Below, piece after piece: positions 1 through 64,000 of a stretch of DNA of 64,000 nt. The DNA comes from an uncultured Acidobacteriota bacterium (GTDB taxonomy: Bacteria; Acidobacteriota; Blastocatellia; Pyrinomonadales; Pyrinomonadaceae): assembly GCA_937873515.1 (NCBI GenBank), contig CALMYB010000017.1, positions 62,001 through 126,000 of the forward strand. Reading direction: 5' to 3'. The notes under the pieces were generated by a model, which saw only the letters and a list, made by a program, of their open reading frames with translations, was not told where the DNA came from and made no database searches. Positions within the stretch are counted from its first letter, which is position 1. The number at the start of each line of letters is the position of its first letter. Both the position numbers and the translations under genes were made by a program.

Positions 1-887
1 TTTGCGAGCCGCCAAAATCTCTCCGGGTAAACCGGGGTTGCAGGATGAAGGTTGAAACTTGCCATGATCCCGCGTTGCTGAAGGCTAACAGCCTGGTCGT
101 GCGCGCGTTGGTTGCCTTCAGGCCCGACCAGATCCTCATCGTCGTTGACCGCCGAGCAGAATATCGTCGGCACTGTAGTTAACGGCATTATTGAGTTCAC
201 GCCGAACCCGATATAGATGGCCGCCGCCTTGAAGTTCAGGTAATAAGCGGCCACCGAGGAGAACACGCCGCCGCGCGAAGTGCCTTGAGCAACGATCGGA
301 TCATTTGCCGAGATAATTCCGCGTTGCTGGAAGCTTGTGATCACTGCCTGAATATTTGTCAGGTCCGGGTTATTCGGCGGCGGCAGGAAACTCCAGAATC
401 CATTGACGCGATCCGTGCTGTCAAGAGCGATGATCCCGTATCCGGCCGCAACAGCGTCGTTCGAAAAAATGCGGCTTTCAATGCTTGAAAGAGTCGATTG
501 GGCGCTGCCGCCCGATCCATGGAAACGAAAAATGATGCCGACACGTTTCGGCGGGATATAGTAAAGGACGTCAACGCCGTTGATAGTCTCTTCGGTAAGA
601 CTCCAGGAAGGCGCCGGCTTATAAGTTGCGGTTAACGCGATATTTTTGCTCAGCGGATTTACGAAGGATGCCGCCGATGTCGGGTCCTCAACTAGCGTGG
701 TGTCGCCGATCCATCTATCGAATACCATGTTAGGGGGATTCGGATCCGCCCAAATATTCACACGTTGCTCGCGGACGCGAACAGTCGATCTGCTTCCGTT
801 CGTTACGGTCAGGTTCGTCTGTGCCGATATGGCCGCAGCAAATGTGAGGAAAAGTAGAGGCATCAATGAACGAGAACGGTACATCAT
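1..887 (-). CDS. secreted alpha/beta-hydrolase-like protein, 3' end beyond window
   Basis: The reverse strand is open from an ATG at 887 (or the adjacent ATG at 884) to the window edge, giving 295 residues with no stop. A signal peptide (residues 1-22, ending A-I-S-A) is followed by a short region with the F-D-R-W-I-G-D-T pattern seen in bacterial surface repeats (about 55-63), then a hydrolase region with an H-G-S-G-G oxyanion-type motif (123-127) and the nucleophile elbow G-T-S-R-G (Ser204). This resembles secreted esterases or polyhydroxybutyrate-depolymerase-like proteins. The acidic and histidine members of the triad cannot be placed, and the His probably lies beyond the edge. No Shine-Dalgarno is evident. 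Substrate unknown. It is divergent from the gene at 1133. Confidence 0.75.
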   Translation of the reverse strand, partial: MMYRSRSLMPLLFLTFAAAISAQTNLTVTNGSRSTVRVREQRVNIWADPNPPNMVFDRWIGDTTLVEDPTSAASFVNPLSKNIALTATYKPAPSWSLTEETINGVDVLYYIPPKRVGIIFRFHGSGGSAQSTLSSIESRIFSNDAVAAGYGIIALDSTDRVNGFWSFLPPPNNPDLTNIQAVITSFQQRGIISANDPIVAQGTSRGGVFSSVAAYYLNFKAAAIYIGFGVNSIMPLTTVPTIFCSAVNDDEDLVGPEGNQRAHDQAVSLQQRGIMASFNLHPATPVYPERFWRLA

Positions 888-1059
888 AGGAGAATTGGAC
901 GTTTTTGAGTTGTCGAAAGTCCAAATTTCGGCTGCGACGTTTAACGAGCCTCTCTCAGACGGCGTTAGGCAGATCGTGAAGGGCTCTATTTGCATCGCGG
1001 AGCGAGCGGGATGCTTAGCGAAAAAATCAGTATTTCCCCCCGAAACCTAAAAAAGGGTC

Positions 1060-1088
1060 TTAACATACGCCTTGTTTTCTAATATACT
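1060..1088 (+). promoter_or_regulatory. sigma-70-type promoter
   Basis: TTAACA (1060-1065), a 17-base spacer and TATACT (1083-1088). Each hexamer matches the consensus at 5 of 6 positions. It lies about 45 bases upstream of the gene at 1133 and points to it. Confidence 0.6.
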
Positions 1089-1132
1089 TATCTGTCTGAC
1101 AAAAGGTCACGTTAGCAGTCAACTTGCGTGGA

Positions 1133-1645
1133 ATGCAGCTACTTTTTCGCCCAAAATTCTGTGCCAACTGCGGAGAAAAGGTTGTGCGTGATGACTGGCA
1201 TATTTGGACAAGCGGTCGATTTTGCGAACTTTGCGAAACAGAGTTTCAGGGTCGCGAGATAGCATGGCGAGCGGCGTGTGTCGGTGCGGTTCTGTTGGCG
1301 GCGGCGGTAGGTTTTGCTTTTGTCGCTCCGGCGAAACCGGTCGAAACGAGACTAGTTGCCGCGGGCACGTCCCCGACGGCACCAAAGGCGCTTCTAAGCA
1401 AAACGGAATCAGCGAAACTTCCTGCAAACCAGGCCAAGGAGCAAGTAGCAGAGCGGCAAACATCTCAAGCGACCCCGACGCAAGAACAAAAGCCTGAGGT
1501 GACCGCATCGGAGCCGACATATATGTGCGGTGCCGAAACCAAGAAGGGAACGCCGTGCACCCGCAGGGTCAAGGGAAACGTTAGATGCTGGCAGCACCGC
1601 GGAATGCCCGCGATCGTGAGTGCCGAAAAATTGCGGGTAGAGTAG
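1133..1645 (+). CDS. membrane protein with zinc modules at both ends
   Basis: A 170-residue protein of unknown function. The N-terminus is a zinc ribbon (Cys10-x2-Cys13 ... Cys31-x2-Cys34), followed by one hydrophobic span (about 45-66), a low-complexity Ala/Thr/Gln linker, and a C-terminal Cys/His cluster (C-G-A-E-T-K-K-G-T-P-C ... C-W-Q-H). That last pattern resembles small zinc-binding motifs found at the ends of otherwise unrelated bacterial proteins. The ATG at 1133 is preferred; a TTG at 1124 in the same frame would add three residues, and neither has a good ribosome site. The Ser/Thr kinase follows 64 bases downstream on the same strand. Confidence 0.65.
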   Translation: MQLLFRPKFCANCGEKVVRDDWHIWTSGRFCELCETEFQGREIAWRAACVGAVLLAAAVGFAFVAPAKPVETRLVAAGTSPTAPKALLSKTESAKLPANQAKEQVAERQTSQATPTQEQKPEVTASEPTYMCGAETKKGTPCTRRVKGNVRCWQHRGMPAIVSAEKLRVE

Positions 1646-1709
1646 TTCCGTCTGATAATTTGTTGTTTAATCTTAGGTATAAGTCGGTAAGTCGCCGACC
1701 AATGACGAA

Positions 1710-3533
1710 ATGAATCCGTTGTCCCCAAATACGATGATCCAGGATCGCTACCTGGTCGTTCACTTGATCGGTAAAGGCGGAATGGGCGAGGTGTATCTTG
1801 CTGTCGATCAACGGCTCGGTAGTGCCGTCGCCTTAAAGCGGACGAGTTATGCCAGCGATCCGGCTCTTGCCGGTGCATTTGAGCGCGAAGCCAGGATACT
1901 TGCCCGCCTTCGTCATCCGGTTCTCCCTAAGGTCAGCGATCATTTTGTTGATGGCGGAAATCAATATCTGGTGATGGAGCACATCGCCGGCGACGACCTT
2001 TCTACAAGGCTTGAGGCGACCGAGAAGCCTTTCCCGGTAAGCTGGGTGATGTTCTGGGCGGACCAGTTGCTGGATGCCCTAACTTATCTGCATTCTCATC
2101 AGCCGCCGATCATCCACAGGGACATCAAACCGCAGAACCTGAAATTGACGGATGAGAACCACATAATACTTCTGGATTTCGGGCTTTCGAAGGATTCTCC
2201 GAATCAAACCCGGAGCACGTCGGGGCAGTCGTCCGGAAGCGTGTTCGGCTATACGCCGCATTTTGCCCCAATGGAGCAGATCCGCGGGACAGGTACAGAC
2301 GCGCGCAGCGACATATACTCCCTCGCGGCTACGCTCTATCAATTGCTTACGGGGATAAAACCGGCGGACTCTCTGACAAGGGCCGATGCCGTACTGAATG
2401 GAAGCCCCGATCCGGTCTTAGCTCTTAACGAGGTCAATCCGGAGATCGCGAGCACAGTTTCCGATGTCCTGATGCGTGCCCTTGAGATCACACAGGATCG
2501 GCGGTACAAGTCCGCGGCTGATATGCAGCGTGCGCTGAGGTCTGCCTATTCAGATATGAAGGATGCGATGTCGGCCCAGACCGTTATGGTGCCGACGCCT
2601 GTCGTGCCTGATGTTGCTCCGAGCGCCGAAGTTCCTCCGGTCGAGCAGACACCTCCGCTTGATGCAACTCTGCAGATGGACGCGGTTCCGCTTGAGGCCA
2701 CAATGCAGGTGGATGCAGCACCGGTCGATTCGGGGCCAAGACAGGCTGATATCAAGACGGAAGTATTTCTCGCGCATCAGATCGAGGTGCCCGAGCAGTC
2801 TGAAGGCTCGGTCAATGGCGGGCAAGGCTATCAGGCAGATGCCACCGTCCCGTTGATCGCTTACTCGCCCGAAGAAAGATCTCAGGAAGCAGAAGAAGTT
2901 CTCTCTGTGCCGGCCGAAAATGTGATGCCGTCGGCGGCGCCCGAGTTCTTCACGTCGCCCAATATTGAGGCCGACGCACCGAAACAGGAGCTCGGGGCCA
3001 CTGAATCGTTCACAGCTGAAGAGATTCCGGAGGTTGAGCCCGCGGTCGTGGAAGCGGTGCCACCTGTGCCGCCAGTTCCCGGTCCGCCCGTAAAAGCAAA
3101 AAAATCTGGGTCTAAGAAAGCTGCCGTGATGCTCCTTTTGCTCGGCGGGTTCTTTGTCGTTGTGCTTGGCGGCGGTGCTGCCGGTTGGTATTTCTGGCCG
3201 ACCATTATGGGGACGGTCGGAGGTGATGCCACTCCATCACCGACCCCGATCGTCGAGGAGAGCCCTTCGCCGACCCCAATAGAAACGCCATCTCCGACGC
3301 CGGAGTCAACACCGGACGAGTCGGCAAACGCAAATTCGAACGCGTCCGTTGACGTTTCTCCGACACCGACGCCCGCAGCTACGCCTGAGGTCTCGAATCC
3401 GGTCGATCGACCGGTCGATGTGCGGCCTCAGACAGATACGAGAAAGCGGCCGACGCGAACACCTGCGCAAAGGCGGTCTCAAACACCAAAACCCCAGAAG
3501 CCCAACGGCGGACGTACTGACATTTTGCAGTAG
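1710..3533 (+). CDS. Hanks-type Ser/Thr protein kinase, membrane-anchored
   Basis: A 607-residue transmembrane kinase that should phosphorylate Ser/Thr on cytoplasmic targets. The kinase domain covers about 14-275: Gly-rich loop G-K-G-G-M-G-E-V (21-28), ATP-binding Lys43, catalytic H-R-D (136-138) and D-F-G (156-158), so it looks active. A long acidic, Pro/Val-rich linker follows, then one membrane span (about 469-491) and an extracytoplasmic tail rich in T-P/S-P and ending in basic residues. No PASTA, TPR or other recognised sensor domain is visible outside; the tail may interact with cell wall or simply be a spacer (inference). The TPR protein at 3550 starts 16 bases after the stop and is probably cotranscribed. 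Confidence 0.93.
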   Translation: MNPLSPNTMIQDRYLVVHLIGKGGMGEVYLAVDQRLGSAVALKRTSYASDPALAGAFEREARILARLRHPVLPKVSDHFVDGGNQYLVMEHIAGDDLSTRLEATEKPFPVSWVMFWADQLLDALTYLHSHQPPIIHRDIKPQNLKLTDENHIILLDFGLSKDSPNQTRSTSGQSSGSVFGYTPHFAPMEQIRGTGTDARSDIYSLAATLYQLLTGIKPADSLTRADAVLNGSPDPVLALNEVNPEIASTVSDVLMRALEITQDRRYKSAADMQRALRSAYSDMKDAMSAQTVMVPTPVVPDVAPSAEVPPVEQTPPLDATLQMDAVPLEATMQVDAAPVDSGPRQADIKTEVFLAHQIEVPEQSEGSVNGGQGYQADATVPLIAYSPEERSQEAEEVLSVPAENVMPSAAPEFFTSPNIEADAPKQELGATESFTAEEIPEVEPAVVEAVPPVPPVPGPPVKAKKSGSKKAAVMLLLLGGFFVVVLGGGAAGWYFWPTIMGTVGGDATPSPTPIVEESPSPTPIETPSPTPESTPDESANANSNASVDVSPTPTPAATPEVSNPVDRPVDVRPQTDTRKRPTRTPAQRRSQTPKPQKPNGGRTDILQ

Positions 3534-3549
3534 CGTTTTGATTGAAATT

Positions 3550-4935
3550 ATGAAGCCCGTTCATTTAAGGAAAATCGCAGCACTTCTTTTGATAGTCATG
3601 GTCGGCTCGGTCGGGGCCGCGCTCGCTCAGTCCAAGAAGGACAGAAAACGGGCTCAAGAGCTTGTCCTCGCGGGCGACAAAGCGTTCAGGGCGAGGAACT
3701 ATCGTGACGCCACCGCAAGTTATGGACAGGCGATCTTGATCGTGCCCAACAACTCCTACGCGCATTACTGGAAAGGTGTTGCTCACTACAACCTAAAGGA
3801 AAATGCGGATGCATTGCGCGAGTTCGATATCGCTCTAAGCCAGGGCTTTAAGCCGATCGAGGTCTATCGAGTTCGTTGGTATCTGCATTACGAGGCAAAA
3901 GAGTATGAGGCAGCACTGAGCGATGTGCTAAAGGCGATAGAGATCGATCCCGACAACATTGATTTTAAGAAGGGAATGGGTGAGATCTATTACGCGCAGG
4001 GCCGGTATGCCGATTCGCTCCAGACCTTTCAGGCAATTGTCTTGAAACAGCCTAAAGATGGGGACGTTTATTACAACATTGCGCGGGCTCAAGCCGCAAT
4101 GGGAAACGCGGTCGAGCAGGGCAATGCTGCGCAGGCAGCCCTTTCGAACAACACTCGCATGATCGGCGAGTCTTATTTCCTGCTGGCCGATTCTCTCCAA
4201 AAGCAGGCAAAGTTGGACGCCGCTATCGATAACTATCAAAGGGCGATCGCTGCTAAACCGGAAAATTACCAGGCATATAAGAACCTCGCGGATGTTTACC
4301 GCAGTATGTCGAACTTTAAAGCGGCCATCGAGGTTGCGAAAAAAGCAATTTTGAAATTTCCCGACGATGGAAGCTTCTACACGGATGTATCGTGGTACTA
4401 CAGCCTGGATAACGAACCTGCTAGGGCCGCTGAAGCCGCTAGAAGCGCCACAAAGCTCCTTCCGAATCAATACCTCGGTTATACGAATCTATGCCGTGCT
4501 CTGAATGATCTCAAGGATTACAGCGGAGCGGTCGCGGCCTGCAACACCGCTCTCAAACTTAATCCCGGCGATGGTGAAACTTATTTCTATCTCGCACGTG
4601 CGTATGACCTGGCCGGCCGAAGGGCTGATGCGACCCCGCTTTATACAAAAGCAGTGGCTGGACTAGAGGATTTTGTTAAGCGCAATCCCGATTATTCGGA
4701 CGGCTACTACCTTCTTGGTAACGCCTACTACGCCGACAATCAGACGGACAAGGCCGTCGAATCGTACAAGAAGGTGATCAGCCTGAATCCGGGATTCTCG
4801 AGGGCAAGGTTCAATCTTGGAATGGTGTACCTTCAAAAGAAAGACAAAGCATCCGCGATGGAGCAGTATTCCGCTCTTCTTCCGATCGATCCGGCGTTGG
4901 CCGGACGGCTAAAGGCAGAGATCGACAAATCGTAG
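3550..4935 (+). CDS. exported TPR-repeat protein
   Basis: A 461-residue protein with a signal peptide (1-26, ending A-L-A before Gln) and tetratricopeptide repeats over nearly all of the rest, for example the units with Y-x2-A-x3-Y and N-P-x-x-S-x-A motifs. TPR arrays mediate protein-protein contacts, so a periplasmic scaffold role is likely. The frame is open further upstream to 3349, but that overlaps the kinase gene; the ATG at 3550 yields a clean signal peptide and is chosen. It follows the kinase by 16 bases, which suggests a shared operon. It converges with the anti-sigma gene, with only one base between the stops. Confidence 0.88.
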   Translation: MKPVHLRKIAALLLIVMVGSVGAALAQSKKDRKRAQELVLAGDKAFRARNYRDATASYGQAILIVPNNSYAHYWKGVAHYNLKENADALREFDIALSQGFKPIEVYRVRWYLHYEAKEYEAALSDVLKAIEIDPDNIDFKKGMGEIYYAQGRYADSLQTFQAIVLKQPKDGDVYYNIARAQAAMGNAVEQGNAAQAALSNNTRMIGESYFLLADSLQKQAKLDAAIDNYQRAIAAKPENYQAYKNLADVYRSMSNFKAAIEVAKKAILKFPDDGSFYTDVSWYYSLDNEPARAAEAARSATKLLPNQYLGYTNLCRALNDLKDYSGAVAACNTALKLNPGDGETYFYLARAYDLAGRRADATPLYTKAVAGLEDFVKRNPDYSDGYYLLGNAYYADNQTDKAVESYKKVISLNPGFSRARFNLGMVYLQKKDKASAMEQYSALLPIDPALAGRLKAEIDKS

Positions 4936-4936
4936 G

Positions 4937-5737
4937 TCAGTTGCGGGATCTTTTGTTCGGCGAGACTACCACGTTCTGGATCTTTAGCACGACCTGTACG
5001 TCATTTCCGCGGCCATCCAGTTTCGCCGGGACGAAGGGCGTCGATGAGAGATGATCTTGGAAGGCATGCTCAAGGTCCTCAACCGCCTGCGGATCACTTG
5101 CCGGCTCTACGACGTCCGTGATCTGAGCCAACCCGTTGCCAAAGACCCGGGCAACGACAACCATCTCATCATTCTTAAGATTAGATCCCGAAAGGCCTCT
5201 TGTCATTGCGACTAGAGCTCCCTGCGGGTTGATGCTGGGTGATTCCGCGGAATACGCCAGCCGCTGATTTGCGAAATCGGCGGCAGAGACCGAATCTCGA
5301 GGGTTTGCAGATCGCCCAAAGGTACCCACGTTCGGCCGCGGTGCATTGGCCACTATAGAACTGTTCTCACCGAGGACGCCGGAAAGCAGGTAACTGAATA
5401 GGGCAAAGCCCACAAGAATGCTCGCCAACGAACTTCCAACGAGCGGCAAAAGGTTCTGCCGCCAGGCAAATCCGTTGAGCTTAGGGAATGAGAACATCGC
5501 CGGCCGTGCGGCAGCGATGGCCCAGTCTTTCAGGCCTTCACGCAATGCCGCAGGCATTTTTGCCCTCGAGAGTGATCGAAGGGCCGACCGCATTTCTCTA
5601 TATTCAAAGAGTTCCTGCCGGCAGATCGGGCAGATCGCGAGGTGTTCTTGCAGAGCGTTCTCAAACTCACGGGACAAACATCCATCGCCGTAAAGCGATA
5701 TGTCTGACCGAATATCGCTGCATTTTAATACGCTCAT
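4937..5737 (-). CDS. zinc-finger anti-sigma factor, membrane-anchored
   Basis: A 266-residue protein. The N-terminus carries the zinc-binding anti-sigma signature His32-x3-Cys36-x2-Cys39 (H-L-A-I-C-P-I-C), preceded by C6 and C20. One membrane span lies at about 97-121, and the remainder is a periplasmic domain with no recognised fold. The family binds its cognate ECF sigma factor and holds it at the membrane until an envelope signal arrives. It lies downstream of the ECF sigma gene on the same strand, which supports pairing, although a 308-base gap separates the two, larger than usual for such pairs. Confidence 0.85.
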   Translation of the reverse strand: MSVLKCSDIRSDISLYGDGCLSREFENALQEHLAICPICRQELFEYREMRSALRSLSRAKMPAALREGLKDWAIAAARPAMFSFPKLNGFAWRQNLLPLVGSSLASILVGFALFSYLLSGVLGENSSIVANAPRPNVGTFGRSANPRDSVSAADFANQRLAYSAESPSINPQGALVAMTRGLSGSNLKNDEMVVVARVFGNGLAQITDVVEPASDPQAVEDLEHAFQDHLSSTPFVPAKLDGRGNDVQVVLKIQNVVVSPNKRSRN

Positions 5738-6045
5738 CGTCTAAACCTTCATATCAGACAAATGGCAGACTGACCCCGGTTGGCGTTCACGCTGAACGAC
5801 AACACGAACCCGGCAGAGGCCGCGGTTTCTATTCCCGCTTGAGAAGCTTTCAGGACATCATGTCGGTAGGGAAGCAAAATCGATTGTTGCTGGTCGATCA
5901 ATGTCCCCGCCGTCTTGCTCCTTCGGCTCCGTTGGCGGAAATAAAGACTCGTTCCATCGGACTCGTTTTTTTTGACCTCGTTCGTTGGCACCGATCGTTG
6001 TGTACAAAAAATAAACCCGGGGTGAGTCTGCCATTTTCCTGATTA
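5738..6045. other. gap between sigma and anti-sigma genes
   Basis: 308 bases with no convincing gene. A reverse-strand frame (5749-5991, GTG start) could encode 80 residues but has no recognisable domain, no ribosome site and mixed composition. The gap could hold a separate promoter for the anti-sigma gene. Confidence 0.4.
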
Positions 6046-6702
6046 TCAAAAATCCTTTAACTTGCTCCGAAGCTCTTCTCGAGCACGGGCTATGCGCGAC
6101 TTCAAGGTTCCCATATTGATATCGAGGGCAGCGGCGCACTCCGCATATGTCAAACCTTCGATATCAGCCAGCACGATCGCTTCTCGATATATTGGCTTCA
6201 GCATAGAAAGGGCGCCTAGCAGGGCCGCTTCTCGTTCCCGTCCTAGGGTATCGGCTTCCGGGCTCGATGCACTGCCGATGATCGTGTCCCCAAGTGTGAT
6301 TCCCGTTTCGCCTATCGGTTCATCCAGCGACATCGTATTTTCACGGCGTCGTCTTCTCCACCATCTTGCTCGGTTGCGAGACTGATTGATCGCGATCCGG
6401 ATGAGCCACGTCTTCAGGCTTGCGTCTCCGCGGAACCCTGAGATGCTCCGAAATGCTCGAAGGAACGTCTCCTGCGTAAGGTCCGCCGCCTCCTCGCGGT
6501 CCGCGGATAACCTGAACGCAACTGCATAGATCGGACCGGAGAATCGTTCGACCAGCGTCTCGAACGCGGCCGCATCATTCGCCTTAAGCTTGTCAATAAA
6601 GCCGTTCTCGGAATGGCAGTTGTCGTGATCTGAGGCAGAAATGGCGCGGACCAACTCTTCGTCGCCAAAGGTTGTTGCCTTGCTGAAGAACATTCCGCTC
6701 AT
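6046..6702 (-). CDS. ECF RNA polymerase sigma factor (RpoE-like)
   Basis: A 218-residue sigma-70 family factor of the extracytoplasmic-function group. Region 2 contains F-E-T-L-V-E-R-F and D-L-T-Q-E-T-F-L-R-A-F followed by the promoter-melting part; region 4 contains the helix-turn-helix G-L-T-Y-A-E-C-A-A-A-L with G-T-L-K-S-R-I-A-R-A-R. Linker and length fit RpoE-like factors. The frame extends upstream to a GTG at 6798, but the ATG at 6702 is preceded by GAGG (close spacing) and is preferred; the ATG at 6693 is another option. It is probably controlled by the anti-sigma factor downstream. Confidence 0.9.
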   Translation of the reverse strand: MSGMFFSKATTFGDEELVRAISASDHDNCHSENGFIDKLKANDAAAFETLVERFSGPIYAVAFRLSADREEAADLTQETFLRAFRSISGFRGDASLKTWLIRIAINQSRNRARWWRRRRRENTMSLDEPIGETGITLGDTIIGSASSPEADTLGREREAALLGALSMLKPIYREAIVLADIEGLTYAECAAALDINMGTLKSRIARAREELRSKLKDF

Positions 6703-6960
6703 TTTCCTCAAGTCGAAAGAGCCATTTCCTGCAAACGAATATGCGCGATTTCCAGCATATTCGATCACTTTGACACCGCCGGCCCAATATTGTTCCACAA
6801 ACGAGTGAAAAAAAGTTTTCGGTGTCTCACGCCTGCATTTTCCTGTGCTTATTTGCTCTTCTCTGCAATTTGAGCTAAATTAACACTTTTGAAAAACGCC
6901 CGTTAAAGGCAATTATACAACGAACGAGCAAGATCGAATTGCAGTTTTTTTTCATAGAGC

Positions 6961-7803
6961 ATGGCAAAGAAGAAAAGACGTTTTGGCCCGGTTGAAGGGG
7001 CTGATGATCAACCGAAAGATGTGACGTACGAAGACCGGTTCCAAAAGACGGTCGGCCGCGGCGTCGAAGGTTTGGGCAAGGCTGTCGAGGGCCGAGGACG
7101 AACGATCCTATACATCATCGGGGCACTCGTCGTGGTCGGGATAATTGTTTTCGTGATCGCTTCTTGGTCACGCCGCTCGGGTGCGGAGGCTCAAACTGCT
7201 CTTGGACAGGCCATTGAGATCGCCGAAGCCCGTGTTACAAGCGTGCCGATGCCGGCCGGCTCGACCGAAAAGACCTTCAAGACGGAGAAGGATCGCGCCG
7301 ATGCTGCTATCGCGGCGTTTCAAAAGGTCGTCGATATGGGCAGCGGAGCGGTCGCAGAAAAGGCGAAGTACTTTATCGCGATGAACAAGCTTTCGACCGA
7401 CCGTCCGGGCGGGATCTCAGATCTTGAGGCTTTGTCGCAAGGGTCGTCCGACACGGCGTATCTGGCGAAATTCGCGCTTGCTCAGGTCCGAACAGATGAC
7501 GGCCAGTTCGATCAGGCCGCGAAATTGTACGAAGAACTTGCGGGCGTCGATAATCCCGTACTGTCGAAGGAAACGATCAATTTTGATCTTGCCGGCGTCT
7601 ATCAGAAGCAAAATAAGACGAAAGAAGCCGCCGATCTCTATTATAATATCGTCAAGGCCGCAAGCGAGGCGAAGAACGCAGACGGTGAGCCTGCAGCTCA
7701 GACAGAGACGGCACGCACCGCTCGCGAGAAACTGACGGAGATCGCTCCGGAGCGTGCAAAAGAGATCGCCGAGCCCGAGGCTGCCAATCCTTTTGGCGGC
7801 TAA
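6961..7803 (+). CDS. membrane-anchored TPR protein, YfgM-like
   Basis: A 280-residue protein with a basic cytoplasmic start (K-K-K-R-R), one membrane span (about 48-70) and an extracytoplasmic region of degenerate TPR repeats ending in an Ala/Glu-rich tail. This plan resembles the YfgM/TPR_21 family, single-span periplasmic TPR proteins that act with the Sec translocon and chaperones in Gram-negatives. Whether that role applies here is uncertain, because sequence similarity by eye is weak. It is divergent from the sigma gene, and the next gene on the same strand starts 75 bases downstream. Confidence 0.7.
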   Translation: MAKKKRRFGPVEGADDQPKDVTYEDRFQKTVGRGVEGLGKAVEGRGRTILYIIGALVVVGIIVFVIASWSRRSGAEAQTALGQAIEIAEARVTSVPMPAGSTEKTFKTEKDRADAAIAAFQKVVDMGSGAVAEKAKYFIAMNKLSTDRPGGISDLEALSQGSSDTAYLAKFALAQVRTDDGQFDQAAKLYEELAGVDNPVLSKETINFDLAGVYQKQNKTKEAADLYYNIVKAASEAKNADGEPAAQTETARTAREKLTEIAPERAKEIAEPEAANPFGG

Positions 7804-7878
7804 GATCGACCGAGTGTGTTAGGTCCGGCCTTTTTCCTTTCGCCGGTCTGCTCTTGCCGTACTCTCACTTTCTGAGCC

Positions 7879-9285
7879 ATGAGAGAAACCGTACCAGCAC
7901 CGAATGAACTTTGTGAGGAAGCGAAGCTTTCTGAGGCCGTTGGCGTGCGGGCGCCATTCAATTCTTACATAACTGCCTTTCTACTTGGTTCGTATGCGTG
8001 CGCACTACTCTTCTATGCAGAGTACGTGATCGCCGGTCTCGTTGCCTTCATCTTCTCGTGGGTGGTCGTACCTTTCCTCGCGGCATCCGATCACATCGTT
8101 TTTAACGGCAAGCGTATCTCTCGAACCGGCATCGTTCCGGTTCTCTGGGCAAGATTTAACTCGAATCGGAATTCTCTTAGGATCAGCGATATCGAACAGG
8201 TAGATACGCAGGCGATCCGCGTCCTGCGTCGAGGAAATCGCGTTCATTATCGTTATCGAACAGCGATCCGCGGCCGAGGCGTCGCATTTGCATTTACCTC
8301 GCATGGGGAGAATTTCCGTCGCCTCATCGGACAGCTTTTGCCGCGGCTGAGCGAAGACGTTCTCGATGCCAGGTCGCTCGACCTGCGTTCGTATCCATTA
8401 GATCCTAAAGAAGTGCTGATGAAGGCTTCGTTTGCAGGGATCCCGAGCGCGGATGTACTGAGGGAAACCGTTATGACGCGTCCCTCAAAGATGCGCGGCA
8501 AGGTCGAGATCGAATTGGATATCTCAGGTGACGGCGAGAATCGAGCCCGATATTTGGCCGACCTTGGCAACGAGCTTCGGCTTTCGGGACATTTGGTGAG
8601 GGCCTTGGAGTGTTTTCGCCGAGCCCTTTTGATCCAACGGCGAGATGGGCGCTTGATCTATGATTTTTCGCGGTGCCTTCATTCGCTCGCTGCCACAGAA
8701 CGCAGCCATAAGCTTGCGCGGCGGTCGGTGGCAGCTTTAAAGCTTGCAGAACGTTACTCAGCGGGTGATGCCGGACTTCTTGCTCGTATTGGAGAAGCAT
8801 TTGCACAGATAGGCGATTGGCGGAGTGCGGAGAACGCCTTCGGTCGGGCAGTAGGAGCAGGTGGTGATACCTTCCTTGCTTCTCGAGGCCTCGCTGAAGC
8901 AGCGTTGCGTGAAGGCAAGATAGCTCATGTGATCCACAGGTTCGCCGCCGCTGCTAACACGACACTGTCTCCGGCACTTCGACGTTGGTCCCTCGATGAG
9001 GCGAGCTACTACAGCAACCTGAATTCTGACGAAACCTATATGGAGATGGAGGTTGGCCGCGTGAACCTGCTTGGGTCGCTTCAACGCACGCGGCGGACAC
9101 TCCTTCGTATATCTTCGTTCGGCTTTTTTGTTGTTGCCGTGGGTGTCACCGGGGCGGACAACGATATTACGAATATCGGACTGGCCGTAGCGACGTTGGC
9201 ACTTGCCGTTTGGCTTGGCCTTAGGTTCTCTTCCGGCCTAATGGCGGAACGCATCGCATACGACGACGTCGCAAGCGAAGATTAA
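7879..9285 (+). CDS. integral membrane protein with TPR region
   Basis: A 468-residue protein of unknown function. Two hydrophobic spans (about 28-70) are followed by a PH-like stretch (S-D-H-I-V-F-N-G-K-R-I-S-R-T-G-I, then R-I-S-D-I-E-Q-V) resembling bacterial membrane PH domains. TPR-like helices occupy about 215-385 and two further spans lie near the C-terminus (about 412-450). The layout suggests a cytoplasmic TPR platform held at the membrane. No catalytic motif seen. It converges with the ATP-grasp gene. Confidence 0.65.
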   Translation: MRETVPAPNELCEEAKLSEAVGVRAPFNSYITAFLLGSYACALLFYAEYVIAGLVAFIFSWVVVPFLAASDHIVFNGKRISRTGIVPVLWARFNSNRNSLRISDIEQVDTQAIRVLRRGNRVHYRYRTAIRGRGVAFAFTSHGENFRRLIGQLLPRLSEDVLDARSLDLRSYPLDPKEVLMKASFAGIPSADVLRETVMTRPSKMRGKVEIELDISGDGENRARYLADLGNELRLSGHLVRALECFRRALLIQRRDGRLIYDFSRCLHSLAATERSHKLARRSVAALKLAERYSAGDAGLLARIGEAFAQIGDWRSAENAFGRAVGAGGDTFLASRGLAEAALREGKIAHVIHRFAAAANTTLSPALRRWSLDEASYYSNLNSDETYMEMEVGRVNLLGSLQRTRRTLLRISSFGFFVVAVGVTGADNDITNIGLAVATLALAVWLGLRFSSGLMAERIAYDDVASED

Positions 9286-9294
9286 GGGCCTAGC

Positions 9295-10233
9295 TCACGC
9301 CCGGTTAAGCATTCCCGTCCACCTGTATTCCGGCTTCTCAAAGCCTTCATCCAATTTCTTCAGGATAAAGTCGGTCATATTATCCACGATCCAGCGGTGA
9401 TTATATTCACCGACCGAGGCGAGTTCTGCGTCGGGTGCCGGATTCATAAAGTCGATCGCATAGGGAATGCCGTCCTTGATCGCGAATTCGACCGTATTCA
9501 GGTCGTAGCCAAGTGCTGTGCAGAGGGTCTTTACGTCCTGTTCGACACGAGCGTGAAGTTCAGGCGTCAGGTAGTTATCGACATTCACATACTGCATTCC
9601 GGAAAGGTAGGGCTTCGACGGGTCATAGGGCATAATAAGCACCTTTTCCTTGCCGACACAGTAGCAGCGGACGAATTGATCGTATTCGATGCCTTCCTGC
9701 AGCGTCATGCAAAGCGTCCCGGACTCGTTGTATTCTCGGAGCAGTTCCTCAGCGTTGTGAAGTTTTGAAACGTTCTTCCAACCGCCGCCGTCGTGCGGCT
9801 TCAAGAAGGCCGGAAAGCCGATGTATTCGACGATCTCATCCCACTTGAGAGGGAACTCGAGGTTCCGAAGCGATTCGCTCGTAATGTCCTTTATGTAACT
9901 CTGCTGCGGCAGAAGAATGGTCTTCGGGACGGCGACGCCGATCTTCTTGGCAAGCGAAAAGTTGAAGAACTTGTCGTCCGCCGACCACCAGAACGGGTTG
10001 TTGATGATGTAAGTTCCTTCGAGCGCCATACGCTTGAGCATCGCCCTGTAATACGGAACCTCGTGCGAAATGCGGTCGATGATGACGTCGTATCGCTTTG
10101 GCTCGTCCTCGCGGATGCCGCCGACGCTGACCATTTCGGCGGTTACTTTACCGTCGCCCTTCTCATTGATGGAGTTAATAATCGATTCCGGGAACGTAAC
10201 TTCGCGTCCCACTAATATTCCTACTCTTTTCAT
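9295..10233 (-). CDS. ATP-grasp family ligase-like protein
   Basis: A 312-residue protein with the ATP-grasp plan. The N-terminal part begins K-R-V-G-I-L-V-G-R and a central segment reads G-F-P-A-F-L-K-P-H-D-G-G-G-W, with the nucleotide-binding Lys and Gly-rich loop; acidic metal ligands near the end lie in A-I-D-F-M-N-P-A-P-D. RimK- and DdlB-like enzymes of this superfamily join a carboxylate to an amine using ATP. The substrate cannot be told from sequence. It stands alone, with about 110 bases to the gene at 10345. The start at 10233 has no strong ribosome site. Confidence 0.75.
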   Translation of the reverse strand: MKRVGILVGREVTFPESIINSINEKGDGKVTAEMVSVGGIREDEPKRYDVIIDRISHEVPYYRAMLKRMALEGTYIINNPFWWSADDKFFNFSLAKKIGVAVPKTILLPQQSYIKDITSESLRNLEFPLKWDEIVEYIGFPAFLKPHDGGGWKNVSKLHNAEELLREYNESGTLCMTLQEGIEYDQFVRCYCVGKEKVLIMPYDPSKPYLSGMQYVNVDNYLTPELHARVEQDVKTLCTALGYDLNTVEFAIKDGIPYAIDFMNPAPDAELASVGEYNHRWIVDNMTDFILKKLDEGFEKPEYRWTGMLNRA

Positions 10234-10344
10234 ATAGATATTCGGATCCCCTAGCTTTGGTCGAGCCGGCGATAATCAAGCCTAAAACAAAAATTTTATA
10301 AGAAACCAATGCGTCCTGCAACGAACCACTCGCAATGAGACTGG

Positions 10345-11199
10345 TTAAGATTTATTCGGTTCGGGAAGCAGGTCGTAATTTCCCATTTCGCGGTTGTAGC
10401 TGTCGAGTTTGCCCATTTCGTCGGCGGTCGCGTCGAGCATCTGTTTGGTCATCGCGATCGAGTCGGAAAGCTGCTCGAAATCAAGCAGCGAGAACTTCTC
10501 GGGTGTCGTTATGGTGACGATCTCGTCGTTGAGGTAGCTGAAGAAATTTTCGATGGATTGAAGCTGGCCCTCGACGAGTTTTACGCTGCGTTCGATCTCG
10601 TCGAAAGATGCGATGCGGCGTTTCAGGATCTCGACATTCGTCTGCTGGATTCGGCGGGTCTTGTCGTCGCCCGCACCTTCCATAGCACGAAATGCCTGTG
10701 AAAGTTGGTTGTGGACGGCCTGGCGATTGATCGTTTTCAGGTGTTGTTTTCGCCGTCGGTAAGTGTCGAGAAGGTCAACGAAATCTTCCCAACGCTGATC
10801 CAAAGCCTGTAAATTCGAAGGTAAACGGCTTGCGCCGGTGAATTTTCGATAGTTCTCCTGGATCTTGTTCTTAAGCCAGCGAAGATATTCGACGGCCTCA
10901 CGTTCACGCGGCGTAAACGTTTTGATCAAACCCTCGCGGTTCGCAACGTGAGCGGCGAGCAGTTTCTGCTGGTGACGCTCTTCGACGAGGCGGCGATAAG
11001 CCGGCAGGTTCGGAACCGTGACAAGGTATATCGCTTCGGCGACCAAAGCGATCAGTAGCGGAATGACGCTGCCGGTGAATGCGGCAGCAGCAAGAAAGCC
11101 TGCGAGCGCCCAAAAATTGAAAGGTTCCTTCAAAGCTTCCTTAGCGTAGCTTTGGTTGAACCTTTCTACATCCTGCCGATATTTGGCGATGTCAGCCAT
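10345..11199 (-). CDS. membrane coiled-coil protein downstream of pspA-like gene
   Basis: A 284-residue protein with a two-span hairpin near the N-terminus (about 28-62), then long charged helices likely to form coiled coils (for example E-R-E-A-V-E-Y-L-R-W-L-K-N-K and D-E-I-E-R-S-V-K-L-V-E-G-Q). Not assigned to a known family. It starts 28 bases after the PspA/IM30-like gene on the same strand, so the two are probably cotranscribed. A role as membrane partner of the PspA-like protein in envelope maintenance is inference from this linkage. Confidence 0.7.
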   Translation of the reverse strand: MADIAKYRQDVERFNQSYAKEALKEPFNFWALAGFLAAAAFTGSVIPLLIALVAEAIYLVTVPNLPAYRRLVEERHQQKLLAAHVANREGLIKTFTPREREAVEYLRWLKNKIQENYRKFTGASRLPSNLQALDQRWEDFVDLLDTYRRRKQHLKTINRQAVHNQLSQAFRAMEGAGDDKTRRIQQTNVEILKRRIASFDEIERSVKLVEGQLQSIENFFSYLNDEIVTITTPEKFSLLDFEQLSDSIAMTKQMLDATADEMGKLDSYNREMGNYDLLPEPNKS

Positions 11200-11227
11200 A
11201 TTTTGGACGCGTTCTCCTTGAGCGAAG

Positions 11228-12013
11228 TTAGTTCGATTGGCCGCTTTCCGTTTCGTTGACGATGACGTCGTTCAGAACCTCTGCCTCGGGCCGAGCAGGA
11301 TCGCCGGATTCGATCTGCTTCGAAGCGGGTGGTGTACCCGAGCCGAGCATTCCCATCTGCTGCTTGTATGCGAGCAGTTTGTCCTGAAGCTGAATGTCCA
11401 TCGCCTCGCGTTCGATATCCTGCATCTGCGAATCGACGGAGCTTGCCCCGAGCTGCAGTTTCGCTTCGGCGGCGGCAACTCGACGGTCGATCTTTTCACG
11501 CATTTCGTTGAAGGTGGAAGAATCGTCGCCGATGTTGAAGGAATCCATCGTTTGAGCGAGCTGCTCCTGCAGTTTCGCCTGTTTCGCGGCCGAGATAAGC
11601 TGCATCGCCTCGGCGGTGCGCTTCTTCATATTGAGCACGTAATTGTCGCGAGCCTTTAGTGCCTGCTGAGAGGCGACGCCTGCGTGTTCGGCCTGAACGC
11701 TGGTGCGGTCAAGATCCATTTGAGCCTGCTGGAGCTGACCGATGTACGCGGTCGCAATGTCGTCGCGTCCCATCTTAACGGCGGCCTTGATCTTAGAATC
11801 AAGTTCGACAACTTGGCCCGAAAGGTTCTCTTTCTGCTTCACGAGCAGGCGTTCGGTGGCCATTACCTGCGCTACCGAGTTGTTCAATTCCGGAACGCGG
11901 TCGCGCATGTCCCTGATCGTCTGCTGTAGAACGAGTTCGGGGTTCTCGATCTTATCGAGTGCCGCACCTGTGCTTGCACGGAAAACTCTCTTTATTCTCT
12001 GCCACAATCCCAT
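11228..12013 (-). CDS. pspA: PspA/IM30 (ESCRT-III-like) membrane-maintenance protein
   Basis: A 261-residue, almost wholly helical protein. It has the amphipathic N-terminal helix M-G-L-W-Q-R-I-K-R-V-F-R-A, then D-K-I-E-N-P-E-L-V-L-Q-Q-T-I-R-D-M, typical of PspA/Vipp1. The family polymerises on inner membranes, repairs leaks and supports the proton motive force. A longer frame starts at a TTG (12031), but GAGGAG is placed about 10 bases before the ATG at 12013, and that TTG overlaps the ribosome site, so 12013 is chosen. The C-terminal acidic, Pro/Glu-rich tail is longer than in enteric PspA. A perfect inverted repeat at 12037-12058 lies just upstream. Confidence 0.9.
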   Translation of the reverse strand: MGLWQRIKRVFRASTGAALDKIENPELVLQQTIRDMRDRVPELNNSVAQVMATERLLVKQKENLSGQVVELDSKIKAAVKMGRDDIATAYIGQLQQAQMDLDRTSVQAEHAGVASQQALKARDNYVLNMKKRTAEAMQLISAAKQAKLQEQLAQTMDSFNIGDDSSTFNEMREKIDRRVAAAEAKLQLGASSVDSQMQDIEREAMDIQLQDKLLAYKQQMGMLGSGTPPASKQIESGDPARPEAEVLNDVIVNETESGQSN

Positions 12014-12036
12014 CTTCGATGTGCTCCTCAATTTAT

Positions 12037-12058
12037 GCCAAAGGTGCTAACCTTTGGC
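12037..12058. promoter_or_regulatory. perfect 8-bp inverted repeat upstream of pspA
   Basis: GCCAAAGG (12037-12044), a six-base loop and CCTTTGGC (12051-12058), about 24 bases before the pspA start. It could be an operator or a leader-RNA hairpin. The rest of the 315-base gap to the macroglobulin gene shows no gene; near its right end a GAGG ribosome site serves the ATG at 12329. Confidence 0.45.
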
Positions 12059-12328
12059 GAAATGCCTTACGTAAAACGCTTCCGCAAAGTTGCAAATTCA
12101 ATCTTAAAGTATAGCAGGAAATGCGTGATATCGAATATCTAAACTCCGACGAGAGCGAAGAATCTTGTTTTGCGCAGGGAGTGGCGATAAAGCCGATGCA
12201 AGGAAAATAAAGTCTTTCGTTCATACTAATGAAAGGGACGCTTCGTGCATCGAAGTCGTTAAGGAAAAACTGGTTTGCAGCCGTAAGGCTCGTTGCTGCA
12301 ATATTTAACTACATAACTTGAGGATCCA

Positions 12329-15300
12329 ATGAAGACCACTATCACCTATCTCCTTCTATTTTCGATCTATTTAGGGATCTTTTCCCCGATCACAAATTCG
12401 ATCAAAGCACAGTCTGTCGCGGCAACGGCAGCCGAGCAAGATCAGCCCGAAACTGGCCTGAGCTTTCGTCTGAGCGAAGGCGAGGAGACCGCTGAAACGC
12501 GCGAAACACCGCCGCCAGCGAACGCCGAAGCGTTGTCGTCAGACGAAACAAACGGCTTGGTAAACAGGCTTCCGAAGATCGGTGAGCAAGATGGCGACCA
12601 GCAGGACGCCGCCATTAGGGCGGGTTCACTGCCGGCGCCGAAAAAGGGTGAGAAGATCCCTGTTCCGTTTCCCGGCAAGGGCGACGCCGATCGGCCTCAG
12701 ATCGACACTTCGAAGGAATTGGCGGTGGTCCGATACGCGCCGCAAGGCAAGGTCGAGCTTGCTCCCGACATGAGCCTCACGTTCTCTGAGCCGATGATCG
12801 CCGTTAGCTCGCAGGAAGAAGCCTCAAAATATGTTCCCGTCGAATTAACGCCGCAGATCGAGGGGAATTGGCGTTGGCTCGGGACGCGAACCTTGAAATT
12901 CGATCCTGCGAAACGCCTTCCGATGGCGACGGAATTCAAGGCCAGAGTCCCGGCCGGCACCAAGTCGGTCGCGGGAAAGGCCCTGAAGAAAGACGTCGTC
13001 TGGACTTTCTCGACACCAGCACCGAACGTGAAGATGCCGATGCCGACCGAAAATTGGGGGCCGCAGCGGCGGAACAAGATCATCTACATCGGCTTCGATC
13101 AGGCGATCGATGCCGAGGCCGTCCTCTCGCACATTTCGGTAACCGGTGCGGGCCGTAAGCTGAAAACCCGGCTTGCAACCGCCGAAGAGATCGCTTCGGA
13201 TTCGTCGGTCGCCTCTGCCTCAAGGCAGGAGCAGCCGGGAAGGTGGTTGGCGTTCCGTGCGATCAATGCTGATGGCGGAACCGATGCATTGCCCGCCGAT
13301 TCAACGATCGGCGTTACCGTTCATTCCGGCACGCCCTCGGCCGAGGGCCCGCTCAAGACGGAGAAGGATCAGTCATTCGCCTTTCGGACATATGGCGCGA
13401 TGAAACTCGGCCAGTACTACTGCCAGTATCCGTCTGCGGTCAATTGCTATCCGGACGACACATTTACGATCCAATTCTCAAACCCGATCGAGGGGTCGAA
13501 GTTCGACAAGTCGATGGTCCGCATCGAACCGGCACTCGAGAACGCGAATATCTTTGCGTCCGGGTACGCCATTTACGTCGCCGGGTGGAAGAATCCGAAT
13601 ACGAAATACCGCGTGACGGTCGCCGGCGATCTCCCTGATGTGTTCGGCCAGACGCTCGGCAGCGGTGTTACCGTTCGATTCGAGGTCGGGAATCCGCCGC
13701 CTTCGCTGATGGCGTCGAGCAAGATGATGCAGGTTCTGGATCCTTTCGGTCCAAGGCAATACTCGGTGTACTCGATCAATATCAGGGAACTTAGCGTAAA
13801 ACTGTACGCGGTTCGGCCAGAAGACTGGCCGGCCTATACGAAATATCTTCGCAATGAGAGGGCATCGTCCGGTGAGCCGGCAGCGATCCCCGGGGAGCTT
13901 GTTTCGGACCAGAAGGTAAAGGTAAATGCCGAGTCGGCGGCCAAGATGGTCGAGACGCGGATCGGTCTCGACAAATTCCTGAAGGGCGGCTTTGGCAACG
14001 TGATCGCGGAGATCGAAGACACCTCGCCTGCGAAAGACGAATATGCGCGGCGGCGCAAGACCGTATGGATACAATCGACGAACATCGGGCTCGATGCGTT
14101 CGTTGACAGCAATGAACTCGTCGGATTCGCGACCGATCTAAAGACGGGCAAGGCTCTCGCAGGGGTGAATTTTCACATTGCGCCGAATGGTGTCCAGGAT
14201 GTGAAGAGCTCGGCGACAGAGAACGGATGGTTCAGCAACGCGTGGGCGTGGCTCTCAAGTTGGGGAACTTTCGACCCGCAGGCTGCGACCGCGACGGACG
14301 AGAACGGCGATCCGCTTTCGATGATTTCCATTCCTGAGACGGAAACTCAAGCGTCATCCGCCACCGGCATCGCGCGTCTGAAACTGCCCGCGCAGCGGTC
14401 CGACACTGAGAATCTGCTCATTGCGCGTCTTGGCAACGACACGGCATTCGTTCCGGAAAACTCCCAGTACTTCTGGCAGCAGCGGGGAAATTGGTACGAA
14501 CAGCCATCGGGCAAACAGGTGTCGTGGTTCGTTTTTGATGACCGACATCTGTACAAGCCAAAAGAAGAGATCTCGGCGAAAGGCTACGTCCGATATATCG
14601 ATACGAGCGAGCTCGGCGATGTCGAGAAGGCGGCCGAGATCACGAGAGACGCGAAGAAGGTCAACTATGTTGTCAGAGATTCTAGAGGTGCCGAGCTCGG
14701 GAAGGGAACGACCGAACTGAACGCATTCGGGGCATTTGACCTAAAGGCGAAACTCCCCGACAACGCAAATCTTGGCTATGCGCGGATCGATCTTGAACTG
14801 CTGAATAACGACGGTGTCAGGATCGGGACATATTCGCACAGTTTCCAGATACAGGAGTTTCGACGCCCCGAGTACGAAGTGACGGCGAAGATGGAGACCG
14901 AGGGGCCGTACATGATCCAGGGTTCGGCAAAGTTGAGCGTCAACGCGAAATACTTCTCGGGCGGCGGCCTCGCAAAAGCGCCTGTGAAATGGACCGTAAC
15001 GGCGAACCCGACGAACTTCACGCCGCCAAATCGCGACGATTTCACGTTCGGTGTTTGGACGCCGTGGTGGAGAAGCTTCTACCGAAATAGCGGCAATAGC
15101 GAGACGAAGACTTTCGACGGCGTAACGGACAAGGACGGGCGGCATCTCCTGAAGATCGACCTTGATGCGGTCAATCCACCGAGGCCCTACAACGTGTCGG
15201 CATCGGGAGCCGTTACAGACGTGAACCGCCAAACGTGGTCAGGTTCGACAAGTTTCATCGTTCATCCGTCGTCGCTTTACGTTGGGATACGAACACCGCG

Positions 15301-18300
15301 GACATTCGTCCAAAAGGGTGAGACGATCAAGGTCGAATCGATCGTCTCGGACATTGAGGGCAAGATCCAAACTGGCCGTCGCGTCGATATCAAGGCGGTT
15401 AGGCTCGAATGGACGAACGAAAAAGGGAATTGGATCGAGAAAAGCGTCGATCCGCAAAACTGCACGGTTACGAGCGCCGAAAAGGCTCAGACGTGCAATT
15501 TCGTCGCCAACGAAGGCGGGCGATACCGGATCACTGCCCGCGTCGTCGATGATAAGGAAAGGCCGAACGAGAGCGAACTCACGATCTGGGTTCCGGGAGG
15601 CGAGCGTCCGAAGGACCGCGATCTCAAGCAGCAGAACGTCGATATCATCCCTTCGCAAAAGGAATACAAGCCCGGCGATACCGCTGAGATACTTGTGCTC
15701 TCGCCGTTCACTCCTGCCGAAGGTGTGCTCACGCTGCGACGAAACGGCATCGTCTCGACGCAGCATTTCAAGAGCGAAGGCAATTCCGTAACGCTTAAGA
15801 TCCCGATCCTTGAGGCATATATGCCGAACATCGAGGCGCAGGTCGATCTCGTCGGCGTGAGCGAACGCGATACCGGCGGGCTGAACTTCACAAAGAAACT
15901 TCCGCCGCAGCCTGCGTATGCTTCGGGCAGCATCGATCTGAAGGTCTCGACGGAATCGCGAAAGCTGTCCGTAACGGCCGATCCTGCGGACTCGACGCTC
16001 GTCCCCGGCGGCAAAACGAAGTTGAGCGTTGCGGTAAAGGACTCTGCGGGAAACCCTGCGGCGAACACTGAGGTCGCTGTCGTCGTCGTTGACGAAAGCG
16101 TTCTCTACCTTGCAGGATACACGCCGCCCGAACCGCTGCCGAGTTTTTACGAGCACCGCGGCCCGGGTGTTAGGGAATTTCATTCTCGAGACAATATCGA
16201 GATTGAGAGGCCCGAACTCGTTGCGTCGTTTTTGCGGTTGGCGCCTGCAGATCCGACCGAAACCAGACTGCAAACGAATCTAACTCAAAGGCTGATCGAA
16301 TCGCTCCCAAAAGGCACGACGTTTACGAGCTTGTTGAAAGCTGCGCCAAGCGTGAGAGCTGAAGGTCTATCAGGCGGTTTTCAGGTTGATGGTGCGTCGG
16401 CCTCGGAGAACAAATGGCTGGAAAAGGATGTCGCGTACATCATAACGGCCGATGGTCAGGACAAGGGCAAGTCTCCGATCGCAATTCGGCAGAATTTTTC
16501 GGCTCTTGCGGCATTTATGCCGAGTGTCAAGACGGATTCGAGCGGCAAGGCGACGGTCGATGTAAAGCTGCCGGACAATCTGACGCGTTATCGCATCATC
16601 GCGGTCGCGGCAGATGACGGAAAGCGTTTCGGCAAGGGCGAATCCTCGATCACGGCACGCAAGCCGCTGATGGTGCGGCCGAGCGCTCCTCGATTCCTGA
16701 ATTATGGCGATAAGGCGGAAATTCCCGTTGTCATCCAGAATCAATCCGACAAGGATATGACGGTCGATGTCGCTATGCGTGCCTCGAACGTGAAAATGCT
16801 CGACGGCGCGGATTCAGCGGCGGGAAAACAGGTCCTCGTCCGCGCAAACGATCGCGCGGAAGTGCGTTTCGCGGTCGAGACCGAGAAGGCCGGGACGGCG
16901 AGTTTCCAATTCGCGGCAGCATCGGGGGAATATTCCGACGCGGCCGAGATCTCGCTGCCTGTCTGGACACCGGCGACCAGCGAGGCGTTTGCGACATACG
17001 GAACTGTCGATCAGAACGGCGCGATATTCCAGCCCGTAAAGGCTCCCGACAATATCATTCCGAGTTTCGGCGGGCTCGAGGTAACGACGAGTTCGACTCA
17101 GCTGCAGGAGCTGACCGACGCGTACATCTACCTCGCGAAGTATCCTTTCGCGTGCTCGGAACAGCTTTCTTCGAGAATGATCTCGACGGCCGCATTGCGC
17201 GACGTTCTGACGGCTTTCAAAACAAAGGATATGCCGAAGCCTGAGGAGATCGAAAGCGAGTTCAAGACAGATATGAAGGCTCTTGCTTCGCGCCAGCGTT
17301 CTGACGGAAGCTTCGGCCTTTGGACGAGCGCTCCGGAGCGATACCAGTGGCCGTTCCTGACCGTGCACGTGGTCCATGCGATGGCGCTTGCCAAGGAAAA
17401 AGGTTACGACGTGCCGCAGGATGCGATCGAGCGGGCGAAACCTTACCTCAGGGACATCGAACGCTACTATTGGTTCGATAACCCTAAAATTCGTTGGACG
17501 ATCTCGTCATACGCCCTTTACGTGCGTGCAAGACTCGGCGACCGCGACGTCGCAAAGGCGAAGACACTCCTTGCCGAAGCGACGGTCAAGGAAATGCCGT
17601 ATGAGGGCCTCGGCTGGCTGCTGTCCGCCTTTTCCGATGATCCGAATTTTGCGGCCGAGAAGACGGCGATACTCACATTCCTGAACAACCACGTTACCGA
17701 GACCGCATCGACCGCGAATTTCGTTACAGAGTACGGCGACGGTGCGTGGCTGATAATGTACTCGAACCGACGTGCAGACGGCGTGCTCCTAGAAGCGCTG
17801 ATAAAGGCAGATCCGCAGAACGACATCATCCCGAAACTCGTTCGCGGCCTGCTCGATCATCGCGTCAAAGGTGCCTGGGCGAATACGCAGGAGAACGTCT
17901 TTATCCTGCTCGCTCTCGACCGCTATTTCGCGGCGTATGAGAAGGTTACGCCGGATTTCGTCGCGAAGATGTGGCTTGGGGATACATACGCCGGCGAGCA
18001 AGTGTTCAAGGGACGTTCGGTCGATTCGAAGGTGCTGAATATTCCGATGTCCTATCTCTTGAAACAAGGCGGTTCGGCCGATCTGATCCTCGACAAGAAA
18101 GGGCCCGGAAGGCTCTACTACCGAATCGGGATGAAGTATGCTCCGAGCAGTTTGAAGCTCGAACCAGCGGATTATGGATTCACCGTGCTGAGGTCGTACG
18201 AGCCGGTCGATAAACCGGACGATGTGAAGCAGAATCCGGATGGATCGTGGACGTTCAAGACAGGAGCGAGGGTGCGTGTGCGTCTTACGATGATCGCGGA

Positions 18301-18667
18301 ATCGCGTCGGTATCACGTCGCACTCGTCGATCCGATGCCCGCGGGCCTCGAAACTTTGAATCCGGAACTTGCCGCGACCGAGGAGATCCCTGACGACAAG
18401 AAGCAAACGCCGCTCATAACCGGCGGTTCGCTGAGTTACGGCAGTTGGTTCTGGTGGTATCGCGCTCATTGGTTCGAACACGAGAACTTCCGCGATGAAC
18501 GTGCCGAAGCCTTCACATCACTTTTGTGGGAAGGCGTGTACAATTACTCGTACGTAACGCGGGCGACAACGCCCGGAAAATTCGTGGTCCCGCCCGCCAA
18601 GGCCGAGGAGATGTATCATCCCGAAACCTTTGGCCGCAGTGGCACGGATTCTGTTACGATCGAGTAA
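12329..18667 (+). CDS. bacterial alpha-2-macroglobulin with thioester
   Basis: A 2112-residue exported protein. Signal peptide (about 1-28), an Ala/Glu-rich spacer, a run of macroglobulin-type beta-sandwich domains (the region near R-Y-A-P-Q-G-K-V-E-L-A-P onward), a bait-type region, an A2M segment with D-N-L-T-R-Y-R, and a complement-like helical domain. The thioester motif C-S-E-Q is present at Cys1609, so it belongs to the thioester-forming type that can trap proteases covalently. Bacterial members guard the periplasm and often pair with the glycosyltransferase PBP1C. No pbpC lies in this window, and the partner here is instead the lipoprotein at 18670, two bases downstream. Ribosome site GAGG before the ATG. 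Confidence 0.92.
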   Translation: MKTTITYLLLFSIYLGIFSPITNSIKAQSVAATAAEQDQPETGLSFRLSEGEETAETRETPPPANAEALSSDETNGLVNRLPKIGEQDGDQQDAAIRAGSLPAPKKGEKIPVPFPGKGDADRPQIDTSKELAVVRYAPQGKVELAPDMSLTFSEPMIAVSSQEEASKYVPVELTPQIEGNWRWLGTRTLKFDPAKRLPMATEFKARVPAGTKSVAGKALKKDVVWTFSTPAPNVKMPMPTENWGPQRRNKIIYIGFDQAIDAEAVLSHISVTGAGRKLKTRLATAEEIASDSSVASASRQEQPGRWLAFRAINADGGTDALPADSTIGVTVHSGTPSAEGPLKTEKDQSFAFRTYGAMKLGQYYCQYPSAVNCYPDDTFTIQFSNPIEGSKFDKSMVRIEPALENANIFASGYAIYVAGWKNPNTKYRVTVAGDLPDVFGQTLGSGVTVRFEVGNPPPSLMASSKMMQVLDPFGPRQYSVYSINIRELSVKLYAVRPEDWPAYTKYLRNERASSGEPAAIPGELVSDQKVKVNAESAAKMVETRIGLDKFLKGGFGNVIAEIEDTSPAKDEYARRRKTVWIQSTNIGLDAFVDSNELVGFATDLKTGKALAGVNFHIAPNGVQDVKSSATENGWFSNAWAWLSSWGTFDPQAATATDENGDPLSMISIPETETQASSATGIARLKLPAQRSDTENLLIARLGNDTAFVPENSQYFWQQRGNWYEQPSGKQVSWFVFDDRHLYKPKEEISAKGYVRYIDTSELGDVEKAAEITRDAKKVNYVVRDSRGAELGKGTTELNAFGAFDLKAKLPDNANLGYARIDLELLNNDGVRIGTYSHSFQIQEFRRPEYEVTAKMETEGPYMIQGSAKLSVNAKYFSGGGLAKAPVKWTVTANPTNFTPPNRDDFTFGVWTPWWRSFYRNSGNSETKTFDGVTDKDGRHLLKIDLDAVNPPRPYNVSASGAVTDVNRQTWSGSTSFIVHPSSLYVGIRTPRTFVQKGETIKVESIVSDIEGKIQTGRRVDIKAVRLEWTNEKGNWIEKSVDPQNCTVTSAEKAQTCNFVANEGGRYRITARVVDDKERPNESELTIWVPGGERPKDRDLKQQNVDIIPSQKEYKPGDTAEILVLSPFTPAEGVLTLRRNGIVSTQHFKSEGNSVTLKIPILEAYMPNIEAQVDLVGVSERDTGGLNFTKKLPPQPAYASGSIDLKVSTESRKLSVTADPADSTLVPGGKTKLSVAVKDSAGNPAANTEVAVVVVDESVLYLAGYTPPEPLPSFYEHRGPGVREFHSRDNIEIERPELVASFLRLAPADPTETRLQTNLTQRLIESLPKGTTFTSLLKAAPSVRAEGLSGGFQVDGASASENKWLEKDVAYIITADGQDKGKSPIAIRQNFSALAAFMPSVKTDSSGKATVDVKLPDNLTRYRIIAVAADDGKRFGKGESSITARKPLMVRPSAPRFLNYGDKAEIPVVIQNQSDKDMTVDVAMRASNVKMLDGADSAAGKQVLVRANDRAEVRFAVETEKAGTASFQFAAASGEYSDAAEISLPVWTPATSEAFATYGTVDQNGAIFQPVKAPDNIIPSFGGLEVTTSSTQLQELTDAYIYLAKYPFACSEQLSSRMISTAALRDVLTAFKTKDMPKPEEIESEFKTDMKALASRQRSDGSFGLWTSAPERYQWPFLTVHVVHAMALAKEKGYDVPQDAIERAKPYLRDIERYYWFDNPKIRWTISSYALYVRARLGDRDVAKAKTLLAEATVKEMPYEGLGWLLSAFSDDPNFAAEKTAILTFLNNHVTETASTANFVTEYGDGAWLIMYSNRRADGVLLEALIKADPQNDIIPKLVRGLLDHRVKGAWANTQENVFILLALDRYFAAYEKVTPDFVAKMWLGDTYAGEQVFKGRSVDSKVLNIPMSYLLKQGGSADLILDKKGPGRLYYRIGMKYAPSSLKLEPADYGFTVLRSYEPVDKPDDVKQNPDGSWTFKTGARVRVRLTMIAESRRYHVALVDPMPAGLETLNPELAATEEIPDDKKQTPLITGGSLSYGSWFWWYRAHWFEHENFRDERAEAFTSLLWEGVYNYSYVTRATTPGKFVVPPAKAEEMYHPETFGRSGTDSVTIE

Positions 18668-18669
18668 CT

Positions 18670-19326
18670 ATGAAGCTCAAGTTTTTCGTCGTTTTCGCAA
18701 TTTCGGTCCTTGCCGGCGCCTGTTCGTCGGCGGGGACCGATACCGTCTCGAATCAGCCGCCGCAGACGAACGCAAATGTCGCGGCGGCATTTTCCAACAA
18801 CTCGCAAAAGGCTGCCGCGGACGCGAATGCGGCCCAAGCTTCGGCGCTTGCGGCAGGTGAACCGACGCTTGCCCAGTGCTATCAATCGAAGGTCGCGGGC
18901 AAAACGCTAGTGCGCGAGCAGACATTCATTTTCGATCACAAACCGTACGAAAGATCGTGTTTCGTGACCTTTGCGAACCCTGATGAGATGGTCGATGAGC
19001 GCGACGTGCCGCGAGGTTCGACGTTCCACATCTTCACGAAAGGCGAGGATATGTTCGAATTCCCGGACGCATTCAACGGCCAGACGGCGTGCTGGGTCGA
19101 GGCACTGTCTTTTGACGATCTGAACAAGGACGGCCTCACCGACGTCATAATGGCGGGCAAGTGTTTGGGCGCCAGGGATTCGTATCCGACGAACGCTATT
19201 TTCGTGAACGTCGGCAAGGGATTTTCCACCAACGAAGAGGCGAACGCCGAACTCGACGATCTAAAGAATATCCAGCAAATACGGGAATTCGTCGGCAAGA
19301 ACCTCAAACGGTTCTTCGACCGCTGA
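18670..19326 (+). CDS. lipoprotein downstream of alpha-2-macroglobulin
   Basis: A 218-residue protein with a lipoprotein signal peptide (lipobox L-A-G-A-C, Cys18), an Ala/Asn-rich spacer and a globular part with four further Cys that may form disulfides. The stretch D-D-L-N-K-D-G-L-T-D resembles a calcium-binding FG-GAP/EF-type loop. Function unknown. The ATG is two bases after the macroglobulin stop, so translation is probably coupled and the product may act with it. An upstream in-frame start at 18526 would overlap the macroglobulin gene and lose the signal peptide, and is rejected. Confidence 0.8.
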   Translation: MKLKFFVVFAISVLAGACSSAGTDTVSNQPPQTNANVAAAFSNNSQKAAADANAAQASALAAGEPTLAQCYQSKVAGKTLVREQTFIFDHKPYERSCFVTFANPDEMVDERDVPRGSTFHIFTKGEDMFEFPDAFNGQTACWVEALSFDDLNKDGLTDVIMAGKCLGARDSYPTNAIFVNVGKGFSTNEEANAELDDLKNIQQIREFVGKNLKRFFDR

Positions 19327-19329
19327 ATA

Positions 19330-19420
19330 TCAAAAACGTGCAAATCGTGCATTTCGTGCATTTTGTGCACTTTGATACATTTTGTGCGGTTTGATACGTT
19401 TTGTGCGGTTTGTGCTTCAA
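19330..19420. repeat. degenerate 9-10-base tandem repeat
   Basis: Successive units built on TTTCGTGCA / TTTTGTGC / TTTGATAC fill this stretch right after the lipoprotein stop. Units vary in length and sequence, with no unique spacers, so it is a decayed simple repeat. Nothing else is seen until the repeat-derived sequence at 19460. Confidence 0.6.
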
Positions 19421-19459
19421 CGCACGGGAGTCGTTCGCTATTATTGTGAGCGGTAAGAA

Positions 19460-19565
19460 GCGGAAACACGACCGGTAGGGAGTGTGTCCCGGAATGCGGA
19501 ATGCGGAGTGCGGGCGGAATGTAAGAACCCAGTCGCTATCGCTCCCGGTTCTGACAAGAGAAACG
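19460..19565. repeat. dispersed repeat, copy 1, upstream of kdsD-like gene
   Basis: The segment 19460-19488 closely matches 21324-21352 (both GCGGAAAC, then an imperfect match, then AGGGAGTG). It is followed by the short iteration GGAATGC/GGAGTGC, which also occurs next to the second copy (21298-21312). The phrase GGTTCTGACAAGAG (about 19545) recurs near 45914. This looks like dispersed intergenic repeat material rather than coding DNA. Confidence 0.5.
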
Positions 19566-20528
19566 GTGAAAGTTTACGAAAAGACAATTGAGATCTTGCG
19601 GCTTGAGGCGGCGGCCATCGAGAACGTCGCGTTACGCATCGCACGCGATGCGGTCGAGCGAGCGGTCGAGCTCCTTCTGAACTGCAGCGGCAAAGTGATC
19701 GTTACGGGAGTCGGAAAAAGCGGCGTGATCGCGCAGAAGATCGCTCAGACGATGACGAGCACGGGCACGCCTGCGATCTTTGTTCATCCTTCGGACGCGA
19801 TGCACGGCGGACTCGGCATCTTGGCGGAAGGCGACGTCGTTCTCGCGTTGAGCAATTCGGGCGAGACGGAAGAACTCGTTGCGATGCTGCCTGCGATCGC
19901 GCGACGCAGCGTGCCGCTGATCTCGATCGTCGGCAACGCGGATTCCACGCTCGCACATTCCTCGACGGTCGTTCTCGAAGTTGCGATCGACAAGGAAGCT
20001 TGCCCGCTCGACCTTGCGCCGACGTCTTCGACGACCGCGGCACTCGCATTGGGAGACGCCATCGCGATGACGCTGATGGAGGCAAAAGGCCTGACCGAGG
20101 CCGATTTTGCGGTGAATCATCCTGCGGGGCGTTTGGGGCGGCGTTTGACCGTCCGCGTCTCGGACATAATGCGGGAGAATCCTGCGGTCGCTCCCGGTGC
20201 GGGCTGGATGGAGGTCGTCAAGGCGATCTCGACATACGCTCTCGGTGCCGTGAACGTCGTCGATCAGAACGGTAAACTCCTCGGCATCGTAACGGACGGC
20301 GACCTGCGGCGGACGATCGAACGCACGGCGCCCGAAGAACTAGCTTCATTGACCGCCGAGTCGATGATGACCGCGAACCCGATCACTACCGAATCGGAAA
20401 CGCTCGCCTTCGAGGCCCTGCATACGATGGAAGATCGAGCCTCGCAGATCTCCGTGCTGCCGGTCGTTGACGGCGGAAAATGCGTCGGCCTCATACGCCT
20501 GCACGACATCGTCCGAAGCGGCATCTGA
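19566..20528 (+). CDS. kdsD: KpsF/GutQ-type arabinose-5-phosphate isomerase
   Basis: A 320-residue enzyme that interconverts ribulose-5-phosphate and arabinose-5-phosphate, the first step to Kdo in LPS. An N-terminal SIS sugar-isomerase domain (about 30-170; G-V-G-K-S-G-V-I and L-S-N-S-G-E-T-E-E-L) is followed by two CBS domains (about 200-320). Length is typical. The frame is open to 19482, but that part is translated from repeat sequence; the GTG at 19566, preceded by AAGAGA, gives the normal family N-terminus (K-V-Y-E-K-T-I-E-I). Together with lpxC at 61 kb it indicates an LPS-type outer membrane. Confidence 0.92.
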   Translation: MKVYEKTIEILRLEAAAIENVALRIARDAVERAVELLLNCSGKVIVTGVGKSGVIAQKIAQTMTSTGTPAIFVHPSDAMHGGLGILAEGDVVLALSNSGETEELVAMLPAIARRSVPLISIVGNADSTLAHSSTVVLEVAIDKEACPLDLAPTSSTTAALALGDAIAMTLMEAKGLTEADFAVNHPAGRLGRRLTVRVSDIMRENPAVAPGAGWMEVVKAISTYALGAVNVVDQNGKLLGIVTDGDLRRTIERTAPEELASLTAESMMTANPITTESETLAFEALHTMEDRASQISVLPVVDGGKCVGLIRLHDIVRSGI

Positions 20529-20580
20529 GCTTCCCCGGCGAACGCGGCGGGAAGGAAGGTCATCTCACGAGCCGTATATT

Positions 20581-21294
20581 ATGAAACGCATCTTCTTTAA
20601 TACAGCATTGCTCTTGACCGTTCTCGCTGGTTTTGCGTCGGCCGTTTCGGCGCAGCGGACTGAGATCACGCTGACCGTGAATGAGCAGTTCTTTGATACG
20701 CTGATCGATGCGACGTTCAAGAATTTCGATCCGCCGGCTTTCCCGATCGGCGGCGGTGCGGTCGCCGCGAACGACACGAATTTTGTACGGCGTCTGATGC
20801 CGTCCGCGTTCGGGCCTTCGGCCGGCGAGGAGATTCTGAATTGCGGGACGATAAAGGTCGTGCGCGAGACCGGCGGAATGAGCACGGCCGTGCGACTCGG
20901 CGAGGGCCAGATCCGCGTTCCGCTCGCATTTAACGGGAACTATTCGATGCCTTTTGTCGGATGTGTGGATTTTGCGGGCTGGGCCGACGCGGTCGTGAAT
21001 CTCGAATTCGATTCGGCGAATCGCAGGCTTGTCGGCCGTGTGAAGGTAAAGAGCGTGAATATGAACGGCACGAACGGCGTCGGCGGCAGCCTGATCGCCG
21101 ACCTCATACAGAGCTCGGTTGACCGCAAATTCAACCCGATGGAGATCCTCACCCTCGACAAGGTCTCGTTCGGCCTGCCGATCCCGAACACCGGCAAGCT
21201 AAAGATGAACGCCATCGGAATCCGCACCGACATTCGCCCCGGCGTGATGAACATTCACGTCGTGTATGAGTTTTCGAAAGAGGCAGGGGCTTGA
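20581..21294 (+). CDS. exported protein of unknown function
   Basis: A 237-residue protein with a clear signal peptide (1-22, ending V-S-A before Q-R), then a beta-rich region with two Cys (in L-N-C-G-T and V-G-C-V-D) that could pair in the periplasm. Alternating hydrophobic strands and the even length of repeats suggest an elongated beta fold, possibly lipid-binding, but no family is recognised. It starts 53 bases after the kdsD-like gene and may be cotranscribed. Confidence 0.7.
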   Translation: MKRIFFNTALLLTVLAGFASAVSAQRTEITLTVNEQFFDTLIDATFKNFDPPAFPIGGGAVAANDTNFVRRLMPSAFGPSAGEEILNCGTIKVVRETGGMSTAVRLGEGQIRVPLAFNGNYSMPFVGCVDFAGWADAVVNLEFDSANRRLVGRVKVKSVNMNGTNGVGGSLIADLIQSSVDRKFNPMEILTLDKVSFGLPIPNTGKLKMNAIGIRTDIRPGVMNIHVVYEFSKEAGA

Positions 21295-21323
21295 GGAGTG
21301 CGGAGTGCGGAAGAGCGGTCGGG

Positions 21324-21352
21324 GCGGAAACGCGGGCCGCAGGGAGTGCGTC
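21324..21352. repeat. dispersed repeat, copy 2
   Basis: Matches 19460-19488, with the same flanking GGAGTGC iteration on its left. It lies directly after the gene ending at 21294 and before the larger repeat block. Confidence 0.5.
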
Positions 21353-21393
21353 TCAAGGATTTGGGATTGCTGATATTGGATTTTGGATCGACC

Positions 21394-21451
21394 GTGCGGA
21401 GCACGCGGTCATTTTGTTAGCTACACATGGAGCCGAAGGCGGAATGTGTAG
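21394..21451. repeat. intergenic repeat A, copy 1
   Basis: CGTGCGGAGCACGCGG (a palindrome-like core) followed by ATTTT and an imperfect hairpin beginning AGCTACA and ending TGTAG. The same order and spacing recur at 40837-40894. The element is non-coding and can fold into two adjacent hairpins, as REP-type elements do. Confidence 0.6.
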
Positions 21452-21522
21452 AACGTCATACCAAGAAATATTTCGGCGCGAAGCGGGATAGCCAGGAATG
21501 CACGAATCGGAGGAAGCCCGAA

Positions 21523-21671
21523 GCTCCGTTAGGAGCGAAATGTTTGTAGGATAAACCGCAAAATGAACCCCGAAGCTCCGTTAGGAGTGACAGAGGTTTG
21601 TCGGCGGCAGAGCCGCCTCCGAGGTTTTTGTGGGCGACGGCGTGCTACAAACATGCAGCTCCTGACGGAGC
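21523..21671. repeat. intergenic repeat B with inverted ends
   Basis: The unit GCTCCGTTAGGAGC plus GAAATGTTTGTAGG occurs at 21523-21550, again in weaker form at 21575-21601, and inverted at 21646-21671. A further direct copy is at 40789-40815. The outer pair form inverted ends about 150 bases apart, with another hairpin (GGCGGCAGAGCCGCC) inside. There is no transposase, so it would be a MITE- or REP-like passenger. Confidence 0.6.
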
Positions 21672-21689
21672 CAAGAAGGTTTCGAGCGG

Positions 21690-21770
21690 AACTGACCGCG
21701 TGCAGAGCGACTTCATGCCGTTCGGTGAGGATCTTTCTGCGGACGGCGTGCACCGAGATTCAGAGCGAAT
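21690..21770 (+). pseudogene. probable Rhs-core remnant
   Basis: One forward frame reads D-F-M-P-F-G-E-D-L, matching the Rhs-core pattern D-Y-x-P-F-G-E-E that also appears as D-Y-T-A-Y-G-E-E in the Rhs genes at 41-45 kb. Only this short piece is left, with no start or continuation. The small membrane gene next to it would sit where immunity genes follow Rhs C-termini. Confidence 0.4.
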
Positions 21771-21974
21771 ATGGTCGTACTCTTCAGCTTGATAGTAATG
21801 CTCTCTGGACTCGCCGGCATTGTCTTTCATCGACCGCTCGCTAGGTCTATGATGAAATATTATACGGAACGCGAGCAGCCAAGAATGCTAACAGTCATGC
21901 GCCTCGCATACGTGTTGATTGGTTTATGGATGATCACTATTAGCTGTTGGGTGCTAGTTCGCGCTCTTCGATGA
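21771..21974 (+). CDS. small two-span membrane protein
   Basis: A 67-residue protein with two hydrophobic spans (about 2-19 and 44-63) separated by a charged stretch. No family recognised. It follows the Rhs-like remnant directly, and a similar small membrane gene (44367) follows an Rhs C-terminal module elsewhere in the window, so it may be an orphan immunity gene (inference). It lacks a strong ribosome site and may not be expressed. The remaining 78 bases to the DinB gene hold nothing visible. Confidence 0.45.
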   Translation: MVVLFSLIVMLSGLAGIVFHRPLARSMMKYYTEREQPRMLTVMRLAYVLIGLWMITISCWVLVRALR

Positions 21975-22052
21975 GGCTTTTGACGGTGCCGTGAGTGAGC
22001 TTTGTACAAAGCTATAGGTACGACGAATTTTGCGCGCTATCAACGAACGGCG

Positions 22053-22589
22053 TTAGACCGCGGCGCCCTTTTTGTTCAGGATCCCTAGGTATTGCACCCA
22101 AGGGCCGACGTTGCTTTCGTATTGCCGTGCCATGAAGGTCGCGATCTGGTGAATGTGATTCAGATCGTGAACGGCCCAGGTTGCGAGCAGTTGTTCGAGC
22201 GTGACGCGGCCGAGTTCGGGATGGAATCCCTCGAGAGCAAGATGTTCGGGCGTTAGTTCCCAGCTTAAGAGCTTCTCTATGCTGATGCTCCGTGCGTGGG
22301 CGAACTCTTCGAGCAGTTCGTTGAGGCCTTTGCCGGCCGAGCGCTCGAATTGAGCCATTCGGTCAAATTTCTCAAAGGCACGTCCGTCCCGAGCGAGAAT
22401 GATCTCCGCCCGCGGGATCCAATCCGTCTCTTCGCCATGGATAAGGTGGCCGAGAACGTCATAGGGAGACCAATCATTGAAGCCGCCTCCGAACTGGGTC
22501 CATTCGGGTGAGAGCTCTGCCAAAAACCGTTCAAGCGTGTAAGGAGTTTGACGCAGGATCTCGACAGTTTTTCCGATCTCGAATCTCAT
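22053..22589 (-). CDS. DinB-like four-helix metal-binding protein
   Basis: A 178-residue protein of the DinB/YfiT fold. The metal triad pattern is visible as His48 (G-H-L-I-H-G-E) with His141 and His145 (H-D-L-N-H-I-H). Members act as thiol-dependent transferases or have unknown roles; the name comes from a DNA-damage-induced gene, and no DNA-damage role is implied. It is divergent from der, with a 50-base gap. Confidence 0.88.
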   Translation of the reverse strand: MRFEIGKTVEILRQTPYTLERFLAELSPEWTQFGGGFNDWSPYDVLGHLIHGEETDWIPRAEIILARDGRAFEKFDRMAQFERSAGKGLNELLEEFAHARSISIEKLLSWELTPEHLALEGFHPELGRVTLEQLLATWAVHDLNHIHQIATFMARQYESNVGPWVQYLGILNKKGAAV

Positions 22590-22639
22590 ACACTTCGCAC
22601 AATATACTGACTCTTTGATAGAATCAAGCGTTTAGGATA

Positions 22640-23998
22640 ATGTCAGCTCCACTTGTTGCGATCATTGGTCGCCCGAACGTAGGTAAATCTACTCTTTTCA
22701 ACCGCTTGACAGGCTCTCGAAGAGCGATCGTCGGCGACGAACCGGGCATTACGCGCGACCGAATGTTCGGCGAAGTGGAATGGCGCGCCCATCGATTCCG
22801 GCTTGTCGATACGGGCGGCATCGTGCCGGACGACGAGGCGGTCATCCCTTCCAACATTTTCAAGCAAGCGTCATTCGCCATTTCGGAGTCCGTTGCGATC
22901 ATTTGGGTCGTAGATGCCAGGGCCGGGATCACGCCGCTCGATGAAGAGATCGCCGTACTCCTAAGAGCGACAGGAAAGCCTGTCTATATTGCGGCAAATA
23001 AGGCGGAAACCCGCCACGTCGAGACGGAAGCGGGAGAATTTCACCGCTTTGGGTTCGAGGTCGTACCCGTTTCAGCAGAACACGGCAATGGGGTCGGCGA
23101 TCTGATCGACGAGATCTTCGAGGATATCGAGCCCGAACCGGAGGAAGAGAAAGAAGAAGAGCGTGAGATTCGCCTTGCGATCATAGGACGGCCGAACGTC
23201 GGCAAATCGTCGCTCTTGAACAAGCTTTTGGGCGAGGATCGCGTGATCGTTTCGCCGATCGCCGGAACGACGCGCGATGCGGTCGATACGCATCTTGAGT
23301 TCGAGGGCAACAAATTCTTGCTCATTGATACCGCCGGTATCAGGCGAAAGGGGAAGACGACGGAGATGGCGGAGAAACTCTCGGTCATAATGGCGAAGAA
23401 ATCGCTCGAACGCGCCGACGTCGCGATCCTTGTGATCGATGCCGTCGAGGGTGTAACACATCTCGACGCGAATATCGCGGGTTACGCGCTCGATTCGGGA
23501 TGTTCGATCATCATTGCCGTCAATAAATGGGACGCACTCGAAGAGAAAGAGACGAATACGATATACGAATTCGAACGCGAGCTGCGGCAGGCGATGAAAT
23601 TCCTCGATTGGGCGCCCATGGTCGCGATCTCGGCCCTTACAGGCCAGCGAGTGACGAAGGTCCTGCCGCTCGCGATCCGCGCACACGAGGCACGGGACAG
23701 GCGAATACAAACGTCGCGGCTAAATCGATTCTTTGAGGACGCGATAACGCAGCCGAAAGGCGGAACCGCTCCGGCGCCCGTCAAAGGCGGTTTTTCACGG
23801 CTGAAGGTACAGTTCCTGACGCAGGCCGGAATTCGCCCGCCGCTGTTCATCCTATTCACTTCGGGAGGCAAGGCCGGGCTTCATTTTTCGTACTTGAGAT
23901 ACGTCGAGAACCGAATGCGCGAGGAATTCGATTTCTTCGCGACGCCGATCCGGCTTGTCGAAAGACATAAGACGAAGGGCAAGAAGGGAGACGCGTAA
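22640..23998 (+). CDS. der: ribosome-assembly GTPase Der (EngA)
   Basis: A 452-residue protein with two tandem GTPase domains and a C-terminal KH-like domain, the diagnostic Der plan. G1 motifs G-R-P-N-V-G-K-S occur in both domains, with D-T-G-G and D-T-A-G G3 motifs and N-K-W-D in the second domain. The first domain's G4 reads A-N-K-A-E rather than N-K-x-D, as in many Der proteins that diverge there. It assists 50S subunit maturation. AGGATA precedes the ATG. The stop lies 15 bases before the next gene, so it probably leads the operon running through secF. Confidence 0.97.
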   Translation: MSAPLVAIIGRPNVGKSTLFNRLTGSRRAIVGDEPGITRDRMFGEVEWRAHRFRLVDTGGIVPDDEAVIPSNIFKQASFAISESVAIIWVVDARAGITPLDEEIAVLLRATGKPVYIAANKAETRHVETEAGEFHRFGFEVVPVSAEHGNGVGDLIDEIFEDIEPEPEEEKEEEREIRLAIIGRPNVGKSSLLNKLLGEDRVIVSPIAGTTRDAVDTHLEFEGNKFLLIDTAGIRRKGKTTEMAEKLSVIMAKKSLERADVAILVIDAVEGVTHLDANIAGYALDSGCSIIIAVNKWDALEEKETNTIYEFERELRQAMKFLDWAPMVAISALTGQRVTKVLPLAIRAHEARDRRIQTSRLNRFFEDAITQPKGGTAPAPVKGGFSRLKVQFLTQAGIRPPLFILFTSGGKAGLHFSYLRYVENRMREEFDFFATPIRLVERHKTKGKKGDA

Positions 23999-24013
23999 CC
24001 CGTTCATTCAGTG

Positions 24014-25459
24014 ATGGACCTATTTATCCTCATTCTCAGGTTGATCTTTGCGGGCGTTTTTGCCACGGCCGCGATCGCGAAGGCCGCCGATATCGAGGGA
24101 AGCCGCAAGTCTCTCAAAGGCTATGGCATTCCTGAAAGCACCACCCTTTTCTTCAGCATTTGGCTGATCGCGGTCGAGCTGATCTTGAGCGTTGGTTTCC
24201 TGTTCGTTGACACGGCTTGGGGTGCGGCCGCGGCAGCGGTGATCCTTCTCGCGGCCTTCACGGCCTTTCTGGCTTATCAGCTCATTCGGGGGAATCGGCA
24301 GAATTGTCATTGCTTTGGGCAGCTGATGTCAGAGCCGACCGGAGCGGGTGCGATAGTTCGAAATCTCGTGCTGCTTGCCGGCGTTGCGTTCTTGGCCAGT
24401 CGCGGCTCGGAGGGGCAAGGTGCCGCGTATTCGAGCCTTTCGCGGATAGACGTCGCGATCATCCTCGAACTCGCAGTGCTTGCGGCCGTTCTGCTCTGTT
24501 TTATCACGCTGCGGCGAATGATCCTCGATGCTCAGGCAGGTGTTTTTGATGAACATGAACACTCATACGGCGAGGTCGAACGCGATTCAGGCGCATTGAC
24601 GGATTCGCTGCCGATCGGTGCCGAAGCTCCGCGTTTCACGCTGCCGAATACCGACGGCGAACCGGTCTCGCTCCAGGCGATGATCGATGAAGGCTATCCG
24701 ATCCTTCTCTTTTTCGTCGGCTTGGCGTGCACACCTTGTGCGTCGATGATCGAGGATTTTCATTCATGGCAGAATGAATTTCGGCAGGACTTTAATCCGA
24801 TCTTTCTTAGCAGCGGCGACCCGGAGGCGAACGAATTGAAATTCGGTGACGCTGGCGAACTCGTATTGCTCCAAGAGGCTCGCGAGGCCGCTGACGCGTA
24901 TTTTGCGCGATGGACCCCGTCGCTCGTGGTGATCGGCAGGAACGGAAAGATCGTGAGCAATGTCGCGGCGGGCGATATCGCGATCCGCAGCCTGGTCGAA
25001 CGAGTGAGGCGAGCGGATTTCTCCGATGAGTTCCTCCATTTTCCGATCGCGGGAGCCGGCCATTCGAATTTTGTCGGAGAGAAGGCAGCGGAATTCTCAC
25101 ACACGACCAGCGACGGCACCGAAATTTCGACCCGTTCGCTGTCGGGCAAGCGGACGATGCTTCTCTTTTGGGGCGAGAACTGCCTGCATTGCGAGAGTAT
25201 GCACGACGAATTCTTCGATTGGCTCGCAAAACGCTCGAACGGCGAGCCCGACGTTGTCGTCTTTACTGACGACGCATCGCTCGAAGCAAAGTTGCCCGGC
25301 CGTGTCGTCGCCGATGAGAATTACAAGCTTGCGGCAAAGCTCGGTATGTACGGCACACCTTCGGCGGTAATGATAGATGCGGACGGTGTCTTTGAATCGG
25401 AGACTGCGGTCGGGCCTGCAAGCATCTGGGCGCTCTTAGGCCAAAATAATGTCAACTGA
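24014..25459 (+). CDS. MauE/DoxX-like membrane domain fused to two thioredoxin-like domains
   Basis: A 481-residue protein. Residues about 1-165 form a four-span MauE-type membrane domain. Two thioredoxin-fold domains follow, the first with Cys239-T-P-Cys242 and the second with Cys390-L-H-Cys393. MauE-type proteins are linked with disulfide handling in the periplasm, so the fusion could carry electrons from membrane to two redox modules (inference). The start is ATG 24014 or GTG 24011. The 3' end overlaps tgt by 11 bases, suggesting coupled translation. The order of two redoxin modules in one chain is unusual. Confidence 0.8.
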   Translation: MDLFILILRLIFAGVFATAAIAKAADIEGSRKSLKGYGIPESTTLFFSIWLIAVELILSVGFLFVDTAWGAAAAAVILLAAFTAFLAYQLIRGNRQNCHCFGQLMSEPTGAGAIVRNLVLLAGVAFLASRGSEGQGAAYSSLSRIDVAIILELAVLAAVLLCFITLRRMILDAQAGVFDEHEHSYGEVERDSGALTDSLPIGAEAPRFTLPNTDGEPVSLQAMIDEGYPILLFFVGLACTPCASMIEDFHSWQNEFRQDFNPIFLSSGDPEANELKFGDAGELVLLQEAREAADAYFARWTPSLVVIGRNGKIVSNVAAGDIAIRSLVERVRRADFSDEFLHFPIAGAGHSNFVGEKAAEFSHTTSDGTEISTRSLSGKRTMLLFWGENCLHCESMHDEFFDWLAKRSNGEPDVVVFTDDASLEAKLPGRVVADENYKLAAKLGMYGTPSAVMIDADGVFESETAVGPASIWALLGQNNVN

Positions 25460-26645
25460 ATCAGGAAAAGCGATCGATTGGAATGTTGAGGCTTCCGATG
25501 GCGAGGCACGCGCCGGCGTGCTTCGAACGCGCCGCTCTGTGATCGAAACGCCGGTCTTTATGCCCGTCGGAACGCAAGGTGCGGTCAAGGGAATTCGATT
25601 CGAGTCGCTAGAAGACGAACTCGACGCGCGCATTATCCTCGGCAATACCTATCACCTTTTCTTGCGGCCCGGCGTCGAAGCGATGCGGCAATTCGGCGGG
25701 CTGCATAAGTTCACGAGCTGGAAAAGATCGTTCCTGACGGATTCGGGCGGTTTTCAGGTGTTTTCGCTGACGGATCTGAGGAAACTGACGGAAGAAGGCG
25801 TCGAATTTCGCTCGCATTTGGACGGCAGCAAGTACTTCCTGTCACCCGAAGTTTCGATGGAAGCTCAGGCGGCGTTGGGGAGCGAGATCGTGATGGCTTT
25901 CGACGAATGTCCGCCGGGCGATGCCGATCACGCGACGACGAAAAAGAGCCTCGACCTTACGATCCGCTGGGCGATGCGGTCGAAGGCTAAATTCGACGAA
26001 CTTCAGGCAAATGGCGAAGATCTCGGTTTTGTCGCCGACACGGAAGGCCTTCGCGGAAGGCAGGCCTTGTTCGGGATCGTGCAAGGTGCGGGTTACGACG
26101 ATCTGCGGCTCGAAAGCCTCGAGCGCACGGTCGGGATCGGGTTTGACGGCTATGCGATCGGCGGTTTGAGCGTCGGCGAAGAGAAGAGCGTGATGTATCG
26201 CGTGCTCGAAAATCTCGCGCCGAAGATGCCGCAAGATTCGCCCCGTTACCTGATGGGTGTCGGAACGCCCGAGGATATGCTCGAGGCCGTCGGCCGCGGC
26301 GTTGATATGTTCGACTGCGTCATTCCGACGCGGAACGGCCGAACGGGAAGCGCATTCACCTCGCAAGGGAAACTTAATATTCGGAACGCGAAATTCCGCC
26401 TCGATGACTCGCCGCTAGACCCTGAGTGCAGCTGTTCGGTTTGTGCGCGATATTCGCTCGGCTACCTTCGGCATCTCCAGCAAGCGGGCGAGATGACGGC
26501 CGCAACATTGATCTCGCATCACAACGTCGCGTTCTTTCTCGGACTGATGCGGCGGGCGAGAAGGGCGATCATCGAGGGCCGATTTATAGATTTCCGCCGG
26601 GAAGCCCTCGAGAAAATGGCGCCTGAGAGCACTCTCGGCGTTTGA
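25449..26645 (+). CDS. tgt: tRNA-guanine transglycosylase
   Basis: A 398-residue enzyme that exchanges guanine-34 for the queuine precursor in tRNAs for Tyr, His, Asn and Asp. Visible are L-T-D-S-G-G-F-Q-V-F with the catalytic Asp, D-C-V-I-P-T-R-N-G-R with the nucleophile Asp, and the zinc site C-S-C-S-V-C ... H near the end. Length is typical. The start overlaps the upstream gene by 11 bases. In many bacteria tgt precedes yajC-secDF, as here. Confidence 0.97.
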   Translation: MSTESGKAIDWNVEASDGEARAGVLRTRRSVIETPVFMPVGTQGAVKGIRFESLEDELDARIILGNTYHLFLRPGVEAMRQFGGLHKFTSWKRSFLTDSGGFQVFSLTDLRKLTEEGVEFRSHLDGSKYFLSPEVSMEAQAALGSEIVMAFDECPPGDADHATTKKSLDLTIRWAMRSKAKFDELQANGEDLGFVADTEGLRGRQALFGIVQGAGYDDLRLESLERTVGIGFDGYAIGGLSVGEEKSVMYRVLENLAPKMPQDSPRYLMGVGTPEDMLEAVGRGVDMFDCVIPTRNGRTGSAFTSQGKLNIRNAKFRLDDSPLDPECSCSVCARYSLGYLRHLQQAGEMTAATLISHHNVAFFLGLMRRARRAIIEGRFIDFRREALEKMAPESTLGV

Positions 26646-26707
26646 TAATCGCGTTTTAGTTGTATATCATTTGCTTTTTGTCTTTAGAGGCACGCTCTTT
26701 TTTATCG

Positions 26708-27010
26708 ATGAACATTTTGCTCTTTTTCTTTCAGGACTCGGGTGCCGGCTCGATATTCGGGCTTGTGCTGCCGTTGCTGCTCATGGGCGGCATTTTTTAC
26801 TTCCTTGTGATCCTGCCGCAGAAGCGCCAGAAGCAACAGTTGGCCGAGATGGTTGCATCTTTACAGATAAATGACGAGATCGTGACCAACGGCGGCATCA
26901 TCGGCCGCGTGAAAGAGATCCGAGCCACGAGCTTTGTCATTATGAGTGCCGAAAAGACGCTGATCGAGATCGGAAAGGCCGCCGTCGTCGGCAAAAAGGC
27001 CGAGAGCTAA
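26708..27010 (+). CDS. yajC: Sec translocon accessory subunit YajC
   Basis: A 100-residue protein with one N-terminal membrane span (about 15-34), the family motif I-L-P-Q-K-R-Q-K-Q, and a cytoplasmic domain with I-V-T-N-G-G-I-I-G-R-V. It forms a complex with SecD and SecF. The ATG at 26708 is chosen over an upstream TTG (26660), which would add an untypical N-terminus. It sits between tgt and secD. Confidence 0.93.
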   Translation: MNILLFFFQDSGAGSIFGLVLPLLLMGGIFYFLVILPQKRQKQQLAEMVASLQINDEIVTNGGIIGRVKEIRATSFVIMSAEKTLIEIGKAAVVGKKAES

Positions 27011-27045
27011 AGCTCTGCAAGTTTGATAGCACGTATTTTTAACCA

Positions 27046-28743
27046 ATGAAAAGAACTGGGTTGTGGATCAGGACGGGCGTAATTCTCGCCATCACGCTGG
27101 TCGGAATTTATTTGGTGTTTGGCCCGCGTCGCATGCCGACGGCGGCCGACTTTACCTGGGAAGGGATCAAGGCGAATCTTGCCGAGAATATCAATCTCGG
27201 GCTCGATCTCAAGGGCGGCTCGCATCTCGTAATGCGTGTAAAGCTCGATGATTACCTCAAGACGATGACCGAGAATAACGCGCAAGCTGCGGTCTCGGCG
27301 ATCCAGGACAGCACCGACCCCAAGTTTCAAGTGGTCAACAACGCGACCGTCGCAGAGAACGGTAATTATTCTTTCAACGTGACCTTGGCCGACGGGACAG
27401 ACCTCAGTGCAGTTACTGAGGCCGTGAAGAAGAAGGTCGATCTTCAGACTTGGAATGAGACCAGGTCGGGTTCGACGATCTCATGGACCCTTGGCGCCGC
27501 GGCGCAGAACGTCTTGAAGGTCGATGCGGTATCGCAGGCGAAAAAGATCATCGAAAGCCGTATCAATACGTACGGTGTCAAAGAACCGACCATACAGAAT
27601 CAGGGTTCACCGACTTCCGGCCAGATCCTTTTGCAGATGCCGGGCGTTGACGATCCTGAGCGTGTGAAGTCGCTTATCGGTGCGGAATCGAACCTTGCGT
27701 TGATGAAGATCGTCAGTGCGGCAAACCCTGCACCTGTAACGACTTATCCAACGATCGATGCGGCAAAGGCCTCGCTTGGCGGAACGGTTCCGGCAAATCG
27801 CAAGATCCTGCCGTACGCCGAACGTGACGAACCGACCGCGGCCGGACAAACGCCGGATCAGAAGGCTCCGACGAGGTATGTTGTGGTCGAATATCCGGCG
27901 GTGGTTGACGGCAGCGAACTTCGAAACGCCGAGGCGGTTTCCCGCACCGGCGCCCAGGGCGATTACCAGATCTCGTTCCAATTCAAGCCTTCGGGTGCAC
28001 AGAAGTTCGGTGAGTGGACGGGCAAGAACATCAATAACTATATGGCCGTCGTCCTCAATGACGAGGTCAAGTCGGCGGCATTTATCAAGTCGCAGATCTT
28101 TGACAGCGGCGAGATCTCGGGCAAGTTCACGAAAACCTCGGCCGAGGACCTCGCGTTGACGCTGAAATCGGGTGCATTGCCCGCGAAGATCGTTTATCAG
28201 GAAGAGCGAACGGTCGGGCCGAGCCTTGGTGCTGACTCGATACGCTCGGGTGTCGAGGCGTCGCTTGGCGGCCTCGCTCTCGTGATCGTCTTTATGCTCT
28301 TCTACTATCGCGGTTCAGGAGTGAACGCCGTCGTGGCTCTCGTGCTGAATATGCTCCTGACGATCGCCGCACTCGTGCTCATACGCTCGACGCTGACGCT
28401 GCCGGGCATCGCGGGACTGATCCTTGGTATCGGTATGGCCGTTGACTCGAACGTGCTTATATTTGAGCGTATCCGCGAAGAATTGAAGGCCGGATTCGAT
28501 ATTCCGACGTCGATCGACCTCGGATTCGACCGAGCTTTCGTGACGATCATCGATACGCACATCACGACGATCATCTCGTCGATCATTTTGTATATGGCCG
28601 GCGGCGCGGGTCCGATCCGCGGCTTTGCCGTCACCCTGATCTTAGGCTTGCTGATCAACCTGTTCACGGCCGTTTTCGTATCGAGAACGATCTTCAACTG
28701 GGAATTGAGTTTGCGGCCGAAAATGGACAGGCTAAGTATCTAG
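27046..28743 (+). CDS. secD: protein translocase subunit SecD
   Basis: A 565-residue RND-type membrane protein that uses the proton gradient to help release exported proteins on the periplasmic side. The first span is at about 7-25, followed by N-L-G-L-D-L-K-G-G-S-H-L, then the large periplasmic P1 region, and a five-span C-terminal block with G-I-G-M-A-V-D-S-N-V-L-I-F-E-R. secF follows after a hairpin. Confidence 0.96.
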   Translation: MKRTGLWIRTGVILAITLVGIYLVFGPRRMPTAADFTWEGIKANLAENINLGLDLKGGSHLVMRVKLDDYLKTMTENNAQAAVSAIQDSTDPKFQVVNNATVAENGNYSFNVTLADGTDLSAVTEAVKKKVDLQTWNETRSGSTISWTLGAAAQNVLKVDAVSQAKKIIESRINTYGVKEPTIQNQGSPTSGQILLQMPGVDDPERVKSLIGAESNLALMKIVSAANPAPVTTYPTIDAAKASLGGTVPANRKILPYAERDEPTAAGQTPDQKAPTRYVVVEYPAVVDGSELRNAEAVSRTGAQGDYQISFQFKPSGAQKFGEWTGKNINNYMAVVLNDEVKSAAFIKSQIFDSGEISGKFTKTSAEDLALTLKSGALPAKIVYQEERTVGPSLGADSIRSGVEASLGGLALVIVFMLFYYRGSGVNAVVALVLNMLLTIAALVLIRSTLTLPGIAGLILGIGMAVDSNVLIFERIREELKAGFDIPTSIDLGFDRAFVTIIDTHITTIISSIILYMAGGAGPIRGFAVTLILGLLINLFTAVFVSRTIFNWELSLRPKMDRLSI

Positions 28744-28761
28744 GTTCTTCTATGCGGGACG

Positions 28762-28784
28762 GGGAAGCGTCTTGGCTGCTTCCC
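28762..28784. other. secD-secF junction hairpin
   Basis: GGGAAGC (28762-28768) and GCTTCCC (28778-28784) form a perfect 7-bp stem with a nine-base loop. There is no T-run, so it is more likely an mRNA processing or stability hairpin than a terminator. Confidence 0.45.
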
Positions 28785-28809
28785 GTTTCGAAAGTGTTAG
28801 AGATTACAG

Positions 28810-29904
28810 ATGTTAAATCCTTTTGACAACTTCCATTTCGATTGGCTTCGCCGTCGGCGTGTATTTATTGGTATTTCTATCGCGATCATGGTCGCCGGAC
28901 TGGTCTCGGCGGTCGGCCGCGAACTTACTCCGGGCGGCACGGATTCCTTCAATATGGGAGTCGATTTCAAGGGCGGAACGATCGTAACTGCGAAGTTTAG
29001 AAACCGCCCGACCGACGACGAGATACGGGCGGCCCTCAATAATTCGGGTGTCGGCGATCCGGTCATCCAGTCGTCCACGAATAAGCCGGACGAGGTCTTG
29101 ATCAAGATACCGCTTCTTGAGGCGGAAACGAACCCTGAGGGCATTTCGGATCAGGACCATACGCTGCAGGTCCAAGCCGGCCGCGCGGAGGTGAAATCCG
29201 CTCTCGATACGTTCGGTACTGCCGCTGAGGGCGACGCAACGCTCGATACAGCGCCTGACGCAGCTTACAAGATCATCGGAACGGATTCTGTCGGAGCCAT
29301 CGCCGGATCACAGCTTCGAAATCAGGCTGTCATCGCGACGCTTTTGGGCCTCGTCGGCATACTCGTCTTTATCGCTTTCCGCTATGACTGGACATACGCT
29401 GCCGGCGCGGTCATCGCCGTGTTCCACGATGTGATCATGGTGCTTTCCTTCTTCTCGATCTTTCAATGGGAAGTGAATTTGACGGTGATCGCGGCTATTT
29501 TGACAATCGTCGGCTTTTCGGTCAACGACTCGATCGTTATCTTCGACCGCGTGCGCGAAAACGTGCCGATGCGGCGCCACGATTCGCTCTTCGAGATCAC
29601 GAATGATTCGATCAACCAGACGCTTTCTCGAACGGTCATTACGGCCGGCCTTGTGATCTTGTCCGTGCTGGCGCTCGTTATATTCGGCGGAGAGGTCTTA
29701 AGGAGCTTCTCGCTCGCTCTGCTTGTTGGCCTTACGCTCGGATGCTATTCGACGATAGCTATCGCGAGCCCGATCGCTATCTGGTGGCAGTCAAAATTGG
29801 GCGATTCGAAGATCAAGGATGCTCTTGCGCCTTCGGCGACAAAGGGTGAAAAACTTGCGTCTTCTTCGCGGAGATCGGTAACGCGTCGTCCGGTAACGCG
29901 GTAG
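28810..29904 (+). CDS. secF: protein translocase subunit SecF
   Basis: A 364-residue partner of SecD. First span about 19-37, the motif M-G-V-D-F-K-G-G-T, a short periplasmic domain and a five-span block with F-S-V-N-D-S-I-V-I-F-D-R. The tail is rich in Ser/Arg/Thr and extends beyond the usual end of the membrane domain. Last gene of the der-to-secF block. Confidence 0.96.
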   Translation: MLNPFDNFHFDWLRRRRVFIGISIAIMVAGLVSAVGRELTPGGTDSFNMGVDFKGGTIVTAKFRNRPTDDEIRAALNNSGVGDPVIQSSTNKPDEVLIKIPLLEAETNPEGISDQDHTLQVQAGRAEVKSALDTFGTAAEGDATLDTAPDAAYKIIGTDSVGAIAGSQLRNQAVIATLLGLVGILVFIAFRYDWTYAAGAVIAVFHDVIMVLSFFSIFQWEVNLTVIAAILTIVGFSVNDSIVIFDRVRENVPMRRHDSLFEITNDSINQTLSRTVITAGLVILSVLALVIFGGEVLRSFSLALLVGLTLGCYSTIAIASPIAIWWQSKLGDSKIKDALAPSATKGEKLASSSRRSVTRRPVTR

Positions 29905-29982
29905 TTCGGCGGGAGCGCAAAAGGCTCGAAGGAATGCTATGGCGGAAAAGCCGGTTTTTTGTAATAAAACGCATTATTCATC

Positions 29983-30011
29983 TTGACTTTGGGGTTTCAA
30001 ACTTTTAGACT
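29983..30011 (+). promoter_or_regulatory. sigma-70-type promoter for TonB operon
   Basis: TTGACT (29983-29988), 17-base spacer, TAGACT (30006-30011), preceded by AT-rich sequence. It is about 300 bases upstream of the TonB-like gene, implying a long leader. Confidence 0.5.
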
Positions 30012-30307
30012 TTCCTTCGTTGCTGGTCAATTAGAAAGTTTGTTTAGCTCGTATCCGAATTCGCAGTTAACGCGATAGGTGTCGGGTTTCCCGTTTTGCG
30101 AATTCAGGCAGTCGGTTGACGTCCAAGCAGCCCTCGCCGAGAATTCGGAACCCATCGAACTGAACAAAAAGATCTCATCTCGTCCGGTCGCCTTGCACTC
30201 AGCTTTGCGGCTGCAACGAGAGCAGGTGCGGCTACATCTAAGTTTTGAAGACGTTTCGTGACCGTTGACCTCGAATTTGGCACCAAGAGGCAGAATGGAG
30301 GATTAAG
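30012..30307 (+). other. long untranslated leader of TonB operon
   Basis: About 296 bases with no convincing gene; a 60-residue frame (30079-30261) has no recognisable features. The leader ends with GGAGG seven bases before the ATG at 30308. It could carry a regulatory RNA element, but none is recognised. Confidence 0.35.
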
Positions 30308-31114
30308 ATGCTTGATCAACTAGTAGAGTCTAAAAACAACTCGCCGGAAAACCGACGAAAAGGGGCACTGTTCCTGGTGTTCTTCGTCCTGGTTCTCGCA
30401 GGGTTGGTAGCGGGCACGACCGTTAGCCTGTTCGGCAAGGATTATGGAATGGGCACCGGAGACCTTGAGCTTACCGCTTTGGTCGCACCGCCGCCGCCCG
30501 ATGAGGCACCTCCGCCGAAGGAGGAGAAGCAGCCGGAACAAAAACGAGCCCCGGATGTCGATATACGCAAGGAGCTGATCGCGAACATCAACACGACGCC
30601 GCCTGACAAGCCGCCGCCGATCACGACCGACAACAAAAAGATCGTCGCCATGCGCGAGAACGTTAAGACGATGCAGGGGAATCAGGACGTGACGAACTTG
30701 GCGGCAACCCAGCAGCGGGGCCAAGGTGCAGTCGCCGGCACGACGAATACCTTCGGTGGTGGCAATACCCCTAACGGTGATAAGGACGGCAATGACGATA
30801 TCGATGCTCCGCCGCCGACGCCAAAACCGGCTCCTAAGACGGTTTCGGGCGGTGTGCTGAACGGTAAGGCCGTCAACCTCGTTCAACCGCGTTATCCGGC
30901 TACCGCTCGTGCGATGCACGCTTCGGGAACGGTTACGGTCCAGGTGCTGATCGACGAGCACGGAAACGTTGTTTCTGCAACGCCGGCCGGCGGCAATCCG
31001 CTGCTCGTACAGGCTGCTGTAGAGGCGGCGCGACGCTCGAAGTTCAGCCCGACATTGCTTTCGGGACAGCCCGTTAAGGTCTCCGGTGTTATCCGGTACA
31101 CGTTCAATCCGTAG
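30308..31114 (+). CDS. TonB-family energy transducer
   Basis: A 268-residue protein with the TonB plan: one N-terminal span (about 20-41), a Pro-rich periplasmic segment (P-P-P-P-D-E-A-P-P-P-K) and a C-terminal TonB domain (about 185-268) with V-Q-P-R-Y-P-A-T-A-R and G-T-V-T-V-Q-V-L-I-D-E-H-G-N-V. It would couple the ExbB/ExbD proton channel to outer-membrane transport or another envelope task. ExbB and two ExbDs follow on the same strand. Confidence 0.92.
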   Translation: MLDQLVESKNNSPENRRKGALFLVFFVLVLAGLVAGTTVSLFGKDYGMGTGDLELTALVAPPPPDEAPPPKEEKQPEQKRAPDVDIRKELIANINTTPPDKPPPITTDNKKIVAMRENVKTMQGNQDVTNLAATQQRGQGAVAGTTNTFGGGNTPNGDKDGNDDIDAPPPTPKPAPKTVSGGVLNGKAVNLVQPRYPATARAMHASGTVTVQVLIDEHGNVVSATPAGGNPLLVQAAVEAARRSKFSPTLLSGQPVKVSGVIRYTFNP

Positions 31115-31139
31115 GTTACGGATAGTTGGCGAACTATTC

Positions 31140-31180
31140 GCGGGATGCCGCTCCTGACGCTATTAGGCCCGGCATCCCGC
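31140..31180. other. tonB-exbB junction hairpin
   Basis: GCGGGATGCCG (31140-31150) and CGGCATCCCGC (31170-31180) form a perfect 11-bp stem with a 19-base loop, followed by AAATTTTC. It could be a partial terminator or a processing and stability site between genes needed in unequal amounts. Confidence 0.6.
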
Positions 31181-31237
31181 AAATTTTCTGCAAATACAGA
31201 GTAAAAATATCTTCGATTTCTTTTTGGAGGAAAAACA

Positions 31238-31948
31238 ATGACACTTTTTATGATGTTCGAGGGAGGCATTTCATTCGGCCTCTACGATATCGTGCACAGC
31301 TTGACGATCCCCGGATGGGGCGTGGTTATCGTTCTGCTTATCCAGTCGGTCTATATGATCGCTGTGGGTATCGAACGATGGCTCACCTATAACAAGGCAA
31401 AGACGCAATCCCGTCAGTATGCCCCGAAGGTCGCTCAGGCGCTCAAGACGAGCAATATCGATGAAGCGATCAATATCAGCGACCGCCACAAGGATTCGCA
31501 CCTTGCGATGGTCGTCTCCTCGGGCCTTAAGGAGTTCTCAGCTCACCAGAGCAACTCGGAGATCACTGATCTCGAGATGGAATCATCCAAGCGTGCCCTC
31601 GAGCGTGCCATTGCCGTGAAGACTGCTGAACTAAAGCGCGGCCTCGCAGGCCTTGCAACGGTCGGCTCGACGGCTCCGTTCGTCGGACTCTTCGGTACGG
31701 TCATCGGTATCATCGGTGCGTTCCAGGCTTTGAGGACCAACGAGACGGCCGGTATCGGCGCGGTCGGCGGTGCTATCGCTGAAGCCCTTGTAACAACGGC
31801 CAGCGGTATCCTCGTGGCAGTTCCTGCGGTGTGGCTTTTCAACTATTTCACGAACAAAGTTACCAGCTTTGGTGTCGAAATGGAGAACTCGGCTTCTGAA
31901 CTCGTTGACTACTTCATCCGTCAGCGCGGAAAGAATCTGAAGGGCTAG
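31238..31948 (+). CDS. exbB: ExbB/TolQ-family proton channel subunit
   Basis: A 236-residue three-span inner-membrane protein. It has the first span at about 25-46, a cytoplasmic loop, and two spans in the typical block G-S-T-A-P-F-V-G-L-F-G-T-V-I-G-I and A-I-A-E-A-L-V-T-T-A-S-G-I. The family forms the pentameric channel around an ExbD dimer. A strong GGAGG ribosome site precedes the ATG. TolQ and MotA relatives share the fold; the TonB context favours ExbB. Confidence 0.93.
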   Translation: MTLFMMFEGGISFGLYDIVHSLTIPGWGVVIVLLIQSVYMIAVGIERWLTYNKAKTQSRQYAPKVAQALKTSNIDEAINISDRHKDSHLAMVVSSGLKEFSAHQSNSEITDLEMESSKRALERAIAVKTAELKRGLAGLATVGSTAPFVGLFGTVIGIIGAFQALRTNETAGIGAVGGAIAEALVTTASGILVAVPAVWLFNYFTNKVTSFGVEMENSASELVDYFIRQRGKNLKG

Positions 31949-31961
31949 GATCGCAGCGTTC

Positions 31962-31985
31962 TCGGCTTTTTCACAAAAGCCCGAA
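31962..31985. other. exbB-exbD junction hairpin
   Basis: TCGGCTTTT pairs with AAAAGCCCGA (one bulged C), with a four-base loop. It sits between the exbB stop and the exbD start. Confidence 0.4.
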
Positions 31986-32002
31986 CTAGGAGATGGTTAA
32001 TT

Positions 32003-32452
32003 ATGAGTATGCAGGTCGGCGGAGCCGACGAATACAATTCGGATATTAACGTAACTCCGATGGTCGATATCATGCTGGTGCTCCTGATCATCTTTATGAT
32101 CGTGACACCGCTGCTTCAGTCGGGCGTGACAGTCAACCTGCCGCGCGACATGATAAGCCCGGATGAGGATCCGGATATCGCAAAGGAGTCGTCAGTTGTA
32201 GTTGCGATCCCGAATTCCAACAACTTCTACATCGGTAAGGAGCAATACCCGATCGATCAGCTTGGTGACATCATCAAGAAAAGGATGGAAGGTAAGGCAC
32301 CTGCACAGCGTATCGTCTATATCAAGAGCGGTATCGATGTGGATTACGGAACGGTCGTCCAGGCGATCGACACGATCAGGCGGCAGGATATCGACAAGGT
32401 CGGCCTCGTCGCGGATAAGAAGAAGGGAGCTCCTGCTCAGCAGGGTGGCTAA
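32003..32452 (+). CDS. exbD: ExbD/TolR-family protein, first copy
   Basis: A 149-residue single-span protein. The motif I-N-V-T-P-M-V-D-I-M-L-V-L-L-I-I-F carries the conserved membrane Asp that binds protons in ExbD/TolR. A periplasmic domain follows (to about 140) ending in a short Gln/Gly tail. It forms the stator with ExbB. A second, divergent ExbD gene follows. Confidence 0.92.
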   Translation: MSMQVGGADEYNSDINVTPMVDIMLVLLIIFMIVTPLLQSGVTVNLPRDMISPDEDPDIAKESSVVVAIPNSNNFYIGKEQYPIDQLGDIIKKRMEGKAPAQRIVYIKSGIDVDYGTVVQAIDTIRRQDIDKVGLVADKKKGAPAQQGG

Positions 32453-32465
32453 CGCAAGACAACTC

Positions 32466-32512
32466 GGAGCAATGAGGACGGGCCGAAAAGGACCTCTCTG
32501 ATTCATTGCTCC
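32466..32512. other. exbD-exbD junction hairpin
   Basis: GGAGCAATGA (32466-32475) and TCATTGCTCC (32503-32512) form a perfect 10-bp stem, with further possible pairing (GAGG/CCTC) inside the loop. Confidence 0.55.
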
Positions 32513-32532
32513 CAGGGTACTGAGGAGTTTAT

Positions 32533-33006
32533 ATGGGAATGTCAACCGGCGGCGGTGACGGCGCCAAACCAAATATCAACGTGACCCCGTTGATCGACGT
32601 GCTGCTTGTGCTGCTCGTCATCTTCATGGTCATTACTCCGCTGAAGCCAAGCCGATTCGAGGCGAAGGTCCCGGCCGAGAAGAAAGATCAACAGGATGTT
32701 GTGGTTCAGGCGAATCCGTACACCCTTGTCGTCGCGATCAATAAAGACACTAAAGGCGTAACCTTGAACAACGAGCCTTATGGCGATGTGACCAATACCG
32801 AAGGCCTTATCGCGAAGCTCAAAGAGGTTTTCAAGGAACGCGCTGATAAAGGCGTCCTGAATGAGAACACGAACCAGGTCGAGCGGACACTCTTCGTAAA
32901 AGCGCCGAAAAGCGTGCGGTACGGTGATGTGGTCCTGGTGATCGACGCGGTCAAACAGGCCGGGGCTTCGCCCATAGGCCTGCAGATCGACGATCTTGCA
33001 AACTAA
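32533..33006 (+). CDS. exbD: ExbD/TolR-family protein, second copy
   Basis: A 157-residue single-span protein. I-N-V-T-P-L-I-D-V-L-L-V-L-L-V-I-F contains the proton-binding Asp; the periplasmic part differs strongly from the first ExbD and is longer in the middle (N-E-N-T-N-Q-V-E-R-T). A pair of unlike ExbDs beside one ExbB is known in some Gram-negative phyla and may form a heterodimer or serve different transducers (inference). Confidence 0.92.
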   Translation: MGMSTGGGDGAKPNINVTPLIDVLLVLLVIFMVITPLKPSRFEAKVPAEKKDQQDVVVQANPYTLVVAINKDTKGVTLNNEPYGDVTNTEGLIAKLKEVFKERADKGVLNENTNQVERTLFVKAPKSVRYGDVVLVIDAVKQAGASPIGLQIDDLAN

Positions 33007-33129
33007 CAATTTTGGAACGGGGCGTGGCCTTGTTGCCGTTCGTCTTTTATGAGCGGAAGGCGCCTTTGGAGCGATCGGCCTTAAGGGAAATGGCCTAACG
33101 TCCCGGCTCTTATTAACTGGAGTGTAATA

Positions 33130-34200
33130 ATGAGAATCTCTCGTTTAGGAGTTCTAGCGGTGGTCGCAGTGATGGTCTCACTCGGCTCCGGCTGCTCCTT
33201 TTACAATCGCGTAATGGCGCGTAAGAACCTCGTGGACGGTGCCAAGGCCTATAAGGACCGAAAGTTTCCCGAGGCCGAACAGCGTTTTAGGTATGCTGCA
33301 TCGCTTGACCCCGAGGGTGAGACCCTTGAAGGACGTACGGCGCAGCTTTCTCTTGCTCGTACTCTCCATTCGGAATACATCGGAAACCGCTCGGACAAGG
33401 GAAAGGCCCAAGAAGCGATCGATGCGTATAAGGTGAGCCTTCCGCAATATCTGAAGGAACTAAAGGAGACCGAGGCGGCATACAATGCGAACCCGGCGTC
33501 TCCGGATGCGGAGCGGATGTATCTCAATTCGCTTTCGTCGGTGAACTCGACCTCTAGTGCGATAGCGAGCCTTTACGACAATATTCAGATGCCGGACAAG
33601 GCAACGGCTTGGCTCGAACAGGTGGCGAAGGATCAGGCATATCCTCCGACGGCGCGTGCTCGTGCCCTCAGCGCCCTTGCCGCAAAGCAGAATACCTGCG
33701 CAAGCGAGATCTCAGATACTCCTGAGACGAAGAAGACCGTGGCTGCCGGTGACGGCAAGCAGGCTTATCAATACGTTAAGCCGGCGGATGCGGCGCAGTT
33801 TACCAAACTACAGCAGTGCGCGACCGACGGTATGGCGCTGATCGATCAGGCGATGGCCCTCGAACCGGACTCGGTAAAGAAGTCAGGTTCGCTCAATCCG
33901 GACACGATGTCGGATGTCGAACTCGCTCTTGCTTCCGAGGTGCTGAAGATATTCCAGTCGGTTCGTTCTTATAAGGCCAGCTTGATCAACCAGCAGGCCC
34001 GCATCGCCGAGATGAACGGCGACAATTCGGGACGCGACAAGCTTAAGGCAGAGTACGAGACGGCTAAGGGCGCGATGAACCAGTTGGGCGATGTCGTTCA
34101 GAAGATCGATGACGCGGTTCAAGCTCGTGCAGCGGCCAAGGAAGCGGCCGAGGCGGCGAACGCGGCCAACGCCAACGGTTCTGCGAACGCAAATAAATAG
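33130..34200 (+). CDS. TPR-like lipoprotein
   Basis: A 356-residue protein with a lipoprotein signal peptide (lipobox S-G-C, Cys22), TPR-like helices (A-K-A-Y-K-D-R-K-F-P-E-A-E-Q-R-F) and a C-terminal Ala/Asn-rich tail (A-N-A-A-N-A-N-G-S-A-N-A-N-K). Similar tails occur on other exported proteins in this window. It ends the TonB/Exb operon (a strong terminator follows at 34234), so it may be part of the same envelope system. Confidence 0.82.
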   Translation: MRISRLGVLAVVAVMVSLGSGCSFYNRVMARKNLVDGAKAYKDRKFPEAEQRFRYAASLDPEGETLEGRTAQLSLARTLHSEYIGNRSDKGKAQEAIDAYKVSLPQYLKELKETEAAYNANPASPDAERMYLNSLSSVNSTSSAIASLYDNIQMPDKATAWLEQVAKDQAYPPTARARALSALAAKQNTCASEISDTPETKKTVAAGDGKQAYQYVKPADAAQFTKLQQCATDGMALIDQAMALEPDSVKKSGSLNPDTMSDVELALASEVLKIFQSVRSYKASLINQQARIAEMNGDNSGRDKLKAEYETAKGAMNQLGDVVQKIDDAVQARAAAKEAAEAANAANANGSANANK

Positions 34201-34233
34201 TCGTACAGTCGATTTTCCTTCCAATTTAGCGAG

Positions 34234-34266
34234 GTGCCCATTTACAATTAGATGGGCACTTTTTTT
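34234..34266 (+). terminator. Rho-independent terminator
   Basis: GTGCCCAT (34234-34241) pairs perfectly with ATGGGCAC (34252-34259) over a 10-base loop and is followed by seven T (34260-34266). It ends the TonB/Exb operon. Confidence 0.9.
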
Positions 34267-34309
34267 GTAGCTTTGGCCTGGGCGAAATGCCTTGCCGAAA
34301 TACCACCGT

Positions 34310-36517
34310 ATGATCCGGATCGAAGACGTTATCGAGACCGTTACGACGAATCGGCCTGACGCCGACGTCGATCTGATCCGGCGCGCATATCTTTTCTCCG
34401 CTCTTCATCACAAAGGTCAAACGCGCGCATCCGGCGAACCGTACCTTGTCCATCCGCTGGAAGTTGCCGAGATCCTTGCCGAGATGCGGCTTGACGAGGT
34501 CAGTGTTTCGACAGGGCTGCTGCACGACGTCGTCGAGGACACGCTGGTCGATCTCGACACGATCAAGGCCTATTTCGGCGAAGAGATCACACATCTCGTT
34601 GACGGACTTACGAAGATCGCTCACATCAGCGACCTTTCGAAAGAACGCCAGCAGGCCGAGAACGTCCGCAAGATGGTGCTCGCGATGATAACGGATGTTC
34701 GGGTCGTGCTTATCAAGCTTGCCGATCGTCTGCACAATATGCGGACGATGGAATTCCTGAAACCGGAGAAGCGCGCTCGGATATCCCAGGAGACCCTCGA
34801 CATTTATGCGCCTATCGCCCACCGGCTCGGAATGGGTAAGATGCGCAGCGAACTGGAGGATCTCTCGTTCAAGAACCTTCATCCGGACGAATACAAACGC
34901 CTTTCCGATATCGTCGAAGCCCGTCGGCCCGAACTCGAAGCGACCCTCGCCCGAATACAAGAGACGATCGAAACGAAGCTCAAAGAGAATGATGTTCCGT
35001 TCGTCTCGGTCGAGGGCCGTGTGAAGCGTTTGTATTCGCTCTGGAAGAAGCTTAAGAAGCAAAAGATCCACATCGAGCAGGTCTATGACCTGATAGCCGC
35101 ACGCATCATCACGCCGAACGATCGAAAATACTGCTATCTTGCATTGAGCGTCGTACACGACATTTGGACGCCGGTGCCGGAGCGTTTTAAGGATTGGATC
35201 GCCATCCCGAGGGATAACTTGTATCGGTCGCTCCACACCTCGGTGATCAGCGGCAGCGGACAGGCCTTCGAGGTGCAGATCCGCACAGAGGAGATGCACC
35301 ACATCGCCGAAGAGGGCGTTGCTGCTCACTGGAAATACAAAGAAAGCTCTTTAGGTTCAAGCGAGGATGACGAAAGCCTTGATGAACTAAGAAAGACGGT
35401 CGAAAAGCTTCTGCTTCCGCTGGTCGAGACCACCGAGGATAACGAGAACTCTGAAGATTTTATCGAATCTTTGAAACTCGATCTCTTCCCGAAGGATGTT
35501 TATGCGTTTACGCCGATGGGAAAGGTGATTCAGCTTCCAAGAGGCTCGACACCGATCGATTTCGCGTACGCTATTCATTCGGTCGTCGGCGATACGTGTA
35601 CAGGTGCGAAGATCAACGGCCGGATCGTCCCGCTCCGCACGGAGATCCAGAACGGCGACGTCATCGAGATCCTCACGACGCAGAACTCAAAGCCCTCTCG
35701 CGACTGGCTCAATCATGTTGTTACCTCAAGGGCCCGCAACCGCATCAGACATTGGATATCAGAACAGCAGAGGCAGGAATCGGTCGATATCGGGCGAAAA
35801 CTGCTCGAACGCGAGGCCGAACGTTTCCGTATCTCGGCCAAAAAGCTCGTAAATAACGAGGCCGAAATGAAGCGTATCGCGAACGACTATGGGCTCAGCC
35901 GTTCTGACGACCTTCTTGCGTCTATCGGCTACGGAAAGACGCTGCCGCGAAATGTCCTGTCAAAGTTCCTCGGCACGGAAAAGTTCGAAGAGCTTGATCC
36001 GGAGAAAAAGTCGCCTACGCGGATCTCTGCCGGCGTCAAGGCCGTAAAGAAGTTCATTGGCCTCGGTGAAGATGCGATCAGCGTCAAGGGCGTCGAGAAC
36101 CTGCTGGTAACGCGTGCGCGCTGCTGCAATCCGCTGAGAGGCGAGGACATTATCGGCTACATCTCGCTCGGGAAGGGAGTCGTCGTGCACAATAAGCGGT
36201 GCAAGAACGTGCGGCAGCTGATGGTCAACCGCGACCGGATCGTTGATGTTGAATGGGCCAAAGATCGCGACGGAGAGATCCAGTCCGTCCAGCTGCTTGC
36301 AACGACCGAGAATCGCACTGGAATGCTCGCCGGGATCACGAATGCGATCGCAGAGATCAAGACGGGAATTCGCGATGCACGCGCCAATGTGTCGAAGGAA
36401 GATATCGGACTGATCGAAGTAACGGTCGAGGTCCACGACAAGAAGCACCTCGACAAGGTGATGAGCGCCGTCCGAAGCGTGCCCGGTGTTATCGCCGTTG
36501 AGCGCACGAACGTATAA
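34310..36517 (+). CDS. relA: bifunctional (p)ppGpp synthetase/hydrolase, RelA/SpoT family
   Basis: A 735-residue protein with the full long-RSH plan. The N-terminal HD hydrolase domain is intact (H-x-D in L-L-H-D-V-V-E-D-T), so it should degrade (p)ppGpp. The synthetase domain (about 230-340; Y-R-S-L-H-T-S-V) is followed by TGS (about 390-450, D-V-Y-A-F-T-P-M-G), a helical and Cys-bearing region (A-R-C-C-N-P) and a C-terminal ACT domain (about 655-735). The frame continues to a TTG at 34292, but the ATG at 34310 is taken; neither has a clear ribosome site. An intact HD site makes it Rel- or SpoT-like rather than synthetase-only RelA. Confidence 0.95.
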   Translation: MIRIEDVIETVTTNRPDADVDLIRRAYLFSALHHKGQTRASGEPYLVHPLEVAEILAEMRLDEVSVSTGLLHDVVEDTLVDLDTIKAYFGEEITHLVDGLTKIAHISDLSKERQQAENVRKMVLAMITDVRVVLIKLADRLHNMRTMEFLKPEKRARISQETLDIYAPIAHRLGMGKMRSELEDLSFKNLHPDEYKRLSDIVEARRPELEATLARIQETIETKLKENDVPFVSVEGRVKRLYSLWKKLKKQKIHIEQVYDLIAARIITPNDRKYCYLALSVVHDIWTPVPERFKDWIAIPRDNLYRSLHTSVISGSGQAFEVQIRTEEMHHIAEEGVAAHWKYKESSLGSSEDDESLDELRKTVEKLLLPLVETTEDNENSEDFIESLKLDLFPKDVYAFTPMGKVIQLPRGSTPIDFAYAIHSVVGDTCTGAKINGRIVPLRTEIQNGDVIEILTTQNSKPSRDWLNHVVTSRARNRIRHWISEQQRQESVDIGRKLLEREAERFRISAKKLVNNEAEMKRIANDYGLSRSDDLLASIGYGKTLPRNVLSKFLGTEKFEELDPEKKSPTRISAGVKAVKKFIGLGEDAISVKGVENLLVTRARCCNPLRGEDIIGYISLGKGVVVHNKRCKNVRQLMVNRDRIVDVEWAKDRDGEIQSVQLLATTENRTGMLAGITNAIAEIKTGIRDARANVSKEDIGLIEVTVEVHDKKHLDKVMSAVRSVPGVIAVERTNV

Positions 36518-36607
36518 AATCCTGCCCTTAAACTTTCCTTTTACCCCGAGTTTTGTTACTATTTCGCTTTTGCTCAAGGCATTGGAACCGGGCAATTTAG
36601 GAGATAT

Positions 36608-36988
36608 ATGATCGAGGTTGTTGCGACAGATAAGGCACCGGGTGCGATCGGCCCGTATTCGCAGGCGATAAAGGCGAACGGAATGGTCTTTTGTTCGGGC
36701 CAGATCCCGATAGATCCGGCGACCGGGAATTTTGTATCAGAGGACGTTGCGGAGCAGACCGAACAGGTCTTGAAGAATCTTGGTGAGGTTCTTGCCGCGG
36801 CAGGTGCGAGCTTTCAAACAGTGGTCAAAACGTCGGTATTTCTTGCTGATATGAATGATTTCGCTGCGATGAATGAGGTTTACGGCCGGTATTTTGATTC
36901 GAACAAGCCGGCAAGGGCGACCGTCCAGGCCGCACGTCTGCCTCGAGATTGCCGCGTCGAGATCGACTGCATCGCGGTCGTTGAGTAA
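36608..36988 (+). CDS. ridA: RidA-family enamine/imine deaminase
   Basis: A 126-residue protein matching RidA length and motifs: A-I-G-P-Y-S-Q-A and V-F-C-S-G-Q-I-P, and near the end the conserved R-A-T-V-Q and the glutamate in C-R-V-E-I-D. It hydrolyses reactive enamines formed by PLP-dependent dehydratases such as the one at 57148. GGAG before the ATG. Confidence 0.95.
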   Translation: MIEVVATDKAPGAIGPYSQAIKANGMVFCSGQIPIDPATGNFVSEDVAEQTEQVLKNLGEVLAAAGASFQTVVKTSVFLADMNDFAAMNEVYGRYFDSNKPARATVQAARLPRDCRVEIDCIAVVE

Positions 36989-36997
36989 GGAAAAAGC

Positions 36998-37028
36998 AAA
37001 CGCCCCCATTTTTTAATGAGGGCGTTTG
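36998..37028 (-). terminator. terminator between convergent ridA and rpmB
   Basis: AAACGCCC pairs with GGGCGTTT, with CATT/AATG extending the stem after one mismatch. On the reverse strand it is followed by GCTTTTTCC, which fits a terminator for rpmB; on the forward strand the T-run is absent, so any role for ridA is weaker. Confidence 0.7.
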
Positions 37029-37063
37029 GCAACCAAAAGCTTGGCCGTTCACTCAAATATGAA

Positions 37064-37258
37064 TTACGCGGCCTTAACGATCTTTCCGGACTTGATGCAG
37101 CGTGTGCAAGCTTTTATTCGTCCGGTGCCGCCGGCAGGCAACTGAACCCGAACCGGTTGAAGATTCGGATTGAAACGACGTCGAGTCTTATTGTTCGCGT
37201 GTGAAACGTTGTTACCAAATTGCGGACCTTTTCCGCATACATCGCAGCGTTGAGCCAT
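37064..37258 (-). CDS. rpmB: 50S ribosomal protein L28
   Basis: A 64-residue zinc-ribbon form of L28: [12 protein letters not shown] at the start and [10 protein letters not shown] near the end supply four Cys ligands, with the conserved R-R-R-F-N-P-N-L-Q core between. It is alone on its strand, not with L33 as in many genomes. Confidence 0.96.
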
Positions 37259-37396
37259 AAGTTTAAAGCCTCCGTATCATTACGAGGAAGTATTGCTGAG
37301 TTTGTTAAAAACTCGAAAACAGATTTTATACCAGAAATAGACGGTAATAGTCAAGTTATGTTAATGACCGAAAGGTTGAAAGGAGCGAATCCCGTA

Positions 37397-38656
37397 GTGG
37401 AAAAATTTGGAAGGATCTTTTTGGTCGCGACCCTGTTCGCGATCGTGTCTGTCGTTTTTACGGCGTGCGGCGGCGGAACAAGCAGCAACAGCTCGTCCGG
37501 CGGTATGGACCCGAATGAAACGGCAGCGACCGTGAACGGCAAGGCCATCAAGAACGAAGAAGTCGAGCGCGTCTTCAAAATGCAGGCTCAGGGCCAGGAT
37601 GCGCGTATGTCGCCGCTTGAGCTTGCGAACTCAAGGCTTCAGGTGCTTTCAGGGCTGATCGAGCAGGAAGTCCTGTTCCAGAAGGCCGAGAAAGAGGGTG
37701 TCGTCCCGACGGACGAGGAAGTTACAGCCGAGCTGAACAAGCAAAAGACGCAGAGCGGCAAATCTGCCGAGCAGCTTGAGAAAGAGATGAAGGATGCAGG
37801 TATGGACGATGCGACGGTCCGCCTTCAGCTCAAGAAGACGATCGCGATCCAGAAGCTTTTCGACAAGATCACCGGCAAGATCGAGCCGCCGAAGGACAAC
37901 GAGATCGAGAAGTTCTACGAAGGCAACAAAGAAGCCTTCGTCAAGAAGAAGGGCGTCAAACTTGCCGCTATCGTGATCGATCCCGCAAATAACGGCGAAG
38001 GCGATGTTACCGTTGATCAGGCTTCGGCGATGGCCCGCGGTGACGAGATCGTGAAACAGCTTCAGGCAGGTGCGGATTTTGCGAGCGTCGCTCGTGAAAA
38101 GAGTGAGGACCAGAGCCGTTTTCAGGGCGGCGATCTTGGATATGCTTCCGAGGAAGATCTTCGGCAGACCTTTCCGGGCGATGTGGTCGAAGCTCTGATG
38201 AACCCGAAGACCGAGATCGGCAAGCTCTTCATTACGAGGGCGCAAGGCAAGTTCTTCATCTTGAAACTGCAGGAACGCAGCGACCGCGATGAAGCACTTA
38301 CGCTCGAAAGCCCCGGTGTTCGCCAGCAGGTCACGGACGCTCTGATCAGTGCAAAGAAGCAGCTCTTGCAGGCGGCGTATCAGACGATCGCGATGAGCGA
38401 AGCGAAGATCGATAATATGCTGGCCCGCAAGATCGTTAATAATCCAAACGAACTGAGCGGTGCACGTCCGGCAGGAATTGCCGCACCCGCGAATGCAAAT
38501 TCGAACGCTAACGCTAACGCGGCAGTGGCTCCGGCGAACGCTAGCGCGAACACGAACGCGAACACGAACGCCGACAAGGCAAATGCCGCTCCGAACGGCA
38601 ATGCCAAACCTGCGGCAAACGCTGCGAAACCGGCGGCGAACGCTGCAAAGAAATAG
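37397..38656 (+). CDS. SurA/PrsA-type peptidyl-prolyl isomerase lipoprotein
   Basis: A 419-residue lipoprotein chaperone. GTG at 37397, with AGGAG about 11 bases upstream, gives a proper lipoprotein signal (lipobox F-T-A-C). The long N-terminal frame upstream overlaps rpmB on the other strand and is rejected. A SurA-type N-terminal helical domain (about 40-160; motif E-E-V-E-R-V-F) and a parvulin-like PPIase domain (about 185-290; D-Q-S-R-F-Q-G-G-D-L-G-Y) follow, then a C-terminal tail of Asn-Ala repeats. It should fold exported or outer-membrane proteins. Gly-Gly-Gly after the lipid Cys is consistent with outer-leaflet tethering. Confidence 0.9.
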   Translation: MEKFGRIFLVATLFAIVSVVFTACGGGTSSNSSSGGMDPNETAATVNGKAIKNEEVERVFKMQAQGQDARMSPLELANSRLQVLSGLIEQEVLFQKAEKEGVVPTDEEVTAELNKQKTQSGKSAEQLEKEMKDAGMDDATVRLQLKKTIAIQKLFDKITGKIEPPKDNEIEKFYEGNKEAFVKKKGVKLAAIVIDPANNGEGDVTVDQASAMARGDEIVKQLQAGADFASVAREKSEDQSRFQGGDLGYASEEDLRQTFPGDVVEALMNPKTEIGKLFITRAQGKFFILKLQERSDRDEALTLESPGVRQQVTDALISAKKQLLQAAYQTIAMSEAKIDNMLARKIVNNPNELSGARPAGIAAPANANSNANANAAVAPANASANTNANTNADKANAAPNGNAKPAANAAKPAANAAKK

Positions 38657-38716
38657 CCTGCTTTGAGCCGGCCGCATACGCGTGCCGAACTTCAAAAGCA
38701 GCTTCTTAGATCCGAG

Positions 38717-38756
38717 AGGTAGAGGCGAACCGCTGCGGTTTTCTTCTACCTTTCGC
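38717..38756 (+). terminator. probable terminator after PPIase lipoprotein
   Basis: AGGTAGA pairs with TCTACCT and an inner AACCGC pairs with GCGGTT, forming a two-part stem followed by TTCGCTTGTT. The T-run is interrupted, so it is weaker than the 34234 terminator. Confidence 0.55.
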
Positions 38757-38770
38757 TTGTTATTGGTCAA

Positions 38771-40678
38771 GTGTTATTCCGTCTCTCAAATATCTCTAAA
38801 TCATACGGCGGCAACGCGATCCTCAAGGACGTCTCGTTCCAAGTGAATCCGGGCGAGAAGATCGGGCTTGTCGGCCGAAATGGTGCCGGAAAGACGACGC
38901 TCTTCAACCTTCTCACCGGCCGCGAAGCACCTGATGCCGGCGAGATCGTAAAGATGCGCGGGCTGAAACTCGGACTTCTCGAACAGCACGTCGATTTTGC
39001 TGGGAAGGAGAACGTGCACACCGCCGCTCTTTCCGCGTTCGAGCACATACACGATATCGAGAACGAGATGCGCGCTCTCGAGCGGCAGATGGAGACCGAT
39101 CATTCGGAGCCGATCCTTGAGCGATATGCGGATCTCCAAACGGCGTTCGAGCAGGCCGACGGATTTACTTACGCCGCCCGTGCCGAAGCCATTCTGCAAG
39201 GCGTCGGCTTCTCGAACGATCAGTGGGGCCTGGAGACGAACACTCTTTCCGGCGGCCAAAAGAATCGGCTTGGGATGGCGAGACTTCTGTTGTCGAATTC
39301 AGATGTTCTGCTACTCGACGAACCGACGAACCACCTCGATGTCGATGCGGTAGAATGGCTCGAAGAATACCTGACGAGCTACGCGACCGCGTACGTGATC
39401 ATCAGCCACGACCGCTATTTTCTTGATCGCACGACCGACCGCATCATCGAACTCGAAAATGGCCGTGCGGTCTCGTACAAGGGCAATTATTCGAAGTTTC
39501 TCGTCGGAAGGGAACTCCGTCGTGAACAGCAGCAGCGTGAGTATGAGAATCAGCGGTCAATGATCGCAAAGACAGAGGAATTCATTCGGCGAAACCTCGA
39601 AGGACAAAAGACAAAGCAGGCAAAATCCCGCCGCAATATGCTTGAACGGCTCGACCGGATCGAGGCCGTAAAGTCGGAAAAGAGCGGCGGCAATTTCAAG
39701 CTCAGACAGGTCGAGCGTGCGGGCAACAACGTGCTGACGACCGAAGAGCTTGCGATCGGTTACGGGTCAAAGGTGCTTGCCTCCGGGCTGAACGTCTCGC
39801 TTCATCGCGGCGGTGCCCTCGGTATTATCGGCGGGAACGGCACAGGCAAGACGACCTTATTGAAAACGCTGATCGGCGAGATCCGCGAACTCGGCGGCAA
39901 GCTTGCTTGGGGAACAAAGACGAATTTTGGTTACTACTCTCAGAATCTCGACGATCTGCACGAAGGCAACGACATCATCTCGGAACTTCGCCGCGTGGCT
40001 CCGACAGCAGAAAATGTTGAGTTGCGCTCGTTCCTCGCGCGATTTCTCTTCTTTGGCGAGGACGTTGAGAAGCGTGTTCGCGATCTTTCGGGCGGTGAAA
40101 AAGGCAGGCTTGCCCTCGCAAAACTCATCTATTCACAGAAGAATGTCCTCATCCTCGACGAGCCCACGAATCACCTCGATATTCCGGCACGCGAGGCTCT
40201 TGAGAGCGCGCTCGACGAGTATCCGGGAACGATCATCACGGTCAGCCACGATCGATATTTTTTGGATCGGATCGCAACGCAAATGCTCTCATTCGAGGCG
40301 GATGGCAGCGTGCTCGATTACGCGGGAAACTATTCGGAATTTCACGATTGGAAAGCTGCGAGGCTTCGATCGCCTGAGTATGCCGCCTCGTCACCGGACG
40401 TCAAAGCCGCCGCTGAGGAAACCAACACTATCTCCCGAGCATCAAATCTTTCAAAGAATCAGATCCAAAAGATCAAGAATCGGATAAGAGATCTGGAAAC
40501 GAGCGACATCGTAAAAGCGGAAGATGATGTTGCGAAACTCCAAGCGGAAATGACCGACGCCGCTGTGGCGGCAGACCCTGAGAAACTTCGTGAGATCGCT
40601 GAAGGACTCAATTCGGCCGAGCTCCGCGTAAAGTCTCTATATGGCGAGTGGGAAGACCTGCTCGAACAAATGAGGTAA
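38771..40678 (+). CDS. ABC-F family ATPase
   Basis: A 635-residue soluble protein with two ABC ATPase domains and no membrane part. Domain 1: Walker A G-R-N-G-A-G-K-T-T, signature L-S-G-G-Q-K-N-R. Domain 2: G-G-N-G-T-G-K-T-T, signature L-S-G-G-E-K-G-R. The linker between them carries basic helices (K-Q-A-K-S-R-R-N-M-L-E-R-L), and a C-terminal coiled coil follows (about 555-635). ABC-F proteins act on the ribosome, some giving antibiotic resistance; this subtype looks Uup/YfmR-like. GTG start. The order of nucleotide sites is normal. Confidence 0.95.
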   Translation: MLFRLSNISKSYGGNAILKDVSFQVNPGEKIGLVGRNGAGKTTLFNLLTGREAPDAGEIVKMRGLKLGLLEQHVDFAGKENVHTAALSAFEHIHDIENEMRALERQMETDHSEPILERYADLQTAFEQADGFTYAARAEAILQGVGFSNDQWGLETNTLSGGQKNRLGMARLLLSNSDVLLLDEPTNHLDVDAVEWLEEYLTSYATAYVIISHDRYFLDRTTDRIIELENGRAVSYKGNYSKFLVGRELRREQQQREYENQRSMIAKTEEFIRRNLEGQKTKQAKSRRNMLERLDRIEAVKSEKSGGNFKLRQVERAGNNVLTTEELAIGYGSKVLASGLNVSLHRGGALGIIGGNGTGKTTLLKTLIGEIRELGGKLAWGTKTNFGYYSQNLDDLHEGNDIISELRRVAPTAENVELRSFLARFLFFGEDVEKRVRDLSGGEKGRLALAKLIYSQKNVLILDEPTNHLDIPAREALESALDEYPGTIITVSHDRYFLDRIATQMLSFEADGSVLDYAGNYSEFHDWKAARLRSPEYAASSPDVKAAAEETNTISRASNLSKNQIQKIKNRIRDLETSDIVKAEDDVAKLQAEMTDAAVAADPEKLREIAEGLNSAELRVKSLYGEWEDLLEQMR

Positions 40679-40788
40679 CATCGAACGGGCGTTCTGGGCG
40701 CTTCGGCCCCTTTGACCGTGCTCCATTTTCTCGATCCCCTTTGGGGACGGAGAAATGCGAAATTCGGATTGCTTCGGGGGCTGATCTA

Positions 40789-40894
40789 GCTCCGTAGGAG
40801 CGAAATGTTTGTAGGTCGGCGCCAGCCCTTCTCGAGCGTGCGAAGCACGCGGGAATTTTAGCAGCTACAGGTGGAGCGACAGCGGAACCTGTAG
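40789..40894. repeat. intergenic repeats B and A, second locus
   Basis: Repeat B at 40789-40815 and repeat A at 40837-40894, as at 21.4-21.6 kb but in the reverse order (there A precedes B). The element lies between the ABC-F stop and the Rhs fragment, the reading frame of which is open back to 40815 and so runs through repeat A. The rest of 40679-40788 shows no gene. Confidence 0.6.
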
Positions 40895-40994
40895 TTCACA
40901 GGGCAAAACATCGCCCGGAGCGTGTGAAACGCGCGACAGCATCGCGGGGCAGGAGTATGATCTTGAGTATGGTTATAACCTTGCGGGGCAGCTT

Positions 40995-42782
40995 GTGAGC
41001 GAGAGGTATCCGAGCGGCAGGGTGGTTACGAACACCTACGATGCAAACGGCCGTCTTGCGGGCGTCGCCGACGGTTCACGCACGTATCTCTCGAACCTGC
41101 AATTCCAGGGCCTCGGCGGCAGTCTCTCGTCATTGTCGTATGGCAATGGCACGGTTCAGACGTTCGGCCTCAACGACCGTATGCAAATGATCTCGCAGGA
41201 GCTAAAACGCGGTACCGAAACCTTGCAGAAGTACGCGTATGGTTATGGCCAGTTGAACGCTTCGGGTACACTGGACACGACGAAGAATAATGGGCAGTTG
41301 TCGCAGATCGAGAGTTGGATCGGTACGGCGAAACAGTGGACGCAGAAGTTCAGTTATGACGATGTTGGGCGCTTGAAGCAGTCTGCGGAGTACAAGGGGA
41401 CGGATGGTTCGTTGACGTATCGGCAGGTGTTCGATTTCGATCGATTTGGGAATATGTATCGCAAGGCGGCGAGTAACCCATCGACGGGGCAGGCGAATCC
41501 TTTGCCTTATACGCAGATCGAGGAGAGCGATATTTCGAAGGCGACGAATCGGTTTACCACGCAGACGACGTATGACGAGGCGGGGAGTGTTGTTTCGGAT
41601 GCGAAGTTTCGCGGGATGGGTTTTGGGTACGACGCGAACGGGCGCATGGTGAAGGCTACGAAGGCGAATGTGCCGGACGCGCTTTCGGTCTATGACGCGG
41701 CGGGGATGCGTGTGGCGGAGCGTGTGAACGACGTTTGGCGTTTCAGCATCTATGACATTGGGGGTAAGATCGTCGCGGAATACGGCGGCGTTGTGGCGAC
41801 GGACGAAGGCGGCGTGAAATATCTCCTCTCAGATTGGCAAGGCTCGACGCGTGCTATGATGAGCAACGGCGGTTTTGTAAAGGCGAGGATGGACTACACA
41901 GCGTATGGCGAAGAGATCGGGGTGGGAACAGGGCTTCGCACGAACGCCCAAGGTTTTGATTCTGGGATAAACCCGCGTCAGCAATATGGCCTCACCGAAC
42001 GCGACGACGCAACGGGCCTTGATCACACCTGGTTCCGCAAGAATGAAGGCCGTGCAGGCCGTTGGACAAGCCCCGACCCTTACCTTGGCTCAATGTCGGT
42101 ATTCGATCCACAAAGCTTCAACAGATTTTCATACGTCGCCAACCAACCCACAAACTTCATCGACCCAACAGGACTTAGGATTGAACAGGTTTGTCAGTGG
42201 GTTCGCTATGGATCGGCATCCTATACCGACCCAGAGGGAATCACCCATTACATGCCTGGATTTGAGCGTCGTGAGTGCACACTAATCTATATTGTGGATG
42301 CTCCTGGCGGTTTTTCTTTTCCGATTGCTGGCGGCGACACGGGGGTGTTTGACCCAGGGAGGCCGACCGATCTTGGGCAGGATGCGCGCAATGCAACGTA
42401 CAAAACGTGTCTCAAAGATAAGGTCAGGAATCGAGTAAATGCGGTGAATCATCGACGAGATGACGAACTAAAGCGAAACATTCTCGGCTCGGTCGCTCCG
42501 TCGCCGCTGCCAGCACCGCTAGGTTGGTTTTCCCCCGTTGCAATGGCTCCCGGAGGGGTAGTGCTGCCTGACCAGACTGACGAACAGCTTACTGCGAATT
42601 ATCTAATCGGAATGTGGAACCCGAAAGACCTGGGACCTATCGGTGCGGGAGCAAATATACTTGTCGCTGGAGCAATGGAGGGGACCTACGGCTATTACAA
42701 TCACCGCAAGGCTTTAGCGCAAGCCAAAGCGATTACGGCCGCTGATAAGAAAGACTGTCTCCGCGAAGCGAACAATCAATAA
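40995..42782 (+). CDS. Rhs-repeat protein, 5'-truncated, with C-terminal module 1
   Basis: At least 595 residues of Rhs/YD repeats (units such as Y-D-A-N-G-R-L and F-D-R-F-G-N), then the Rhs core ending D-P-T-G-L (about residue 393-397), then an unrelated C-terminal module of about 195 residues. YD-type protein continues upstream of the GTG at 40995, at least to 40926 (frame E-Y-D-L-E-Y-G-Y-N-L-A-G-Q), with no start, so the gene is probably a 5'-truncated remnant. The tip module carries C-Q-W-V-R-Y-G and two Cys near C-T-L-I-Y; no toxin family is recognised. The small lipoprotein gene follows after three bases. Confidence 0.75.
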   Translation: MSERYPSGRVVTNTYDANGRLAGVADGSRTYLSNLQFQGLGGSLSSLSYGNGTVQTFGLNDRMQMISQELKRGTETLQKYAYGYGQLNASGTLDTTKNNGQLSQIESWIGTAKQWTQKFSYDDVGRLKQSAEYKGTDGSLTYRQVFDFDRFGNMYRKAASNPSTGQANPLPYTQIEESDISKATNRFTTQTTYDEAGSVVSDAKFRGMGFGYDANGRMVKATKANVPDALSVYDAAGMRVAERVNDVWRFSIYDIGGKIVAEYGGVVATDEGGVKYLLSDWQGSTRAMMSNGGFVKARMDYTAYGEEIGVGTGLRTNAQGFDSGINPRQQYGLTERDDATGLDHTWFRKNEGRAGRWTSPDPYLGSMSVFDPQSFNRFSYVANQPTNFIDPTGLRIEQVCQWVRYGSASYTDPEGITHYMPGFERRECTLIYIVDAPGGFSFPIAGGDTGVFDPGRPTDLGQDARNATYKTCLKDKVRNRVNAVNHRRDDELKRNILGSVAPSPLPAPLGWFSPVAMAPGGVVLPDQTDEQLTANYLIGMWNPKDLGPIGAGANILVAGAMEGTYGYYNHRKALAQAKAITAADKKDCLREANNQ

Positions 42783-42785
42783 GTG

Positions 42786-43358
42786 ATGTTAAGAAAGACG
42801 AGTTTGATCTTAGTATTTGCTATGGCACAAATCGGGTGCGTATCACCGATGGCGGAATCGCAAAATGGAGTAGCTCCGCGGGCGACTCCGTCCGACGAGT
42901 ATGCAGCCTTCGTAGTGAACCTTGAGACGGGAGACAAGATGCTCTCTTCAGGTGATTTCGATAAAGCCGAAACGAATTTCCAAGAAGCCAACAAGATTGC
43001 AACGAAGCACCACTGGATAAATGAAACTGTATCTTCGACTACCGAACTAGGGAAGGTCTCGGTTGCGAGACGCGATCTAACTTTGGCTGAAAAGTACTAT
43101 ACCGAAGCTGTCCGGATTTGTCAGAGCAGTCCTGAGTGTGATGTTGATCAGCTCGACGTAGCGGTAAGCTATTTAAACCTTTTCTACGTATTTCGTATAA
43201 AGACTCCTGGAGAAGCTGCTGCGGTGCTCACCCGCCTAGATTCATCCGACAAGTTTGCAAGTGGTGAGTGCGACAAATTCATCTGTGAACAGTGGAGTTG
43301 GATAGCCTCTAGCGGCGGAGACGCATCTCAGAGGCCGGAAAAGTGCAAAAGAAGGTAA
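42786..43358 (+). CDS. small TPR-like lipoprotein after Rhs module 1
   Basis: A 190-residue protein with a lipoprotein signal (lipobox Q-I-G-C, Cys18) and TPR-like helices (D-F-D-K-A-E-T-N-F-Q-E-A, L-T-L-A-E-K-Y-Y-T-E-A). Six further Cys lie in the last third. It starts immediately after the Rhs stop (ATG 42786; a GTG at 42783 is possible), where immunity genes of Rhs toxins sit. A periplasmic lipoprotein would be an atypical immunity protein unless the toxin acts in the envelope. Confidence 0.6.
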   Translation: MLRKTSLILVFAMAQIGCVSPMAESQNGVAPRATPSDEYAAFVVNLETGDKMLSSGDFDKAETNFQEANKIATKHHWINETVSSTTELGKVSVARRDLTLAEKYYTEAVRICQSSPECDVDQLDVAVSYLNLFYVFRIKTPGEAAAVLTRLDSSDKFASGECDKFICEQWSWIASSGGDASQRPEKCKRR

Positions 43359-43365
43359 AAAGCCC

Positions 43366-44346
43366 ATGAACACGCGGAGTGTGCCAGAATCGACGCGTGC
43401 TATGATGAGCAACGGCGGTTTTGTGAAGGCGCGGATGGACTACACGGCGTATGGTGAGAATATCGGAACAGGAACAGGGCTACGCACTACTGCCCAAGGC
43501 TTCGATTCTGCCATCAATCCGCGTCAGCAATATGGTTTGACCGAACGTGATTCCGCCACAGGATTAGATCATACCCCATGGCGGAAAAATGAAAATAGAG
43601 CCGGAAGATGGACAAGTCCAGATCCATTTACAGGCTCTGCAAGCATCGGCGATCCACAATCATTCAATCGTTACTCATACGTTGGTGGTGACCCGATAAA
43701 TTGGATAGATCCCTCAGGCTTAAATGAAGCAACGCCAGTCGAAGGCTGCTCTTACAGCGGAAAGAGAGACCATAACGGAGAGCCGGTTTACGATGGCCAT
43801 ATTGTAAATGGTCGATGTGTGTCAGACTACGGCACAGTGCAAGTTTTTGCGGGAGATTTAAGCTGGCTATTTGGTGGCGAATCCACTTGGAATCCTGTCG
43901 GACAGGGCCATGGCTTCGAGGAGCTAGGTGGTGGCAGTCCTACAGGAGGCGGCACGACACAAACTGGCGGCGGTAAATATCCAACTCCGCGAACCCAGCA
44001 GGACGATCTCAACTCGTGCATTGGGAAAGCGATTGCGAAATACCTTTCGAACGTTGCTAAGGGAACCGGCCAAACTTATCTTGGCCTTAGTATGGTTGCC
44101 GGAGGCGGTGCTATTGCAGCTGCGGGATACCGCTTTGGAATTAAGCATCTCGGCAGTGCAATAAGTGCCGGTGAAGGAATTAATGCCTTGGCCGCTCCGC
44201 ACCATATATCAAAAATTGCTTTAATCGGTGTTCCTTTTTTCGCTGCGGGGTACGCGCTTGCTGACAGGGGGGTAAATAAACTTCGGTTAGCCCCCAGTTC
44301 CTTAGACGCGGAAGTTCGACACTGCAGAGAGGTCTTTAAGAGCTGA
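43366..44346 (+). CDS. orphan Rhs core with C-terminal module 2
   Basis: A 326-residue protein. Residues about 9-120 repeat the Rhs core of the 40995 gene (S-T-R-A-M-M-S-N-G-G-F-V-K-A-R-M-D) nearly base for base, ending at D-P-S-G-L. A different C-terminal module follows: a Gly-rich linker and two hydrophobic segments (about 245-262 and 284-303), so it may insert in or cross a membrane. No YD repeats precede the core, so it is an orphan tip cassette, as at many Rhs loci after recombination. No toxin family recognised. Confidence 0.6.
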   Translation: MNTRSVPESTRAMMSNGGFVKARMDYTAYGENIGTGTGLRTTAQGFDSAINPRQQYGLTERDSATGLDHTPWRKNENRAGRWTSPDPFTGSASIGDPQSFNRYSYVGGDPINWIDPSGLNEATPVEGCSYSGKRDHNGEPVYDGHIVNGRCVSDYGTVQVFAGDLSWLFGGESTWNPVGQGHGFEELGGGSPTGGGTTQTGGGKYPTPRTQQDDLNSCIGKAIAKYLSNVAKGTGQTYLGLSMVAGGGAIAAAGYRFGIKHLGSAISAGEGINALAAPHHISKIALIGVPFFAAGYALADRGVNKLRLAPSSLDAEVRHCREVFKS

Positions 44347-44366
44347 TTGTCAGCATTATTTGAGAC

Positions 44367-44639
44367 ATGACTATTTTTCTGTTATCGATAATAGCCCTGT
44401 TCGGCCTATATTCTATTTTTGTTGCGATCCTCCTAATGGCTACCGGGAGGTACTCGAATAACGGGAAGGGAGCTGTCGTAGCGTTACTCACTGCAATCGC
44501 GGAGATTGGGATCTCTGTATCAGCCATTTACGTGTACATCAACGCGATCCTCTCCGATATCACGCTATGGTTTGCAGTTGGCGTGCTTCTAGGCTTGAAC
44601 ATTCTTGTGTTCGTACTCTGGGGAAAGGTCAAGTATTGA
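44367..44639 (+). CDS. small three-span membrane protein after Rhs module 2
   Basis: A 90-residue protein with three hydrophobic segments (about 2-25, 36-58, 65-85). It follows the second Rhs module by 20 bases, the place of an immunity gene, and a membrane location fits a partner of a membrane-active tip (inference). It overlaps the next Rhs fragment by four bases. Confidence 0.5.
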   Translation: MTIFLLSIIALFGLYSIFVAILLMATGRYSNNGKGAVVALLTAIAEIGISVSAIYVYINAILSDITLWFAVGVLLGLNILVFVLWGKVKY

Positions 44640-45505
44640 CGCAAAAAACGGCGAAGCAGTACACTCAGAAGTTCGTTTACGACGCGGTTGGCCGTCTCGA
44701 ACGCGAAACGGAATATCGCGGTGACAATGGGAATCAGGTGTACAGTCAGAAATTCAGCTACGACCGTTTTGGGAATCGATATTTGAAAGCTTCGGAGAAT
44801 TCGGCGGCGAACGATCCGCTTTTTCCGTTCTTTATCGAAGAAAATAACGTCGATCGTGCAACCAATCGGCTCGCCTCGAACACAAATACGAGTTACGACG
44901 AATCGGGCGGTGTCGTTACGGACAACAAGTTTCGCGGACTGAAATATTTTTACGATGCGAACGGGCGTATGGTGAAGAGTTCGACGTTGAGCGATGTCGA
45001 AGTTGGGATCGCGGTGATGGATGCGGCGGGGAACAAGGTTGCGGAGCGTGTGAATGATGTTTGGCGTTTTTCGGTTTATGATGCATTTGGGAGGCTCGTG
45101 GCGGATTACGGAGGGGCGACAGCGACTGACGAGGGCGGTGTGAAGTTTGTGCAGCAGGACATACGGGGTTCGACGCGGTGCGTTACTAGTTTAACCGGCA
45201 ATGTTCTTGCGCGTATGGACTATCAGGCTTTTGGCGAACAGATACCTAACAACATCGGCCAGCGTACCGCAATCGGCTTCACGAACGCCGACTCCATCCG
45301 CCACCGCTACGCTCTCACCGAGGACGACACCGGCACCGGCCTTGCCGACACCTGGTGGCGCAAACTCGAAAACCGCTCCGGCCGCTGGACCTCCCCCGAT
45401 CCTTACAACGGCTCAATGTCCCTCGGCGATCCACAGTCATTCAACCGCTACTCAAAGCCGACTGTCGGCGGCTATCGCCGCCTCCAAGGTTGGTTTGGGC
45501 GGTAG
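44636..45505 (+). pseudogene. third Rhs fragment, truncated at both ends
   Basis: About 290 residues of YD repeats and Rhs core (Y-D-A-V-G-R-L-E-R-E-T, then A-R-M-D-Y-Q-A-F-G-E-Q). The core breaks off after D-P-Q-S-F-N-R-Y-S, where the intact copies go on to the D-P-x-G-L motif; here it continues into 18 unrelated residues and a stop. No proper start exists at its left end (frame opened from 44567 or TTG 44636). A remnant left by recombination. Confidence 0.65.
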
Positions 45506-45508
45506 CCC

Positions 45509-45527
45509 GGAAAACCTGAGGTTTTCC
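45509..45527. other. perfect hairpin after Rhs fragment
   Basis: GGAAAACC, loop TGA, GGTTTTCC: a perfect 8-bp stem just past the Rhs fragment. There is no T-run. Confidence 0.45.
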
Positions 45528-45554
45528 GCAAATATATAGGCAGAGCCTGAGTTC

Positions 45555-45847
45555 CGCCCTTACTCAGGTGCGGGCTTCTGCAAGGTTGGCCTCAAAAGAA
45601 CGGTTAAATACAGCTTTCAGCTATCAGCCGTTAGCTTTCAGCCGCAGTATCTCGATCCGCGTGGGAGGCTCTGACAACGGAATCACGCCCTTACTCAGGT
45701 GCGGGCTTCTGCAAGGTTGGCCTCAAAGGAGCGTTTATATACAGCTTTCAGCTATCAGCCGTTAGCTTTCAGCCGCAGTATCTCGATCCGCGTAGGAGGT
45801 TCTGACAACGGAATCACACCCTTACTCGGGTGCGGGCTCCTACCGCT
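45555..45847. repeat. 131-base tandem repeat
   Basis: Two full units (45555-45685 and 45686-45816) and the first 31 bases of a third (45817-45847). Units differ at only a few positions, so the duplication is recent. Each contains an inner motif AGCTATCAGCCGTTAGC, a variant of which occurs at 57140. Short frames inside simply repeat the unit and are not genes. Confidence 0.8.
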
Positions 45848-45884
45848 GACCGGCCGCTGCTCCCTCCACCCCGGCCTTCGGCCA

Positions 45885-45943
45885 CCCCTCCTCGGGCAGG
45901 AGGGGAACTGGCGGTTCTGACAAGAGCGGACGAGGGCGTCCGC
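45885..45943. repeat. two palindromic hairpins downstream of guaB
   Basis: CCCCTCCT/AGGAGGGG (45885-45905) and GCGGAC/GTCCGC (45926-45943), with GGTTCTGACAAGAG between them as at 19545. They probably belong to dispersed intergenic repeats; neither has a T-run toward guaB, so a terminator role is unproven. Confidence 0.45.
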
Positions 45944-45965
45944 CTCTCCGTGCAGGCGGTTCGGA

Positions 45966-47441
<1,476 letters not shown>

Positions 47442-47446
47442 TTATA

Positions 47447-47480
47447 AACAAAAATGCCCGTGAGAAAAACTCGCGGGCAT
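47447..47480 (-). terminator. terminator for RodZ-like gene
   Basis: On the reverse strand, ATGCCCGCGAG and CTCACGGGCAT form a stem over a five-T loop, followed by TTTTTGTTTAT. It lies between the RodZ-like gene and guaB. Confidence 0.75.
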
Positions 47481-47513
47481 CGTTCAAGAAAAAACGGTCC
47501 TTCGCACGGGTCA

Positions 47514-48590
47514 TCAGTGCGTTTCAGCTCCTGCCGGCTTTTTCGTCGGTGCGGCCTCCGGTGCTTTTGTGCTTGTTGCCGGCCGTTTTGCAGGCGAGCC
47601 GGTGGTCGCCGGCGTCGCAGCGGTATTGGTCGACTTCGGCGTCGCAGGGGCAACGCTAGGTTTCGGCGTTGCGGTCGCGGCTTCAGGTTTAGGTGTTGCC
47701 TCGGCCGGTGCCGGAGTCGAGGTCGGTGGCGCGGCCGTCACCGGCTGGGCAGCGGTGTTCTCAGCCGCGGCAGGTTCTCCCGGAACCTCACCGCTGATCG
47801 AAGCGCTTGCCCAGATCGCAGGCAGCGTGTCCTTGTCTATCTGAAATTCAATGACGCTCCGTCGCGGGTTGGTCGGAGTTGTCGGCAAGGTTATGGGTTT
47901 TCCGTTAATCGAGAGCTTGACGACCTGTGCAAGCGAGCGTGAGTAGCTCAGCTTAAGGCTTTCCTTTGGCTCGAAGGTCTCGGTAGCTCCTGCCGCGATA
48001 AGCTTGCTCTCGCTTCTGCCCCCATCGAGCGACGCGGTAACGGAAACAGGATCTGTCGTTGCCGAGAACTCGACCTTTAGCGAAGCCATACTGGGCACCG
48101 CCGGTTGGGGAGTTGCCGCAGGAATCGCAGGATTCGAATTCGTATTTGCGCCAGGCGATGTCGAATTAGCGACCGGTTCGGCCTGTCGGTTCTTCAGGTA
48201 GTTAAGGCCGAAAAGGACCGCTGCCGTAACGATCGCGAGAATTACGACGGCCGCGATCACCGTAGGGATCATTGATCCGCCCGCGCGGTCATCCGTCAAA
48301 ACCTCAGGCCTATAATGCTTTGACGCAGGTTCTGCGGCCTCCGGGCCGCCATCCGCGTTGATGATACGGGCATAGTCCGCCAGAGCGGACGCCTCATCAA
48401 CGCCGACGTACTTCGCAAAGGATTTGATAAAACCCTTGTTGAATATGCCGCCCGGAAGCGTGCGATAATCATCAACCTCGATCGCTTGAAGGTAATGCGG
48501 AGAAATTCGCGTGGCTTCGGCGACCTCGGTAATGGATATACCTCTTTCTTCGCGGGCGAGCCGCAACTTTTCGCCTAGTGATTGTGACAT
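47514..48590 (-). CDS. RodZ-like HTH membrane protein
   Basis: A 358-residue protein with a Cro/C1-type helix-turn-helix at the N-terminus (about 5-75; L-G-E-K-L-R-L-A-R-E-E-R-G-I-S), a membrane span (about 109-131) and a periplasmic DUF4115-like beta domain, followed by a long Thr/Pro/Ala-rich tail. This is the RodZ plan: linking cytoskeleton MreB to the wall synthesis machinery. ATG at 48590 (a GTG upstream at 48620 gives an untypical lead). It is divergent from the microcompartment genes. Confidence 0.85.
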   Translation of the reverse strand: MSQSLGEKLRLAREERGISITEVAEATRISPHYLQAIEVDDYRTLPGGIFNKGFIKSFAKYVGVDEASALADYARIINADGGPEAAEPASKHYRPEVLTDDRAGGSMIPTVIAAVVILAIVTAAVLFGLNYLKNRQAEPVANSTSPGANTNSNPAIPAATPQPAVPSMASLKVEFSATTDPVSVTASLDGGRSESKLIAAGATETFEPKESLKLSYSRSLAQVVKLSINGKPITLPTTPTNPRRSVIEFQIDKDTLPAIWASASISGEVPGEPAAAENTAAQPVTAAPPTSTPAPAEATPKPEAATATPKPSVAPATPKSTNTAATPATTGSPAKRPATSTKAPEAAPTKKPAGAETH

Positions 48591-48688
48591 TTCAGACAAT
48601 TCGCGCCGATGGGGGACCAACCGTTCGTAAAATAAAAAGTTTAAGCGGTCGAACCTGCTATGTCAATTTCGTAACCGTTCTACAACGC

Positions 48689-48716
48689 TTGAAGATTCGC
48701 AATCTATCGTGATAAT
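48689..48716 (+). promoter_or_regulatory. promoter of microcompartment genes
   Basis: TTGAAG (48689-48694), 16-base spacer, GATAAT (48711-48716), with a second AT-rich -10-like TATAAA downstream (about 48740). A GAGGA ribosome site serves the ATG at 48780. Confidence 0.5.
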
Positions 48717-48779
48717 TTTGGCTATCGAATCTTCGTGTTATAAAATCCAGCTAGCTTAATTTTAAGTGAGGAACAGTCA

Positions 48780-49172
48780 ATGAGTTTAGAGGCACTCGGA
48801 ATGGTCGAGACCAAGGGATTTGTCGGTGCTGTCGAGGCGGCCGATGCAATGGTCAAGGCTGCGAACGTCCAGCTGATCGGTAAGGAATATATCGGCGCCG
48901 GATATGTAACGATCTTCGTCCGCGGTGATGTCGGGGCGGTAAAGGCCGCAACTGATGCGGGTGCGGCCGCTGCACGACGCGTAGGCGAGCTGATCAGCGT
49001 CCATGTCATCCCTCGGCCTCACTCCGAGGTCGAGCGCGTTCTGCCGAAAGGCGGCGCCGTCGGGTACAGTCCTGACGAGAAAGCCCTTCGCGGCGGCGGA
49101 AAATCCCTGACCTCCGGCGATGCGGGTTCGTCTGCGATCTCGAGCGAAGGCAGCAAGAGCCGCTCGAAGTAG
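48780..49172 (+). CDS. hexameric BMC shell protein, first
   Basis: A 130-residue single-BMC-domain shell protein (about 3-86), of the kind that tiles polyhedral bacterial microcompartment facets. Family motifs: [19 protein letters not shown], and the ending H-V-I-P-R-P-H. The pore-lining loop reads Y-I-G-A-G, close to the usual K-I-G-S-G. A Ser/Lys/Gly-rich tail of about 40 residues extends beyond the domain, long for a BMC-H. A perfect hairpin follows (49191). It opens the locus. Confidence 0.95.
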
Positions 49173-49190
49173 CGTTCCTTTTTTGACCGA

Positions 49191-49227
49191 GTGCCCTCGT
49201 TTTCGTGTACTTGGCACGCGAGGGCAC
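49191..49227. other. hairpin between shell gene and aldehyde dehydrogenase
   Basis: GTGCCCTCG (49191-49199) and CGAGGGCAC (49219-49227) make a perfect 9-bp stem. Weak T content afterwards. It could let shell mRNA accumulate above the enzyme mRNA. Confidence 0.55.
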
Positions 49228-49256
49228 GATTTCCGTGATTCTTTCCGTTTAGTTCG

Positions 49257-50993
49257 ATGGCCGACAAGGACCTTCTCGCACAACAGGAAGCTCGTGATGC
49301 CGTTGACGCGGCATTTGCGGCGTTCTCCGTCTTGGCGTCTTTCGACCAAACGAAGGTCGATTCAATTTGCGATGCGATGGCGAAGGCGGCCTTGGCGGAT
49401 TGTGCCCGACTCGGTCAAATGGCGTGTGAGGAGACGGGATACGGTAGGCCGGAAGACAAGTTCGAGAAGAATCGGTTCGCTGCCGAGGACGTCTGGAATT
49501 ATTTCAAAGGCCTAAAGACCGTGGGCGTCGTCAACGACTCGAACAGCATTGTCGAGATCGTGAGCCCACGCGGCGTGGTGGCTGCGATCATTCCTTCGAC
49601 GAATCCCACGTCCACGGCGATCTTCAAGATCATCATTGCGATCAAATCGCGGAACACGATCGTGCTGTCGCCGCATCCGGCAGCTGCAAAATGTATAGCG
49701 GAGATAACGCGAATAATGCGGGACGCAGGCATCAATGCCGGCCTTCCTGCGGACGCGATCCGCTGCCTGACGGTTTCGACCATCGAGGGAACTGAGACCT
49801 TGATGAAACACAAGCGGACGGCCGTGATCCTCGCAACGGGCGGAACGGGCCTTGTTCGCGCCGCCTATTCTTCGGGTAAGCCCGCGTTTGGCGTCGGGCC
49901 CGGCAACGTGCCGGTTTTTATTGAGCGGTCGGCGGATCCTGCGAAAGCAGTTGCCGACATATTGACGGGCACTTGCTTTGATAACGGCACGATCTGCGCA
50001 AGCGAGCAGAGCGTCGTCGTCGATGCACCGATCGAAGCGGCAGTCCGTGCGGAATTTGCGCGCCAAGGCGGACATTTTCTTTCGCCTGCAGATGCAGATG
50101 CTGTCGCGAAGATCCTTTTGACGCCGCAGAGAACGCTGAATCCCGGCATCGTCGGGAAGGCCGCGGCGTACATCGCTCAGCTTGCAGGCGTCAGCGTTCC
50201 TGAAGGTACGCGATGTCTGCTTGCCGATTGCGCGGGTGTCGGCCGGGAGTTCCCGTGGTCGGTCGAAAAGCTTTCGCCGACACTTGCATTCTTTGTTGCC
50301 GACGGCGTTAAAGAAGGTGCCGCCCGATGCGAGGAAATTCTTCGCTTCGGCGGAATGGGACACACTGCCGGAATGCACACGAAAGATCGGGAAATGGCCG
50401 TTGAGTACGGCAAGCAGATGCCTGCCGCACGCGTGATCATCAATTCGCCGACAACTCACGGTGCGATCGGATTCTCTACGGATCTTTCGCCGTCGATGAC
50501 GCTCGGTTGCGGTTCGTGGGGCGGCAACGTAACTTCCGACAATGTTTCGCCTCTGCATTTGATGGACGTAAAGCGCGTTGCGTTCGAGACCAAGCCGGTC
50601 AACGCGGCGAGTGCGTCTGCGAAACCTTCGCTGCAGACGGTGTCAGCCCTTGCTCGGCCAAAGCCGCGGCGCGAAGAGATCGCCAAGATAGTGGATACAT
50701 TTTTGCGAAATCGCCCCGAGGCCGTTCTTGAACTAGAGCCGGTGAATCCGCTGCCGACGCCCCCACGTCCTTCTCAGCCGGCAGAAACCGGAGCGAAAGA
50801 GACGATAATTCATCACGTTTACGCCGAACCGGTCATTGAGAAAGGGCCGCCTCAGCCGGTAGATTTCGTGAGCGAAGACGACGTTCGGCGGGCGGTAGAT
50901 CGCGGCGAGAAGATCTACATAAACAAGAAGACGATCGTCACGCCTTCCGCCCGGGATCTTGGTGAGGAGAAAGAGATTTTTGCACGAGTTTAG
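49257..50993 (+). CDS. CoA-acylating-type aldehyde dehydrogenase with long C-terminal extension
   Basis: A 578-residue protein. Residues about 1-455 match the acetaldehyde/propionaldehyde dehydrogenase (EutE/PduP/AdhE N-domain) type, with catalytic Cys247 in N-G-T-I-C-A-S-E-Q; such enzymes turn aldehydes into acyl-CoA inside microcompartments. It does not begin with a helical targeting peptide. A C-terminal extension has an amphipathic helix (about 471-486, [16 protein letters not shown]), a Pro-rich link, and a 42-residue tail with V-T-P-S-A-R-D-L-G (561-569), resembling the EutT/EutQ-type start. Four bases separate it from the next gene. Substrate unknown. Confidence 0.92.
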
Positions 50994-50997
50994 ATAG

Positions 50998-51414
50998 ATG
51001 GAAGCTGTTGCCGAAAAACCGGTCTGTGCAGAATGCGGGGCAGATGTCCGCGAAGGGACGCGCTTTTGCTACGCATGCGGAAAGCCTGTGAACGGCCCTG
51101 CGCTCGAGGCACCTGCCGAAGAGATCGCGGCTCCGGCCGATCCGAATGAATGTTCGAGCGTTAAGGCTGATCTCGAAGCCGCTTTTGCACGGGCCGAGCA
51201 AAGAACGTCGGCTGAAAGTGAATCGGATGACGGGAAGATGAGCCGCGTCAGAGCGGCACGCGAGCGTAAGGCCTCGCGCGTCGCCAAGCGGAAGACCGTC
51301 CGCTCGGAATGGGTTGAGCCGGTCGATGCTTCCGGGTTCGGGCTGATGGCCTTCGCAGGGGTTCTATTCATCATCACGGCGATCATTGTTCTCTATCTGG
51401 AGGTCTTTAAGTAG
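50998..51414 (+). CDS. zinc-ribbon tail-anchored protein in microcompartment locus
   Basis: A 138-residue protein of unknown function. The start has a double-Cys zinc ribbon (C-A-E-C-G-A ... C-Y-A-C-G-K), a charged central region, and a single C-terminal span (about 114-135). With the zinc ribbon in the cytoplasm it would be tail-anchored in the inner membrane. Located between the aldehyde dehydrogenase and the microprotein gene, it could tether cargo or shell to the membrane (inference). Confidence 0.75.
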   Translation: MEAVAEKPVCAECGADVREGTRFCYACGKPVNGPALEAPAEEIAAPADPNECSSVKADLEAAFARAEQRTSAESESDDGKMSRVRAARERKASRVAKRKTVRSEWVEPVDASGFGLMAFAGVLFIITAIIVLYLEVFK

Positions 51415-51510
51415 ATGCTCGCAGCAACAGTGATCGTGTTCGGAAGTATTTTTGCGGTGATGGGCCTTTTTGCCCTCGTCCTGGTTTTCCGAAAGAAGAA
51501 AAGCAGCTGA
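51415..51510 (+). CDS. 31-residue single-span microprotein
   Basis: The ATG directly follows the previous stop (TAG then ATG) and the frame ends at TGA 51508-51510. The product has one hydrophobic stretch (about 5-25) and a basic end, F-R-K-K-K-S-S. GGAGG lies about 12 bases upstream within the preceding gene, suggesting coupled translation. No family known. The predicted basic C-terminus would be cytoplasmic. Confidence rests on position and composition only. Confidence 0.55.
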   Translation: MLAATVIVFGSIFAVMGLFALVLVFRKKKSS

Positions 51511-51525
51511 TCTTTGGAGAAATTT

Positions 51526-51846
51526 ATGCAGGCTTTGGGAATGGTCGAATGTTTTGGCTTGGTCGCGATGATCGAGGCTGCGGATGCGATGGTGAAGGCC
51601 GCTAATGTCAAGCTCGTAGGGTACGAGAAGATCGATGCGGGCCTCGTAACTGCGATCGTGCGCGGTGAGGTCGGTGCTGTAAAGGCGGCGGTGGATGCCG
51701 GTGCGGCCGCGGCAAGAAAGGTCGGCCAGGTAACGGCAACTCATGTCATTCCTCGTCCCCACGAGAATGTTGACGATGGAATTCCTGTCCTTGTAACGGG
51801 CGAGACCACGCGCAAGAAGATCTCAGGCTCTGTCCCCGAGAAATAG
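51526..51846 (+). CDS. hexameric BMC shell protein, second
   Basis: A 106-residue single-BMC-domain protein (about 1-85). It has [19 protein letters not shown] and H-V-I-P-R-P-H. The pore loop reads K-I-D-A-G, with an acidic residue in place of the usual Gly, so the pore would differ in charge from the first shell protein. ATG at 51526, with GGAG six bases upstream; a TTG at 51514 would overlap that site. No vertex (pentamer) gene follows; the next genes are convergent. Confidence 0.94.
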
Positions 51847-51856
51847 CCCTTCCGCT

Positions 51857-52975
51857 TTAGTTCTTTGGTAAATTGGTCGTATTTGCCGGCTTTGCAAGGC
51901 TAGGCGGGCCGTTCTCGATGTCTGCTGTCCGGCCTGCACGCGTAACGGGAATACGCTTTTGGCCGTTCGGACCGTCCGCGACGACGACCTTTATCGCCCT
52001 GAACTTGCCGTCCTTTCTGTCGTTCGTCGGAATATAACCGATAGAATACTGAGTTCTGAGCTCACCAGAGATCTGCTTGGCGATATCGGGAAGTTCGCCC
52101 ACATCTGCCGGGAAGTATGTCTTTCCGCCGCTTTCATCCGCAATTCGCTGCAGGAACGCCTTTGCCTTTTCCTGCGGACTTTTGCCGATAAAACCGCCTT
52201 CTTTGCTCAGGTCGCCCAAGAAGCCTACAACATAGATCTGAACTTCGGATTCCCGCAGAAGGTCCATCAGCTGCTTTTCGTTGTAGTAGCTGTCGCGGTC
52301 CTCACCGTCGGTCACAAGGACGATGGCGCGTCGTCGTCGGTCGTCCATCTTCTTCGATTGCTCGTACTTATCGACATTTTCAACAGCTAGATAGACCGCG
52401 TCGATTATCGCCGTTTGGCCGCCCTCGATAAAGAGGTTGTCAAGCGAATCGTTAAGGTCCTGCTTATTGGTCGTGAACGGCTGCTCGATCGTGATCTTGT
52501 CTCGGCCGATGAACCGGACGATCTCGGTCTCGTCCTCTGGCTTATTCTTGTCGATGAGTATCTTGCCGGCCTCGATGACCTTATCGAGCTGAGCACGCAT
52601 TGAGCCTGAGTTATCAAGCACCAATGCATAGTTGGTCGGAACTTCTGAACGGGAAAAGAAATCGATCGTCTGGAGAACGCCGTCCTCAAAGATCTTAAAG
52701 TCCTTTTCGGGTACGTCGTTTATCGTTCGATTATTGCGGTCAACGACACGGACATTGAGATTTACGAGTTCCGCTTCGACCCTGATGACATCGTCATCAG
52801 GATTCGGTGTCGGTGAAGGCGTTGGCGTGGCTTTAACTGCCGGCGTGGGCGTCGGAGTCGGTAGGCGATGCCGGCCATCCGATTCGGCTGCATCGGCCGA
52901 TCTTGAGAAAACGGCAAATATACCAACGGCCGCAGCGAGTGCGGCCACGAGAACAGTAGCTTTCGAAGCTTTCAT
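51857..52975 (-). CDS. exported von Willebrand A domain protein, second of pair
   Basis: A 372-residue protein with a signal-like N-terminus (about 1-30, ending A-D-A-A), a Pro/Thr-rich spacer, a beta segment (V-N-L-N-V-R-V-V-D-R-N), and a VWA domain (about 120-320) with the metal site D-N-S-G-S-M-R and later T-D-G-E-D-R-D. Similar proteins, often in clusters, are common in Acidobacteria. It follows the paralog upstream with a gap of 18 bases; TTG 52993 directly after that stop is another possible start. Confidence 0.85.
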   Translation of the reverse strand: MKASKATVLVAALAAAVGIFAVFSRSADAAESDGRHRLPTPTPTPAVKATPTPSPTPNPDDDVIRVEAELVNLNVRVVDRNNRTINDVPEKDFKIFEDGVLQTIDFFSRSEVPTNYALVLDNSGSMRAQLDKVIEAGKILIDKNKPEDETEIVRFIGRDKITIEQPFTTNKQDLNDSLDNLFIEGGQTAIIDAVYLAVENVDKYEQSKKMDDRRRRAIVLVTDGEDRDSYYNEKQLMDLLRESEVQIYVVGFLGDLSKEGGFIGKSPQEKAKAFLQRIADESGGKTYFPADVGELPDIAKQISGELRTQYSIGYIPTNDRKDGKFRAIKVVVADGPNGQKRIPVTRAGRTADIENGPPSLAKPANTTNLPKN

Positions 52976-52993
52976 CAAAGGATCTTCACTCAA

Positions 52994-53974
52994 CTATCGG
53001 TAATCCGAGGCCGGCGAAGCATAATAGCCGTCGCGAGCCCGGACGGTTAGACGCGGCAAACCTCGCGGGCGTTTGACCTTAACTTTGACCTTACGCCATT
53101 TCCCGTTCGGAACAAAATCTTTCGGGGTATAACCGATCGAGTATTGGTGACGCAGTTCCAGGGCGATGCGCTCAAAGATCTCGTCCATCTCGACGTCCGA
53201 GTCGGGGTAGAAGGAGCGACCGCCGGTAACGTTGCTGATCTCGTCTAGGAATGCCTGCCCCTGCAAACCAACCTCGCTGGCAGCGTCATTACGGCCCTGA
53301 ATACCGATCGAATACGCCACGACATCCGATTCTTTTAGAAGACGCCGGACCTCGCCGAAGTTGTAGCGCGATGCGTTGTCCTGGCCGTCGCTGATTATAA
53401 GAACGGCCTTCTTCTGGTGCGAGCCGCGCATCACTTTCTCGACGCCTAGGTAAACAGCGTCATAAAGAGCTGTGTCTTTCTTTGGTTCGACGAGCGTCAA
53501 TTTCTTCAACACGGCCTCGCCGTCGCGCGACCGGTCCAGCAGGAGCTGCGCCTTATTGTTGAAAGCGATCAGGAAATACTCGTCCATCGGATGGCTCGTT
53601 GCGATGAAACGCGAGAGCGCATGACGAGCTTTATTGATCTTTTCGCCGTTCATCGAGCCCGAGACATCGAAGATTATGGCCAGCGAGACAGGTGCGTCGC
53701 TATCGCTGAAGAAGGTGATCTCCTGCTTCTCATCGTTGTCATAGACGGTGAACGCATCCTTTTTCAGTCCCGAGATATATCGATCATAGAGGTCGGTTAC
53801 CGTAGCAGTGACCGTAACAAGATCGGTTTTGATCTTGATAGCACCATTATCCGGCGGCGTTGGGCGCGGAGTCGGCGACTGCGCCGCGGAGACGGAAGCT
53901 AAAAATGCGACGGCGAAGAGAGAGGCCAGCAGGATCGAAAAACGAGAATGCTCGATGCCCAAATGTTTACGCAT
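52994..53974 (-). CDS. exported von Willebrand A domain protein, first of pair
   Basis: A 326-residue paralog of the gene at 51857. Signal peptide (about 1-31, with F-L-A-S-V-S-A-A-Q-S), a beta segment (V-T-V-T-A-T-V-T-D-L-Y-D-R) and the VWA domain with D-V-S-G-S-M-N and S-D-G-Q-D-N-A. It shares the N-terminal beta segment and the C-terminal Y-S-I-G-Y-P/T-P with its neighbour. Divergent from the gspF-like gene. Function unknown. Confidence 0.85.
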   Translation of the reverse strand: MRKHLGIEHSRFSILLASLFAVAFLASVSAAQSPTPRPTPPDNGAIKIKTDLVTVTATVTDLYDRYISGLKKDAFTVYDNDEKQEITFFSDSDAPVSLAIIFDVSGSMNGEKINKARHALSRFIATSHPMDEYFLIAFNNKAQLLLDRSRDGEAVLKKLTLVEPKKDTALYDAVYLGVEKVMRGSHQKKAVLIISDGQDNASRYNFGEVRRLLKESDVVAYSIGIQGRNDAASEVGLQGQAFLDEISNVTGGRSFYPDSDVEMDEIFERIALELRHQYSIGYTPKDFVPNGKWRKVKVKVKRPRGLPRLTVRARDGYYASPASDYR

Positions 53975-54154
53975 ACATACTCGAAAGGGACACTCTTATT
54001 GTAAAGATTAGCGAAAATCCGTTCAATGTATATTTTCAGATGCCAAGAGCGGCTCTTTGGTTGTTCGGCCTCAAGAATCCAAATACGCTATCTGAAAGGA
54101 ACATTCTTGCGTGCCGGACGTGTTATAATTCGCCCTTTGACGTTGGAGAGTTGA

Positions 54155-55432
54155 GTGCTTTTGAACGTCGTTGGACCACCGGGTCCCGATCTTATGCCTG
54201 AATATATCTGCCGCCTCGGTACGCCGTCCGGCGAAGTCGTAACAAAGATGGTCGAAGCCATCGGTGCTTCGGAAGCAAAACTTCGGCTTGAGGCCGACGG
54301 TTTTCGTGTCTTTGCCGTTTCCTCTGCGGAGAACGGGCTTTCCTCGGTCCTCGGTTTCGGTGGTTCTGGCAAGCATAACAAGGTCAAGCAGGCCGACTTC
54401 CTTTTGTTTAATCAGCAGTTTTCGGCGCTGTTAAGGGCCGGTATTCCAGTTCTTCAGGCGGTCGAGCTTCTTAAGACACGTTCTGCGTCGGCAAGTCTTC
54501 GAATGGTTCTCGCAGACGTTGAGGACCGCATCAAGAACGGTGAGCCGCTCTCACAAGCTTTCGAGGAACAGGGAATCTTTCCGAAGATCTATACTGCATC
54601 GATCCTGTCCGGCGAGAAGAGCGGCGCTCTCGACGACGTACTGGCCCGGTTCGTGACATATCTAAGGCGGAGCGTTGCGATCACGCGGAAGCTTCGAGGG
54701 GCGTTGGCATATCCTGCGTTCCTCCTGCTTGCGGCCACGATAATGGTCGCGTTCCTTACGCTCTACATAGTTCCGCGAATGTCGGATCTTTTTCGCAACC
54801 TGAATCAAAGCCGTGAACTTCCTGTCCTTACGCGGGCGGTGGTGTATATCTCGGGGACGATCGTCGCAAATATTTGGTGGGTCTTGCCGCTTGTTATCAT
54901 CATCGTCCTCGCACTTGTGTTCTGGTTCCGAACACAAAATGGCAAGCTTCTTTTGCACAAGGCGGTGCTTCGCCTGCCGGTCGCCGGCCAGCTCGTTAGG
55001 AATATGGCGACCGCACAGCTCTCGCGATCGCTCTCAACGCTGCTTTCAGGCGGCATCACCGTGCCGGAATCCTGGGATATTTCGTCACAAGCTTTGAACA
55101 ACCTCGAGCTTCGACGCAAGAGCCAGTCCGTTCTGCCGTTGATCCGAGAGGGCCGCGGGTTTACTGAGGCGCTTGAGACCGCGAACTGGATACCGTCACT
55201 TGGACTCGATATGATCGGCATCGGCGAACGCTCGGGCAGTTTACGCGAGATGCTGGACGAAGTAGCCGCCTTTTACGACGCAGAGGCAGAAGTTCGGCTC
55301 GAACAGCTCACGACGCTGCTTGAACCGCTAATTCTGCTGTTTATGGCGGCCGTCGTTGTCGTTATTCTTCTTGCGATCTACTTGCCGATCATACAAATGA
55401 TCTCTGCCGGGCCGTTCGGCGGCAGGCATTAG
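54155..55432 (+). CDS. GspF/PilC-type inner-membrane platform protein
   Basis: A 425-residue protein of the type II secretion/type IV pilus platform family. Two T2SF domains (about 85-205 and 285-410), each with G-I-P/T-V-L/P-x-A/S motifs and E-K/R-S-G-A/S-L (I-L-S-G-E-K-S-G-A-L and I-G-I-G-E-R-S-G-S-L), and spans between them and at the C-terminus. The GTG at 54155 is chosen because GGAG lies six bases upstream, whereas the later ATG (54194) has none; TATAAT at 54124-54129 is a likely -10 element. The ATPase at 55448 follows. Confidence 0.92.
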   Translation: MLLNVVGPPGPDLMPEYICRLGTPSGEVVTKMVEAIGASEAKLRLEADGFRVFAVSSAENGLSSVLGFGGSGKHNKVKQADFLLFNQQFSALLRAGIPVLQAVELLKTRSASASLRMVLADVEDRIKNGEPLSQAFEEQGIFPKIYTASILSGEKSGALDDVLARFVTYLRRSVAITRKLRGALAYPAFLLLAATIMVAFLTLYIVPRMSDLFRNLNQSRELPVLTRAVVYISGTIVANIWWVLPLVIIIVLALVFWFRTQNGKLLLHKAVLRLPVAGQLVRNMATAQLSRSLSTLLSGGITVPESWDISSQALNNLELRRKSQSVLPLIREGRGFTEALETANWIPSLGLDMIGIGERSGSLREMLDEVAAFYDAEAEVRLEQLTTLLEPLILLFMAAVVVVILLAIYLPIIQMISAGPFGGRH

Positions 55433-55447
55433 TCATCAAAGGTTTTT

Positions 55448-57127
55448 ATGAACGTCGAAAGCACAAATATTGGGCCGGTCTCGTCGCCGAAGATCGAACT
55501 GTCGGATTTCCTCGAGAACGAACCGCCGGAGGTCATCGAAGCAAAGCAGCGTGCAAAGCGATATCGAATGCCGTACATCGACCTTCTGCCGCCGGACGCG
55601 CCTTCGCCAGTGGACCAGGAGGAACTTGCGAAGATACCCGTCGAATTGATGTTGAGAAATCAGTTCGTGCCAATTCGCCGCGAAGGGAACTCGATGCACG
55701 TCGCGATGGCGAATCCCACGGACCTGGAACGTCTCGACGAACTCGAGAACGTCCTCAATGTCCGCATCATCCCGCATGTCGCAACGGCCGGTGCTATCGA
55801 CCTCGTCCTGCGGAAGGGCGATGCGACCCAGCGAGTGATGCAGGAGGCTGCGTCCGGATTTCGGATCTCGCTCGTCAAGGAGACCGAGCAGGGCGAAGAG
55901 GTCCTTGACCTCGATCGTCTCGCTTCCGACAGCGATATGTCGCCGATCATCAAGCTTGTCGACACGATCGTATATAACGCGATGGAATCGAGGGCGTCCG
56001 ATATCCATATCGAGGCAGGCGACCGAGATGTCCGTGTAAAATTCCGCATCGACGGCGCGTTGTATGCGAAGGTCGATCCGATCGACATCGCGTATCACCA
56101 GACTCTCATTTCGCGTATCAAGGTGATGTCCGAGCTGGATATTGCCGAACGGCGGATCCCGCAGGACGGACGCTTTCGCGTCAGGTACAAAGGCCGAACC
56201 GTCGATTTTCGTGTCTCGATCCTGCCGTCCGCGTTCGGCGAGAACTGCGTCATCCGTATCCTCGACAAAGAGCAGATATCGGAGGAATTCAAGAATCTCA
56301 GCCTCGATGTCGTTGGATTTGACGAGGAAGATCTGCGGCGCTTTAGGATCTATATCAAAGAACCTTACGGAATGGTGCTCGTCACGGGACCGACCGGTTC
56401 CGGTAAGACGACGACCCTTTACGGCGCGCTGAACGAGATACGGGCGGAAGAGGACAAGATCATCACGATCGAAGACCCGGTCGAATATCAGCTGCAGGGA
56501 ATCATGCAGATCCCCGTGAACGAGAAGAAAGGGCTGACGTTCGCACGCGGCCTTCGGTCGATCCTTCGTCACGATCCCGACAAGATCATGGTCGGCGAAA
56601 TTCGTGACGAAGAGACTGCGCAGATCGCGATCCAATCCGCACTGACCGGACACCTTGTGTTTACGACCGTTCACGCGAACAACGTGATCGACGTCATCGG
56701 GCGTTTCCTCAATATGGGCGTCGAGCCATACAATTTCGTCTCCTCGCTCAACTGCGTGCTGGCACAGCGGCTAGTTCGCCTCTTGTGTCCAACGTGCAAA
56801 CGGCCCTACACGCCGTCGGTCGAAGAGCTTGCGGATTCGGCCCTGAAGCCGTCGGATGCCGAGGGGCACACTTTTTATCGGAATGTCGGCTGCGACGCGT
56901 GCAATCACACGGGCTATCGCGGACGTTCTGCGATCCACGAATTGCTCGATATGTCCGACCGAATCCGCGAAATGATCATCGAACGCCGTCCCGGCTCCGA
57001 GATCCGCCGTCAGGCCGAACAGGAAGGCCTTTCATCGCTTCGCGAGTCTGCCGTAAAGAAGGTCTTTGCCGGACTTACGACGCTGCACGAGATAAACCGC
57101 GTTACGTTCGTCGAAGAACTAAAGTAG
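55448..57127 (+). CDS. GspE/PilB-type assembly ATPase
   Basis: A 559-residue ATPase that powers type II secretion or type IV pilus extension. N-terminal GspE domain (about 40-135), Walker A G-P-T-G-S-G-K-T-T (314-322), Asp box (A-L-N-E-I-R-A-E-E-D-K), Walker B (I-M-V-G-E-I-R-D-E-E-T), and the four-Cys zinc site (C-P-T-C ... C-D-A-C). Fifteen bases downstream of the gspF-like stop. No pilin, secretin or other Gsp gene lies in the window, so the partners are elsewhere. Confidence 0.95.
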   Translation: MNVESTNIGPVSSPKIELSDFLENEPPEVIEAKQRAKRYRMPYIDLLPPDAPSPVDQEELAKIPVELMLRNQFVPIRREGNSMHVAMANPTDLERLDELENVLNVRIIPHVATAGAIDLVLRKGDATQRVMQEAASGFRISLVKETEQGEEVLDLDRLASDSDMSPIIKLVDTIVYNAMESRASDIHIEAGDRDVRVKFRIDGALYAKVDPIDIAYHQTLISRIKVMSELDIAERRIPQDGRFRVRYKGRTVDFRVSILPSAFGENCVIRILDKEQISEEFKNLSLDVVGFDEEDLRRFRIYIKEPYGMVLVTGPTGSGKTTTLYGALNEIRAEEDKIITIEDPVEYQLQGIMQIPVNEKKGLTFARGLRSILRHDPDKIMVGEIRDEETAQIAIQSALTGHLVFTTVHANNVIDVIGRFLNMGVEPYNFVSSLNCVLAQRLVRLLCPTCKRPYTPSVEELADSALKPSDAEGHTFYRNVGCDACNHTGYRGRSAIHELLDMSDRIREMIIERRPGSEIRRQAEQEGLSSLRESAVKKVFAGLTTLHEINRVTFVEELK

Positions 57128-57147
57128 GAGAAGATCGCGGGCAGCTA

Positions 57148-58071
57148 TTAGCCGTTAGCGATCAGCCTGGCGTAAACATCGGGATCGACGTTGCCGCCGC
57201 TTACCACGACGCCGACGCGTTTGTTGCGAAATTGATCTGCATTCTGTAGAACGGCGCCGAGCGAGAGGGCACCGGTCGGCTCGCATTTGAGATTTGCGTG
57301 CGTGAAGTAGAGTCTGAGGCCTTCGACGATCCTTTCTTCCGGAACCTCCAAGATCTCTTTGACGCCGCGTTGAATGACCGGGAAAGTAAGGTCGCCGACC
57401 GAGAGCGTTCGGGTTCCGTCGGCGATCGTCTGCGGTTCGAACTCGTTCGGGATGATCTTGCCAGCGGCTAGCGACCTAGCCGCGTCATTCGCCATTGCCG
57501 GTTCGGCACCGATGATCTCGATAGGCTTTTTCGAGCGTTCGAACGATTCGACCGTTCCCGAGATCAACCCGCCGCCGCCGACCGGCACGATCACGACATC
57601 GAGGCCGAGACCTGCGATCTCATCCCCAAGCGTAGAATTGCCTTCGATAACGAGACGGTCGTCGAACGCGCTCGCCATGTATGCGTTCGGTTTCTCGCTG
57701 CTCAATTGAGCGAGGCGTTCCACGCGGCTGGTTTCATTTACATTTATTAGGTCGGCGGCCGCACCGTATTCGAGAACCGCATCGATCTTCACCTTCGCGG
57801 AATTGTGCGGCATCACGATCGTGCATTTTCGTCCCAGCATTTTGCATGCGAGTGCCAGTGCCTGGCCGAAATTACCGGACGAAACACCGACGAACTCCTC
57901 TTCCGGACGATTCAAAACGACGTTGTAGGCCGCACGGAATTTGAAGCTTCCTGTGTGCTGGAACGTCTCGCTGATGACAACGAGATCCTGATCGAGCTTC
58001 GAGCGAAGCTTCTCGGGTCGCAGGATAGTTGTCGGGCGAACTGCTTCGGTAAGGGTTTTCATTTCGATCAC
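57148..58071 (-). CDS. PLP-dependent threonine/serine dehydratase-like enzyme
   Basis: A 307-residue fold-type II PLP enzyme. PLP-Lys44 lies in T-G-S-F-K-F-R-A-A, and the phosphate-binding Gly-rich loop V-P-V-G-G-G-G is visible. Threonine dehydratases, serine racemases and serine dehydratases share this length and these motifs, so the substrate is unsure. No ACT regulatory domain, so it would not be feedback-inhibited as IlvA is. GTG start overlapping the upstream stop (GTGA); ATG 58062 also possible. Confidence 0.85.
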   Translation of the reverse strand: MIEMKTLTEAVRPTTILRPEKLRSKLDQDLVVISETFQHTGSFKFRAAYNVVLNRPEEEFVGVSSGNFGQALALACKMLGRKCTIVMPHNSAKVKIDAVLEYGAAADLINVNETSRVERLAQLSSEKPNAYMASAFDDRLVIEGNSTLGDEIAGLGLDVVIVPVGGGGLISGTVESFERSKKPIEIIGAEPAMANDAARSLAAGKIIPNEFEPQTIADGTRTLSVGDLTFPVIQRGVKEILEVPEERIVEGLRLYFTHANLKCEPTGALSLGAVLQNADQFRNKRVGVVVSGGNVDPDVYARLIANG

Positions 58072-59450
58072 TTTAACTTTTGGATCCTGATCTGGTCCAA
58101 TGCCCGCGCGACCGCCCTATCCGAACCTGTCAGAAGGTCCTTGATCGTCGGTGCGACTTGCACGTCCGGCTTGATGCCGACTCCGATGAACGGTGTTCCA
58201 TCAGGAAAGGTATCGTATTTTGTACAGATACCGGCGATGATGCCGCCGGGCAATGAAACAACGAGCGGCTGCCCGGAGCTTCCGCTTGTCGATTCGCCGA
58301 TGACGAGTCCGCGTTCCGCGGTGCGAAATGCGAGCACAAAATCCTCGGCGGCCGAACCCGTCCGCGCGGATGTTAAGAGTACGACGGGTTTAGAGTATGT
58401 CCGCGTTGCGGTCTTCGGAACCATTTCGGAGGCTTCGGTATAAAGCTGATCTGGCTTGTTCCACGCCCGAAAAGCAGGATGGTATTCGCGAGTAGCCCAT
58501 TTCGAACTCTTAAAAGAATTTTCGAGCAGCAGCGAAAGGATCCTCGCCCCGACCGCGTCGCTCCCGCCGCCGTTCTGCCGAAGATCGAGGACGAGTGCAT
58601 CTGCCTTTTCAATGGTGTCGAAGTTCTTTTCGAATTCATCGGCTGTTTTTGGATTCGTAAATGTATTGAGTCGAACCAGAAGAACGTTCCCGGGAAGCCG
58701 CGTCATTTCAAATGGCTCGTGATCGGAGGCTGACGCTCGCCATCTTTCAAACGCGACGCGCGGGATCGACCGCGAGAAAGTCCTGCCCTTTGCGTCTCGC
58801 AGTTCGAGAAGCACGGGAGTCTTAATCGGCCCCGCCAAAAGCCATCGCGTATAAACTGCGTAATCGCGCGCCTGAGGAGTTGAGACCGAAACGTACGGCG
58901 CGACCTTTTCTTCCGCAAACGCCTTGACCTCGGTCCTGTCGATCGCAGCGATCTCGACGCCGGGAGCGAAGCCTTGAGCGGTGAGTTCGGGGTCAAGAAC
59001 GTGCGTTATGACGACCTTGCCCTCGATAAGGGCGGTCTGGATCATAGGACGCGAATTGACGAGTTCGGAAAGTTCGGTCGGCGGCAGAACGAGTGTGTGC
59101 CCGTCGTGGAGCTTTGCTGCGAATTCCTGCAAAACACGAAAATACTCCAGTGTCGAGCGAGTTTGTCGCACCTTTTCAAGATGCACGAGATACTCTTTGT
59201 CCCAGTCGACGCCGGGAACGAGATCGAAGTTGACGAAGTTATATTTTGCTTCGGACCAGAATTTCGAGATCCCCGCGATCTTCTCGTTCTCGGACAGGTC
59301 TGCTTTGTACGGGGTTTTTAAAGCACGCGTCTCCCAGAATGCGGGGTCATTCCAAAAGGGCGTCTTTTGAATACCGTCCTGAGCATTTGCGGCGATCGAG
59401 AAAGCAAATATCGCCCCGAAAACTCCTATAAGAAAGGCTGCATTTTTCAT
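58068..59450 (-). CDS. exported S41-family peptidase
   Basis: A 460-residue protein with a signal peptide (1-23, ending A-N-A-Q). The C-terminal half carries the S41 (tail-specific protease) domain; the motif T-S-A-R-T-G-S-A-A-E-D-F holds the catalytic Ser, and L-D-L-R-Q-N-G-G-G-S-D belongs to the same fold. No clear PDZ. ATG 59450 with AGGAAACAAG just before it is preferred over an upstream start at 59492. Coupled to the PLP enzyme by a GTGA overlap. Confidence 0.88.
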   Translation of the reverse strand: MKNAAFLIGVFGAIFAFSIAANAQDGIQKTPFWNDPAFWETRALKTPYKADLSENEKIAGISKFWSEAKYNFVNFDLVPGVDWDKEYLVHLEKVRQTRSTLEYFRVLQEFAAKLHDGHTLVLPPTELSELVNSRPMIQTALIEGKVVITHVLDPELTAQGFAPGVEIAAIDRTEVKAFAEEKVAPYVSVSTPQARDYAVYTRWLLAGPIKTPVLLELRDAKGRTFSRSIPRVAFERWRASASDHEPFEMTRLPGNVLLVRLNTFTNPKTADEFEKNFDTIEKADALVLDLRQNGGGSDAVGARILSLLLENSFKSSKWATREYHPAFRAWNKPDQLYTEASEMVPKTATRTYSKPVVLLTSARTGSAAEDFVLAFRTAERGLVIGESTSGSSGQPLVVSLPGGIIAGICTKYDTFPDGTPFIGVGIKPDVQVAPTIKDLLTGSDRAVARALDQIRIQKLK

Positions 59451-59529
59451 CTTGTTTCCTAAAGAACGACGCAGGTCGGAAAATGGTTCCAATTACGCCG
59501 CCCATTAAAGAATGTTGTATAAATAAAGT

Positions 59530-60951
59530 ATGGACAAGGCAACTTTCGGGATGATCGGCCTCGGCACGATGGGGCGTAACTTTCTCTTAAATATCGGCGA
59601 ACACAGCATTGCGGGCGTCGGTTACGACCTCGATAAAGAAAAACGCGACCTTTTGATGAAAGAGGGAAGCGAGATGCCGCTCGATGTCGGCAAAGACATA
59701 CCGGAATTCCTCTCGAAGCTCTCGAGCCCGCGAAATATCATGCTTCTTGTCCCCGCAGGCCCGATAGTCGATGCCGTTATCGCGGACCTTACGCCGCATC
59801 TGAACGAGAACGATCTGATCATCGATGGCGGCAATTCTCATTACACCGACACCGATCGCCGCATCGCCGAACTTGCCGCGCAGCAGATCGGTTTTATGGG
59901 CATCGGTATCAGCGGCGGCGAGGAAGGCGCACGCCACGGTGCCAGCATCATGCCCGGCGGCACTAAAGAGCATTACGACCGCGTTGAGCATATTCTGAAG
60001 GCTGTAGCTGCAAAGGTCGATGATGAGCCGTGCGTGGCCTATATGGGCCAGGGTTCTGCCGGGCATTTCGTAAAGATGGTGCACAACGGCATCGAGTATG
60101 GCCTGATGCAGATCATCGGAGAGACATATGACTATCTCCGCCGCGTTAAGGGAAAGACCGCGGGGGAAATTTCCGAGATCTTTGAAAAGTGGAATACGAC
60201 CGAGCTTAACTCATTCCTGATCGAGATCACGGCGATCGTACTTCGAAAGAAAGACGCGGAGACCGGGAAGTTCCTTGTGGATGAGGTCCTTGACGAGGCG
60301 GGCCAGAAAGGCACCGGTAAGTGGACCTCGCAAGCGGCACTCGACCTCGGAATCCCGATCCCGACGATCGATTCTGCCGTCTCGATGAGGCAGATCTCGG
60401 CGATACGGAGTGTGCGTGATGCGGCCGGAGAAGTATTCGGCAAGGATCTGGCCGAGCGGGAAAGTTCGATCAGTACCGATGACCTTCAGAAGGCGCTAAC
60501 TGCGGCATTCATTATCACTTACGCACAGGGAATGTCGCTCATTCAGGCGGCGGCGACGGAACTTTCATATGGGACCGACCTTGCTGAGGTCTCGAAGATC
60601 TGGCGCGGAGGCTGCATCATCCGTTCGGCCCTGCTTGAAGAAATGCGACAGGCATACGGTGAGAATCCGGGCCTTGAAAGTTTGATGATCGACGCAAAGT
60701 TTGCGGATGCTTTGAAGGCCCACACGCCGAACTTGCGCAAGATGCTCTCAGCATGTACGCGCCACGGCATCGCGGCGTTGTGTTTGGGTTCTGCGTTGAG
60801 CTATTTCGATGCATTCCGCGCCGAGAAATTGCCTGCGAATCTCATTCAGGCACAGCGCGACCTATTCGGTGCACACACCTACAAGCGGAACGATACGGAA
60901 GGTGTGTTCCATACATCGGATTGGGAGACGGCTGATGGAACCGGCGCTTAG
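59530..60951 (+). CDS. gnd: 6-phosphogluconate dehydrogenase, decarboxylating
   Basis: A 473-residue enzyme of the oxidative pentose phosphate pathway, making ribulose-5-phosphate, CO2 and NADPH. Rossmann motif G-L-G-T-M-G (10-15), I-D-G-G-N-S-H-Y, G-I-S-G-G-E-E-G-A-R-H-G, catalytic K-M-V-H-N-G-I-E-Y. Long, homodimeric type by length. Ribulose-5-phosphate is also the substrate of the isomerase at 19566. No neighbouring zwf. Confidence 0.96.
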   Translation: MDKATFGMIGLGTMGRNFLLNIGEHSIAGVGYDLDKEKRDLLMKEGSEMPLDVGKDIPEFLSKLSSPRNIMLLVPAGPIVDAVIADLTPHLNENDLIIDGGNSHYTDTDRRIAELAAQQIGFMGIGISGGEEGARHGASIMPGGTKEHYDRVEHILKAVAAKVDDEPCVAYMGQGSAGHFVKMVHNGIEYGLMQIIGETYDYLRRVKGKTAGEISEIFEKWNTTELNSFLIEITAIVLRKKDAETGKFLVDEVLDEAGQKGTGKWTSQAALDLGIPIPTIDSAVSMRQISAIRSVRDAAGEVFGKDLAERESSISTDDLQKALTAAFIITYAQGMSLIQAAATELSYGTDLAEVSKIWRGGCIIRSALLEEMRQAYGENPGLESLMIDAKFADALKAHTPNLRKMLSACTRHGIAALCLGSALSYFDAFRAEKLPANLIQAQRDLFGAHTYKRNDTEGVFHTSDWETADGTGA

Positions 60952-60988
60952 GCTTGAGACGGTAACATTCACGAGCAACAGGCTGTGG

Positions 60989-61834
60989 TTACGCGATCTC
61001 CCACGCTGATTCGGTTTCGAGGAGCTTGGTCATCAGCTGGGCGTGGACGGAGTGGCCGCTTTTTTCGGCGGTGATTCGGCCTTTGATCGGCATCCCGACG
61101 AGGGCCGCGTCGCCAATAATGTCGAGGATCTTGTGGCGGACGAACTCATCTGAGTACCGCAGGGGAGTTTCGTTCAGCATCCCATCTTTGGTGAGCACGA
61201 TCGCGTTGTCGAGCGAACCGCCGAGAGCTAGATTCGCTTTGCGGAGCATATCGATCTCTTCCGCAAAACCAAACGTGCGGGCCGAGGCGATCTCACGGCC
61301 GAACGAACCGTTCTTCATCACGAAGCGATAGGTCTGCCGCTCGATGAAAGGATGGGGGAAGTCGATGACGCAGTCGATCTCGAAATTGTCGGCAGGCTCG
61401 ATCGACATCTTACGTCCGTTCTGATCGACCTCAACTCTTTCTTTTACGACGAGAGTACGTCGCGGTGAATCCTGCTCGATGGTTCCGGCCTTTTCGAGAA
61501 GGTCGATGAAATTTTCGCTCGATCCGTCAAGGATCGGCACCTCGATATTGTCGAGCTCGATGAAGCAGTTGTCGATCCAGCTTCCTCGCAATGCTGAAAG
61601 TAGATGTTCGCAGGTTGATAATACAACGCCCCGGCGCATCAAAGTAGTCGCATAGGAGCAATGCGAGATGAACTCGACCGATGCCGGGATCTCGAAATTA
61701 TCAAGATCTGTGCGGACAAAGACATAACCCGTGCTCTCGGGCGCCGGCCGAAGGCGTAAGTTGACCTCAACTCCCGTATGAAGGCCAATGCCGCTGACCG
61801 AAATTGATCTCGCAAGTGTCGTCTGATTCGCCAT
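60989..61834 (-). CDS. lpxC: UDP-3-O-acyl-GlcNAc deacetylase LpxC
   Basis: A 281-residue zinc enzyme of lipid A synthesis (committed step). Motifs: I-G-L-H-T-G-V-E, C-E-H-L-L-S-A-L with a zinc-binding His, R-H-K-I-L-D-I-I-G-D and K-S-G-H with the remaining ligand and catalytic His. The ATG at 61834 matches the usual N-terminus; a frame open to 61936 is discarded as too long. Length slightly short but typical. Confidence 0.95.
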   Translation of the reverse strand: MANQTTLARSISVSGIGLHTGVEVNLRLRPAPESTGYVFVRTDLDNFEIPASVEFISHCSYATTLMRRGVVLSTCEHLLSALRGSWIDNCFIELDNIEVPILDGSSENFIDLLEKAGTIEQDSPRRTLVVKERVEVDQNGRKMSIEPADNFEIDCVIDFPHPFIERQTYRFVMKNGSFGREIASARTFGFAEEIDMLRKANLALGGSLDNAIVLTKDGMLNETPLRYSDEFVRHKILDIIGDAALVGMPIKGRITAEKSGHSVHAQLMTKLLETESAWEIA

Positions 61835-61989
61835 CTTCGCCGGTCTATATAGCAAAACGTATGCCGAGCGAGTTTCGCTAGAATTTACAGGTGATCTGCA
61901 TTCTGAGGCCGCCAATGTGTTGCATTGATACCACATACCGTGGCGGAATTTACTAATAACGGCGAACCCATTACAATCTAGAGAAAGTT

Positions 61990-62574
61990 ATGGCGATTGC
62001 AACCGCTGGCCAAAAGGCCGCGAAAACGACTAAGGTAAAGATCGAGAATACGGCGACCTTTCCGCTTCCAAAAGACTATGAGGCGTCGATCCACAAGGCC
62101 CTCGATTTTCTTCCCGTTGAACAGACACGCGGGATCGAGCGGATCAAACTCGTAGATTTCATCAATGATCCGAGATTGAAGAATATGGATGTTCCGGTTA
62201 AGGGCGACCTTCCGGGGCTATATCATCCGCGCGTGCAGAACTCGGCGCCGTGGTTCGAGATCTCGATGGGCGCTTTGCTCCAGCCGACGGAAGGACGAGC
62301 AAAGCGTTTTATGGCAAAGAGCGGCTTCAAGGGCAATGTTGCCGGACTCATTTTTTCGCTCGTCGGGCAGCATTATTATTTGACGCTGCGTCATTCCGTC
62401 AAGAAAACAGGGCTCGAACCGCAGATCCGCCAATATGCAGAAAAGAATCTGCGTGCGTGGACCGAAAAGCAATCCGAGGGCAGTTGGCGTGCGAAGATCT
62501 TCAAACCTTTCCGCCCGATGCTCGAACGCTGGGCAAAATGGCTGAATAAAAAGGCCGCGCAATCGAAGAAATAG
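61990..62574 (+). CDS. conserved-looking protein of unknown function
   Basis: A 194-residue protein with no recognised domain. N-terminal half is polar, a moderately hydrophobic central stretch (N-V-A-G-L-I-F-S-L-V-G-Q) precedes H-Y-Y-L-T-L-R-H-S, and the end is very basic (W-L-N-K-K-A-A-Q-S-K-K). It could bind nucleic acid or an acidic surface, but this is guesswork. Divergent from lpxC, and followed by an inverted repeat and the EVE gene. Confidence 0.6.
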   Translation: MAIATAGQKAAKTTKVKIENTATFPLPKDYEASIHKALDFLPVEQTRGIERIKLVDFINDPRLKNMDVPVKGDLPGLYHPRVQNSAPWFEISMGALLQPTEGRAKRFMAKSGFKGNVAGLIFSLVGQHYYLTLRHSVKKTGLEPQIRQYAEKNLRAWTEKQSEGSWRAKIFKPFRPMLERWAKWLNKKAAQSKK

Positions 62575-62578
62575 ATAG

Positions 62579-62682
62579 TTAATGGTGAATGGTGAATTGT
62601 GAATGGTGAATGGCGAATTGTCATTGACGCATAGTTAAAAATTCACAATTCACAATTTACCATTCACAATTCACCATTGACG
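62579..62682. repeat. imperfect inverted repeat of short iterated units
   Basis: The left arm (62581-62630) is built of GAATGGT/GAATTGT units and the right arm (62641-62682) of the complementary ATTCACAATT/ACCATTC units; the arms pair over more than 30 bases with mismatches. It would form a long hairpin in the RNA between the genes. No coding potential. Confidence 0.65.
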
Positions 62683-62684
62683 CT

Positions 62685-63083
62685 ATGAACTATTGGCTTG
62701 TAAAACAGGAACCAACGGCGTATTCGTGGGACGATCTCGTCAAGGACGGTGCGACGGATTGGACCGGGGTCCGCAACTACACGGCCCGCAATCATCTGAA
62801 CGAGATGAAGAAGGGTGACAAGGTCTTCTTCTATCATTCGGTCGTTGGGAAAGAGGTTGTCGGCGTTGCACAGGTTTCGAAAACGGCGTTCCCGGATCCG
62901 ACCGATGAGAAATGGATCGCGGTCGAGATCAAGCCAGTTAAGGCATTGAAAAAGCCAGTCGGCCTCGATCAGATCAAGGCGAACAAGGCACTCGCAAATA
63001 TCTATCTTATTAGGCAGCCGCGTTTCTCGGTGATGCCGCTCACAAAGGATGAATTCGAAGAGATCCTTAGTATGTCGAAATAG
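62685..63083 (+). CDS. EVE-domain protein
   Basis: A 132-residue single EVE domain of the PUA-like type, here starting M-N-Y-W-L-V-K-Q-E-P with the conserved W-T-G-V-R-N-Y and F-F-Y-H-S motifs. EVE domains bind modified bases in DNA or RNA. Bacterial stand-alone members have uncertain roles. The last gene before the right-edge gene, nine bases upstream of it. Confidence 0.92.
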   Translation: MNYWLVKQEPTAYSWDDLVKDGATDWTGVRNYTARNHLNEMKKGDKVFFYHSVVGKEVVGVAQVSKTAFPDPTDEKWIAVEIKPVKALKKPVGLDQIKANKALANIYLIRQPRFSVMPLTKDEFEEILSMSK

Positions 63084-63091
63084 GGTGAAAA

Positions 63092-64000
63092 ATGCTTGAA
63101 GAAGCCGTCAGTCATTACAACGACCTACTGAACGATGAGGCGCTTGCAGCCGATTCGCTCGCGATGCTCCAGTCCGAGCTCGAGGCCGCGAAGCTGATCT
63201 TCGGCGGGCGGCCGTTATCGCCGTATCTTCGGCCGCATTTCGTGCTTCGTGAAGATTGGGAACGCGTCGTTCGAGCTTGTGAAACGGTCTTCGGCGCTCT
63301 TCAAAAAGTGAAGGAAGCGGCGATCAAGGACGATGCCTTGCTTGATGAGCTTGGTGTCACGGAGATCGAACGTGAACTTATCGCGATCGATCCCGGCTAC
63401 GCTCACGTTTCACCCACAGCAAGGCTCGATTCTTTTCTGGTTGGCGACACTTATTCCTATGTAGAACTGAACGGCGAGAGCCCGGCGGGCATCGCGTTCG
63501 CAGATTCGGCTTCGAAGATCTTTCAAAAGCTTCCGGTAATGAAGCGGTTCGCTGAGCGATACGAACTGACCGCGATGGAAGGCTCGTCAAAGCTGCTCGC
63601 AACGCTCGTCGAATGTTACGAAGAGTTTATCGGCGGGAAGTTTGATAACAAGCCTACGATCGCGATCGTCGATCTGCGCGACCTGCCGACGATCAAAGAG
63701 TTCGAACTTTTTCGCGACTTTTTTGAAGCCAATGGTTATCCGTCGCTCATATGCTCACCGGATGCACTCGAGTTCGACGGCAAACGCCTTTCGGCCCGAG
63801 GCCGCGAGATCGACATCGTTTACAAACGTCTGCTAGTAAATGAGTATCTTCCGATAATCGAGAGCGAACCGACCCTGCTTGATGCGTGCAAGGCAAAGGC
63901 AGTCTGCATGGTAAACAGCTTTCGCGGAAAGTTGGTCCATAAGAAAGCTATCTTTGCCGTACTGACAAACGAGCGTTACGAACACCTGTTCGACGAGGAA
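63092..64000 (+). CDS. large protein, possibly ATP-grasp-like, cut by right edge
   Basis: From the ATG at 63092 the frame is open to the edge (303 codons). The segment I-D-P-G-Y-A-H-V-S-P-T-A-R-L-D and E-L-N-G-E-S-P-A-G resemble circularly permuted ATP-grasp proteins, and later parts (E-I-D-I-V-Y-K-R, then S-F-R-G-K-L-V-H-K-K) fit the same type. The ligand and substrate are unknown, and the rest of the gene lies outside. GTGAAAA precedes the ATG with no strong ribosome site. Confidence 0.65.
   Translation, partial: MLEEAVSHYNDLLNDEALAADSLAMLQSELEAAKLIFGGRPLSPYLRPHFVLREDWERVVRACETVFGALQKVKEAAIKDDALLDELGVTEIERELIAIDPGYAHVSPTARLDSFLVGDTYSYVELNGESPAGIAFADSASKIFQKLPVMKRFAERYELTAMEGSSKLLATLVECYEEFIGGKFDNKPTIAIVDLRDLPTIKEFELFRDFFEANGYPSLICSPDALEFDGKRLSARGREIDIVYKRLLVNEYLPIIESEPTLLDACKAKAVCMVNSFRGKLVHKKAIFAVLTNERYEHLFDEE

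Follow-up and report, generated by a model that had tools for sequence, protein, structure and literature searches.

Three orphan Rhs cores with exchanged tips and candidate immunity genes in an Acidobacteriota genome

The Rhs array described here is best explained as what an exported and partly conjugation-borne Rhs lineage has left behind, a set of orphan tip-immunity cassettes with tips that now look stranded (a reading that we hold with a probability of about 0.7). The array lies on the + strand of the window, as we call the whole 64-kb stretch of DNA that was analysed, in a genome designated G000. It comprises, as the earlier note had stated, three Rhs cores, all of them orphans (Table 1). 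ORF1 and ORF2 score above the 32.5-bit cut-off of the NCBIfam model TIGR03696 (41.8 and 51.1 bits, respectively), with ORF3 falling under it (21.6 bits). Cassettes 1 and 2 each carry a core remnant ending in DPxGL, and their C-terminal modules, borne on this shared core, are mutually unrelated, with an intact gene following 0-20 nt behind each tip. Cassette 2 is indeed an orphan lacking YD repeats, and core 1 too proves to be one. Cassette 3 is without the DPxGL end: the core is truncated, as had been proposed, but before this motif and near its end rather than in the middle.

Table 1. Positions of the array, its parts and its flanking genes in the window
Feature	Position	Strand	Remarks
ABC-F ATPase gene, left flank	38771..40678	+	Identity read from the sequence; synteny kept in 12/12 fetched relatives
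Palindromic repeat, GCGTGTGAAACGCGC type	40917..40939	+	Sole match in window, 0 expected
Core 1	~40950-42176	+	Ends DPTGL; N-terminal and export regions absent
ORF1, orphan Rhs core (similarity from ~40950) and tip 1	40995..42782	+	TIGR03696, E 1.1e-10
Tip 1 Cys-Cys beta module and linker	42177..42330	+	AlphaFold2 strands 2-36, pLDDT ~66-85
Predicted toxin: helical C-domain of tip 1 (Cys-helix ... helix-Cys)	42357..42779	+	AlphaFold2 helices 65-103, 155-199
Candidate immunity 1, lipoprotein-like TPR protein, 191 aa	42783..43358	+	Pfam TPR_MalT, E 2.2e-6, under curated cut-off
ORF2, core fragment (from ~43390) and tip 2	43366..44346	+	TIGR03696, E 1.4e-13
Core 2	43390-43722	+	Late start; ends DPSGL
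Predicted membrane-active toxin: Gly/Ala-rich helical C-domain of tip 2	43978..44343	+	Passes the 'bracketed' rule
Candidate immunity 2, 90 aa, three hydrophobic segments (three-TM)	44367..44639	+	Small TM protein behind tip 2
ORF3, truncated core 3, no tip	44567..45505	+	Same truncation in G014 (locus L096)
Core 3	44657-45451	+	Cut before DPxGL, near core end; tip absent
Palindromic repeat ending core 3	45463..45489	+	Sole match in window
Two tandem copies of a 131-nt repeat, behind the array	45555..45816	+	
IMPDH (guaB-type) gene, right flank	45966..47441	-	Named by reading the sequence; in 40/41 genus genomes

Cores 1 and 2 had been described as nearly identical in DNA, which does not hold: they share 77% identity over 243 nt, the first 60 nt being about 92% identical and later 30-nt steps ranging from 33 to 83%. 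Their synonymous divergence is saturated (dS of about 2.3), and a recent duplication giving rise to both is therefore ruled out.

The description of the array as decaying is half right, in that it is cut at both ends and undeliverable. A GCGTGTGAAACGCGC-type palindromic repeat, also found at a cassette edge in the related genome G014 (L096), sits 10 nt ahead of the start of core 1, and the last codons of the truncated core 3 ORF fall within another palindrome, which occurs at 8 sites across the 3.56 Mb genome, one of them a fossil locus. These cuts, the missing N-terminus, a promoter signal in the array not above background (5 found against 3.7 expected) and the fossils of the same array elsewhere in the genome would suit the view that the tips are spent, non-toxic debris, that is, C-terminal extensions on Rhs fragments that are dead and being lost, with chance genes behind them. 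This seems unlikely, as all five reading frames of the array are intact, dN/dS ranges from 0.08 to 0.18 among the cores and, as described below, the pairing of tip 1 with its follower is conserved in another species. The value for core 3 against its G014 counterpart (0.18, at the genome's usual synonymous distance) argues against simple decay.

Orphan Rhs cassettes as such are already well known, what is new here being the candidate toxin families and the relocation of the array. As is the case for the orphan rhs-CT/rhsI modules of enterobacteria such as Salmonella LT2, as described in PMC3967940, a tip is joined to a core remnant lacking a start and export signal, with an immunity gene (here a candidate) behind it, and the tip is reachable only through recombination in the core. 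In LT2, however, the main rhs gene adjoins and shares 522 bp at 95% (PMC3967940), whereas the present genome has no comparable core. A full Rhs gene was sought elsewhere in it: there are 28 core matches, the best outside the array showing only 38-39% protein identity, and the longest DNA match between the array and 13 loci of the same genome is 69 nt at 77%, so that no full-length gene with a recombinable core was found. With both the export part and a closely similar core absent, the tips look stranded. The lack of a recombination partner affects the possible use of the tips and leaves the status of the cassettes as orphans untouched.

Full-length genes of the same core type were found only in other species. 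For two of the four the N-terminus is available, and both begin with a hydrophobic export signal. One is the full-length gene of G014, in which Pfam finds only RHS_repeat and DUF6443 and no N-terminal PAAR domain of the kind linked to T6SS-type delivery; in this the full-length relatives differ from those of enterobacterial orphan rhs-CT/rhsI modules. The G014 gene lies among conjugation genes (T4SS-DNA_transf, E 8e-32, along with MobL, E 3.5e-5, and TrbI, E 1.7e-5, the latter two under their curated cut-offs). ORF2 matched 39 plasmid records, in which, among the matches listed, it was mainly the core that matched; a search of viral contigs returned none.

The earlier proposal that the orphan tips arose by recombination is supported by three cassettes of another species, G019. 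Their linker is 100% identical over 150 nt, and past it identity drops to 0.33-0.40 for 60 nt and further on to 0.23-0.30, which places the point of tip exchange, at base level, within the linker and not only in the core. Homologous recombination, whether within the core or within the Cys-Cys/Gly linker, would bring in new tips, which would push older ones downstream.

Neither tip belongs to a recognised family, in agreement with the earlier note. Tip 1 matched nothing in Pfam, NCBIfam, PADLOC, PHROGs or the PDB sequences, a Foldseek search with its AlphaFold2 model (weak overall, pLDDT 61) gave nothing significant, and its follower had only generic TPR matches. A profile of tip 1 (A1) recovered only its own two rows from 162 genomes of the class, and a five-row profile (A2) gave 11 matches in 396 genomes of the phylum, five being its own rows and the other six set aside as weak (E 0.0015-0.0066). 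A homologue was nevertheless found in an Rhs array of G019 (BLASTP E 4e-9, about 25% identity), where it is the best match among 139 other tips and is trailed by a TPR lipoprotein. Among 134 followers, none matches that of tip 1 better than this lipoprotein, a result reached in 0 of 500 shuffles, the TPR-TPR match being weak by itself (BLASTP E 0.014). This joint recurrence supports tip 1 and its TPR lipoprotein being a toxin-immunity pair, as judged from sequence comparison. Among the relatives searched, G019 is the only one in which a homologue of tip 1 was found.

Tip 2 is more isolated. Its one database match among Pfam, NCBIfam, PADLOC and PHROGs is at chance level (End_beta_propel, E 0.15), PDB sequences gave four weak matches (E 0.21-0.89), and it grouped with no other tip in tip-to-tip comparison. 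No convincing homologue of its C-domain, for which AlphaFold2 proposes helices at low pLDDT (49), was found in 396 genomes; 36 genomes gave matches at E<=0.05, but apart from tip 2 itself these reached at most 20 bits and were read as composition. Its pairing with the next gene is accordingly a matter of position. Tip 2 looks membrane-active, and its follower has three hydrophobic segments. For tip 1, with no 19-residue TM segment detected by hydropathy, membrane insertion is less secure.

The tips likely target the cell envelope, judging by the company they keep. Among the sister tips that share this core type are cell-wall enzymes (Peptidase_M23, E 1.1e-20; VanY, E 3.1e-7), which, along with the recurrence of tip 1 and its follower, lends indirect support to the suggestion that both tips are toxins. 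Of 24 tips of this core type, 6 have an HExxH motif, which both window tips lack; a parallel for the sister tips that carry it is the periplasm-acting C-terminal metallopeptidase of VgrG2b with its immunity protein, as described in PMC6899460, a T6SS spike protein unrelated to tips 1 or 2. An independent precedent on this core type is given by T007 (G019) and T016 (G035), which are alike (E 2e-58); behind each lies a protein of about 150 aa that has five hydrophobic segments. Of 23 followers on this core type, 20 look envelope-located, versus 12 of a small background of 22 ORFs (p 0.023); among 105 followers on a second core type the excess is not significant (p 0.33). Small followers with at least two TM segments accompany 4 of 7 'bracketed' tips versus 14 of 128 (p 0.006); for two bracketed tips the follower is a TPR lipoprotein, and that of T005 is without TM segments. 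That the bracketed tips form one superfamily is unproved, T003, T012, T018, T148 and T021 ranking next with the tip 1 pair profile only at E 0.1-0.6. Polymorphic toxin tips in general are often nucleases or deaminases, according to PMC3482391, and tips 1 and 2 could be cytoplasmic enzymes of this kind (e.g. nucleases), the exported look of their followers being incidental. We consider this improbable, given that profile searches found no catalytic family, that the followers are three-TM and lipoprotein-like, and that sister tips are cell-wall enzymes.

If the tips are indeed envelope toxins, delivery by a full-length Rhs protein would have the tip cut free after DPxGL to act on the target envelope. 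The TPR lipoprotein would protect against tip 1; tip 2 would lodge in the inner membrane, with the three-TM protein as its antidote. Several known systems resemble this scheme in part. Tip 2 is paralleled, by description, by Tse5-CT/Tsi5 of P. aeruginosa (PMC9637101), a pore-forming Rhs toxin without predicted enzymatic activity and with a small TM immunity protein, although Tse5 is T6SS-delivered and a Cys-Cys linker module is part of the window tip. The CDI ionophore toxins and two-helix CdiI proteins described in PMC11630599 likewise combine an N-terminal entry module and a helical membrane domain having a putative glycine zipper with small TM immunity and very low sequence conservation, but on a CdiA scaffold; the predicted five-helix bundle is theirs and is not established for the window tips. 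EsxX of S. aureus, likened by its description in PMC12744356, is a glycine-zipper depolarising toxin neutralised by membrane or soluble proteins, but is a T7SS LXG protein. A broader proposal, against which the odds seem to us to lie, is that tips 1 and 2 represent a new group of Rhs toxins that act on the envelope and have diverged extremely far. Such a toxin would have a Cys-Cys 'landing pad', exchanged at the DNA level as one unit, followed by a membrane domain built of Cys-helix, Gly/Ala hairpin and helix-Cys; it would be exported by Sec and countered by small TM proteins or TPR lipoproteins. Whole arrays would move within chromosomes, and truncated cores would still be under selection.

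The candidate immunity genes would be the parts most likely kept useful in this genome. Taken further, the array might serve as a library of immunity: its followers 1 and 2 would be expressed and protect against relatives still delivering these tips, its own tips being passengers. The candidate immunity genes are intact although delivery is impossible, and such a role for orphan immunity genes is described for other systems in PMC12744356. We regard it as possible but doubtful, as no carrier of tip 2 was found among relatives and the sole carrier of a tip 1 homologue has one probably too distant for cross-protection at its level of identity. Two Rhs tip families not described before, together with their candidate antidotes, are added from a soil-type member of the Acidobacteriota, a phylum for which a literature search turned up little comparable work.

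Returning to the preferred reading of stranded orphan cassettes, the array seems to have reached its present site by relocation. In G014 its counterpart, with other tips, lies between the DinB and MeaB genes, as it probably does in G003, and the 3' end of the array here is the counterpart of the end of the G014 DinB-MeaB array. In G000 the array now stands between the ABC-F and IMPDH genes, where it has taken the place of an M28 peptidase gene lost from this genome. The genome may be a MAG, none of the 12 relatives fetched shares this gene order of G000, and repeats lie near both junctions, as might be expected of a mis-assembly or a mixture of strains. Such an artefact is very improbable: the right junction retains a repeat that G003 carries beside IMPDH, and core 3 stands at the genome's own synonymous distance from G014 (0.57, versus 0.54-0.78 for flanking genes). 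Ordered fossils of the array also persist at the DinB-MeaB site of the same genome, among them a C-terminal fossil of the gene for candidate immunity 2. The natural history of a tip array can be followed here from ancestral site and fossils to new site and exchanged tips.

The source genome G000 (3.56 Mb in 27 contigs, the window being C17:62001-126000) carries the array as five intact frames between an ABC-F and an IMPDH gene, and the three Rhs cores reported in the earlier note were all located in this interval. All three are orphans: the note had recognized the second as such, and the same holds for core 1, which lacks its N-terminal part and begins 10 nt after a palindromic repeat, and for core 3, which enters a second palindromic repeat without attaining DPxGL, the motif ending a complete core. 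Of the five loci returned from the named collection, one is a distant Variovorax match and the remaining four come from MAGs that carry the label Acidobacteria or Pyrinomonadaceae.

Features of the array, and other loci mentioned (window positions unless a contig or locus is given)
Feature	Position	Strand	Description
Open frame	12329-18667		2112 aa
ABC-F gene	38771-40678		left flank of array
ORF1	40995-42782	+	core 1 and tip 1; intact frame
Follower 1	42783-43358	+	191-aa lipoprotein-like TPR protein; intact frame
ORF2	43366-44346	+	core 2 and tip 2; intact frame
Follower 2	44367-44639	+	90-aa three-TM protein; intact frame
ORF3	44567-45505	+	truncated core 3, tipless; intact frame
IMPDH gene	45966-47441	-	right flank of array
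Full-length Rhs gene	L095:3432-9227		G014 (C8:46000-60000)
DUF4172-Fic gene	L109:5085-6194, L110:5538-6656		within old array site; G000 and, by likeness, G003
Tip T007	L102:4651-5295		G019
Tip T016	L099:1482-2165		G035
Five consecutive Rhs cores	C7:125-137 kb		G000

Cores 1 and 2 had been described as nearly identical in DNA, which does not hold: they share 77% across 243 nt (~92% in the initial 60 nt, 33-83% further on), with a dS of ~2.3 and a dN/dS of 0.08 (Nei-Gojobori). Judging from these sequences, they are old paralogues, a recent copy being ruled out. Core 3, though truncated in both G000 and the relative G014, has not been drifting freely, as its dN/dS against the equally truncated G014 copy is 0.18; this constraint may reflect gene conversion by intact cores.

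Relatives that are closest in their IMPDH sequence have no Rhs in the ABC-F/IMPDH interval. Its sequence was read in five of the 12 relatives fetched: G003 has an M28 peptidase gene there (Pfam, E 1.5e-27), G014 and G021 a gene reading as the same peptidase, and G022 and G002 a short gap; no DNA similarity to the island was found in the other seven. A close copy of the M28 gene was not found in G000 (best match 31%). The counterpart array of G014 sits between DinB and MeaB-like genes (named by reading, not by profile), and its core 3 displays the same truncation and following repeats as that of the window (79.6% over 828 nt); the DinB-MeaB contig of G003 terminates within such an array. In G000, this site holds a Fic gene (Pfam) and three fossils in array order, derived from the C-terminus of immunity 2, from part of a core and from the palindromic tail; all three beat 300/300 shuffles. 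The palindrome is present at eight sites in G000, two of them being the window tail and the DinB-MeaB fossil. As repeats occur at both ends of the array, the simplest guess is that repeat-mediated recombination moved it. The dS between G000 and G014 is 0.57 for core 3, inside the range of the flanking genes (0.54-0.78), and larger for core 1 (1.09), which suggests that the 3' end of the array is vertically inherited and that its front cassettes were exchanged.

Such exchanges do not seem to involve cores only. Three neighbouring cassettes of G019 (contig C23, L102; tips at 7507, 5295 and 2012, minus strand) encode unrelated toxin domains, and their linkers are 100% identical over 150 nt before identity drops to 0.33-0.40 in the 60 nt that follow and to 0.23-0.30 further along, which places an exchange point, at base-level resolution, in the linker as well in this lineage. 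Break points vary, since in most orphan frames of the window core type the part kept ahead of the tip measures 42 to 461 codons.

In G014, the window core type is represented by a full-length Rhs gene. It starts with a hydrophobic export signal, no PAAR domain was found in it, and its neighbours are conjugation genes (coupling protein, MobL relaxase, TrbI and TraG P-loop), so that this Rhs type can ride a conjugative element. Orphan Rhs cassettes are already well established, and in a Salmonella case the orphan tip could be recovered through a main gene sharing 522 bp with it at 95% identity (PMC3967940). A full gene elsewhere in G000 was sought, as the earlier note advised; when the window cores were compared with 13 loci of their own genome, the best match in DNA was 69 nt at 77%. 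The window tips look stranded and cannot be delivered unless G000 acquires a full-length gene of this core type. G000 also has several Rhs arrays with another type of core, on contigs C1, C7, C9, C13 and C20 (28 core matches in all).

The tips themselves, which the earlier note suggested could be new families, gave no match in Pfam, NCBIfam, PADLOC or PHROGs and no convincing PDB sequence match, and neither turned up in the 59 relatives searched. Weak AlphaFold2 models from single sequences (mean pLDDT 61 for tip 1 and 49 for tip 2) share a plan of a small two-Cys beta module, a disordered linker and helices. A wider survey took 161 core-ended frames from fetched loci and kept 140 tips of at least 90 aa, 21 truncated or short ones being removed. 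Its sole clear relative of tip 1, in G019 (BLASTP E 4e-9; phmmer E 1.2e-5, best of 139), has a TPR lipoprotein of 186 aa as its follower; this protein is the top match to follower 1 among 134 followers and beats 500/500 shuffles, though plain BLASTP gives no better than E 0.014. Tip 2 is a true orphan. T007 and T016, a second pair on the window core type (58% identity between G019 and G035; VHHFAAYFSGGINGQW), each precede a ~150-aa protein with five hydrophobic segments and form another undescribed family, present in two species. That both pairs recur across species indicates that, in this lineage, a tip moves with its follower. Nothing was found in the open-licence literature searched on these tip families, on exchange at the linker in this group or on a relocated array with fossils, all of which seem to be new.

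The window tips probably act at the cell envelope, as several sequence features would indicate. Among the 24 surveyed tips of the window core type, 20 sister tips were scanned (T013 and T016 lying outside this set): one proved to be a Peptidase_M23 (E 1.1e-20) and another a VanY (E 3.1e-7), the other matches being weak (DUF4329, YMGG-like Gly-zipper and Peptidase_M91, E 0.005-0.009), and T016 had no hit in a separate scan. HExxH occurs in 35/140 tips (6/24 on the window core type, 29/116 on others), with no firm Pfam match among those checked. Followers of the window core type look envelope-located in 20/23 cases vs 12/22 window background ORFs (p 0.023), the figure for other core types being 70/105 (p 0.33), and at least two Cys fall within the first 45 residues in 19/24 tips of the window core type vs 4/34 window proteins. 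A 'bracketed' rule (a hydrophobic stretch of Gly/Ala between two Cys, the second of them close to the end, and HExxH absent) selects 8/140 tips, including tips 1 and 2; a small follower with at least two TM segments accompanies 4/7 of those with follower sequence vs 14/128 others (p 0.006, an optimistic value since the rule was written after examples were seen). The follower of the eighth, T013, is 107 aa long and, read by eye, seems to have three TM segments.

Follow-up and report, generated by a model that had tools for sequence, protein, structure and literature searches.

The window analyzed here, a stretch of 64,000 nucleotides from an uncultured bacterium of the Acidobacteriota, carries on its forward strand a satellite locus with the gene order BMC-H shell protein, aldehyde dehydrogenase (ALDH), zinc-ribbon protein, and second BMC-H shell protein. 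The ALDH (49257..50993) is a 578-aa ORF for an acylating enzyme, kin to EutE and the TIGR02518 family, with an encapsulation peptide (EP) and a mini-domain at its C terminus. Directly upstream lies the first BMC-H gene (48780..49172; PF00936, 3.6e-29), which by synteny is the neighbor of the ALDH in almost all loci and whose product is a candidate docking partner of the enzyme. Past the C-terminal end of its shell domain, this shell protein also continues for about 40 residues, among which Ser, Gly, and Lys are abundant. Downstream are the zinc-ribbon protein (50998..51414; PF13240, 1.5e-06), which has a hydrophobic C-terminal segment and is not counted in the mechanism proposed below, and the second BMC-H protein (51514..51846; PF00936, 1.5e-29). 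Elsewhere in the window, several RHS/YD-repeat-like ORFs lie next to one another at positions 40995-45505 and share core motifs that are nearly identical at their C termini.

The catalytic core of the ALDH matches PF00171 in the family profile search and contains the active-site cysteine, Cys247, which is invariant in an alignment of 40 ALDH sequences. The model for acetylating acetaldehyde dehydrogenases, TIGR02518 (length 488), aligns over its full length to residues 3-480 with 561.2 bits; as this falls below the curated cutoff of 620.1, the protein is a relative rather than an equivalog member of that family. The same family search gave no match to the EutQ cupin (PF06249). A first reading of the sequence, made without database searches (hereafter the sequence-only reading), had proposed an extension carrying two elements and running from a family end near residues 455-460 to residue 578. 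The two-element extension holds up in its coordinates and description, and the layout recurs across the phylum; the core itself stops at about residue 445 (the alignment to the AdhE model extends to 443). The TIGR02518 alignment reaches residue 480 because that model includes EP-like sequence.

Past the core, linker 1 (residues 449-470; 50601..50666, + strand) is predicted to be disordered, with pLDDT below 50, and is followed by the EP helix (residues 471-486; 50667..50714, + strand) and by linker 2 (residues 487-534; 50715..50858, + strand), which is variable in length and likewise predicted to be disordered (pLDDT <50 over 485-528). Over the 40 sequences, the mean majority-residue fraction drops from 0.82 in the core to 0.32 in each of the two linkers, while the EP has 0.68 and the tail that follows 0.78. 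The Pro-rich linker recognized earlier corresponds to linker 2, with 12 prolines in its 48 residues. The helix at 471-486, which had been put forward as a targeting element, is modeled by AlphaFold2 as helical over 472-484, and its conserved positions are I475, A476, V479, D480, F482, and L483. Its 12-residue core (473-484) has a hydrophobic moment of 0.80, where shuffled sequences average 0.34 (p 0.0004), a window-dependent value, as the full 16-residue span is not significant against shuffles and the moments of other EPs mostly are not either. For this reason, the identification rests on position, conservation, and the published type I BMC ALDHs, for which a C-terminal EP is already described (PMC8217296). 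As in those enzymes, an amphipathic C-terminal helix follows a linker, and residues 471-486 are an ordinary EP.

The locus is a satellite locus of an ACI-type BMC. As described by Sutter et al. (2021), this type occurs in Acidobacteria, its main locus has a class II aldolase (pfam00596) with a C-terminal EP, a BMC-P triplet accompanies at least one BMC-H, a hydroxyacid dehydrogenase (pfam00389/02826) belongs to the locus, and the ALDH always sits in a satellite locus (PMC8217296). The genome at hand, from a host in the Acidobacteria, shows an EP-bearing class II aldolase, a BMC-P triplet with a BMC-H, and a satellite ALDH: the ALDH is on contig C17, and the main locus, on contig C10 at 414-416 kb, codes for the EP-bearing class II aldolase-like enzyme and, at 415-416 kb, for three BMC-P proteins (PF03319) and one BMC-H protein (PF00936). 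The aldolase, a 266-aa ORF (L117, 9171-9971) that ends in SLTRDELIELLSQAVNLG and adjoins a BMC-H gene, was assigned to class II by its sequence and relatives. A genome search for the EutQ cupin found none in this organism.

A folded mini-domain and its relatives

The tail of the ALDH (residues 535-578; 50859..50990, + strand) contains a TPxARD motif and is of the EutQ-H1/H2 type by profile matches, predicted fold, and conservation. Modeled alone with AlphaFold2, its 44 residues reach a pLDDT of 96.8 in a predicted beta-alpha-beta-beta-alpha-beta fold with helices at 540-549 and 563-571, and within the full-length model the same segment retains a pLDDT of about 82-92 beyond the disordered linkers. 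Six of its positions are invariant in 39 diverse sequences; F537 and, within T-P-x-A, T562, P563, and A565 are invariant residues of the tail. The tail is, by these models, an autonomous folded mini-domain. The sequence-only reading had delimited a tail at 537-578; the presence of the element stands, with its start now at about 535, and it is a folded mini-domain and not a peptide. The accompanying remark that it did not look like a usual EP also proved sound: an EP is a single amphipathic helix of 15 to 20 residues, and this contrast with a folded alpha/beta domain rules out the tail as a second EP.

No solved relative of the module was found. Against PDB sequences, the tail profile matched only at the level of chance (best E 0.31), with designed TIM barrels among the matches. 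Fold searches of the PDB with the tail model turned up nothing beyond weak matches to unrelated structures (Foldseek E 0.71 and VIA-align Z 4.7 at best), and the PDB sequence matches to EutQ cover its C-terminal cupin only. Searching the tails against Pfam gave one weak match to E3_binding, from one member (0.042), which does not support the idea that the tail resembles the peripheral subunit-binding domain of pyruvate dehydrogenase.

The sequence relatives, on the other hand, all lie in BMC families. When 39 tails were compared with 18,950 NCBIfam families, the families matched by more than one tail were TIGR02536 (35 tails, best 9.7e-6), EutQ (14), EutT (12), and two PduM models (5 each). 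Comparison of the tail profile with single Escherichia coli sequences by hhalign recovered EutQ (4.2e-5) and EutT (2.6e-5), in both cases exactly at the N terminus; the EutQ match spans about 35 residues at about 31% identity and aligns to EutQ 4-40. An HMM of the ALDH tail, run over the eut region of E. coli, picked out exactly EutQ and EutT, with the other proteins of the operon at about 0 bits or less, and run over the Clostridioides difficile eut locus it picked out exactly the TIGR02536 protein and the cobalamin adenosyltransferase, the rest being at about 0 bits or below. A genome search with the tail profile uncovered weaker copies at the N termini of BMC-type RpiB (also in the present genome), DeoC, and class II aldolase; these carriers often adjoin BMC-P or BMC-H genes and often have an EP in the same protein. 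The RpiB, DeoC, class II aldolase, EutQ, and EutT modules each scored above all 150 of 150 column shuffles. The PduM C terminus (NCBIfam TIGR04493/NF011957) was likewise matched by several sequences, and against plasmid records the tail gave E values of about 7-10, with three of the four matches being TIGR02536 proteins of eut operons. The suggestion made from sequence alone that the tail resembles a EutT/EutQ-type region is thus upheld by the NCBIfam scan, hhalign, the shuffles, and the operon tests. Homology of the tail with termini of EutQ, EutT, TIGR02536 proteins, and PduM is well supported by these profile comparisons.

The architectures in which the module occurs differ. The N-terminal region of EutQ from Salmonella and E. 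coli comes closest, as H1/H2 are homologous to the tail and an EP-like element is present in the same chain after a flexible stretch. EutQ is, however, a separate linker protein with the order module, linker, EP-like helices, and cupin, whereas in the ALDH the module is at the extreme C terminus of the core enzyme itself. PduM (TIGR04493/NF011957/PF15953) also combines an EP with a C-terminal module (about residues 115-153), but it is a small stand-alone structural protein, with the EP at its N terminus and the module at the C terminus of a nonenzymatic body. The TIGR02536 protein of Gram-positive eut operons, the strongest family match of the tail, has its module at residues 164-202 of 207 and, in C. 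difficile, an EP-like N terminus, and is again a stand-alone protein rather than a fusion to ALDH. In EutT the module, at residues 2-46, is N-terminal on a cobalamin adenosyltransferase. Finally, the type I BMC ALDHs with a C-terminal EP (EutE of Gram-positive eut loci) share the catalytic core and the C-terminal EP; among BMC ALDHs, the EutE-type enzyme of C. difficile (489 aa) and those of two Acidobacteriota genomes (G056 and G203) stop after the EP, without linker 2 or the mini-domain.

The EP and the satellite position of the ALDH were already known. The tail is not mentioned in the available text of the ACI account (PMC8217296), and in the open PMC literature we found no description of a EutQ-type module fused to a core ALDH or of a sequence link between PduM, EutQ, EutT, TIGR02536, and the enzyme tags; as late as 2025, PduM was stated to lack known homologs by sequence outside Pdu compartments (PMC12108088). 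The main novelty would accordingly be, as judged from sequence, an unnamed BMC-restricted mini-domain that links PduM, EutQ, EutT, and enzyme cargo.

Distribution and association with BMCs

Close homologs of the ALDH all come from Acidobacteriota/Pyrinomonadaceae MAGs, and the order of core, EP, variable Pro/Ala-rich linker, and tail persists in relatives within the phylum at identities as low as about 47%. Leaving fused AdhE aside, 125 genomes have an ALDH of 45% identity or more, and the tail is present in 123 of them, the other two being G056 and G203, in which the enzyme stops after the EP. Two MAGs have an ALDH tail out of frame with its core (L042:8993-9730 and L084:9530-11011), breaks that are probably assembly or sequencing errors. 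Two more distant free-type ALDHs (L207 and L208) continue for about 35 residues past position 442 with neither EP nor tail. Across the phylum, a strong tail match was found in 125 of 396 genomes, 124 of which have a strong BMC-H match, a count over related and not independent genomes; the exception, G188, has a tail with only a weaker BMC match (6.6e-7). The possibility that the extension is ordinary in free, non-BMC ALDHs, which had been named as the observation that would undo the proposal, is rejected on these distributions and the two free-type relatives compared. A broader profile, A4, found the module in 13 of 43 BMC genomes lacking the ALDH tail and in none of 60 BMC-free genomes, although four of the 13 (G156, G171, G242, and G345) supplied rows to the profile and are therefore circular, and two (G091 and G296) are marginal. 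The other strong A4 matches fall on RpiB, DeoC, aldolase, or proteins resembling TIGR02536. In G056, whose ALDH has the EP only (L204, L212), a separate TIGR02536-like protein bears the module.

This distribution bears on whether the tail has a role in localization at all. Its compact fold, its invariant TPxA motif, and its place beside catalytic domains would suit a domain that binds a metabolite or cofactor and thereby regulates or supplies the enzyme, without any part in localization. We regard this as distinctly improbable, since the module occurs on enzymes with unrelated substrates as well as on PduM, which is described as a structural protein, and is absent from the BMC-free genomes searched (0 of 60). 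The idea that the EP alone matters and the tail is an inert stabilizer of the C terminus draws on the EP-terminated ALDHs of G056, G203, and the C. difficile eut locus; it is weaker still, and very unlikely, since the tail is about as conserved as the catalytic core while the linkers diverge, and is retained in 123 of the 125 close ALDHs.

A proposed attachment of the core to the shell

We favor, with moderate confidence, a sequence-based reading in which the ALDH would serve as its own EutQ-like linker: the EP would bring it into the enzyme core, and the tail would dock this core on the shell. The amphipathic EP would condense the ALDH with other EP-bearing cargo, such as the main-locus class II aldolase, and linker 2 would serve as a flexible 48-residue Pro-rich tether between the EP and the mini-domain. 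The latter would dock on the inner face or the inter-tile surface of BMC-H facets, and in this genome, which has no EutQ, the docked tail would hold condensed core and shell together. Metabolosome EPs mainly drive cargo condensation (PMC12339742), so that shell attachment is left to another element. Salmonella EutQ works at the shell through residues 9-41 (H1/H2) and binds cargo EPs through residues 62-99 (H3/H4); deletion of either pair of helices causes shell and cargo to separate, and EutQ lacking 9-41 gives polar aggregates of the core away from the shells (PMC12487888). Pull-down of EutM requires the EutQ N terminus, and EutM K53, D57, and Q64 are of importance, the substitution Q64K having abolished EutQ binding (PMC4827028). 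The joining of core and shell also requires PduM, which has an N-terminal EP (PMC9132943, PMC12108088).

The tail of the ALDH has two predicted helices, as does the H1/H2 region, and by analogy with EutQ we infer that it binds the ACI shell proteins. The sequence-only reading had left three candidate partners, namely the shell, a partner enzyme, and the zinc-ribbon protein; of these, the homology to EutQ H1/H2 speaks best for the shell. In the three BMC-H proteins of this genome, the residues equivalent to EutM K53 and D57 are conserved and Q64 is replaced by Arg. The former lend weak support, being widely conserved, and the Arg at Q64 calls for caution. The shell-anchor reading is also weakened by the occurrence of the module on EutT, which has no established shell role.

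The zinc-ribbon protein is the least credible of the partners proposed: its gene starts 4 bases past the ALDH stop codon and its hydrophobic end could suggest a tether of the enzyme or compartment to the membrane, but a CxxC...CxxC neighbor occurs in only 46 of 94 loci and in none of 19 distant ones, where the tail is nevertheless kept.

A partner on the cargo side is a more serious matter. The mini-domain could instead be a core-side hub that strengthens the core by binding the EPs or the enzyme bodies of other cargo, while other proteins would touch the shell. Such a role would fit the presence of the module on several cooperating enzymes (ALDH, RpiB, DeoC, and class II aldolase) and the strong binding of cargo by the module-bearing PduM (PMC9132943). 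Moreover, PduM followed the cargo and not the shell when PduB 1-37 was missing (PMC9132943), which keeps this a real rival. We nonetheless hold it to be unlikely, because EutQ H1/H2 showed no NMR shifts with a cargo EP, and EutQ lacking H1/H2 remained with its cargo but was no longer at the shell (PMC12487888).

A broader proposal, which in our estimate has an even chance of being right, is that the TPxARD module is a BMC-restricted common shell anchor of metabolosomes, usually accompanied by an EP. Depending on the lineage, it would be carried by dedicated linkers (EutQ, PduM, and the TIGR02536 proteins) or fused to core enzymes (ALDH, RpiB, DeoC, and class II aldolase), with the ACI ALDH acting as its own linker. 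EutQ and PduM were recognized as linkers only between 2022 and 2025, and how enzyme cores join BMC shells is an open question on which these observations bear. The occurrence of one module at the PduM C terminus, in EutQ and EutT, and in enzyme tags makes a shared mechanism of shell attachment directly testable. A folded shell anchor of 44 residues would also offer engineers an alternative to aggregation-prone encapsulation peptides. Further, Gram-positive Eut BMCs have a EutQ without the first helices (PMC12487888), and the broader proposal, if true, would explain how they cope with this short form, the module being on the TIGR02536 protein instead in C. difficile. In that organism (NZ_CP149734.1; L223:7410-8135 and 10075-10542), the EutQ-like cupin lacks the module and the nearby TIGR02536 protein bears it; it is possible that the linker role was handed from the one to the other.

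The present genome holds a second satellite pair, on the minus strand of C10 at about 283.4-285.1 kb (L168:8401-10109), in which RpiB is encoded next to DeoC. This RpiB has an N-terminal EP-like helix together with the same mini-domain, and the DeoC has an N-terminal EP-like helix. Similar RpiB-DeoC pairs are seen in several related genomes. As DeoC produces acetaldehyde, it could be the missing aldehyde source of the ACI compartment, which would hint at the breakdown of deoxyribose-phosphate.
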